Assembly (NCBI GenBank): GCA_000747625.2
Contig: JQDQ01000239.1
Location: forward strand, 1 to 36,784
Direction: 5' to 3'
DNA: 36,784 nt
Source: Smithella sp. SCADC
Lineage (GTDB): Bacteria > Desulfobacterota > Syntrophia > Syntrophales > Smithellaceae
The position numbers were made by a program, and so were the translations under genes. Below, one piece after another: positions 1-36,784 of the stretch (positions are counted from its first letter, which is position 1; every line of letters starts with the position of its first letter). The notes under the pieces were generated by a model. That model was not told where the DNA came from and did not search any database. It saw nothing but the letters and a program-made list of their open reading frames with translations.

Positions 1-11
1 TTCCTGCCTGT

Positions 12-302
12 CTATAATCGGGATTTCCAGTAATCCGGATGGCGGTGAAGGTGCATGACGGCGAGGATATAGATGCAATCCGGCTCAATGCTGTATAAAA
101 CACCGTATGGGAAACGACTGGTCAGACATCTGTGGACATCATCTTCAACAATTGGCCATGCGGAGGAATAGGACAAAATATTCTGTATGGTGGAATTGAC
201 TTCCAGAAAGAAATCTTCTCCCAGTCCCGGTGTGCAGCTTTCGTAATATTCGATGGCCTCAAGGAATTCCGTTTCTGCTTCCTTGTGAAAATAAAACGTC
301 AT
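12..302 (-). CDS. RelE/ParE-superfamily toxin of an addiction module
   Basis: This 96-aa protein has the layout of the RelE/ParE toxin fold: an N-terminal helix pair (around HKEAETEFLEAIEYYE), a central beta-sheet, and the C-terminal signature VMHLHRHPDYWKSRL typical of ParE/RelE proteins. Family members poison gyrase (ParE) or cleave ribosome-bound mRNA (RelE); the sequence alone does not decide which. The start overlaps the antitoxin stop by 4 bp (ATGA, 299-302), so the antitoxin is translated first. This is the intact version; the second copy near 16.9 kb is broken. The family call is firm and the target is unknown. Confidence 0.88.
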   Translation of the reverse strand: MTFYFHKEAETEFLEAIEYYESCTPGLGEDFFLEVNSTIQNILSYSSAWPIVEDDVHRCLTSRFPYGVLYSIEPDCIYILAVMHLHRHPDYWKSRL

Positions 303-526
303 CGTCCGAACCGCTCTCTGATTTGCGCAATAACCTGCTCCCCTGGAACGGGATTAACACGTCCAGACCGAAGTTCAACAAGCCTACGCTTGGCAACCGC
401 AGCCCATTCCGCATCAATGCCTGGGTCCGGAATGTTCAGGGTGCGAAGGAGGGAGTCCACCACTATGATACGCTCTTCTACGGGAAGCGCGGCGGCCTCC
501 TGAATTATGTCTTTTGTGCTGTGCAT
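299..526 (-). CDS. Addiction module antitoxin, PF09720/TIGR02574 type
   Basis: This 75-aa protein has the N-terminal signature of the 'putative addiction module component' family: a helix followed by LPVEERIIVVDSLLRTLN. The C-terminal half is basic and probably wraps the toxin. Family members neutralise the RelE/ParE-type toxin encoded directly downstream, and the ATGA overlap with that toxin supports the pairing. An almost identical copy (one visible residue change, Q to R, near the C-terminus) sits at 17058-17285, so this antitoxin could protect against toxin from either locus. A strong Shine-Dalgarno (AGGTG in sense) precedes the ATG. Confidence 0.88.
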   Translation of the reverse strand: MHSTKDIIQEAAALPVEERIIVVDSLLRTLNIPDPGIDAEWAAVAKRRLVELRSGRVNPVPGEQVIAQIRERFGR

Positions 527-790
527 AAAACACCTCCAAGTTTGAATACGAGCATATCACAGGATTTCATCCTCTGCAATCATCAAGGGCAAGACAGAAT
601 TGCCTCAAATAAAATGTTAGCGAAAAGATATAAAAAAGTTTAATAATACCAACTTTTTCTTGTCGGAGAAACAGAATAATCTGCACTTATTTTCCCCCTC
701 TCGGCTCCTTTCACTTTTTACCCTTATGCGGCTTGGGTGAAAGATTCAATTCCCAAAGGCGAATGGGAATTGATACGCAAATCGCTGTAG
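527..790. other. Non-coding spacer with hairpin
   Basis: This spacer between the antitoxin start and the transposase remnant holds the module's presumed promoter region and a perfect 10-bp inverted repeat, TCAATTCCCA / TGGGAATTGA (746-755 and 764-773, 8-nt loop). The same hairpin occurs in the right copy at 17505-17532. It may be the REP-like structure linked to the adjacent transposase remnant. No gene is visible. Confidence 0.5.
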
Positions 791-913
791 CGAGGACAAT
801 TAACCGGCAGCAATCGGTTCATTGACGAAATTGAAACAAAAATTAATCATCGTATCGAATTTAGAGGGCAAGGGCGACCCAGGAAGAATAAAATATAAAT
901 CTGTCCCCTTTTG
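791..913 (+). pseudogene. 3' remnant of a REP-associated (IS200-like) transposase
   Basis: An open frame from 791 to the TAA at 896-898 encodes 35 residues including LTGSNRFIDEIE and RGQGRPRKNK. This matches the C-terminal end typical of REP-associated tyrosine transposases (Y1_Tnp/RAYT), with the basic GRPRK tail. No start codon or catalytic HUH region is present. The remnant is followed by TAAATCTGTCCCCTTTT, the exact reverse complement of the sequence in front of the transposase 5' remnant at 20074-20090, so these appear to be the element's two ends. Confidence 0.7.
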
Positions 914-928
914 CAGATACCAGACCTC

Positions 929-1621
929 TTATATTTCTTGTTCCAGCAACTGCCCATTCTCTTTTAACCAAGCTTTTGCCTTTTCCATCGTCGGCGCTTG
1001 AGCCCGGACGATGTTCCAGAATCTGGGAGTGTGGTTGGCTTCAATGAGGTGAGCAAGTTCATGGACGATAACATAATCTATGACAAACATGGGTGCCTTA
1101 ATCAGCCGCCAGTTTAAATTGACATTGTCATTCAGGGTGCAGGAACCCCAGCGAAAGCGGTTGTCAACGATCTTGATCGCTGAAATATCGACACCGAGTG
1201 CACGGGCATGGATTCTTACGCGTGGAACAATCTTTTCTTTAGCCTTGCCGATAAACCATTCACGTAAGGCCTCCCCTCGCTTTTCCCCCTGTATCGCCGG
1301 AATAAAAAAACGCTGGGCGAACCGAACCTCGGATACACCAGATTTAACTACCTCAATGCGGTATTGTCGCCCAAGATAGAGCGCTGATTCGCCGCTGACC
1401 AGTTCCTTACCGGGTGGATGGGGCAAGGCATGATATTTTTGGGAATGGCCTTTCTTCACATAAATCCATTGACGTTTCGATTCCACTACCTCTCTGATTT
1501 TATCCTCAGACATCCCTTCCGGGGCATGCACAACAACACTGCGATCCCGCTCAACGGTTATGGTCAGCTTTCGCCGCTTTGCAGACCTTTTGATTGTGTA
1601 AGCCAAATCCATTGCAATCAC
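929..1621 (-). CDS. YgjP-like (DUF45) zinc metallopeptidase, last gene of the RM operon
   Basis: This 230-aa protein is of the YgjP/SprT-like DUF45 family. The zinc site is visible as HELAH (residues 187-191) with a third ligand at H197 in NHTPRFW, preceded by the family's RWGSC motif (157-161). Such metallopeptidases are often encoded at the end of type I restriction-modification operons; their substrate there is not established. The start is GTG, overlapping the hsdR stop by 4 bp (GTGA, 1618-1621). An ATG three codons in is an alternative start. Full length; translation is probably coupled to hsdR. Confidence 0.88.
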   Translation of the reverse strand: MIAMDLAYTIKRSAKRRKLTITVERDRSVVVHAPEGMSEDKIREVVESKRQWIYVKKGHSQKYHALPHPPGKELVSGESALYLGRQYRIEVVKSGVSEVRFAQRFFIPAIQGEKRGEALREWFIGKAKEKIVPRVRIHARALGVDISAIKIVDNRFRWGSCTLNDNVNLNWRLIKAPMFVIDYVIVHELAHLIEANHTPRFWNIVRAQAPTMEKAKAWLKENGQLLEQEI

Positions 1622-4600
1622 TCCGCGTAAAGAATGATGTCATTTTTCTTATAGGCAATTTCCATTATGCGGGAGATGATATGAGCGCGATTTTTTACAA
1701 GGCCGGGCAGCTTCGCAAATTCCGCTGCAAGCAGGATATTTTGAAGATCCGCCCTCAATTTATTCTGGGCCGGTATGCTTTCCCAGAAACCGGTGAGTTT
1801 CAGCTCTCGTTCCACCGTCAGAAAAGACTTCTGTGTCAGATCAACCAGGTGGCTGATCCGGTCTTCGTGATTCATTCCATAGAGTGGCTGCGGCTCAGCG
1901 CCCGTCCAAAGCAAAGTCTCATTCTCTGGCATCCCTTCACCAAATATTTCCCGCTTGAACATCCGAAACAAGGGCATCTGCTTCTTCCGGTGCAACCCAT
2001 AGGTCGGTTCTTTACCAGACCTGATGATACGCGCCCGCAGCTTCTCCAGCTCCTCATATATCTTTTTCCAGTTGTTCCGGAACTCTTCAAAAATTGCCGC
2101 CAAGGCCTCAGCGAAGGATGCCTGCAAATCAGGGTCATCGTCCAGATCAACATCAAGGTGGTGACGAATAGCATGTTCCACCTCAGCCGCCTTGGTCTTG
2201 ATGCGGCTGTGCACGTCGACCTGCTTCTGAAAGTCTGCATCAAGAATGGAGATAGGCTCGATCTTTACCGATATTCCTTTCGACTCAAGATACGCATCGG
2301 TAATACCGCGCAACTTGGCTGGAATGCCCTTCATGCTCAATCGCTCATCCCGGAAGTGCTTTCCCGCCAGCACGTTTATCTCGGCAAGGGTTTGATAGTC
2401 GGCCATATAAGCAAGAGCTTCCTTGGCGGGGAAAAGAACATTCAGACAACTGGTCAACTTTTTAAAGGCCAGCATGAAATCAAACCGCAGATCTTCATCA
2501 TAAAAGAGATCAAAGAATGCATCGTGATCGTTCAGGTCAGTCAGGCCATGATTCTTGAGTATCTCCATAACGGCGCCATGGCTGGCGGATAGCTCCCGTA
2601 GTTCTTCCTCGGGAAAACTGAGAGTATCGAGCACTTCCTTCTGTTCGCGCTCATCATAGGTGTCGATTGCCCGCTTCAAGTGGTGGCCGATGCCCACATA
2701 GTCAACCACAAAGCCCTTGTCCTTGCCTGCGCCGCCCACGCGGTTGACCCTGGCGATGGCCTGAAGGAGATTGTGGGCGATGATTACCTTGTCGAGATAC
2801 ATGACTTGTTCAACCGGCGCATCAAAACCGGTGAGCAGCATGTTATTAACGATCAGAATGCCCATATCGCCGGTGACACTTTCCTCTTCGATTCCAAAGG
2901 CCATCTTGAAGCTTTTTATACTGGCATCATGTTTAGACTTGTCAGAATACGCCTTGAGGTGTGGCAGGTCGTTGTGGTTGCCGGAGATGATGACATCGGT
3001 TGTCAGTTTTTTAAGCTGGCCAATGTCAAGCTTCCGTGGGTTGGCTTTTTCCAAATCAACAATGGCTTCTGTCAGAGCATTATCGATATGTTTCTTGTAA
3101 CGCACAGCCGCCTCACGGGAAGTAGCCACTACCTGCGCTTTATATCCATTGGGAAAGACATGGGTCAGATAGTGCGTCACCATGTCCCTGGCTTTAGCCT
3201 CGATGGTCGGTTCGGCTTCAAGATATGCGTCGCGGGAGCCATAACCCAGAACTTCCATGCGCTGCTGAAGGTTGTAATCACTGAAGACATCCTGAAAGGC
3301 GGCATCCATCGCTTTCTTGTCGGATACCTCAGCGTTGTGGGTGCGCCCCTCATAGACGATTTCCAGAGTTACTCCGTCATCAATGGACTGGCGCATGGTG
3401 TATTTATCAATGTAGTCGCCGAAAACGCGCTCCGTCTTGTCAATAGGCGTACCCGTATAACCGATGCGAGCGGCGTTGGGAATACCTTTGTCGAGATTTG
3501 CTCCTAGCATAGCGTATTGAGAACGGTGCGCCTCGTCGGTCATTACCAGAATGTACGGGCTGGCGTTCAATTCCGGAAAGATTTCTGTCAAATCTGCTTC
3601 GCGAAACTTATGGATCATGGCCATGACCAGATCAGAGGAATCGGAGCGCAAGAGCTCTTTGAGCTTTTTGATACTGTCAGCCACCTTGACCGTAAAGCCG
3701 ATACTCTGGCTGGTCTCTGTGAGCTGGTCTTCCAGTTGTGTGCGGTCGGTCACAAAGACCACCTTCCAGTGTGAGAGTTGGGCGTGGCGATACATCTCCC
3801 GCACCATGAACATCATGGTCAGTGATTTGCCCGAACCCTGAGTGTGCCAAATAATGCCGCTCCGCTCGCGGGGGCTCTTCCCCTCAAGGAGTCGCTTTAC
3901 CGCCAACTTGACTGCACGGAACTGCTGGTAACGTCCCACAACCTTGATCGTCTCACCCTTGTCGTTGATCGAAAAGAGTGTGAAGGTGCGAATAAGATCC
4001 AGCAGATTATCATGGTCGAGCATTCCGGCGACTAATCTTTGCTGATCGTTAGGACCGCTACTGCCGTGCCCCAGATCAGCGACCGTGCGAGGGTAAGGAT
4101 CTGCCCAGCGGTAGAAATATTTTTCACTGTGGGTGGTAATAGTGCCGAACTTAGCTTCCTGGCGGCAGGTGGCGATGATGATCTGGTTGTAATAAAATAG
4201 TGGTGCACTGCCTTCACCTTTAGCCCCGCGCTGCTCGCTGTATCGCAGTAGTTGGTCGATGGCTTCCGGGATAGCGTCTTTGACCTTTGGTGATTTGCAT
4301 TCAATCACTACAACCGGCAGGCCGTTCAGAAAAAGGACAATGTCCGGGACGATGTGGTGCTCAGTGCCCAGCACACGCACCTTGAGCTGGCACACAGCGA
4401 TAAAGCGATTGTTGTCCCGATGCGCAAAGTCCACAAAACGGACCGTCGGGCTTTTCTCTCCCGTGCGGCGGTTCTCACTGACGCTGGTGTTTTCCAATAG
4501 CAGAGTAAAAACGTGTCGGTTGTTCTGAATCAGGCCTGTACCGGGAAAGCTCGCCGTAAGCTGTTTGACAACTTCTTCCACCTGATCGTCTTCAAGCCAA

Positions 4601-4803
4601 TCGTTAATGACCTTGAGCTGCTCCTTCAGCACCGGCAACATTACCACCTCAGTGAAGGTCTGGCGAAAGGTATCGCCGGGGTGCTGTTTGTTATCAAGGT
4701 CAATGATTTCCCAATCCAGCCCGGCAAGCTGATCAAGGAATGGTTTCTCAACATGGTTACGTTCGTCAAGCTTGAGTTGCAAGGACGTTTTCTCTGCCGT
4801 CAT
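1618..4803 (-). CDS. hsdR: Type I restriction enzyme, R (endonuclease/translocase) subunit
   Basis: HsdR is the DNA-translocating and cleaving subunit of type I restriction enzymes. From the chosen start the protein is 1061 aa. It has an N-terminal PD-(D/E)xK nuclease (D154, E168 and K170 in VVIECKSPK), then a superfamily 2 helicase with Walker A QGSGKS (322-327), DEAH (423-426) and the TGTP motif. A C-terminal helical domain presumably contacts HsdM. The frame extends 7 codons upstream, but the ATG at 4803 overlaps the previous stop (ATGA) and follows AAGGAG at good spacing. All motifs are intact, so the enzyme should be active. Two diverged copies of its first ~40 codons lie upstream in the same operon. 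Confidence 0.96.
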   Translation of the reverse strand: MTAEKTSLQLKLDERNHVEKPFLDQLAGLDWEIIDLDNKQHPGDTFRQTFTEVVMLPVLKEQLKVINDWLEDDQVEEVVKQLTASFPGTGLIQNNRHVFTLLLENTSVSENRRTGEKSPTVRFVDFAHRDNNRFIAVCQLKVRVLGTEHHIVPDIVLFLNGLPVVVIECKSPKVKDAIPEAIDQLLRYSEQRGAKGEGSAPLFYYNQIIIATCRQEAKFGTITTHSEKYFYRWADPYPRTVADLGHGSSGPNDQQRLVAGMLDHDNLLDLIRTFTLFSINDKGETIKVVGRYQQFRAVKLAVKRLLEGKSPRERSGIIWHTQGSGKSLTMMFMVREMYRHAQLSHWKVVFVTDRTQLEDQLTETSQSIGFTVKVADSIKKLKELLRSDSSDLVMAMIHKFREADLTEIFPELNASPYILVMTDEAHRSQYAMLGANLDKGIPNAARIGYTGTPIDKTERVFGDYIDKYTMRQSIDDGVTLEIVYEGRTHNAEVSDKKAMDAAFQDVFSDYNLQQRMEVLGYGSRDAYLEAEPTIEAKARDMVTHYLTHVFPNGYKAQVVATSREAAVRYKKHIDNALTEAIVDLEKANPRKLDIGQLKKLTTDVIISGNHNDLPHLKAYSDKSKHDASIKSFKMAFGIEEESVTGDMGILIVNNMLLTGFDAPVEQVMYLDKVIIAHNLLQAIARVNRVGGAGKDKGFVVDYVGIGHHLKRAIDTYDEREQKEVLDTLSFPEEELRELSASHGAVMEILKNHGLTDLNDHDAFFDLFYDEDLRFDFMLAFKKLTSCLNVLFPAKEALAYMADYQTLAEINVLAGKHFRDERLSMKGIPAKLRGITDAYLESKGISVKIEPISILDADFQKQVDVHSRIKTKAAEVEHAIRHHLDVDLDDDPDLQASFAEALAAIFEEFRNNWKKIYEELEKLRARIIRSGKEPTYGLHRKKQMPLFRMFKREIFGEGMPENETLLWTGAEPQPLYGMNHEDRISHLVDLTQKSFLTVERELKLTGFWESIPAQNKLRADLQNILLAAEFAKLPGLVKNRAHIISRIMEIAYKKNDIILYAE

Positions 4804-6131
4804 GGTTTCTCCTTGACGACCCAATGGCCGCCCTTGTCGGGTCCGATACGTTCAATGACCCCGGATTCCCGCAGTTCACGAAGAACGCGTTCGACGGTTC
4901 TGCTTGTTTTGCCGATCTGCGTGGCCAATGCGGCGCTCGAAAGGCTACCGTTAGATTTGAGCAAGGCAATAATTTTCTCCGACATTTTCTCCGACATTTT
5001 CTCCGACATTTTCTCTTTTCGCCGGACGCCGGCAAGGAATTGCACCATCAAACCAGACGCATCGGTACGATATTCCGGCAAAGGCACGCCTGCAGCTTCA
5101 CATTCTTGTCTAATTTTCTCGATGCCCCGCCCCCAGGATTCAATCATCCCCGCCCGAAAGAAGGCATTGGCAATCAGCGGATTGAAAGGTTTGGAGGCAT
5201 GCTTCGACAGCAATTGCTCCACCGTCCAGTTCTCAGGCAACTGGCCGTCATTCCAGAAATATATTTTGTCTTCATACACGCTGATTTGAATAGGAGAGCC
5301 TCCGCTATAGTCTTTGTGCACAATCGCATTTAACAAGGCTTCCCGCAAGGCGGCCTTCGGAAAAGGAAACCGTTCCACACGGCTGATCCCTTCATAGCTG
5401 ATAGACGCTTTCAGGTATTTGGTCAGCAAAAGATCCAAAGCTTTTTCAGCCTGAACAAACAGGCTGCCGTGAATTTCATCCTGATAAAGCAGATCGGCAT
5501 CGGTGCGAAAATAGCCGATTTTGATATACGAGCCGACCACCCACTTTTCCGGATCATGGTGAAAAAGCAAAATGGCGGCGCGTTTAAAGTAATGACCTTC
5601 CTTCAGATTCAGATTTTCAATGAGCGAAGCATTGCCTTCCGCCAATACCTCATCACTCACGCGTCCGCTTTTGGCGGCCTTCGCGCGAAACAAATCAAAA
5701 GAATCTTTCTTAAAATCGACCAGGGCCACCCGGGGCACCGGCACCGCATCCCAGCGTTTGCCCTGTTTTTCCAGCAAAAACTTATCAAGAGCCGCCCCTT
5801 TCAATTCCTGTTTGGTGCTGCCACTGCGATAATAATATTCGCCTTTGTAACTTACCGGATAGGGATAAGATTCCACGACAATCTCAATCAGGTCTTTGCC
5901 CTTTTCGTGAAGCAGATTGACGTCAACAATAATACCCAGAATATCCTTAATTTTGTTGGGGATGTCTTCCAGAAGCTTCCCGGCATTGGCAACACCCAAT
6001 ATTTGGCCTTTATCGTTTTTACCGATAATCAACTTGCCGCCCTTGGCATTGGCAAAGCCGCAGACCCAGCGGATATATTCATCACGCCAGGTTTCTTTCC
6101 ATTCGACGTTTTGGGATTCTTTTGGACTCAT
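4800..6131 (-). CDS. AlbA_2 / divergent-AAA HTH regulator-like protein (RecG-like annotation)
   Basis: This 443-aa protein begins with a Schlafen AlbA_2 domain (about residues 1-125; WRDEYIRWVCGFANAKGGKLIIG). A middle HATPase_c_4-like region follows (FPKAALREALLNAIVHKDYSG to GRGIEKI), then a C-terminal winged helix (387-443). Such proteins are often misnamed ATP-dependent DNA helicase RecG. They are frequently embedded in type I RM operons, where a regulatory or accessory defense role is suspected. The start overlaps the stop of a 45-codon hsdR relic (ATGA) and the stop overlaps hsdR (ATGA). Just before the winged helix is a perfect triple MSEK repeat (375-386), a likely length-variable linker. 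Confidence 0.85.
   Translation of the reverse strand: MSPKESQNVEWKETWRDEYIRWVCGFANAKGGKLIIGKNDKGQILGVANAGKLLEDIPNKIKDILGIIVDVNLLHEKGKDLIEIVVESYPYPVSYKGEYYYRSGSTKQELKGAALDKFLLEKQGKRWDAVPVPRVALVDFKKDSFDLFRAKAAKSGRVSDEVLAEGNASLIENLNLKEGHYFKRAAILLFHHDPEKWVVGSYIKIGYFRTDADLLYQDEIHGSLFVQAEKALDLLLTKYLKASISYEGISRVERFPFPKAALREALLNAIVHKDYSGGSPIQISVYEDKIYFWNDGQLPENWTVEQLLSKHASKPFNPLIANAFFRAGMIESWGRGIEKIRQECEAAGVPLPEYRTDASGLMVQFLAGVRRKEKMSEKMSEKMSEKIIALLKSNGSLSSAALATQIGKTSRTVERVLRELRESGVIERIGPDKGGHWVVKEKP
4973..5008 (-). repeat. Three perfect 12-bp tandem units encoding (MSEK)x3
   Basis: The unit TTTTCTCCGACA (plus strand) occurs three times without mismatch inside the AlbA_2/HTH gene. Each unit is four codons long, so gain or loss by slippage would keep the frame and change only the linker between the HATPase-like region and the winged helix. 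Confidence 0.95.
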
Positions 6132-6265
6132 ACGGCGGCAGGCTCCTTTTTATTATAAATGATCTCCCAACCAAAACCGTAAAGCTGATCTGGGAAGGGC
6201 TTCTCGACGTGGTTGCGCTCGTCGAGTCTCAAGAGAGTTGATTGATTTGCGGCACTTGACTTCAT
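6128..6265 (-). pseudogene. Relic of an hsdR 5' end (45-codon ORF)
   Basis: This 45-codon ORF begins with ATG at 6265 after AGAGGG. Residues 12-36 contain LRLDERNHVEKPF, DQL and GWEII, matching the N-terminus of the intact HsdR (residues 10-35). It then departs from hsdR and ends at a TGA that overlaps the ATG of the AlbA_2/HTH gene (ATGA). At the DNA level it differs from the intact hsdR at many synonymous positions, so it is not a recent copy. It may still be translated, coupling AlbA_2/HTH translation to upstream ribosomes. I read it as a scar of a former hsdR; a functional leader peptide is the alternative. Confidence 0.85.
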
Positions 6266-6293
6266 TTTCCCTCTTTTCTTATACAGGGCAGTC

Positions 6294-7127
6294 TTATTTC
6301 GTATCCGCTACCAAGCCATGAAAGGTTTTTACCCACTCCTTCCACGTATGATGAAAATCCGGCAAGTCCTTCAACATGGGTCCCAACCGGTCGAGCCAGG
6401 CCTTTTCATTCCATTCCCGCAGCGTGTCCGACGTCAGTCCCGCAAGATCAGGCTGCACACCGCGCACACGGCACTTCTCATCGAATAACGGTTTCAATTC
6501 TTTCCATGAAAAATGCTCTTCTGATTTGCACAGGATATACCAGAGATCATACAAGTCTCGTGGACGCGGCCACTTCTTCTGCTGCTGTAATAGTGATCTC
6601 AACTTTTCCGCAATGATTTCTCTTTTGGAATAAGCAGTGATCTGGAATGCCGAAAGATCGGCATAGCCCGGCTTGACGGACCGCACAACCGCTCTATCAA
6701 GAATGGGCTCGTCAAAGGTCAGATGCACTTTCACCTGCGGCAGCCCCTGTCGTCGCGCCCCGCCCCGGCTGTATTCCACGGGAACCTCAATCTGAAAATC
6801 GCCAGGCGCCGTCAAAGGGGCGCGCACGGACAAGCGAATGCCCGATTCATTTAAAACCCATGTGGCAACCGTATCCAGCAGGCGAAGCGACGCCTCAAGA
6901 TTTTCACCTTCGGGTCGGCAACTGAAATCAATATCTTCGGAAAACCGGTAACCTTCATAGTAACAGTGCCTCAGACAGGTTCCGCCCTTGAAAACCCAGC
7001 CATGCTTTTTAGCGCCTGCCTTTGCCAATCCCGACAGCAGCCAGAGGATGACGTAGTCCTTTTCGGCCTGTCCAAATCGGAGTCCTTCTTTTTCCGCGAC
7101 GCGATGCAATTGAGCCGTCGTCATCAT
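6294..7127 (-). CDS. abiEii: AbiEii nucleotidyltransferase toxin (type IV TA / abortive infection)
   Basis: AbiEii is the toxin of the AbiE system, a DUF1814 nucleotidyltransferase; studied relatives act on tRNA or use GTP to halt growth. From the chosen start the protein is 277 aa. The nucleotidyltransferase signature is present: KGGT (47-50) and SEDIDF (63-68), followed by the family block REIIAEKLRSLL and RPRDLYDLWYI. The frame extends 11 codons upstream, but the ATG at 7127 overlaps the abiEi stop (ATGATGA) and is preferred. An ATG one codon later is equally possible. The stop is followed 28 bp later by the hsdR relic ORF. It appears intact. Confidence 0.92.
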   Translation of the reverse strand: MMTTAQLHRVAEKEGLRFGQAEKDYVILWLLSGLAKAGAKKHGWVFKGGTCLRHCYYEGYRFSEDIDFSCRPEGENLEASLRLLDTVATWVLNESGIRLSVRAPLTAPGDFQIEVPVEYSRGGARRQGLPQVKVHLTFDEPILDRAVVRSVKPGYADLSAFQITAYSKREIIAEKLRSLLQQQKKWPRPRDLYDLWYILCKSEEHFSWKELKPLFDEKCRVRGVQPDLAGLTSDTLREWNEKAWLDRLGPMLKDLPDFHHTWKEWVKTFHGLVADTK

Positions 7128-7930
7128 GGTTGTATCTCCGCGTTCACCAGAAGGCCCCACCGTCTGCTGTATTTCCCGTGCTTCGGCATGGTCGGATCAA
7201 GCGGCGAATAGCCGGGCGCCAGTGACAACGCTTTGCGCAGCGCTTCAATATCTCCCAGCCCCAACGTCTCCATGATGAACCCGAGACGTTTGGCAACCGC
7301 AGAATTGCCGATTTTGACGGCATACGTTCTCAGTTTTTTTTCGTCCAGCGTCTTCCAGGAACCAGTCAATGCCTTGGCGATTTCACTCACGCCACCCACA
7401 TATTGCGGAAGATCCAGCCCGTCGATGATTGTCTTCTCCCGGTCCGTAACGCTAAATGGAGTCTCATCTATCCAGTCTTTCATGACGCCGAAGAACTTGT
7501 CCGGTTTCTGCGACACGATCCTGAAGGTTACGCCCAATACATCGCCCGGCTGGCGGCGCACCGGATGATCGGTAGCCACAAAAACGGTGCGGGGAAGCTG
7601 TTCCGTCATTCCGTGATGGTTGAGGGCCGACCAGTAGGCAATCACTGCCGGAGAAACCAGCTCCATAGCAACGATAAACTCATGCAACTGCGGCGAACGG
7701 TCTTCGCCGGAAGAGAGTGGAACAACAGCAAACCGGCCCCGGCGGATGCGCCGAATCCAACCTTTGCTTTGCAGCCGCTCAAGAAACTGGGACGTCGGAT
7801 CATCCTTTGCGTGCCCCAATGCCTCACGGGCAAAGGCAAGTGTAAAAGTAGGGTGCGCTCCGGCTTTGGCAAGAAACGCAGCCTCCATCTTTCCCAACTG
7901 GCCTTTTGTTATATTTTGCACGTCATTCAT
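7124..7930 (-). CDS. abiEi: AbiEi antitoxin / transcriptional repressor
   Basis: This 268-aa protein of the AbiEi_4 family has an N-terminal winged helix (about residues 10-75; LGKMEAAF and SKGWIRRIRRGRFAVV) followed by the antitoxin domain. AbiEi proteins neutralise AbiEii and repress their own operon. It is translated just before abiEii with a 4-bp overlap. Its first nine codons (MNDVQNITK) and ~60 bp of upstream DNA are repeated in front of the hsdR relic at 8158, so its 5' end took part in a duplication. The leader may carry an AbiEi-regulated promoter. Confidence 0.92.
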   Translation of the reverse strand: MNDVQNITKGQLGKMEAAFLAKAGAHPTFTLAFAREALGHAKDDPTSQFLERLQSKGWIRRIRRGRFAVVPLSSGEDRSPQLHEFIVAMELVSPAVIAYWSALNHHGMTEQLPRTVFVATDHPVRRQPGDVLGVTFRIVSQKPDKFFGVMKDWIDETPFSVTDREKTIIDGLDLPQYVGGVSEIAKALTGSWKTLDEKKLRTYAVKIGNSAVAKRLGFIMETLGLGDIEALRKALSLAPGYSPLDPTMPKHGKYSRRWGLLVNAEIQP

Positions 7931-7996
7931 AGTCCCTACAGCCTATTTACGTCACATAAACTATACCATTTTACCGATAAGTCAAGATATTTCCGG
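7901..7996 (-). promoter_or_regulatory. Duplicated leader in front of abiEi (copy A)
   Basis: This ~95-bp stretch aligns with 8129-8223: same ATG context, the same first nine codons, and a shared core reading (sense) ATGTGAC upstream of the start. In sense, TTGACT (7980-7985) and TATAGT (7960-7965) are promoter-like but only 14 bp apart, so the promoter call is weak. It could be an internal operon promoter or AbiEi operator. Confidence 0.45.
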
Positions 7997-8158
7997 CAAA
8001 CTTCTGGCGGCAGTTGTCGTTCGATGCTTATGGTCGAGGTCGATGATTTCCCAGCCCAGGCCGAGAAGCTGATCGAGGAAAGTCTTGTCAACGTGATTGC
8101 GTTCGTCTAGTCTGAGTTGGGCCGCTTGGCTTTTTGTTATATTTTGTACGTCATTCAT
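7982..8158 (-). pseudogene. Relic of an hsdR 5' end fused to the abiEi start (58-codon ORF)
   Basis: This 58-codon ORF starts with MNDVQNITK, the same nine codons as abiEi, then switches to HsdR-like sequence at residues 15-45 (LRLDERNHVDK, FLDQL, LGLGWEIIDLDHK). It runs out of homology and stops at 7982-7984. The intact HsdR has the equivalent KLDERNHVEK, FLDQL and WEIIDLD. The chimera is best explained by recombination that joined an abiEi start to an hsdR start. Codon-level divergence from both the intact hsdR and the other relic shows it is old or of foreign origin. Confidence 0.85.
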
Positions 8159-8223
8159 AGTCTATTCAGCCTATCATTGTCACATAGATTATAACCTTTT
8201 GCCAGTAAATCAGGATATTCCCG
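8129..8223 (-). promoter_or_regulatory. Duplicated leader in front of the hsdR relic (copy B)
   Basis: This is the partner of 7901-7996. In sense it carries a perfect TATAAT (8188-8193), 30 bp before the ATG at 8158, but no good -35 at normal spacing. It begins just after the stop of the reverse transcriptase gene, so it could restart transcription for the abiE - AlbA_2/HTH - hsdR half of the operon. Confidence 0.4.
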
Positions 8224-8237
8224 ATTTTACCACTATT

Positions 8238-11200
8238 TTAAGGTCTATTTTTCTCCCATCCTGCTGGCGGTGTTTTCCATTGTCCTTCTGGTGGATCATC
8301 TTCCCGCCCAACGTGTCGGTCTATAAGTTTTTGGGGGGAGACCTCAGCAAACGCAATCGAAACTTGGGGTTGTCCATGCACATGAAACACTTGCCGATGA
8401 AATGGTTCGCTAAAAGGCATATAGAAGCTGCTTCCTCCATACTGCCCGTTGTTAACAACAATGATACCCTGGAACATGTGGTAATGGAGCCCTTCAGACA
8501 TGCGATCAAACGTCCCCACATCTCGGTTTAGGGCGCAGATGATATACAGATCGCTTTTTGAGCGAAGATCAGCTGCAAGCTCTATGTCGGTAGCGTCATA
8601 ACAGATAGATGCCGAGAGAATAAGCGGACGATTTTTCTCCGCATCACTATGCCACTGATACTCTATAAGCCACTGGGCTGGCCTGAATCCGACTGGCTTT
8701 GGTATAAATTCGCTCTCCGCGGCAGTCAAGTTGAGTTTGCCTTGTTCAATACGGCGAATTTGAAATCCTTGCGCTCTGCTCCACTCAGGAACCATCCAAA
8801 GGCAACTATTAATCAGAGGGGCATCCGGACTGGTATCTTTCGGATGATAGACCTGGCCAAATAACATAAGACACTTATGCCTCCGGACAAAAGGAAGGAT
8901 TAATGGATCAATATCGTGTGGATGAATCGCAAGCTCAGGAAAGATAAGGAGATCGAGAGTTTTTCCGTCATCACGTGTTTGCGGGCGATGAGTTTCTCGT
9001 ACACGCAGCATCTGGGCAACACCTTCCATAATTGAAGCTAAATGTGCGCGTTGCCGAGTTCGAAGGGAGGCATCACTCAACAACTCCGGATTGTTGGTGT
9101 TCTGTTTGTAATCGTCAAAGCTTGGAATGATTGACTGAACAATTCCAATGCGCAAAGTCCGTTCCCAAGGATGCTTTGATTTAATTGTCGGATAAGGCGC
9201 TTTCTGTTCCAGAAACGTGACCGCTGTAATCTTGCCGCGTTGATTAAGAAGATGAGCCAGACGTTTCTCTGTTCTTTGTGATAGCTCATCAATAGATACT
9301 TCCGGGCTTAGAATACCGGCCCCTGGCCATCGAAGCAATTGAAAGAGGAGGTCTTCCGTAAATGAAGATATGGGTAGCCATGGCGGTCCAAAAGCATTCC
9401 GCCCCTGATAACTTGAATACCGCTGTTGCTCCCAATGCGAAATAGGCTTCTTGTATCGCAATCCATGAGATATCTTTCTTAAGCTGACATTATTGTAAAA
9501 ATCAGTTGATCCTCGAAGTGCATATCGGAGTAAAAGACCTATCTGAAGTTTTCGTCGTTCTTCATCAGTTTCACACCAGTCTGACGGCTTGAAAAGATGT
9601 GTGGCTTTACCACCTGCTTTTGTGAACTCAAAAGACTTAGTGTCTATCTTACCAAATACATATCCATCGGACGTCGAAACATCACAACGGACATGCCAAG
9701 GCGTTACTTCATTTTCTGAAGATGCAGGATTTTTGAGGAGCCATGATGCCAATTGAAGAAGGTTTTCTTCCTCAATGAACGGATTGATCGACAGTTCGGA
9801 TAGTACAGCAATAGTCTTTTCGGTTGCTGTAGCAGCATGGTTCTCTAATCCAAGTCGTAATGCAGTACGAGCCAACCTTTCGCTTGCATTGCTTTTAAAG
9901 TTTAACCAAAGATAACGTGCCACAGAAGGTGATATGCGATTGACGTTAATAAGAAACTTATCTGACAACCTTGCCATTGACCTGAGATAATTGAAATCTG
10001 AAATGCCATACCCGGTCTTTGCAATTACAAGATATATTGAACGTTGTTCGAGGTTTGCGGGGATCTTGCCGGCCATGAATTTAGCAAGCATCCAGTAATG
10101 AGAAAGAAACTTTCCTCCTCTTGTTTTTTTTGTCATGTGCTCTGGTAAAGCGTTTCGTGCAAGTAAATATAGCAAAACCTGCTGCATCAAGTACCATGGA
10201 AACCTCGCTCCCGGAGCGTTCGCATCCAAATAGTTTGTCAAAATATCTATGGCCTCTTTGATTAGCCGATTATGATATTCAATGATTGAGATACCTGATG
10301 GGAGGCATTCATTGTCTTGAACAAAGCCTGTCTCAGTTGCCCCTGCACGAAATAGTTCTGCTAAGCAGTAGACCCTAACTTCCCGTTTAGCTTTCCTGAA
10401 CGAGTTAGGTTCCCAGCCTGGACGTAGGATTCCCAATACCTGATCAAGGAACTCACAGTCTGGATACATATCCAAAGCTATACGCAGAAGGCGCACATTA
10501 CCAGGATTTCTAATCCATTCTTCTATTAAAAGTGCGGCAAAAAACTTTGCCCGTTCATCAAGTTGCATTTTAGTAAGCACAAAAAAATGGGGAAGCTCTT
10601 CTTCATCATTGCCTGGCAAAGAGTCTGGCTCACGTCTGCACCACTCTGGCTCATCAGCCAGGAGCGGTCGTAGGGAACGAAAAGTTCTGCGGAACTTTCC
10701 AGCGGCGAACCTGGCGGCTGTGTCGTCCCTCATGTCAGGAACACCAACCAGCAAGCCAGAGTCCTTTTTTTTATCTGGACTTGGCTCAGTAGAATACCGC
10801 TGTTGCGTATGAAAAAAACCTTCGATGGCAGCTATCAATTCTGTTCCGTGCAGCATATCGAAGGTGTCGGAAACTTGACTCTGTATGCGGTTTGCCTCTC
10901 TGGATTGCATAACCAAGAAGCGTTTATCTCTGCCCTCTATAGTAACCAGAGTTTTATTTTCTGAAATTTTCAGGCCTGACGCATGTCTGTCCAATAAGCT
11001 CTGAAACCCTGTTATCATTTGCGCTTTTACATCAAGTTCCTGCATGCCTTTGGGAATGCGAAGCACAATGCGGAAATCGTCCACATAGTAACAGATATCC
11101 TCCAGAATCAAATCACTACCGGGCAATGCATGACCCATCGCTTCCCGGAGAGCGGTCTCAAAATCATATAGAACCACATTTGCAAAAAAACCAGCTGTCA

Positions 11201-12050
11201 CCAAACCTTGAGGTAAAGCTACCGACCTAAAGTTGTCTATGTTGTGATCTTTGGCATAACGATCAGCACGGCACTGATCGGACCATCGCCAATCAAAAAC
11301 GCGCCCGGCCAGTCTGAAAAATGCATCTTCTTCAGGTGTCTGCTGGAATTTAGATAACTTACCTCTTAGTAGTTCCGGTCTTACACGGTCGTAGAACTTT
11401 GAAAGATCGCTTTGGATGATGGCGACTTCGTACTCAATGTCATCAGCCAGGCATCCGGCGTACTTTTCCGTAAGCGGTTTTGCTACAATTTTAGGCCGCT
11501 CAAGGAATGTCTGATAATCCTTAAAATACTGACGATAGAGTTTTGTGCTTCCCCATCGGTGGTGGAGTTCTCCATTGTCACTTTGATCACAAAAGAGTCT
11601 GTGCCCGTAAGCAAGAATTTGTCGACGGTTTTCTGCCTTATTCACGGGGAGGCGTGGACTGCCCATGGCTGTTTCCACTCGATTGGCCAGACAAAGCATT
11701 ATAGCAGTCGCCACTACCTGGTCTTGCAGATCAAGATGTGCGAGAGGACGCAGTTTTAAGTCAATTTTTTCCTCACGGAGGGGCACCCATTTCTCATTTT
11801 GATAAGCCCATCGCTGATTTTTGGGCGCGGGTACAAGTTCGAGAGGTTTGGGCTTCCATTTTTCTGGATCCTGCAGCCGCTCTTGAATATCTCGAATAAA
11901 CTGCGGCAATCTTAGCGACTCGTAATCGAGTCCAAGGGTGTCCGCATACCAACTATGTGCGCGCAGATATGCAGACGTCTTCTTCCAAGCCTGCATGAGG
12001 ACACATTCCAAGCGGAGATCATCAATGGAAGGGCTAAGGTTCTGTTTCAT
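8238..12050 (-). CDS. Reverse transcriptase-nitrilase fusion, DRT type 1 (UG1-like) defense protein
   Basis: This 1270-aa protein has a reverse transcriptase domain in its first third: motif A SDLSKFYD (214-221), motif B LPQGLVTAGFFAN (279-291) and the catalytic YYVDD (321-325). A long helical middle of about 500 aa follows, then a C-terminal carbon-nitrogen hydrolase (nitrilase) domain with the E-K-C set E1039 (FPEL), K1105 and C1150 (SICYDA). This is the architecture of DRT type 1 (UG1) anti-phage reverse transcriptases. All catalytic residues are visible. The start overlaps hsdS by 4 bp (ATGA), so it is translated inside the RM operon, between the specificity and restriction subunits. No adjacent non-coding RNA was recognised. 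Confidence 0.9.
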   Translation of the reverse strand: MKQNLSPSIDDLRLECVLMQAWKKTSAYLRAHSWYADTLGLDYESLRLPQFIRDIQERLQDPEKWKPKPLELVPAPKNQRWAYQNEKWVPLREEKIDLKLRPLAHLDLQDQVVATAIMLCLANRVETAMGSPRLPVNKAENRRQILAYGHRLFCDQSDNGELHHRWGSTKLYRQYFKDYQTFLERPKIVAKPLTEKYAGCLADDIEYEVAIIQSDLSKFYDRVRPELLRGKLSKFQQTPEEDAFFRLAGRVFDWRWSDQCRADRYAKDHNIDNFRSVALPQGLVTAGFFANVVLYDFETALREAMGHALPGSDLILEDICYYVDDFRIVLRIPKGMQELDVKAQMITGFQSLLDRHASGLKISENKTLVTIEGRDKRFLVMQSREANRIQSQVSDTFDMLHGTELIAAIEGFFHTQQRYSTEPSPDKKKDSGLLVGVPDMRDDTAARFAAGKFRRTFRSLRPLLADEPEWCRREPDSLPGNDEEELPHFFVLTKMQLDERAKFFAALLIEEWIRNPGNVRLLRIALDMYPDCEFLDQVLGILRPGWEPNSFRKAKREVRVYCLAELFRAGATETGFVQDNECLPSGISIIEYHNRLIKEAIDILTNYLDANAPGARFPWYLMQQVLLYLLARNALPEHMTKKTRGGKFLSHYWMLAKFMAGKIPANLEQRSIYLVIAKTGYGISDFNYLRSMARLSDKFLINVNRISPSVARYLWLNFKSNASERLARTALRLGLENHAATATEKTIAVLSELSINPFIEEENLLQLASWLLKNPASSENEVTPWHVRCDVSTSDGYVFGKIDTKSFEFTKAGGKATHLFKPSDWCETDEERRKLQIGLLLRYALRGSTDFYNNVSLRKISHGLRYKKPISHWEQQRYSSYQGRNAFGPPWLPISSFTEDLLFQLLRWPGAGILSPEVSIDELSQRTEKRLAHLLNQRGKITAVTFLEQKAPYPTIKSKHPWERTLRIGIVQSIIPSFDDYKQNTNNPELLSDASLRTRQRAHLASIMEGVAQMLRVRETHRPQTRDDGKTLDLLIFPELAIHPHDIDPLILPFVRRHKCLMLFGQVYHPKDTSPDAPLINSCLWMVPEWSRAQGFQIRRIEQGKLNLTAAESEFIPKPVGFRPAQWLIEYQWHSDAEKNRPLILSASICYDATDIELAADLRSKSDLYIICALNRDVGTFDRMSEGLHYHMFQGIIVVNNGQYGGSSFYMPFSEPFHRQVFHVHGQPQVSIAFAEVSPQKLIDRHVGREDDPPEGQWKTPPAGWEKNRP

Positions 12051-13345
12051 GAGTCTGATATCTCCGTGTCGTTCAGCAAGTCGGTGACGCGCTTCTTGCC
12101 CGTGAGCAGGTCTTGCATGAGTCCGGTTTTCTCATGGTTTATCTTAGCAAGACTTAATACAACTCTATTTTGGTTGTTATTTAGCGCGGATAGGAATTCT
12201 ACAATCAGCAACTGCTCATCATAAGGTACTAACGGTACAGCAATACCAAGAAAATCTCCTGTAGTAAACGAGGCTTGGTTAACAGCTGGCTTGGTGATGA
12301 ATTTGATTTCATTCTGAACGATATGAGAATCAAGGAGGTGAAACAAAAAAGCTTGGCTTGAAACTTTGCTCGCCTTGATACGGAAAAGGTTGGTAGTGTA
12401 TATTGTTGGACGACCTATATCCTCAAATATACAGACCTTGCCTATTTGATCAATGCTGTTGATAAAGTTAAGCAAGATGTCTCCATCATCTAAAAAATAA
12501 GTCGCTGTCTTTGCACCCTGCGGATCTTTTAAATACCAGTAAGATAAATTCTTAGTATCAAGAAGACTTTGTTGAATGTTCGTTGATGTAATAACAGGTA
12601 TACCTACATCATTTTCAAGAAGTCGTCGTGATAAACCACTTCTGATAAATGTGACGTAGTGCGATAGCTTTACCACCTCCCACTCCACCGGAATTCTGCC
12701 CAGGGTAGAGTCTTTGAATTTGTGGGTTTGTTCGGTGCGGAGGTTGCCGTGTTCGTCGATGCCTCGGGTAAAGAGGTCTTGCATCAGGCCGGTCTTGATG
12801 CGCTGCTGCTTGGCAATCAACGCCTCAGTCTGCTCAATCGCCCGGTCCACCATAGAAAGTATCTCGGCGATTTTGGTTTGTTCGGATAGCGCTGTTGGGT
12901 ATTGGAAATTTATCTTTTTCAGCTTTGCTTTGTTTAGCGTGGCACCCTTTATCGCCTGATCGACACCTTGAAGGAGGTCCCACTGATGAAGCCCATGAAA
13001 CAAGTAGATCGGGTCTATCTTTTTTGAATTTAGGCCTGCGATTGCCTCATTCGTGTAAAGCGGAACGCCAGCAAATGCCACCCGACCAATACTTAACTTG
13101 AAGCTTAACAGAACTGTTCCCGGATGCTGCAATTTGACATTGGAGTGTTTAACGCCTGAATCTGAAATATGTTCGGCGGTATCAACAATTACTGTTCTAT
13201 TGAGATCTCGGATGGACACCCAACGATTTGATGTCTCCTTCGATGTGTCCCAGAAATTTGGATTGCTGCGCGACGGTGTGCCGCCAATCTCTATCGAGCA
13301 TAGTTCACCAAGCTCTCCTGTTTTCCAACCTTCTACAACACTCAT
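12047..13345 (-). CDS. hsdS: Type I restriction-modification specificity subunit
   Basis: HsdS sets the bipartite DNA target for both methylation and restriction. This 432-aa protein has the usual two halves: target recognition domain 1 (about 1-150) with its helical spacer, and domain 2 (about 215-370) with its spacer. The repeated spacer motif is visible as [12 protein letters not shown] (184-195) and [12 protein letters not shown] (406-417), the internal repeat that makes HsdS pseudo-symmetric. Both ends overlap neighbours by 4 bp: hsdM upstream and the reverse transcriptase downstream. The recognition sequence cannot be read from the protein. Confidence 0.94.
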
Positions 13346-16017
13346 TTCAGATACCCCAAACTTTTCAAAAATTCATCCAGCGTCTTTAGCGTTTCGGCAC
13401 GTTCTGTTTCCAGTTCCCGACTCGACACCGCATACTTATCCCAGAGGTTTTCCACCACGGCAATGAGACCACGCTTTTCAGCGTTGAGATAGCGGTTCAA
13501 TTCATTTGCGGCCAGGTCGTAGAGCTTTTTCAGGATAAGACGGCGCGCGTCATCTTCTGTCAGTTGGCCGCCGATGGCCGCAAGGATGGCATCGGTTTTG
13601 GCAAGACGCTTTTCCAAGGCGGTCTTGTCCTTGTTCAGGGAGGTGATTTTTTTCTTGTCGTCCTTGCTGGCGCTATCGAGGTTCACCAGTTGAGCATCCA
13701 CCTTCCGGATGAGTGCTTGGCTCTCGGCCTTGAACTCATCACCACCCAAGCGTTTGAGCTGGAGTTTAAGTTCCTGTTCGTCTGTTTTGATCTTCAGTGT
13801 TGCCCTGCTCTCTTTAATACGCTTTTCGATGGCAGTAATGGCCGCTTCCTGTGCTTGTAGATTGGCAATCTCCTTGCGAGCGCTCGCCCCTGTGCTGCCT
13901 TTGAGATCGTCAATCAAATCCTTGAGGACCTTTTTAATGACGGTAGCAATGACAGTTTCGTTTTCTTCCGGCTCATAAGCGGCCACTTCCTGCGCCGTTT
14001 CTACCGCCTCGGCAAGCTCGCTCTGGGCCTCGCTGATCTGTGCTTCTAGTTTTTCGATTTCATCCGCCTCAGTCTGAAAATATTCGGCGATGAGATATTC
14101 GTCGGGAATCAGTGTGTGGTGCCAGCCTGTGGAGATGATGGTCTTAAGGTCATATCGGATTTGCTGCCACCAGTTCACAAATACCCCGGCACTCTTGAAT
14201 TCATCGAGGACGTTCAGAGGGATAAGTTTATTTTTGAGTGTAGTCAGCAGCTCGTGGCGGACTTCAGGCATTTTTTTACCATCGCGCAAGCGGGCAAAGT
14301 CATCTCGGGCTACGTCCCACCAGGCTTCAAGCGCGTTGTGGTGCGCGGTGAGTGTTTGCTGAAGAGCAGGGTCGGCTTCAAGTTTGGTCTTTATGGCAGG
14401 CTTTGACTCAATCTCTGCAAGGAATGCGAGGTAGCCTGCTCGTTCCCCCTGAAAGAGCGTGTCGGGCTTTATGCCGAAGCGCGCAAAGTCAGAAGCACGG
14501 GCATCAACCTCGGCCTCCGGAATGCCGCCGATAAGGTGCGCCTGCACGTCTTCGGGTTCCGGTTCGGGCGTATTATCTACATAGCGACGGATATTGAGAT
14601 TATAGTCGTGGGTCTCCACGATCTCTGCTTTATCAACCAGTCGGCTGTATTTGGAAATTTCCAGCTTATGGGTGAAGACAAAGTCGATCTTCTCAATATC
14701 CTCGGGACGCAGTTTGTTCTGGGCCTTGCCTTCGGCGTATTCACGGTCGGCATTGATGAAAAGAGTTTTGTTCTTAAAAGTTTCGGGCTTGTTCTTGTTG
14801 GCGACGATCACGCAGGCGGGAATGCCCGTTCCGTAAAAGAGTCCGGGCGGCAAACTGATGATGGCCTCGATCACGTCGTCATTGATAAAAATCTCACGAA
14901 TCAGCTTTTCTTTGCCTCCGCGAAAGAGCACGCCATGGGGCATGATGGTAGCCATGTGGCCCCGCGGTTTAAGGCTTGCCAGCATGTGTTGCACAAACAT
15001 CAAGTCCGCTTTTTTACCTGTTTCGGGGCACCATTCACGAAAGCGCGTGGGAAATTTGAGGCTGGCCCGACTGTAGTTCTGCGAAAATGGCGGATTGGCG
15101 AGCACGCGGTCAAACCTGCGCACCTGGCCGTTTTCCAGAATCAGGGGGTCTTCGAGAGTGTCACCGTTTTCAATGGTGAAGCGGGTGATGTTGTGGAGAA
15201 TCATGTTCATATTGCAAATCGACCAGACGGTGCCGTTGGAGTCCTGGCCATAGAGGGCAAGATCATTCGGGTCTTGCCCCTGTTCCTCGACATACTGATG
15301 AGACTGGATGAGAAATCCGCCGGAGCCGACTGTGGGGTCGTAAATTTCGTTGCCTGCCTCAGGCTTCGTAATCTGCACCAGAAGGCGCACCACTTCGGCG
15401 GGCGTGTAGAATTCGCCGCCTTTCTTACCCGCGCTGTCGGCAAAGAACTTGATAAGATATTCGTAGGCCGCGCCCAGCAGATCAGGAAACTCGAAGTTGT
15501 CATTGACCAGCACGAACTTGGGCTGATTGAAGTGATCCAGCAGGTCCTTCCATTTCTGGTCGGGAATTTTGGTTTTCCCTTTGACGGCGTTAAAATCGAT
15601 ATTGTTTTTGAGAACCCCGGCCAAGGCGTCGTTTTCTTCTTCCACAGCAGCAATCGCCTTATTGAGCATATTGCCTATGTCATGCTTGAGGTCCTTGAGC
15701 GCCGGGACCTGATCTCCGTTCTCGTCGATCCATGGCTCATGCCAGCGGGCGCGGACAGGAACAAAGAAGGTCTCGCCATATGCAGTCTTGTCTTCCAACA
15801 GTTCCACGATAAGATCTGGCTGATCCTTCAGATGGGCAAAGTCTTTCTTCCGCAGTTGCTCACGCTTACGGTCGAACTCGTCGGAGAGACGCTTGAGAAA
15901 AAGCATACCGAAGATAAATTCTTTGAATTCCGAGGCGTCCATTTTGCCCCTTAGAATATCGGCAGACTTAAAAAGAAATGATTCGAGCTGGGAGATCGTG
16001 ATTTTTTCAGCGGGCAA
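13342..16017 (-). CDS. hsdM: Type I restriction-modification methyltransferase subunit with long C-terminal extension
   Basis: HsdM is an adenine N6 methyltransferase that works with HsdS to modify host DNA. The 891-aa protein has the helical N-terminal HsdM_N domain, the FYTP segment (203-206), SAM motif [10 protein letters not shown] (227-235) and catalytic NPPF (308-311). Typical HsdM proteins are about 500 aa; this one adds some 370 residues, rich in charged heptad-like sequence (roughly 670-830) and probably coiled coil. The start is TTG at 16015-16017, supported by AAGGAG 9 nt upstream; no better ATG lies nearby. It is the first gene of the operon. Confidence 0.94.
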
Positions 16018-16106
16018 AACGTAATTCTCCTTATATTTATATGTTAAATAAGAGGCAGAATCGCAGGTTTTTTTCTAACCCTACAATCTTTGATAATTTG
16101 TGTTGT

Positions 16107-16135
16107 TGTATTGCATACTTCGCAGAATCAGTCAA
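16107..16135 (-). promoter_or_regulatory. Candidate promoter of the hsdM operon
   Basis: In sense, TTGACT (16130-16135) and AATACA (16107-16112) are separated by 17 bp, about 90 bp upstream of the hsdM TTG start. The -35 is good and the -10 is poor. It is the best match I see in the region. Confidence 0.3.
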
Positions 16136-16603
16136 CATTGATATAATGATTAATGTGCGGTATTCCACTTACGTGGGAATAAATTTTCAATCCGTAGCAA
16201 TTTTCATCAAAATGTGCGGATGTTTTCATACTATAATTTATTGGTAATCCACACTTCTAAAGAATGCCTACAATTGAATAGTCATAGGTGAACTCAGCAA
16301 GGACTTCTTCCTTGGTTAGAGAGCATTTAAGATTTTTCACAGACAAGCTTGCTTTCAATCTAATAAACACCATTGACGTCTGACGACACACATCGGCAAC
16401 ACTCTCCATATTTCAGGAGACCGTGCTCGATTTAACATTGTCCTGTCGAACCGTCGGGAGACATTTTGCCCCTTGCCCTTTTACCTTGCAATATTCCTTA
16501 AAAAGAAGTTAATAAAACGCGATTCAAAATAATTCCCACATTATGCGGAGGGTAATGAGTTTTACCTTTGGTTCTGCATGTTTCACTAAAATAAATTTGC
16601 AAG

Positions 16604-16637
16604 GTTAACCGGAATCTCAAAACTTATATTTCAAGAC
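16604..16637 (+). repeat. 34-bp direct repeat, left copy
   Basis: It starts GTTAACCGGA and ends TATATTTCAAGAC, and matches 17796-17829 at about 29 of 34 positions in the same orientation. The pair encloses the right toxin-antitoxin copy. Confidence 0.7.
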
Positions 16638-16706
16638 TGGCCTTAATTCGTCAACATGCGTCAAGAGTGGACCCCCTTGTCTGTTAATAATTTCTTTCCT
16701 GCCTGT

Positions 16707-17061
16707 CTATAATCAGGATTTCCAGTAATCCGGGTGGCGGTGAAGGTGCATGACGGCGAGGATATAGTTGCAATCCGGCTCAATGCTGTATAAAACACCG
16801 TATGGGAAACGACTGGTCAGACATCTGTGGACATCATCTTCAACAATTGGCCATGCGGAGGAATAGGACAAATATTCTGTATGGTGGAATTGACTTTCAT
16901 CAGGAAATGATCGGCAAGCTCAAACAGGCAAACAAAATATTTTGTATGGTGGAATTGACTTCCAGAGAGAAATCTTCTCCCAGTCCCGGTGTGCAGCTTT
17001 CGTAATATTCGATGGCCTCAAGGAATTCCGTTTCTGCTTCCTTGTGAAAATAAAACGTCAT
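16707..17061 (-). pseudogene. Broken RelE/ParE-type toxin
   Basis: The first ~43 codons match the intact toxin at 12-302 (MTFYFHKEAETEF to STIQNIL). A ~64-nt insertion then shifts the frame and brings in a TGA at 16900-16902, leaving a 53-aa product without the C-terminal catalytic part. The remaining toxin sequence survives downstream, out of frame, to 16707. The inserted DNA repeats the local CAAAATATTYTGTATGG block plus ~35 nt of other sequence, as expected from a slippage or template-switch event. Confidence 0.9.
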
Positions 17062-17285
17062 CGTCCGAACCGCTCTCTGATTCGCGCAATAACCTGCTCC
17101 CCTGGAACGGGATTAACACGTCCAGACCGAAGTTCAACAAGCCTACGCTTGGCAACCGCAGCCCATTCCGCATCAATGCCTGGGTCCGGAATGTTCAGGG
17201 TGCGAAGGAGGGAATCCACCACTATGATACGCTCTTCTACGGGAAGCGCGGCAGCCTCCTGAATTATGTCTTTTGTGCTGTGCAT
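17058..17285 (-). CDS. Addiction module antitoxin, second copy
   Basis: This 75-aa protein is identical to the antitoxin at 299-526 except for Gln-to-Arg near the C-terminus (EQVIARIRERFGR). Its partner toxin directly downstream is broken, so this is now an orphan antitoxin. It could still bind the intact toxin made at the left end of the window, or serve as a repressor of both modules. Start and Shine-Dalgarno are unchanged from the left copy. Confidence 0.85.
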   Translation of the reverse strand: MHSTKDIIQEAAALPVEERIIVVDSLLRTLNIPDPGIDAEWAAVAKRRLVELRSGRVNPVPGEQVIARIRERFGR

Positions 17286-17530
17286 AAAACACCTCCAAGT
17301 TTGAATACGAGCATATCACAGGATTTCATCCTCTGCAATCATCAAGGGCAAGACAGAATTGCCTCAAATAAAATGTTAGCGAAAAGATATAAAAAAGTTT
17401 AATAATACCAACTTTTTCTTGTCGGAGAAACAGAATAATCTGCACTTATTTTCCCCCTCTCGGCTCCTTTCACTTTTTACCCTTATGCGGCTTGGGTGAA
17501 AGATTCAATTCCCAAAGGCGAATGGGAATT

Positions 17531-17611
17531 GAAACAAAAATTAATCATCGTATCGAATTTCGAGGGCAAGGGCGACCCAGGAAGAATAAAATATAAATCT
17601 GTCCCCTTTTG
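17531..17611 (+). pseudogene. 3' remnant of a REP-associated transposase, second copy
   Basis: The frame 17531-17596 encodes the last residues of the same C-terminal tail (KINHRIEF, RGQGRPRKNK) as the left repeat, shortened by the ~61-nt deletion. The end sequence TAAATCTGTCCCCTTTT (17594-17610) follows. It is inverted relative to the element start at 20074. Confidence 0.65.
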
Positions 17612-17688
17612 TGTTTTAATTACTTATTACTTAAATCTTGCACATTTAATTCTTGCATTGTTCAAAAATAATAGTATTAATTAGACCC

Positions 17689-17737
17689 AAACTTCAGCAA
17701 CAAAGTGCACTGAAGTTTGCAGGTCGAATTATCTCGC
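17689..17737. repeat. Hairpin plus dispersed repeat sequence
   Basis: A 9-bp hairpin AAACTTCAG (17689-17697) / CTGAAGTTT (17710-17718) is followed by GTTTGCAGGTCGAATTATC (17715-17733). That 19-mer is the exact reverse complement of 26916-26934. A third, more diverged copy of the wider sequence is at 27011-27046. Confidence 0.75.
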
Positions 17738-17795
17738 ACGCAAAACGTCGCGGGATATTCGCTACGTATCAAACATCATCAAAAAACATTGTACT

Positions 17796-17829
17796 GTTAA
17801 CCGGAGGCTGAAAAATTATATTTCAAGAC
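17796..17829 (+). repeat. 34-bp direct repeat, right copy
   Basis: Partner of 16604-16637. It lies just upstream of the unknown two-gene operon (start at 17866), so it may also contain that operon's promoter region. Confidence 0.7.
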
Positions 17830-17865
17830 CCGACTCTAATTACACTGGTCTAAGAGGATTTGAGC

Positions 17866-18717
17866 ATGGTATCCGACGAAAGCACTAATGCTGTTGAGTA
17901 TATTCGTTCAGAGCTTGTCAAGACGAAGTCTACCACTTGGCGCAGAGCATTCCAAAAATTTGCTCTGGCCGCACTAGGCAGCATTCCCTGGGTTGGTGGT
18001 TTCATCGCAGCAGCCATGAGCCTCAAAACCGATGAAGCAAGTATTCGGCAGAACAATCTTCAAAATCAATGGTTAGAAGAACATACAAATAAAATGAGCC
18101 GCCTTGCTAAATCTTTCGATGAGATCACTGGCCGCTTCGATAATCTGGGCGAACAAATTTATGATCGAATACAAAGCGAAGAATATCTTGATGTGGTGAG
18201 AAAAGCATTTCGCACTTGGGATAATGCCGATACTGATGAAAAGCGTCGCCTAGTCGGAAACCTTGTAGCGAATGCTGCAGGAACGCAACTTTCTTCAGAC
18301 GACGTTTTAAGGCTCTTTATCGATTGGCTTGATAAATATCACGAGGCTCACTTCGCCGTAATCCAAGAAATTTACAAAAACCCCGGCGTCACTAGATATG
18401 ACATCTGGATGACTATCAAGGGTGAGATGGTGCGAGAAGATTCAGCCGACGCTGATCTCTACAAAATGCTCATCCGCGATCTTAGTATAGGTGGTGTCAT
18501 ACGACAGGCTCGCGATACAACTGAAGATGGTAAGTTTTTAAGAAAGCCACGTCCTCAGTATAAAAGAACTGCCTCATCGACAATGGAATCGGCTTTCGAA
18601 GATACAAAACCATATATACTTACTGAGTTAGGCGAGCAATTTGTTCATTATGCAATGACTGAATTAGTTCCCCGCGTTAATGGAGCCGAAAACCATCAAA
18701 AACAAACTTCTGTCTAG
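17866..18717 (+). CDS. Unrecognised protein with hydrophobic segment and winged-helix-like C-terminus
   Basis: I cannot assign this 283-aa protein to a named family. Visible features, in order: a glycine-rich hydrophobic stretch at 32-52 (LAALGSIPWVGGFIAAA), which could insert into a membrane; a charged helical region at 55-105 with coiled-coil character; a conserved-looking block at 110-140 (AFRTWDNADTDEKRRLVGNL); and a probable winged helix at 160-265 ending in ILTELGEQFV. The ATG at 17866 is preferred over an in-frame TTG at 17860 because AAGAGGA lies 7 nt upstream of it. It is followed 19 bp later by a second unknown gene. The location beside a defense island suggests, but does not show, an anti-phage role. 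Confidence 0.8.
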   Translation: MVSDESTNAVEYIRSELVKTKSTTWRRAFQKFALAALGSIPWVGGFIAAAMSLKTDEASIRQNNLQNQWLEEHTNKMSRLAKSFDEITGRFDNLGEQIYDRIQSEEYLDVVRKAFRTWDNADTDEKRRLVGNLVANAAGTQLSSDDVLRLFIDWLDKYHEAHFAVIQEIYKNPGVTRYDIWMTIKGEMVREDSADADLYKMLIRDLSIGGVIRQARDTTEDGKFLRKPRPQYKRTASSTMESAFEDTKPYILTELGEQFVHYAMTELVPRVNGAENHQKQTSV

Positions 18718-18736
18718 CAAAGAAAGGAGATAAGTT

Positions 18737-19726
18737 TTGCCCAATTCCCAAGAATACATCGGTTTCGTTGAATTCACAGGTAAAGGCGTACAGGAAGGTC
18801 TTCTTGATGCACGTAAGCAAGCAAAGGCGTTGATAGGATTCGATAGTTCCCTGCGCTTCTTCGTTGGTATGCAAATCCCAGAACTCCAGAAGGCCGACTA
18901 TGACATTCCTGTCCGAGTCGAAAAAGGCTCTTGGCAGGTTCTCATTCCTGAAAACATTGAGGCGTGGATCAAGTTGTGGGCAAGCACTGCAGTTCTTGCT
19001 TATTTAACATCAGCTGCAGCCAAAACAGCCCAAAATGATTTTGCCGATGTGGGACTTAAAGATATATTTCGTCGATCTCTTGAAGGGATACAGTGGTTCA
19101 TCAAAATAGGCAAGCATCTTGGAGAATTGGGAAAACGGAAGTTTGAAAAGGTCCGCTGGCGGAACAACAATACCGAAGTGGGTATACCCAATGGCGAAGG
19201 TCAGTATCTGTTTGTACCAAAAGGATTTCTGGAGTGGTTTGTTCAAGCACCAAAATCTCTTATCACAGACTTGGCAGAAGTTATCTCAACTAGCCGACAA
19301 CTCAATGTATCGCTCATCTACCCAGATCACGTTGAAACAGTGTCTGTGACACAGAATGATCGTCACGTCTTTTTCTTTAAAGAAGAATCCGAGGAAATGC
19401 TCTTTCCTGATCTGAAACATGGGCAGCATATAGCACTTGAAGGGCTTGTTACCCGAGGAAACGAAAATTCAAATTCGATTGGGTTCTTATATTGTGAGCA
19501 CATTCTTACATGCTACCCGAGCAAGGGTAGCATAGTACGGTTCAAATCAGCTCTTTTTCTTGAATGTAAAATTACAGGAACAATAACCCGTTGCGATAAA
19601 TTTGGAAATATGAGCGATCCTAGGCCCAAGATCATATTCGATGATCTTGTTCCTCTCGAAGTAGAACCTGATATGAAAGACCTGTTTGAAGAGAGCGGAC
19701 TAGACAATATGGATAGCGAAGAATGA
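18737..19726 (+). CDS. Unrecognised 329-aa protein, partner of the preceding gene
   Basis: I cannot assign this protein to a named family. The start is TTG at 18737 with AAGGAG 7 nt upstream. The N-terminal ~90 residues look like an alpha/beta domain (YIGFVEFTGKG to VRVEKGSWQVLIPENIE). A small-residue-rich helix follows (about 78-96; WASTAVLAYLTSAAAKTAQ). The C-terminal ~120 residues are mostly beta strands (SVTQNDRHVFFF, HIALEGLVTRG, SALFLECKITGTITRC), reminiscent of an OB-like barrel. The tail is acidic (DLFEESGLDNMDSEE). Tight spacing to the upstream gene implies one mRNA and a shared function. Confidence 0.8.
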   Translation: MPNSQEYIGFVEFTGKGVQEGLLDARKQAKALIGFDSSLRFFVGMQIPELQKADYDIPVRVEKGSWQVLIPENIEAWIKLWASTAVLAYLTSAAAKTAQNDFADVGLKDIFRRSLEGIQWFIKIGKHLGELGKRKFEKVRWRNNNTEVGIPNGEGQYLFVPKGFLEWFVQAPKSLITDLAEVISTSRQLNVSLIYPDHVETVSVTQNDRHVFFFKEESEEMLFPDLKHGQHIALEGLVTRGNENSNSIGFLYCEHILTCYPSKGSIVRFKSALFLECKITGTITRCDKFGNMSDPRPKIIFDDLVPLEVEPDMKDLFEESGLDNMDSEE

Positions 19727-20073
19727 TAGCGCATTTCTAGTTATGCATTGTCGGATCTTCGGGGGTTATAGGATAGCTATAAATGAATTATTTAAAGCCA
19801 TCCTCTTAATTTATTAGGAAGTAGTTATTTTGAATTATTCAATAAAATGCGAATATTTATTTGATAATAATTATGAAATTTTTCCCTTTCAAGAAAAAAG
19901 AAGTTGTTTTATTTTTAAACTTAAAATATACGAAAAAACGAAGTTCATATATTGATTGCAAAATCAAATTAATTTGTTATTATAATATCAAGTCTCTATA
20001 ATAATTTATAGAGAAGATAGAAAGTATCAGCAAACAAGCAGTAGTTCCAGATAATAACCTTTGTTTTAAGAGG
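19727..20073. other. AT-rich intergenic region
   Basis: About 350 bp, much more AT-rich than the flanks, with no convincing ORF, RNA gene or terminator. It separates the unknown operon from the transposase 5' remnant. Runs of A and T make it a plausible insertion target. Confidence 0.4.
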
Positions 20074-20244
20074 AAAAGGGGACAGATTTATTTTTTCAAG
20101 TTTTTTCTTGACAAGCAGTGATTATAGTCATAGATAATAAATATGGGTCGTATTGCAAGAATAGTCGCAGCAAAATATCCTCATCATGTCACCCAGCGAG
20201 GCAATCGTCGGCAGGACACATTCTTTTGTGTACCCACTGGATAG
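20074..20244 (+). pseudogene. 5' remnant of a REP-associated (IS200-like) transposase
   Basis: AAAAGGGGACAGATTTA (20074-20090) is the exact reverse complement of the end sequence found at 896-912 and 17594-17610. A promoter-like TTGACA (20108-20113), 17 bp, TAGATA follows. The ATG at 20143 opens a frame reading MGRIARIVAAKYPHHVTQRG, then NRRQDTFF, the classic N-terminus of RAYT/Y1 transposases. The frame stops at 20242-20244 after 33 codons and the HUH catalytic region is missing. Confidence 0.8.
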
Positions 20245-20430
20245 AAATTCGGGAGAAGTCCTTATCACAACAACAAGTAAAATTGTAGTCAAGGCTAATC
20301 CCTTTAGGATAATTACAGACAGCGCCCTATTTTCCCATTAAGCAAGTTTCTTTTTGCAGGATTATGCAACGACGAGAAAACAGCCGGCAATGTCTTGCTC
20401 AGAGTCGCCCGAAATGATATGCCTTCCTCC

Positions 20431-21234
20431 ATGGAAAAAACCATCATACAAATTTATGAAGTACAGAAGCCAAAGGAGGCTGAGGCCTTAGTAGATTTGG
20501 GAGTGGATCATATCGGGAGTGTGCTCACTGATTCGGCTCAGCTCAAAAATGTAACCATCCATAAAACAGTCCGGGCGATACAGCAGGCGGCGGCCAAAAG
20601 CGGCCTGATCCCGCTGTTTAAAGATCCGGAAATAATTTTTCAGGCGCTTGATTACTATCAGCCGGACTTTGTTCATTTCTGTGACCTGCTTTCTCCATTT
20701 CCAGGGGATCAGGCCAAAGTTGCGCGCGAATGTGACGCGCTGCTTTCTCTGCAATCGGCTGTAAAGAACCGGTTCCCGCAGATCGGGATTATGCGCTCAC
20801 TTTCCGTGCCCAAGACTGGTGTTTATCAAAGAGACGAGATTCAAAAAAATATCCTGCGTTTTGCCGAACTCTTCGCGCCGGTTTCGGATTATTTTCTTAT
20901 CGATACGCTTATCGGCAGTCCGGAGGATCAATCGCAGCAGCCTGTAGCTGGTTACGTCGGGATTACCGGTGAAATTTGTGATTGGAATATTGCCGGAGCA
21001 ATCATTAAAGCCAGTCCGATACCGGTTATTCTGGCTGGCGGTATTTCCGGCGAAAATGTTTTTGAAGCCATCACAACCTTAAAACCGGCAGGCGTGGACA
21101 GCTGCACTAAAACCAACGCTGTGGACAATCAGGGTCAACCGGTCCGCTTTAAAAAAGACATGAAAAAAGTCCGACAGCTTGTCGAGGAAGCCAGGCGAGC
21201 GGATGAATTTTTGCTGAAAAAATGTGAATGGTGA
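20431..21234 (+). CDS. TrpF-like (phosphoribosylanthranilate isomerase family) TIM-barrel protein
   Basis: This ~267-aa protein keeps the TrpF layout: an Asp in FLIDT (the position of TrpF's catalytic Asp), GITGEICDWNIA in the GGTG..FDW position, and LAGGISGENVFEAI followed by GVDS. TrpF isomerises phosphoribosylanthranilate in tryptophan synthesis, using a Cys in the first strand (KICG). Here that strand reads IIQIYE, so the Cys is absent. The protein is also longer than typical TrpF and stands alone, with no other trp gene nearby. It is probably a paralog with another substrate or activity. The start is uncertain: the frame opens at a TTG at 20395 with ATGs at 20419 and 20431, none with a good Shine-Dalgarno. 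Confidence 0.7.
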   Translation: MEKTIIQIYEVQKPKEAEALVDLGVDHIGSVLTDSAQLKNVTIHKTVRAIQQAAAKSGLIPLFKDPEIIFQALDYYQPDFVHFCDLLSPFPGDQAKVARECDALLSLQSAVKNRFPQIGIMRSLSVPKTGVYQRDEIQKNILRFAELFAPVSDYFLIDTLIGSPEDQSQQPVAGYVGITGEICDWNIAGAIIKASPIPVILAGGISGENVFEAITTLKPAGVDSCTKTNAVDNQGQPVRFKKDMKKVRQLVEEARRADEFLLKKCEW

Positions 21235-21301
21235 AGGGTGAGGGGTGAAGCGTGAAAAGTGAATGGTGAAAAGATCACTGGATACCGGCTTTCGCCGGTA
21301 T
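21226..21301. repeat. Degenerate GGTGAAG-like tract plus palindromic hairpin
   Basis: From 21226 to 21272 the sequence is a run of degenerate GTGAA(A/G)-type 7-8 bp units; the TrpF-like stop codon lies within it. It is followed by the perfect hairpin ATACCGGC-TTTC-GCCGGTAT (21282-21301), a dispersed proteobacterial intergenic repeat type (GGATNCCGGCTTTCGCCGG). The hairpin lacks a U-run, so it is not a classic terminator. Confidence 0.6.
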
Positions 21302-21408
21302 GACAGACATTAAATCACCCTCCCTCGTCCCTCCCCTCAAGGGAAGTTTTATTAGATCAAAATATTATATGCGGTGTCAGGTATAAATTAACCGCGCGCA
21401 GCAGATAG

Positions 21409-22020
21409 GTGATAGTCGTGCGTTCGAACAAGCCCCGTGATGAATACAGCCACTGCCCCCGCTGTTATCAGCGCCGGGAAATATGCATCTGCCCGATCCT
21501 GCCCACGGTAACAACGCGAACAGAAATTTTGATCCTGCGGCATATTTGGGAAGCTGAGCGCCCCAGCAACACGGGTCGTCTAGCAGCGCTGGCGATGCCG
21601 AACTCACGAATTATCCCCTGTGGGGGTGGAGCCCGCGCCGGACTTTCGCCCATTGATGATGAATTTCTGCGGGTTCCCGAAACCTGGTTGTTATGGCCTG
21701 ATGGAACCGGCACACAGTCTAATGTATCAGAGCTGAAACCACCAGCCCGCGTAGTGGTTATCGACGCAACATGGAGCCAGGCCCGGCGATTGTATAGCAG
21801 CATGCCTGTTCTGAGGACGCTGCCCCGGTTGGTTTTGCCGGCACCAATTCGATGCAGAGACCGGTTGCGGGAGCAACATCGCTCAGATGGGATGTCAACG
21901 ATTGAGGCGATAGCTGCCGCCATCGCTAAGCTCGAAGGGGTCGAAACAGCCAGGCCGCTGGAAAAACTCTACGATGAACTGGTTAGCCGAACAACCTCCT
22001 TACGATGGGGGCACGGGTAA
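21409..22020 (+). CDS. DTW-domain tRNA-uridine aminocarboxypropyltransferase
   Basis: DTW-domain enzymes (TapT/YfiP, TSR3 relatives) transfer the 3-amino-3-carboxypropyl group of SAM to uridine in tRNA. This 203-aa protein has the N-terminal cysteine cluster (C16, C19, C26, C28 in HCPRCYQRREICIC) and the family motif as DATWSQARRL (119-128; DATW in place of DTW). The C-terminal helix region (STIEAIAAAI) is also typical. The start may be GTG at 21409 or GTG at 21418; AGGTGA just upstream fits the second slightly better. It converges with thiE, 65 bp away. Confidence 0.82.
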   Translation: MIVVRSNKPRDEYSHCPRCYQRREICICPILPTVTTRTEILILRHIWEAERPSNTGRLAALAMPNSRIIPCGGGARAGLSPIDDEFLRVPETWLLWPDGTGTQSNVSELKPPARVVVIDATWSQARRLYSSMPVLRTLPRLVLPAPIRCRDRLREQHRSDGMSTIEAIAAAIAKLEGVETARPLEKLYDELVSRTTSLRWGHG

Positions 22021-22085
22021 GCGTGAAGGGTTAATAATCAATGCAGTGCGTAGCTTTAGCTGTGCTGAAAAAACGGAGATGCGAT

Positions 22086-22751
22086 TTATTTCGTCCGGTC
22101 ATGCAATAAAGCCAGATATGCGGCATGCATCCGTTGCATGGCAATCAGAGGTTCCGGCGCATCGCACACGGCCCGGATAACAGCAACATTATGAGCATAG
22201 TTCCCCAGTTGAACGATCCGTTCCGGATTCAACCCGCCGATGGCAACGATGGGGTGCCTGCTCATGGCATGAGCGGCCTTAATAGCCGCAGGGCCAAGTA
22301 CCGGATCGGCGCAGGCCTTGGAATTGGTGGCATACAGCGGCCCGAATCCGATGTAATCGACCGGCGCGTCATTGGCGGCCCTGACCTGATCCAGATTATG
22401 CGTGGAAAGCCCCAGCAACAGCTCCGGTCCGATCAACCTCCTCGCCTCGGCAGCCGGCAGGTCATCCTGCCCAAGGTGCAGACCGTCCGCACCGGACATG
22501 AGCGCGATATCGGGCCGGTCATTGACGATGAAAAGCGTGTCCGTGCCCGCGGTAATGTTCCGCAATTTATGCGCCAGGACGAGGTGTTCGCGTTCATCAT
22601 GGCCCTTATAGCGCAATTGCACGCACGGCAGACCGGCCTTGACAGCCCATTCGCATACGCGTTCATAGCCATCACGCGGCTCGGTCAATACCAGATAGAG
22701 ACCTTGCCGCAATGACAAATGAAGTTTTCCTTTGCCGGGGATCGAACTCAT
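22086..22751 (-). CDS. thiE: Thiamine-phosphate synthase
   Basis: ThiE joins the pyrimidine (HMP-PP) and thiazole phosphate halves to make thiamine phosphate. The 221-aa protein shows the TIM-barrel motifs: VQLRYK near the N-terminus, [45 protein letters not shown] and [12 protein letters not shown]. The start overlaps the thi4 stop by 4 bp (ATGA), so the pair is translationally coupled and shares the TPP riboswitch upstream of thi4. Confidence 0.95.
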
Positions 22752-23518
22752 AGGCGTGCCAGAATCTCTTGCGCGGCCTTTTGTCCCGATAGCAGCATGC
22801 CGCCGAAGACGGGACCCATGCGATACCCGCCATAAACAGCATTGGCAGCCATACCGCTGACATACAGACCGGGATAGACTTCACGGGTATTCGCAACCGT
22901 TTGTAATTCACCCTGCCCGGCCTCCATGGATTTTTCACCCACGATTCCACCGGTGCTCGTATTCAATCTGACACCCATTTTACGCACCAGTACTTCAGTC
23001 ACGTTGGCGGGATGGCCCGTGCCGTCAATGACATACCTGGCATGCAGGGTAATCGGGTCCACGTGCCACTTCAAGGTATCAACCGCGCTCCAGTTGATCA
23101 CCAGACCGGCTACGCGTTCATTCTTGATGACCACATCCTCCATGGCAATCAGGTTGAATATCTGCAAGCCCGCCCGCACAGCCTTGTGGATGAGGGTCGT
23201 TGTAACATCCACCGCGTCCAGAACATAATAGCCTGAGGCATATTCCTCGCCTTCCAGACCAAATTCATCCAACAGGTGTTTACCGGCCTCCTGAACCACG
23301 ATGGCATTGAACATCATGCCGCCGCCCCAAAGACCGCCGCCGATGGAAAGCTTGCGTTCAAACATCGCTACCCGTTTTCCGGCTTTGGCAAGATAATAAC
23401 CGGCCACCAGACCCGAAGGTCCGCCGCCGACAATGGCAACATCAAGCTCCAGACTGTTGTTAAGTTTTTTGAAATAGGTTTCGAGAATCGCGCGACTGAT
23501 CGTAACTTCGTTTAACAT
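22748..23518 (-). CDS. thi4: Thi4-type thiazole synthase, sulfide-dependent form
   Basis: Thi4 makes adenosine diphosphate thiazole from NAD, glycine and sulfur. The 256-aa protein has the Rossmann motif [10 protein letters not shown] (31-40) and the [12 protein letters not shown] signature (60-71). Yeast Thi4 donates sulfur from its own Cys and works once; in archaeal and anaerobe enzymes a His replaces it and sulfide is used catalytically. Here the position reads WHVDP (H152), predicting the catalytic, sulfide-using type, which fits an anaerobe. It starts at ATG 23518 with GGGAGGT upstream, downstream of the TPP riboswitch. Confidence 0.93.
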
Positions 23519-23567
23519 ATCTACCTCCCGGTTAATTTTTATTGGGAGAACAGATAAGAATGACCAT

Positions 23568-23599
23568 AAAAAAATCCGTTTCCTTTCAGGGGAAAAGGA
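23568..23599 (-). terminator. Intrinsic terminator of the thi4 riboswitch leader
   Basis: In sense, TCCTTTTCC (23599-23591) and GGAAACGGA (23583-23575) form a 9-bp stem with one mismatch and a 7-nt loop, followed by seven Ts (23574-23568). It lies between the TPP aptamer and the thi4 start, so it is the likely expression platform: TPP binding should favour premature termination. Confidence 0.8.
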
Positions 23600-23611
23600 T
23601 AACTACACCTT

Positions 23612-23692
23612 GCCTTGTCTCCCTACACCGGCATTATCCGGATCAGGTTCAAAGGGTATAATCTCAGGCTCTTTTCGGCCACCCCTGCTATT
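23612..23692 (-). promoter_or_regulatory. TPP riboswitch (THI element)
   Basis: Read in sense, the conserved TPP aptamer landmarks appear in order: GCAGGGGTG, CTGAGATTATACCC, GAACCTGATCC, GGATAATGCC, then GTAGGGA. It lies about 95-170 nt upstream of thi4, with a terminator in between, and should shut off thi4-thiE when thiamine pyrophosphate is plentiful. Confidence 0.95.
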
Positions 23693-23848
23693 CACCAATG
23701 TGTTCTTTGATAAGAACTTCGTTTTGCGGGGGAAAGTATATGAAACGCGGAATTGTATGTCAAGAAAATATTGGCCGATGTCCAGCCAATTCAGAAATGT
23801 CCTAATATTACTTCGGCAATTAAATATATACAACGTTTCCTTCTCTAT

Positions 23849-23977
23849 CCTCCGCTGGCGGAGGTGGCCCGATAAGGAATCGGGACGGAGGTGGAAAGCA
23901 GTGTCGATTTAACTTATGAATATATAACTGCCTCAAAAATATCCACCCCCTTAATCCCCCGCCAGCGGGGGACACGC
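23849..23977 (-). repeat. Composite hairpin element, copy 1
   Basis: Bounded by CCTCCGCTGGCGGAGG (23849-23864) and CCCCCGCCAGCGGGGG (23956-23971), with an inner hairpin CCCGAT/ATCGGG (23868-23884) and inner GGAGGTGG / CCACCCCC boxes. Read on the minus strand it has the same order of parts as 28811-28925: two copies of one element in opposite orientation, 5 kb apart. The outer hairpins resemble each other in inverted orientation, as in a MITE or BIME. It lies just past the 3' end of the radical SAM gene. Confidence 0.8.
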
Positions 23978-24008
23978 AAACGCACAATGGGACTATTAAC
24001 ATGTTTAA

Positions 24009-25871
24009 TTAAGGTCTTATGATATGGATCAGCTGTTCGTTGACCGCAACTTCAAGAAATTCATAAATCTTTTTTCGGGATTTTATATTTTCCTTTTCGC
24101 AGATATGCTGAAGTGTTTCGATACCTGTAAATGAGCGAAGCAACCTGCTTAATGTGTGATCTATTGTCATTGTTTTAACAGCGCCGCCGCGATTATAAAC
24201 AACCAGATATGTTTTCTTTCTGCGATAATTATCAAGGAACTCTTCAAATGTAAGCTCGCCGACTGTCATGAGTTCATCGAAATCATATTTTAAGGAAAGA
24301 GAAATAGTTCCGGGTGATAAACAGAACACGGTTTCATCAGTAAATTTGCCCTTCCCTGCCGTAACCAGCGGCCCTGCATAAAGCGAACTGTTCAGCGCAC
24401 CGTGAATTGCTATTATATCCTCCATTACAGTGAAGAGATTTTTTTTGTTATGCCTGATGAACTGCTCTTTCACAAAAGAGATTTGCATAACGGTAATCTC
24501 CTCTTTCGTGAGTTTCAGCGGTTGTTCGCATGATGATAAATACCCTGCGAAATCTGAAAGAAAGCCAACCGGATCAATGCCGATGGTCTCCAGTGCCATG
24601 AACATCCAGCCCGTAGCGCCCCCGCGGTTGTAAAATATTTCACAGGCATTTTTCAGAGATTCGGCCCGGGCCATTTCTGCTTGAGAAAAACCCGGCGAGG
24701 AGATCAGGGTGTAAGGCGCATCTTTCAGACAGTTCAGCGAAAAGGATTCCGTCTGATCATAAAGTGCCGTCCCCGGTATAACAGCCAGTGGGAAAATATC
24801 GAGGTGGTTCGGCTGCAGACCCAGAGCATAATTCAGGCTCTCTTTGAATCCATCGGGCGTATCGCCAGGGAGCCCATAGATCAGATCCAGCCCGAAGATA
24901 GTGCCGGCCTGGTTCAGCAGAGATATCTTTTCAGCGAATTTAACGGTGTTGATTGTTCTGTTTACATTAGCGAGTACTTCGGGATGAATGCTCTGAAGCC
25001 CAACCTGGAGGCTGCAGTGAAGCCCGGCAAATAGCCCGGCGAGTTCGCTGTCGATAAACTCTGTTCGTATTTCAAAAGTATAGTGAATAAGCGGAGCCGT
25101 TTTAAGAATCATGCGTAGAATTTTTTTGGCGCGCTTAAGGTCACAATTAAAAGTCGGGTCCAGTACAAAGATCTGGTTTACTTTTTTTCCTTCGAAGAGC
25201 TCCAGTTCTTCCCGGATGCGTTCTAAAGAGATTTGCCTTACGCCTGCCACCCCCCGTGATTCAAAACAGAAACCGCATTTAAAAGGACAGCCGCGGGAGA
25301 GTTCCCACCACAGGCGGGAATAACGACAGGGATCCATTGTTCCGGAAAGATATGGCGAAGGCAGGACGTCAAGATCCATGACGGGCTGCTGATCTTTCCC
25401 CGGATTTGCTTTTGCACCTTTTAAGAAGACCCCGGGGATTTTTTTAAGTGTCTTGCCATTCAGCAGTCGGTTCATGACTTCCGTCAGGACGATCTCACCT
25501 TCACCCTTTATGACAAAGTCAAAAGGCGCGCTGTCCAGCAGGATTAGAGGAAGTGCGGTTGCCTCTACGCCGCCGGCGAAGAGTTTTATATCCGGGAATT
25601 TCTTTTTGATGAGCCGGCAGGTTTCACATACAATGTGCCTGTTCCACAGGTACGTGGAAAAACCGATCATATCCGGAATATTTCCGCATATATCCTCTGC
25701 TATAAAATCCGCAGAGTTATCGACGGTGTAATCATGAAATGACACATCAAGCTTCCGGCTTATGGATGGAACCGAGTCAAGCTGCGCTTTAAGGGATGCA
25801 GCAGCCAGAGGGACATCCTGAGGTGATTTCTCAATGTGTATTGATACAAGTTTAAGTGTTACTTTTTTCAA
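24009..25871 (-). CDS. B12-binding-type radical SAM protein (DUF4080-like C-terminus)
   Basis: This 620-aa protein has an N-terminal cobalamin-binding-like Rossmann domain (about 1-150; IGFSTYLWNRHIVCETC, LFAGGVEATA, FVIKGEGE). No DxHxxG motif is seen, so any B12 would be bound base-off. A radical SAM barrel follows, with C195, C199 and C202 in RGCPFKCGFC, and then a long C-terminal region. Such proteins perform difficult methylations or rearrangements; the substrate is unknown. The start is TTG at 25871 with GGAGG 7 nt upstream. It lies 41 bp downstream of the ubiA-family gene in the same direction, suggesting an operon and possibly a lipid or quinone-like substrate. Confidence 0.85.
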   Translation of the reverse strand: MKKVTLKLVSIHIEKSPQDVPLAAASLKAQLDSVPSISRKLDVSFHDYTVDNSADFIAEDICGNIPDMIGFSTYLWNRHIVCETCRLIKKKFPDIKLFAGGVEATALPLILLDSAPFDFVIKGEGEIVLTEVMNRLLNGKTLKKIPGVFLKGAKANPGKDQQPVMDLDVLPSPYLSGTMDPCRYSRLWWELSRGCPFKCGFCFESRGVAGVRQISLERIREELELFEGKKVNQIFVLDPTFNCDLKRAKKILRMILKTAPLIHYTFEIRTEFIDSELAGLFAGLHCSLQVGLQSIHPEVLANVNRTINTVKFAEKISLLNQAGTIFGLDLIYGLPGDTPDGFKESLNYALGLQPNHLDIFPLAVIPGTALYDQTESFSLNCLKDAPYTLISSPGFSQAEMARAESLKNACEIFYNRGGATGWMFMALETIGIDPVGFLSDFAGYLSSCEQPLKLTKEEITVMQISFVKEQFIRHNKKNLFTVMEDIIAIHGALNSSLYAGPLVTAGKGKFTDETVFCLSPGTISLSLKYDFDELMTVGELTFEEFLDNYRRKKTYLVVYNRGGAVKTMTIDHTLSRLLRSFTGIETLQHICEKENIKSRKKIYEFLEVAVNEQLIHIIRP

Positions 25872-25912
25872 AAATCAGCCTCCGGCAAATATTTCATCCG
25901 ATCTATTTTCTA

Positions 25913-26809
25913 TTACAGCCGGTGGCTAAGAAATAATCCCAAGGCAACCAGCACCGGCGTACTGATATTGAGAATCACATTTTTAACCATGAACGGAATG
26001 AGGCTGGGGATATCATCGGCATTGCGTATGACGCCAAACATTACAGGCACGGCCAAAATTAATGTTAACAGCCCGATCAAGGCTCCCGGGGGAAGCACCC
26101 GCAAAAGACATCCGGCAATGATTACCACATAAGTCAAACCCAGAAAAACAGTATATATTATGGCGCTGGACTTGCGCCCGATCTTTATGGGAAAGTGGCT
26201 CCGGCCAAACTGCCTGTCCGCTTCAACATCCGGAAATTGATTGAGGAGCAACAGATCGTTGACCAGAAAAAACGGCACCAGGGAAGCCACCGCCGCAGTC
26301 CAGGAATAAAGTCCGGTCAACATAAAAACAGTACCCATCACCATTAACGGCCCAAATCCAAGGCCGGGGGCAATCAGACACAGAATCGGACTGCGCGTAA
26401 TGAGCGGCGTATAGGTATAAATAACGATAATCCCCAGGATGCCGATAGGCAGAAGCCACGGCCCGCGGACCATCAGGAAGTAGATTCCGATACAGGACAT
26501 TATAACCAGACTGACCAGACCGGTAATCAAGGCCAGATGGGCCTTTTCAGGGTTTTCCGGCAGGCTTTTGGTCCCGCCCGAAAAGGGCGTGGCCTGGGTA
26601 ATAAGATCGAGGCCGCTTTTGAAGTCATGGTACTCGTTGAGCGCGTTTACGCTGATATGCGCCAGAAGGGAGCCTATCAATATTAGAGCTATAATTAAAG
26701 GGTCAAGCGAGGCGCCCGACCAATAGGCTATAGCAACCCCCAAAAGCACACAGGCCGGGGTTAAAATTAGAAAGTTTGGCCGCATAGGACCGATTAAAGC
26801 GTTACTCAT
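25913..26809 (-). CDS. UbiA-family membrane prenyltransferase
   Basis: UbiA enzymes attach polyprenyl chains to aromatic or other acceptors in the membrane. This 298-aa protein has about eight hydrophobic segments and the two Asp-rich motifs: NEYHDFKSGLD (58-68) and NQFPDVEADRQFGR. It resembles MenA-like members, although a better menA is at 35449 beside menB. It may act in another quinone, tocopherol-like or lipid pathway together with the downstream radical SAM enzyme. The frame extends 9 codons upstream, but the ATG at 26809 follows GGAGGTTTT and is preferred. Confidence 0.88.
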   Translation of the reverse strand: MSNALIGPMRPNFLILTPACVLLGVAIAYWSGASLDPLIIALILIGSLLAHISVNALNEYHDFKSGLDLITQATPFSGGTKSLPENPEKAHLALITGLVSLVIMSCIGIYFLMVRGPWLLPIGILGIIVIYTYTPLITRSPILCLIAPGLGFGPLMVMGTVFMLTGLYSWTAAVASLVPFFLVNDLLLLNQFPDVEADRQFGRSHFPIKIGRKSSAIIYTVFLGLTYVVIIAGCLLRVLPPGALIGLLTLILAVPVMFGVIRNADDIPSLIPFMVKNVILNISTPVLVALGLFLSHRL

Positions 26810-26915
26810 AAAACCTCCATTGAATGGATATGCCATTTCGCGGCGGGAGTATATGGAGAATGATCTGCTGTGTCAATTGAATATTAAGCCAATATTAATA
26901 GCTTTTCAACGGTGG

Positions 26916-26934
26916 GATAATTCGACCTGCAAAC
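26916..26934. repeat. Dispersed repeat GATAATTCGACCTGCAAAC
   Basis: This 19-mer is an exact inverted match to 17715-17733. It lies in the ~220-bp gap between the UbiA gene start and the Dus gene end. Nothing else in that gap is recognised beyond a short hairpin-like TCGCTTCGCTGCGA near 27001. Confidence 0.7.
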
Positions 26935-27010
26935 GTCAGTCGTAGATGACCTTCAGGTTATTCACTATGGTTTTTGTTAAAAGGTGTCATTAATTCCACG
27001 TCGCTTCGCT

Positions 27011-27046
27011 GCGAGGATAATTCAGCCATCAAGTTTCAGTGCGCTT
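27011..27046. repeat. Diverged copy of the dispersed repeat overlapping a gene end
   Basis: GCGAGGATAATTCAGCC followed by AAGTTTCAGTGCGCTT aligns with the reverse complement of 17701-17737 (GCGAGATAATTCGACC, then AACTTCAGTGCACTTT). It covers the last codons and stop of the Dus-family gene, so the repeat may have supplied that gene's 3' end. Confidence 0.55.
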
Positions 27047-27994
27047 CTCTTCTAAAACTTGGGCCTCATTAAATATTTTATTTACAATATCAACATAATT
27101 ATCACGGTGATGTGTTTTATTTATTTTCTTTTTAATTTTTTCTCCGTTTTCAAAAAAGTCTCCCATATAAGTCCAAATTTCTTTCATTTTATTGGTTATA
27201 TGCGAGGGGCCGGACAATATTTTCAAATATTCATCGAATAAATTATCATGGAAAGTCCTCATGATTTTGACTTTTTCATCATAAGGCTTTTCTGTATTGA
27301 ATTTAATTTTTTCCGCGAGGAATGGGTTTGCGATAAGACCCCTGCCGATCATCCACCGATCGACTGATCCGAACCGTTTGGATAGCATCTCCAGTTTCTC
27401 GAGAGAATCTATATCCCCGTTATAGACAACCCTGTGTTTCGAGAGATTAAGACACTGCTCGAAAATATCGAGATCAACTTTACCTTCATACATTTGCACA
27501 GCAGTCCTCGGATGGATGATCAGTTCATCGAGCAAATATTGATTGAAAATGGGAATGAGCTGCAATACCTCGTCAGGATATTTCAACCCTATCCTGAGCT
27601 TGATCGATAATTTCGGTTTTATCGCAGGCATGGTTTTTTCAAGAAAAGATGCGATCCTGTCCGGATAACAAAGCATACCCGCTCCCCTGCCCTTTTTCAC
27701 AACCATGGGAAACGGACAGCCGATGTTCCAGTTTACAGTACCGCACCCGATGTCGTATAACGCATTAGCTAGTTGGATAAAGTCATCCGGCTGAGAGCTC
27801 ATTATCTGCGGTATCGCCGGAATACCCGTATTTTGCCCGGGATAAAATTCGCGCAGAAGGCTATTCTCCGCTTTCATTTTCTTCGATGAGGAGATAAATG
27901 GCGCAATAGCCATATCAACTCCCTTAAAATAAACAGGGAACAAGTTTCGATAAATTCTGTCGGTTATCCCCTGGACTGGTGCAAGGTATATCAT
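27029..27994 (-). CDS. tRNA-dihydrouridine synthase family protein
   Basis: Dus enzymes are FMN-dependent reductases that convert uridine to dihydrouridine in tRNA. The 321-aa protein starts with the family's LAPVQGITD, followed by IPQIMSSQPDDF and NWNIGCPFP, then KLSIKLRIGL, a HPRT motif (IHPRTAVQMYEG) and VVYNGDI leading to MIGRGLIANPFL. These are the FMN- and tRNA-binding blocks of the family. The catalytic Cys position near RGAGMLCYP differs from the common GACLL pattern and deserves alignment. The C-terminal tail is very Lys-rich. The Shine-Dalgarno is weak (AGAGAT). Confidence 0.88.
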   Translation of the reverse strand: MIYLAPVQGITDRIYRNLFPVYFKGVDMAIAPFISSSKKMKAENSLLREFYPGQNTGIPAIPQIMSSQPDDFIQLANALYDIGCGTVNWNIGCPFPMVVKKGRGAGMLCYPDRIASFLEKTMPAIKPKLSIKLRIGLKYPDEVLQLIPIFNQYLLDELIIHPRTAVQMYEGKVDLDIFEQCLNLSKHRVVYNGDIDSLEKLEMLSKRFGSVDRWMIGRGLIANPFLAEKIKFNTEKPYDEKVKIMRTFHDNLFDEYLKILSGPSHITNKMKEIWTYMGDFFENGEKIKKKINKTHHRDNYVDIVNKIFNEAQVLEEKRTET

Positions 27995-28156
27995 GGGTAA
28001 TCTCTAAATCCTTTTTTGGCGGGCACAAATTTAATTAACATTTTCTGATTGCAGAAGGTTTGTCAAGAATTAAAGTCGATAGTATATTCCGTAGACACCA
28101 TACTATTTATTTCTTGGGGAAAGAATTCCGGGGATATAAAAAACCATTTAACAGAT

Positions 28157-28783
28157 TTATTTTTTCGGAATCCGATAAGGGATCAGCATTGGTACCTGCG
28201 AGCTGTATTCACGGTACTGGCTTCCGAATTCACTATGAAGATCCCGATCCTCCAGATACGTGCCGATAACCATCCAGATACTCCACATGATATTGAATAT
28301 TAACCTGTCGAGGGTGAGCACAGGATACGCCCAGATTAAAATTATCAAAAAAAAATAAAGGGGATGACGAACCCAGCGATATGGACCCTTCGCCACTATC
28401 TGTTGCGGTTTATCCTGTTTATTACTGATATAACGCATCAAGGGCTTGACGCCCAGCGCATCAAAGGAACCGAGAGATAATACCCCCCATAATAATGCAG
28501 CCAGGCAGAGGCAAAATAAAGCGCAAATCAGCAAGAAAATAATTCCATCGGCGCGAGCGACGAGAATGGAAGATTTCTGCCAGAAAACCAATATCAGTAT
28601 CAAGGTAATAATTGAGGTTAATCCATAGAAGGCATTATGATATCTGTCCGGCATGACTTTCCCAAGCCATTGCTTGAATCCCCGGCGAACCACTATACTG
28701 TGCTGCAGGAAATATATGATCGATAAAAAAGCGTCTATCAGTAGTGCGTCCCTGGCGCTAAGGCCCAGATCAATTAATGATGG
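28157..28783 (-). pseudogene. 5'-truncated MddA/ICMT-like membrane methyltransferase
   Basis: The first ATG (28693) gives 178 aa with the ICMT/NnrU-type C-terminus: GPYRWVRHPLYF, TYLEDRDL, FGSQYREY and VPMLIP. Family-like sequence continues upstream in the same frame without a start codon (ALLIDAFLSIIYFLQHSIVVRRGFK, where methanethiol methyltransferases have LFALQHSVMARRGFK) until a TGA at 28784-28786. The N-terminal ~40-60 residues of a full-length relative are missing. The break lies 25 bp from the composite hairpin element, which may have caused it. A shortened active protein is possible but less likely. Confidence 0.7.
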
Positions 28784-28810
28784 TCAATTTTATATGACCT
28801 TATGTACTTT

Positions 28811-28925
28811 GCGTGTCCCCCGCCGGCGGGGGATCAAGGAGGTGGAAGAGGGAAAACAGGGGATTAGACGATTAGAGAATTGGATGTCCACCTCCGTCAC
28901 TGCGTGACACCTCCGCCAGCGGAGG
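28811..28925 (+). repeat. Composite hairpin element, copy 2
   Basis: GCGTGTCCCCCGCCGGCGGG at the left (hairpin 28817-28832), AAGGAGGTGG, a variable AT-richer core, CCACCTCC, a small hairpin GTCAC/GTGAC (28896-28908), and CCTCCGCCAGCGGAGG (28910-28925). The same parts occur in reverse order and orientation at 23849-23977. The ends match as imperfect terminal inverted repeats; the core and inner hairpin loop differ. Confidence 0.8.
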
Positions 28926-29010
28926 ACATGGAATGACATCATTTATATAAACCGACGTCACCTCTTCCAATGACTGCATCCGCAAAATTAAACTGACATT
29001 ATTATTTCTT

Positions 29011-29181
29011 TCAGTTGTATTTTTTGATTACTTCTTTTCTTTCGTTTTCAGGCAGAGATTTGAGATATGATTTCCATCCCGGACACCAGCTAAGATGCCA
29101 TTTCCAGATTTTGCTTATTATGGAATTTGGCTTTTTATCATAACGTGATTTCATACTGCAACTCGCACATTTACTTTCCAT
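29011..29181 (-). CDS. Small Cys-containing, Trp-rich protein (56 aa)
   Basis: This short gene starts at ATG 29181, 7 nt after a strong AAGGAGG. It encodes MESKCASCSMKSRYDKKP, then IWKWHLSWCPGWKSYLKSLP and a Lys-rich end. CASC and a third Cys in WCPGW may bind metal. It lies 45 bp downstream of the phasin-like gene on the same strand and is probably co-transcribed. Family not recognised; similar small Trp/Cys proteins occur in anaerobes. Confidence 0.65.
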   Translation of the reverse strand: MESKCASCSMKSRYDKKPNSIISKIWKWHLSWCPGWKSYLKSLPENERKEVIKKYN

Positions 29182-29226
29182 GATAAATCCTCCTTCGCTA
29201 AATTTGTCTGCGGCTCTATCGACTGC

Positions 29227-29439
29227 TTACTTTTTATATTCTTCGCAGCTCTTCTTATAGGTGGCAGTAAAGTCTTCCATGGTCTTTTTCAGATCCGGAG
29301 GCATCCAGTTTGCCTGGTTTAAGTAAGAATTGAACATATTTTCGGCCTGGCCCTGAATCGTAACCATCATAGAAAAGCAGTTTTCAAATGACTGTTTATG
29401 GAAATCAATCGCTTGTTTTACCATTTCCTTATTATCCAT
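29227..29439 (-). CDS. Small phasin-like helical protein (70 aa)
   Basis: This 70-aa protein is predicted entirely helical (MVKQAIDFHKQSFENCFSMM, GQAENMFNSYL, LKKTMEDFTATYKKSCEEY). The pattern resembles short phasin or PhaP-like granule proteins, which coat polyhydroxyalkanoate granules; no pha gene is in the window, so the role is open. ATG at 29439 follows AAAGGAG. A perfect palindrome at 29522-29540 lies ~85 bp upstream and may be its operator. First gene of a likely two-gene unit with the 56-aa protein. Confidence 0.65.
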   Translation of the reverse strand: MDNKEMVKQAIDFHKQSFENCFSMMVTIQGQAENMFNSYLNQANWMPPDLKKTMEDFTATYKKSCEEYKK

Positions 29440-29521
29440 AATTAGCTCCTTTTGTTTGCAATAGAATTATTAAAAAAGTTTATTAATGCTACTACCAAAA
29501 AAACAATTGTCAAGATGAAAT

Positions 29522-29540
29522 GTATGATCCCGGATCATAC
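29522..29540. promoter_or_regulatory. Perfect palindrome, candidate operator
   Basis: GTATGATCCCGGATCATAC is a 9-bp inverted repeat around one central base, with no U-run on either side. It lies between the divergent phasin-like gene (29439, minus) and the small membrane gene (29724, plus), where a dimeric repressor could control one or both. A TATAAT at 29667-29672 could be the -10 of the plus-strand gene. Confidence 0.5.
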
Positions 29541-29723
29541 TCTTTCATCAATAATTTTATATTGAATTTGAGGTGAAGATGGCCTGATTGACAAAAGTGC
29601 ATTACTTTAATCTGCAACGAATAAGGCTGTGTATTTTCCTCTTTAAAAAATAATAAATAGTGATATTATAATACACGATGCGTCGGGGAAACTAATTTTA
29701 ACACACAAAAGAAGGAGAATCAT

Positions 29724-29894
29724 ATGTTGAAGATGCTGGGGATTCTACTTAATTTGGGAGTATTGGCATATCTGGGATATCAGGCGGCAGCATGTCGGGG
29801 CATGGAACAAATAGTAGATGTTAATACCTGGCAGAATCCTTGGATTCTTTCATTTATAGGTATTGTCGCTTTGTTCATTGTTCTGAGAAATTAG
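29724..29894 (+). CDS. Small membrane protein (56 aa, two hydrophobic helices)
   Basis: ATG at 29724 follows GAAGGAG at good spacing. The 56-aa product has a hydrophobic segment at 4-23 (MLGILLNLGVLAYLGYQ), a short polar loop with one Cys (CRGMEQIVDVNTWQ), and a second hydrophobic segment at 40-54 (WILSFIGIVALFIVL), ending RN. Both termini probably face the same side of the membrane. Family unknown. No gene follows closely; the next start is at 30066. Confidence 0.6.
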   Translation: MLKMLGILLNLGVLAYLGYQAAACRGMEQIVDVNTWQNPWILSFIGIVALFIVLRN

Positions 29895-30065
29895 CGACTC
29901 ATTGCCTCGTTTAACTCTGCCATTGCATCTTTCCGCACACTTTTTTTGCAGTGCAATCGGTTTTTAATTAACTGTTGCAGTAATTACTTTAAAAATAATT
30001 GACATGCAAACAGAACTTCCCTATATTCCACCCAGCTATATCCATGAGGAGAATTCTGATCACCC

Positions 30066-31049
30066 ATGAAAACACTTATTCTGACAAGGCATGATATTGA
30101 AAAAATACTAACCCCTGCTGTGGCTAATGAAACGGTGGAAAAGGCTTTCAAGGCATATAGCATGGGATGCGCGGAAATGCCCGCCAAAAGCTATTTATAT
30201 TTTCCGAAAGGTGATCTGCGATCCATGCCCGCTTATATCTCCGGTGAAGGCTTTGACATCGCCGGTATTAAATGCGTCAATGTTCATCCTCAGAATGCGG
30301 AAGGTAATCTGCCGGTCGTCATGGCCGTTATCATTCTGAATGATCCGCAGACAGGGTTTCCGCTGGCGGTCATGGACGGCACCTACCTGACTTGTATCCG
30401 GACCGGCGCTGCCGGAGCAATAGCGGCAAAATATCTGAGCCGGAAAGATTCGAAAGTTGCCGGATTCGTCGGTTGCGGCGCTCAGGCGCGAACACAGTTG
30501 TCGTGTCTACTGGAGGTTCGTAATATCCGGAAGATCAAAATATGGCAATTTCCAAAGGACAAGGAGTGCGTTCAGGAATTCAAAAAGTGGGCGCAAATGA
30601 CTTATGGAATGGAAGCCATAGTTTCTTCCCACATGGATGATGTTACAATGGACTCCGATATTGTCATTACCACAACGCCATCCCGCTCTCCTCTGGTGAA
30701 CTATGTTTCTCCGGGAACGCACATCAATGCTATAGGAGCGGACGCTCCGGGGAAACAGGAAATCAATCATAAAATATTAAAGCAGGCAAAACTGGTGGTT
30801 GATGACTGGACACAGGCCTCCCACAGCGGCGAGATTAATGTGCCCCTAGGCCTAAAGCAGATAACTAAAAATGATGTGCACGCGCTGTTGGGAGACATCG
30901 TGGCCGGAAAGAAGAAAGGAAGAACATCCGCCAAAGAGATAACGCTTTTCGATGCGACCGGACTGGCCATTCAGGACATTTCCTGCGGCTATATCGTTTA
31001 TAAAGCGTTAAAAAACAGACGGGGCATTAAAAGCATCAAACTATTTTAG
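30066..31049 (+). CDS. Ornithine cyclodeaminase / mu-crystallin family dehydrogenase
   Basis: This 327-aa protein belongs to the OCD family, which includes ornithine cyclodeaminase and archaeal-type alanine dehydrogenase; all use NAD(P). Visible are the substrate-domain blocks MPAKSYLYFP, IAGIKCVNVHPQN and AVMDGTYLTCIRTGAAGAIAA, and the dinucleotide-binding GFVGCGAQARTQL, followed by DSDIVITTTPSRSPLV and THINAIGADAPGKQE. Substrate choice cannot be made from these motifs. GAGGAG lies 14 nt upstream of the ATG, a rather long spacing. It stands alone, with decayed genes downstream. Confidence 0.9.
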   Translation: MKTLILTRHDIEKILTPAVANETVEKAFKAYSMGCAEMPAKSYLYFPKGDLRSMPAYISGEGFDIAGIKCVNVHPQNAEGNLPVVMAVIILNDPQTGFPLAVMDGTYLTCIRTGAAGAIAAKYLSRKDSKVAGFVGCGAQARTQLSCLLEVRNIRKIKIWQFPKDKECVQEFKKWAQMTYGMEAIVSSHMDDVTMDSDIVITTTPSRSPLVNYVSPGTHINAIGADAPGKQEINHKILKQAKLVVDDWTQASHSGEINVPLGLKQITKNDVHALLGDIVAGKKKGRTSAKEITLFDATGLAIQDISCGYIVYKALKNRRGIKSIKLF

Positions 31050-31208
31050 CCGACGATGGCTGATTCTATGTAATCGTTGCATCAATTTATCAATAAAGAC
31101 TGGAAAAGTATTCCACAGGAAACGATATTGGAAGTGTTATACAATAAGTTTGTGTAAAACCGAATATACCATTGAAGAAAAAGTAATTTAACTTAACATA
31201 AGGACACT

Positions 31209-31526
31209 ATGCAGCTCGTTATCATCAGACACGGTGAAACGCTTTGGAATAAAGAGGGACGGGTTCAAGGAATAAGTGATGTTGAGTTGAGCACTGTCGG
31301 AATTGAACAGGCCAGGCTTCTGGCCTTATCCCTAAAAGATCATCCCATCAGCGTGATCCATACCAGCCCGCTGAAAAGGGCGCTGAAAACAAACGAATTC
31401 CAAAGTTCCCTGGTAGGTAATGCTTCCAAGACGATCGTCAACTTTCAAAAAGATGGTATTTTCATTGAAACGTTTAATGACCGAAGCCATCTGCGGGAAG
31501 CGCCGGATATAATGAGTGGCTGGTAG
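31209..31526 (+). pseudogene. Histidine phosphatase (phosphoglycerate mutase family), internally deleted
   Basis: The 105-aa ORF starts like a normal histidine phosphatase: LVIIRHGETLWN with the catalytic His, then SVIHTSPLKRALKT. After residue ~70 it jumps to what looks like the family's C-terminus (NASKTIVNFQKDGIFIETFNDRSHL, where relatives have NASLSIIEF...NDTCHL). Roughly 100 central residues are missing, including the second catalytic His region. The frame is kept, so a short protein may be made, but it should be inactive. AAGGAC precedes the ATG. Confidence 0.75.
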
Positions 31527-31795
31527 CAAATGAAAATATGATTTTAAGTTTTACAAAACCCCTACGGAGAAGAATAATCATATTCTCTTCCGAGGATACC
31601 GCGACCTATGATAGCGCAATAGATACAGGCGACGCATTTGCCGCCAAGGGCAGTTATATTGAGTCTGCCGGTTTTGTAAACGACGTTTTTACAATCAAAG
31701 CCAAACCGGCAACAACCCAGGGAGATAATTAAAAATTTCTAATTATTGCCAGCATTGGTGTGTATGAAGTTTGCACGGGGGGCCAAGCTTTATTC
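31527..31795. other. Region downstream of the phosphatase relic
   Basis: An ORF of 64 codons (31538-31732) is open, but it has no Shine-Dalgarno and I recognise no family. It may be debris from the deletion that shortened the phosphatase. No RNA gene or terminator is evident. Confidence 0.35.
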
Positions 31796-31824
31796 TTGAC
31801 AGTTTTGATCATCTCGGTTACTTT
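31796..31824 (+). promoter_or_regulatory. Sigma-70-type promoter for the LysM gene
   Basis: TTGACA (31796-31801), exactly 17 bp of spacer, then TACTTT (31819-31824), located 36 bp before the LysM start codon. The -35 is a perfect consensus. Confidence 0.65.
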
Positions 31825-31859
31825 AAAGCTCCAGGAAGAATAAACAAAGGAGAACAAGC

Positions 31860-32873
31860 ATGCGAAAAACAAAAATGATGAGATACGCACTCATGGTTTT
31901 CTTGCTTTTACCCTTGATCACGTTCGCACAGTCACAGGAAATAAAAAAATATAAAATTATTAAGGGAGACACCCTTTGGGATATTTCTGAAAGAGATTTG
32001 AACGATCCCTTCATGTGGCCAGCAATTTGGAAACTAAATAAATGGATAACGAATCCTCACTGGATCTATCCCGGCCAGATTATCAAAATTCCTCTCTATC
32101 TTCTTCAAAAAGAAAAGAACGGGGAGGAAGGTGCTGCGGAATTTGCAACTGCATCTGCAGGAGAGACGTTTTCATATCAAGGGCAACCATCTCCAGAAGA
32201 AGAGGTAAAAAAAGAAACTCCAACAAAATATCCCCTCGTCAACAGGAATATTCTCATGGCAGGCGGCTACATCGCTGACTCAATTCCCGGAGTCGGGGAG
32301 GTTGACGACCTATCTTCGCACCAAATAATCACTGGTCGCGAAGATATCGTCTATCTTACTACTGACCATCCAGCCAAAGTAGGGGACAAGTTTTACGTGA
32401 TAAATTCCTCCAAACCGATAAAGCATCCTATTACCGGAAGAAAGATGGGTTATGTTATTACGATCAAAGGGATAGTTGAAATCGTGAAAATTACAAGCTG
32501 TGATACAACGGCAAAAATCACGAAATCCTTTAGCGAAATTCAGGAAGGTGACCGCCTTGTTTCATATTACGACATAGAATCTCCGATGACTGAAGGACAT
32601 TTTCGCACTCCGTATATCAATGGCATGATTATCGCCACCAGTAATAACATAGCACTTCAGTCTATGTTAGATATCGTTTATATCGACAAGGGATGCGACG
32701 ATGGAATCGAAGCAGGAGATATGTTCAGGACAATCGAAGTGGATACTCACGCAGTACCGAACGGTGTGATACAGGTAATAAGTTGCAGGGAACATACAGC
32801 GACGGCGATAATAAAATCCAGCATTACACCGATTTCAGCCGGAAATATTTTTACAAGATTGGATAAAAATTAA
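31860..32873 (+). CDS. Secreted LysM-domain protein
   Basis: This 337-aa protein has a signal peptide at about 1-24 (KMMRYALMVFLLLPLITFAQS). A LysM peptidoglycan-binding domain follows at ~30-80 (YKIIKGDTLWDISERDLNDP to IYPGQIIKIPLYL). A low-complexity linker and a beta-rich C-terminal part of unknown function complete it. Similar LysM proteins are common in Desulfobacterota and are thought to sit in the periplasm or cell wall. ATG at 31860 follows AAAGGAG, with a good promoter at 31796. It is probably separate from the men genes downstream. Confidence 0.9.
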   Translation: MRKTKMMRYALMVFLLLPLITFAQSQEIKKYKIIKGDTLWDISERDLNDPFMWPAIWKLNKWITNPHWIYPGQIIKIPLYLLQKEKNGEEGAAEFATASAGETFSYQGQPSPEEEVKKETPTKYPLVNRNILMAGGYIADSIPGVGEVDDLSSHQIITGREDIVYLTTDHPAKVGDKFYVINSSKPIKHPITGRKMGYVITIKGIVEIVKITSCDTTAKITKSFSEIQEGDRLVSYYDIESPMTEGHFRTPYINGMIIATSNNIALQSMLDIVYIDKGCDDGIEAGDMFRTIEVDTHAVPNGVIQVISCREHTATAIIKSSITPISAGNIFTRLDKN

Positions 32874-32927
32874 ACCTGTAGGAAAAATGATCATTAATTA
32901 GATTATCCGTTATCAAGAATAATTAAT

Positions 32928-34603
32928 ATGATATCAACGAAAAAAAGCGTCCAGCATCTGGCATCAATCCTCCTCGCACAAGGAATACGGGACATCGTAT
33001 TTTCTCCGGGGTCGAGAAACGCCCCGCTGATTAACACCTGTACCGCCATTGATCAATTCAGATGCCTGAATATTGTAGATGAGCGCAGCGCCGGATTCTT
33101 CGCCCTGGGCATGGCTGTCCAGATGTAGAAACCAGTTGTGATTGCCTGTACATCCGGCTCGGCGGTGCTCAATTATTCTCCCGCCATCATCGAAGCATAC
33201 TACCAGAATATCCCCCTTTTGATCCTTACGGCAGATCGCCCACCGGAATGGATCGATCAAGGCGACGGCCAAACTATTCGGCAACACACTATTTACAGCA
33301 ACTATATACGAAGCAGTTACTCTCTGATCGATAAAGTCGAAAGCCCCGACGAAGAATGGTACGTTGCCAGGGTCATAAACCAGGCCGTTAATGATCTGGT
33401 GTATCCGGAATTTGCCCCTGTGCACATCAATATCCCTTTTTCCGAACCGTTACACGAATTGGTTGATGCGCAATTGCCAAAACCAAGAATTATCAATCTG
33501 CATCGGGAAACGGGAATTCCTGCGGATACCATTGTAAAGGAGTTTGCCGCGCTTTGGAATCAAAGTAAAAACAAAATGATTGTCGCCGGACAAATGCCCC
33601 CTGTAAACGGGTTGGGCGCACTTTTGAATAATCTGGCAGCCGATCCTTCCCTTGTCGCGCTTACGGAAACAACGTCGAATCTCAAGGTCGGTAACTTCGT
33701 TTCCCACATCGACAATGTCTTATCGGCAATCGAAGATGAAGCTGATTATGTCCCTGACTTGCTCATTACGCTGGGCGGGCAGATCGTCTCGAAGAATATT
33801 AAAAAATTCCTAAGAAGAAATAAACCGCAAGCGCACTGTCACTTTTCCCGATCAGGCGAACATACCGATTCGTTCCAGTCGCTTACGGATATCATTCCCA
33901 GAGATCCCGTACGTTTTTTCATCTGCGTTAAAGATGTTCTTCTTCCCGGCGAATCTGATTATGGGAACAAATGGAAACAACTTGATCTCATCACCCGGCA
34001 GCGGCACAATATTTTTTTGGAGAAATGTGAATTTACTGATCTGAAGGCGTTCGAGATCATTATAAATTATTTACCGGACCACTCATTGCTGCATTTATCG
34101 AACAGCACACCTATTCGTTATTCTCAGCTATTTACCTGCGACAAGGACATCAACTTCATGTCGAACCGCGGCACCAGCGGCATGGATGGTTGTGTGTCTA
34201 CAGCCGCCGGAACGGCTTATGTGACGGATAAAATTACGACGATAATAACCGGCGATCTGGCATTTTTCTATGACTCAAACGCTATCTGGCATAAGCCCTG
34301 CCTGATAACCTCAGGATCATTGTCATCAACAACTTCGGGGGCGGAATTTTCCGGTTTCTTGACGGATCGTCGGCCATGCCCGAGTTGGAAACACATTTTG
34401 AAGCAAGGCACAACTACCGGGCGGCAAAGGTTGCTCAGGCATACGGGCTGGATTGTTTTACTGCCGCAGATGAGAAAACTCTTACCGAGGGACTGAAATG
34501 GCTTTATGCTTCCGATTTTACCCGAACGGCTGTGCTGGAAGTCGTGACGCCGACGGAGCAAAACGCTGAAATATTAAAAGCGTATTTCAATTATTTAAGA
34601 TAA
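32928..34603 (+). pseudogene. menD: menD with an in-frame amber stop and a 1-bp frameshift
   Basis: MenD is the ThDP-dependent SEPHCHC synthase of menaquinone synthesis. Homology spans the whole stretch: GIRDIVFSPGSRNAPL at the N-terminus, LILTADRPPEWIDQGDGQTI, and ITGDLAFFYDSNAIWH near the ThDP site. Two lesions interrupt it. A TAG at 33126-33128 splits the frame after GMAVQM, with KPVVIACTSGSAVLNYSPA continuing in the same frame. Near 34304 one base is missing: restoring CTGGATAAC for CTGATAAC would give DNLRIIVINNFGGGIFRFL and join the C-terminal frame ending ILKAYFNYLR. The rest is well conserved, so the loss is recent or due to sequencing error. Confidence 0.88.
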
Positions 34604-34630
34604 ATACATTCATAAGGTCGGGAATATATT

Positions 34631-35452
34631 ATGAGTAAAAAAAGAAACTGGAAACAAATCAAGAAATATGAAGACATTCTTTTCGAATTCTGGCAGGGCA
34701 TTGCGAAGATAACCAACCGGCCAAGATATCGCAACGCCTTCCGGCCGACAACAACCCTGGAAATGAGCGATGCTCTGCGCCACTGCAAAGAAGATCCAAA
34801 AATTAATGTTGTGGTATTCACCGGTGCGGGAGACAAGGCATTTTGTTCCGGAGGCGATCAAAATCTCAAAGGCAAGGGAGGCTACATCGGGAAAGACGGC
34901 ATTCCCCGGTTGAATGTGCTGGACGTCCAGAAACAAATACGCTCGTTGCCCAAACCGGTTATCGCCATGGTCAACGGTTACGCTATCGGCGGCGGACATG
35001 TACTTCATGTGGTTTGCGATTTGACTATCGCATCGGAAAATGCCATTTTCGGGCAGACGGGACCTAAAGTAGGGAGTTTTGACGCCGGCTTCGGCTCCTC
35101 ATATCTGGCCAGCATCATTGGTCAGAAAAAAGCACGGGAGATATGGTTCCTGTGCCGGCAATATTCCGCCAGGGAAGCGTTGGAAATGGGCATGGTCAAC
35201 AAGGTTGTGCCGCTGGACAAGCTGGAAGATGAAGTTGTAGCGTGGGCGAAAGAAATGATGGTCTATAGTCCGATGGCCTTGCGGATGATAAAGCTCGGAC
35301 TGAACGCCGACCTTGACGGACAGGCCGGATTGCAGGAACTTGCCGGAAATGCAACGCTGTTATATTATCTCACAGAAGAGGCTCAGGAAGGCAAAAACGC
35401 TTTTCTGGAAAAAAGACTTCCCAACTTTCACAAATATCCCAAATTCCCATGA
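34631..35452 (+). CDS. menB: 1,4-dihydroxy-2-naphthoyl-CoA synthase
   Basis: MenB closes the second ring of the naphthoquinone by a Dieckmann-type reaction on succinylbenzoyl-CoA. The 273-aa crotonase-fold protein has the start-region [19 protein letters not shown], the oxyanion segment [14 protein letters not shown], the [20 protein letters not shown] block and the MenB-specific [17 protein letters not shown]. It lies 27 bp after menD and overlaps menA by 4 bp (ATGA). Intact. Confidence 0.95.
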
Positions 35453-36360
35453 CGGCAACAAATATCAGCATATGGATGGAAGCGGCAAGACTCAGAACGC
35501 TGCCGCTGGCAGTATCGAGCATTATAACCGGCAGCGCTTTGGCGCGGTTTGACGGAGCATTCCACTGGCTCGTGTTTATCCCTGCTATACTGACCGCAGT
35601 TTTTCTGCAAATCTTGTCCAATCTGGCCAATGATTACGGCGACGCTGTGAAAGGCACGGACAACGCCGGCCGGATCGGTCCGTCGCGTGCCGTGCAGTCC
35701 GGAGCCATAACACCGGCGCAGATGAGAAAAGGCATTGCTTTTACAGCGTTTGCCGCCATTTTCACGGGAACGTGGCTTATCCGCGAAGGACTCAGCGGAC
35801 TGCCCCTGAAGGATTACATCGTTTTTTTGTTTCTCGGTCTGGCTTCCGTGATCGCCGCCTTGACCTACACCCTGGGCAAAAAGCCTTACGGGTACAGCGG
35901 GCTCGGAGACATTGCCGTATTTCTTTTTTTCGGTTTGATCGGGGTTTTCGGCGCCTATTTTCTTCACCGGCACGAACTCTCGTGGGGAGCCGCTTTGATG
36001 GCTGCGGTGATAGGATTGTTCAGTATGGGTGTTTTGAATTTAAACAACATGAGGGACATCGAAAACGACCAGCGCTGCGGAAAAATCACTATCGCCGCAA
36101 AACTGGGCCTGGCCAGAGCAAAAGCATATCATTCATTTCTTATTATATCGGGACTGCTCGGTGCGGCGGTTTTTACCGCATTGAATTATAAATCAGACGG
36201 ACAACTGGCAATCTTTTTGATCTTTCCAATATTCATCCGCGACGTCCATGCCGTATCAAAAATTACGGATCATCGCGAGCTGGATCCTTTTCTTAAAAAG
36301 CTCGCGCTGTCCACATTCGTTTTTTCCATCTTATTCGGAATAGGACTGGTTTTGCATTGA
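35449..36360 (+). CDS. menA: 1,4-dihydroxy-2-naphthoate polyprenyltransferase
   Basis: MenA attaches the polyprenyl side chain to dihydroxynaphthoate in the membrane. The 303-aa protein has about eight hydrophobic segments and the UbiA-family Asp motifs: [15 protein letters not shown] in the N-terminal half and [14 protein letters not shown] in the C-terminal half. The [16 protein letters not shown] start block is typical of MenA. It overlaps menB by 4 bp and menC by 1 bp (TGATG), so it is firmly inside the men operon. Confidence 0.94.
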
Positions 36361-36784
36361 TGATAAAAGCCGACTATAAAAAATACATCCTGCATTTCAA
36401 GCAACCGGCAGGAACATCAAGAGGCGTTTACACGCAAAGGACCAGCTGGTTCATATTTGTCTTCGACAGCGACAATCCAGCGCAAATCGGCATCGGCGAG
36501 TGTGCTCCCCTGCCGGGACTCAGCCCCGAACTAAACGCTGGCTTTACAGAAAAGCTGGACGATATCTGCAAAAATATTGAACGCTACCGCGATCTGAAGT
36601 CGACTGATCTGACGGAATTTTCCTCGATAAAAATGGGGCTGGAAACCGCGTTTCTCGATTATCAAAATAGAGGGTCGAAGATATTTTATCGCAATGCGTT
36701 TACCGAAGGAAAGCGGGGAATCAAAATAAACGGCCTGGTCTGGATGGGAAGCCCGGAATTCCTAGACGCAATACTGTTCACTTA
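36360..36784 (+). CDS. menC: o-Succinylbenzoate synthase, N-terminal part (cut by window end)
   Basis: MenC is an enolase-superfamily dehydratase that makes o-succinylbenzoate from SHCHC. The 141 visible codons show the N-terminal capping domain: HFKQPAGTSRGVYTQRTSWF, IGIGECAPLPGLSPE, the helix SSIKMGLETAFLDYQNRG, and the family's GIKINGLVWMGSPEFL. The catalytic Lys and metal-ligand residues lie beyond the window. The start overlaps the menA stop by one base (TGATG), implying coupling. Sequence continues in frame to 36784. Confidence 0.88.
   Translation, partial: MIKADYKKYILHFKQPAGTSRGVYTQRTSWFIFVFDSDNPAQIGIGECAPLPGLSPELNAGFTEKLDDICKNIERYRDLKSTDLTEFSSIKMGLETAFLDYQNRGSKIFYRNAFTEGKRGIKINGLVWMGSPEFLDAILFT

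What the first reader, a model, noticed from the sequence alone, without database searches (positions are those of the whole stretch)
6128..8158. Two diverged hsdR 5'-end relics mark cargo boundaries
Short ORFs at 8158-7982 and 6265-6128 both encode the HsdR N-terminal block (LRLDERNHV, DQL, GWEII) found in the intact hsdR at 4803. One lies between the RT-nitrilase and abiE, the other between abiE and the AlbA_2/HTH gene: exactly at module edges. They differ from each other and from hsdR at many synonymous sites, so they are probably remains of different hsdR alleles left by repeated insertion at the hsdR start. I do not know of a description of such a scar series. The first 40 codons of hsdR may be a recurrent recombination site for loading defense cargo.
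Basis: partly seen in the sequence, partly recalled or inferred. Interest (0 to 1): 0.82.

Follow-up and report, generated by a model that had tools for sequence, protein, structure and literature searches.

The report
Insertion scars in restriction gene operons
Short broken copies of the beginning of a restriction-enzyme gene lie between the anti-phage genes of this operon, and similar copies in other bacteria suggest that defence genes were added one after another, each insertion leaving a scar.

Summary
Two short ORFs between the cargo genes of a type I hsd operon carry the HsdR N-terminus. Such copies recur: 10 of 83 distinct loci hold at least one, and two control scans gave none. In a sample found with a non-N-terminal hsdR query, 4 of 13 other genomes have a stub plus a long open hsdR, and in one more a Fic gene splits hsdR. 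Extra copies come from the hsdR 5' end: segment 1-45 gave 11 places, 46-90 one (part of the same L084 stub), and 19 other segments none. Several stubs are chimeras of an hsdR 5' end and the last codons of an hsdS. This is clearest in L101, where both parent genes are present. Stubs are degenerate at near-invariant residues, so they look like scars, not leader peptides. Best reading: stepwise insertion of [hsdS tail-cargo-hsdR] segments, anchored by homology downstream and joined illegitimately inside the hsdR 5' end. Three chimeric junctions each occur in two loci, so stub-cargo units may travel as cassettes. A fixed recombination site is not supported. No before/after pair was found.

The parts
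7982..8158 (-). Relic 1: ORF of 58 aa = abiEi codons 1 to about 9 (8158-8132) fused to hsdR' from about codon 9 to about codon 50 (about 8128-7995)
8127..8223 (-). Second copy of the abiE promoter and start region, in front of relic 1
   Evidence: 97-nt direct repeat with 7899-7995, 80% identity; relatives shown
7899..7995 (-). abiE promoter and start region; the hsdR'-abiE junction lies at about 7994 and is shared with L030
6128..6265 (-). Relic 2: ORF of 45 aa = hsdR' codons 1-39 (6265 to about 6160) fused in frame to the last about 8 codons of an hsdS (to 6128), whose stop overlaps the AlbA_2 start
   Evidence: tail matches the intact hsdS tail before AlbA_2 in L030; same junction in L016
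8238..12050 (-). cargo: RT-nitrilase, DRT type 1 (Drt1a)
   Evidence: PADLOC Drt1a 1123.6 bits; Pfam RVT_1
7124..7930 (-). cargo: abiEi antitoxin
6294..7160 (-). cargo: abiEii toxin
4800..6131 (-). cargo: SLFN/AlbA_2-HTH gene
   Evidence: Pfam PF04326, PF13749, PF13412
1618..4803 (-). intact hsdR
   Evidence: Pfam HSDR_N, SWI2_SNF2
12047..13345 (-). hsdS
   Evidence: Pfam Methylase_S
13342..16017 (-). hsdM
   Evidence: Pfam N6_Mtase, HsdM_N
929..1621 (-). YgjP-like metallopeptidase gene that follows hsdR in many of the loci

Best explanation
The relics are scars of stepwise loading of defence genes into the hsdS-hsdR interval of type I restriction operons. In the proposed founding event, incoming DNA from another hsd operon, carrying [3' end of hsdS - cargo - hsdR], pairs with the resident hsdR through the shared hsdR sequence. 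Its other end, with no homology at that place, is joined illegitimately inside the 5' part of the resident hsdR (about codon 20-80). The result is resident hsdR stub :: donor hsdS tail - cargo - intact hsdR. The next event acts on the intact copy, so new cargo enters next to hsdR and older cargo moves towards hsdS, each step leaving a stub. When the join falls in a cargo gene, that gene's 5' stub is left instead. Shown: stubs, their chimeric hsdR'::hsdS' structure in several loci, recurrence, position next to cargo, relaxed constraint. Inferred: homology-facilitated illegitimate recombination as the mechanism, and the direction of loading. Not explained: why all stubs are short.
For: Recurrence: 10 of 83 distinct loci with at least one extra hsdR N-terminal copy, 0 hits in reversed and opposite-strand controls (the profile was seeded with copies from the window, G229 and G367, so seven of the ten loci are independent of the seed). 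Sample drawn with a non-N-terminal query: stub plus long open hsdR in 4 of 13 other genomes, and hsdR split by Fic in one more. Segment control: hsdR 1-45 gives 11 extra places in 76 loci and 46-90 gives 1; 19 other 45-residue hsdR segments, hsdM 1-45 and YgjP 1-45 give 0. Chimera with both parents in one locus: the L101 stub matches its own hsdR over 102 columns, then its own hsdS C-terminal region, before the NTase/HepT pair. Further hsdS-like tails: L031a and L031b, window relic 2 and L016. L084 has a weak hsdR' match joined to the 3' tail of a GmrSD gene that is intact further down: it looks like an insertion that brought no new whole gene. 5' stubs of other genes: AlbA_2 in L016, RhuM in L021 and L028, DarT in L092, Fic in L018. 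8 of 12 stubs score higher against another locus's hsdR than against the hsdR, or for L019 the other stub, of their own locus (the L084x row aligned to the other L084 stub and is dropped), against local duplication. Stub loci have longer hsdS-hsdR intervals than other loci with an interval of 285 bases or more (7 against 37, one-sided p = 0.012).
Against: No before/after pair was found, so no insertion event is seen directly. A test whether the stub, rather than the intact 5' end, matches the relatives of the hsdR body gave 3 of 9, or 3 of 8 without the L016 row that was out of register: inconclusive, leaning against. Short stubs are not predicted by this mechanism alone, and identical-run density does not peak at the hsdR 5' end. 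Cargo genes leave 3' remains as well as 5' stubs (AlbA_2-type 3' parts in L042 and L079, both ends of Fic in L018), so plain deletion also acts here. Microhomology at the joins could not be resolved. Three junctions are shared by two loci each, so independent events are fewer than stubs.
Confidence: 0.66

Rival explanations
1. Collapse of tandem hsd operons. Two hsd operons with different cargo stood side by side, and a deletion from inside the first hsdR to the end of the second hsdS fused them, giving hsdR'::hsdS'-cargo-hsdR.
For: Gives the same chimera with both ends near gene ends. Large hsdR deletions occur: in L053 and L082 about 70 codons of hsdR run directly into YgjP. L024, L025 and L076 have a distant second methyltransferase gene (26-31%) upstream.
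Against: No locus showed two hsd sets of this family, though only up to 10 kb on each side was held. It does not by itself give RhuM, AlbA_2 or DarT 5' stubs, nor the hsdR'::GmrSD tail of L084.
Confidence: 0.15
2. The stubs are functional leader ORFs that keep translation coupled along the operon or give an HsdR-like peptide.
For: Several stubs keep a start codon, and their stop overlaps or touches the next cargo start (window relic 2, L021, L031a, L031b).
Against: 25 of 214 near-invariant positions changed in stubs against 33 of 1200 in intact copies (p = 1.5e-7); 9 of 96 against 2 of 192 in the sample without motif bias (p = 0.001). L016, L071 and L084x have no in-frame start codon and L055 a frameshift. 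The L101 hsdS tail is out of frame.
Confidence: 0.08
3. Local duplication: the hsdR 5' end was copied within the operon, with or without cargo, by slippage or unequal exchange.
For: L031a and L071 are closest to their own hsdR, and L021 and L028 tie.
Against: 8 of 12 stubs are closer to another locus's hsdR, some by a small margin; hsdS tails are fused to several stubs.
Confidence: 0.07

Closest known systems
[quoted passage not shown] 2017, PMC5361080; passages seen)
   Same: Successive insertion of modules at one place, anchored by homology on one side and joined illegitimately on the other, leaving an ordered array of remains; the authors propose a mechanism akin to homology-facilitated illegitimate recombination.
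   Different: There the anchor is upstream and immunity genes, and in one case an effector 3' end, remain. Here the anchor would be downstream (hsdR), 5' stubs of hsdR fused to hsdS tails remain, and whole defence genes accumulate.
Defence genes embedded in type I operons (prrC in EcoprrI, PMC3874165; darTG2 between hsdS and hsdR in the RptR island, PMC12255303; passages seen)
   Same: Cargo of the same kind inside the operon; the RptR paper calls the hsdS-hsdR site a potential recombination hotspot.
   Different: The passages seen describe no hsdR or hsdS remains and no mechanism of entry.
Homology-facilitated illegitimate recombination (PMC3240628; start of abstract seen in a search listing)
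   Same: Homology at one end, illegitimate join at the other.
   Different: Known there from transformation and conjugation experiments; here inferred from scars only.

Membership tests
Type I restriction-modification operon with embedded cargo | hsdM, hsdS and hsdR in a row on one strand | tested here: met
Type I restriction-modification operon with embedded cargo | defence genes between hsdS and hsdR | tested here: met
   DRT1a, AbiE (PADLOC), SLFN_AlbA_2
Array formed by homology-facilitated illegitimate recombination | one end joined through homology | tested here: inconclusive
   no before/after pair; polarity test 3 of 9, one row out of register
Array formed by homology-facilitated illegitimate recombination | other end joined between non-homologous sequences | tested here: met
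   hsdR'::hsdS' joins, hsdR'::GmrSD tail
Array formed by homology-facilitated illegitimate recombination | short microhomology at the illegitimate join (recalled feature) | tested here: inconclusive
   parent alleles too diverged to place joins to the base
Conserved leader peptide | peptide under purifying selection | tested here: not met
Site-specific cassette insertion | constant insertion position | tested here: not met
   stub ends from about codon 20 to 80

The most novel reading that the evidence does not exclude
The stub makes the cargo portable. Once [hsdR stub - cargo] stands in front of hsdR, the cargo is flanked by two copies of the hsdR 5' end. Ordinary homologous recombination can then take it out as a circle or move it into any other hsd operon with an hsdR, re-creating stub - cargo - hsdR. 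Defence genes would thus move as cassettes without an integrase, in ordered arrays whose address is the hsdR 5' end. Support: three chimeric junctions (hsdR'-abiE; hsdR'::hsdS'-AlbA_2; hsdR'::tail-RhuM) each occur in two loci; for the first two the neighbours differ, and for the first the module order too.
Probability: 0.3. Interest if true: 0.82.

Novelty: new variant of a known kind. Interest (0 to 1): 0.62.

Why it matters
That type I operons carry embedded defence genes is known, but how these genes get in is, as far as the papers seen here go, open. The scars give a readable record: they mark entry points, suggest the order of entry, and point to another hsd operon as donor. They give a simple search rule (5' stubs of the downstream gene, fused to tails of the upstream gene) that can be applied to other defence islands. 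If stubs act as homologous arms, they would explain how unrelated defence genes exchange places between operons without a recombinase.

Tried and rejected
A fixed recombination hotspot at the hsdR start was tested through runs of identical DNA in 1830 pairs of 61 hsdR genes. Codons 16-30 rank 10th to 14th of 71 bins; the highest bins start at codons 316, 331, 391 and 466. Rejected.

A first conservation test was biased: its pattern dropped eight variant intact copies, and the loci themselves had been found with exact motifs. It was repeated with 75 intact copies (of 84 sequences; L014, L017, L019, L047, L053, L078, L081, L082 and L095 left out as duplicate, broken or cut) and with a sample drawn without the motif. 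Only one search is used. Motif bias remains in its larger set. In its smaller set, 4 of the 9 stub changes are the window's own.

The systematic search for gene fragments was noisy, because antisense ORFs of two loci matched many genes, and its output was cut. Only named rows on the operon strand are used, with no total.

In one search the L084x row aligned to the neighbouring stub and was dropped before the count. The donor/recipient polarity test gave 3 of 9, with the L016 row out of register; inconclusive.

The segment test leaves out L019, which has no full hsdR, and missed the weak L084x stub.

Viral contigs: 35 stretches matched a pattern, none confirmed. E. coli genomes: no DNA match to hsdR. 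Plasmids: 20 records, not followed up. One genome class (41 genomes) searched with the distant L101 hsdR held no second one.

Literature: searches listed no paper on hsdR 5' stubs as far as titles and abstracts show. The library is open access only. The six papers listed were not opened. Of two reviews only term-search passages were seen.
Full report
WHAT IS THERE. On the minus strand the operon reads hsdM, hsdS, DRT1 RT-nitrilase, relic 1, abiEi, abiEii, relic 2, SLFN/AlbA_2-HTH gene, hsdR, YgjP. The relics are ORFs of 58 and 45 codons at the stated coordinates. With relic 1 as query, the own genome holds relic 1, hsdR (E 5.6e-13) and relic 2 (E 2.0e-9). Over 22 shared codons, relic 1 differs from hsdR by 7 synonymous and 4 nonsynonymous codons, relic 2 by 9 and 4, and the relics from each other by 7 and 5.

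ANATOMY OF RELIC 1. It begins with a copy of the abiE promoter and about nine codons of abiEi (97-nt repeat, 80%). The abiEi start is native, because L013, L030 and L055 have it in front of their own abiEi. It then passes into hsdR at about codon 9 and follows hsdR, with small gaps, to about codon 50, where the promoter of the present abiE begins. L030 has the same hsdR'-abiE junction.

ANATOMY OF RELIC 2. It follows hsdR to about codon 39, then reads YNKKEPAAV and stops on the start codon of AlbA_2. In L030 an intact hsdS stands directly before AlbA_2 and ends LNKKETACI, also stopping on that start codon; the DNA of this stretch aligns. Relic 2 is therefore best read as a fusion of an hsdR 5' end and an hsdS 3' end. 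L016, from the same family of organisms, has the same junction, with the following AlbA_2 gene itself cut after 47 codons.

RECURRENCE. A profile of the N-terminal block, seeded with ten sequences including the window copies and those of G229 and G367, was run over the window, L013, L015 and 80 GTDB loci: 83 distinct loci after removing one duplicate. Ten hold at least one copy besides the one at the hsdR position: window (2), L016, L019, L021, L028, L030, L031 (2), L055, L071, L084 (2, one weak at 8.7 bits). The reversed sequences and the opposite strand gave no hit of 8 bits or more. L019 holds two stubs and no full hsdR in its 7.5-kb contig. Each stub lies directly before a whole or broken cargo gene, except the second stub of L019. 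Of the 83 loci, 62 hold an hsdS in the stretch: 18 have hsdR within 50 bases and 44 have an interval of 285 bases or more (for L019 measured to its first stub). Seven of the 44 and none of the 18 have stubs; the other three stub loci have no hsdS in the stretch held. Among the 44, stub loci have longer intervals (one-sided p = 0.012).

SAMPLE WITHOUT MOTIF BIAS. The 80 loci were found through exact N-terminal motifs. I therefore searched with hsdR residues 44-308 in 155, 395, 42, 85 and 277 genomes, overlapping sets. Fifteen genomes had the gene, the window's own among them; one (G515) has no upstream DNA. Of the 13 others, G229, G367, G511 and G383 have a stub and a long open hsdR. In G554 the hsdR 5' end is separated from the hsdR body by a Fic gene. 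Eight have none, one of them (G142) with only 1.4 kb upstream held. Only G467, G383, G554 and G758 are new; two of these four (G383, G554) show the feature.

THE CLEAREST CASE. L101 (G383) has a distant hsdR, 54% identical over the query. Its stub matches its own hsdR over 102 columns. It then matches the C-terminal region of its own hsdS over 88, out of frame, and is followed by a nucleotidyltransferase/HepT pair and the intact hsdR. Both parents of the chimera are in the same operon.

WHERE STUBS COME FROM. With 45-residue segments of every third intact protein as queries, hsdR 1-45 gave 11 extra places in 76 loci and 46-90 gave 1, the continuation of the L084 stub. The other 19 hsdR segments gave 0, as did hsdM 1-45 (58 loci) and YgjP 1-45 (69 loci). 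hsdM 841-885 gave 2 and YgjP 181-225 gave 1. So the hsdR remains found are 5' ends only, and short. Cargo genes leave 5' stubs too: AlbA_2 in L016, RhuM in L021 and L028, DarT in L092, Fic in L018. They also leave 3' parts (AlbA_2-type in L042 and L079, Fic in L018), so the one-sidedness holds for hsdR, not for cargo.

ARE THEY FUNCTIONAL PEPTIDES? At 16 positions conserved in at least 85% of 75 intact copies, 15 stubs differ 25 of 214 times and intact copies 33 of 1200 (p = 1.5e-7). In the sample without motif bias the counts are 9 of 96 and 2 of 192 (p = 0.001). L016, L071 and L084x have no in-frame start codon and L055 a frameshift. Some stubs keep a start, and a stop that overlaps the next start, so a role in translational coupling is not excluded for single cases.

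MECHANISM. The structure hsdR'::hsdS' tail - cargo - hsdR follows if donor DNA [hsdS tail - cargo - hsdR] is anchored in hsdR and its other end is joined illegitimately in the resident hsdR. A join upstream of hsdR would leave a cargo stub instead, as seen. The L084 scar, where a weak hsdR' match runs into the 3' tail of a GmrSD gene and then into a second stub, looks like an event that brought nothing useful. Against local duplication, 8 of 12 stubs score higher against another locus's hsdR than against the hsdR, or for L019 the other stub, of their own locus; two tie and two prefer their own, and some margins are small. Against certainty: no before/after pair, an inconclusive polarity test, and no explanation for the short length, since identical DNA runs do not peak at the 5' end. 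That longer hsdR fragments are lost by selection is only a guess.

CASSETTE READING. Three junctions occur twice: hsdR'-abiE (window, L030), hsdR'::hsdS'-AlbA_2 (window, L016), hsdR'::tail-RhuM (L021, L055, the last with one base missing). Module order differs: in the window stub-abiE precedes stub-AlbA_2, whereas in L030 AlbA_2 follows hsdS and precedes stub-abiE. This suits units that move with their stub by homologous recombination, but common descent with later losses is not excluded.

KNOWN AND NEW. Embedding of defence genes between hsdS and hsdR is in print (PMC12255303; prrC in a type I operon, PMC3874165; passages). Sequential module insertion akin to homology-facilitated illegitimate recombination is proposed for T6SS immunity arrays (PMC5361080; passages). 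I found no description of hsdR 5' stubs or hsdR'::hsdS' chimeras in the listings of searches of an open-access library.

Noticed in passing
window 1-913 and 16696-17611: Direct repeats of about 0.9 kb flank the whole hsd island (86% identical over 977 aligned columns; blocks of 300, 177 and 85 nt at 98-99%). The first copy holds a ParE-like toxin ORF (12-302, minus; below the Pfam cut-off).
   Followed up: partly
L060:761-3183 (minus strand): A 46-codon 5' stub of an unrelated gene (609 codons), then DNA that by eye holds a small helix-turn-helix-like gene, then the intact gene: the same stub pattern away from hsdR.
   Followed up: partly
L053 about 10004-10306 and L082 about 658-1328: About 70 codons of hsdR run directly into the YgjP gene; the rest of hsdR is missing.
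   Followed up: no
L037:1829-1915 and L043:3690-3782: Extra 3' tails of hsdM before hsdS, perhaps the same kind of scar at the hsdM-hsdS junction.
   Followed up: no
window about 7992, and before abiEi in L013, L030, L055: The abiE module starts at nearly the same base (AAATATCTTGAC or close, the likely -35 region) after three different upstream contexts; window and L030 share one.
   Followed up: partly
L084:7422-7942: Two hsdR stubs in a row, the first (weak match) joined to the 3' tail of a GmrSD gene that is intact downstream.
   Followed up: partly
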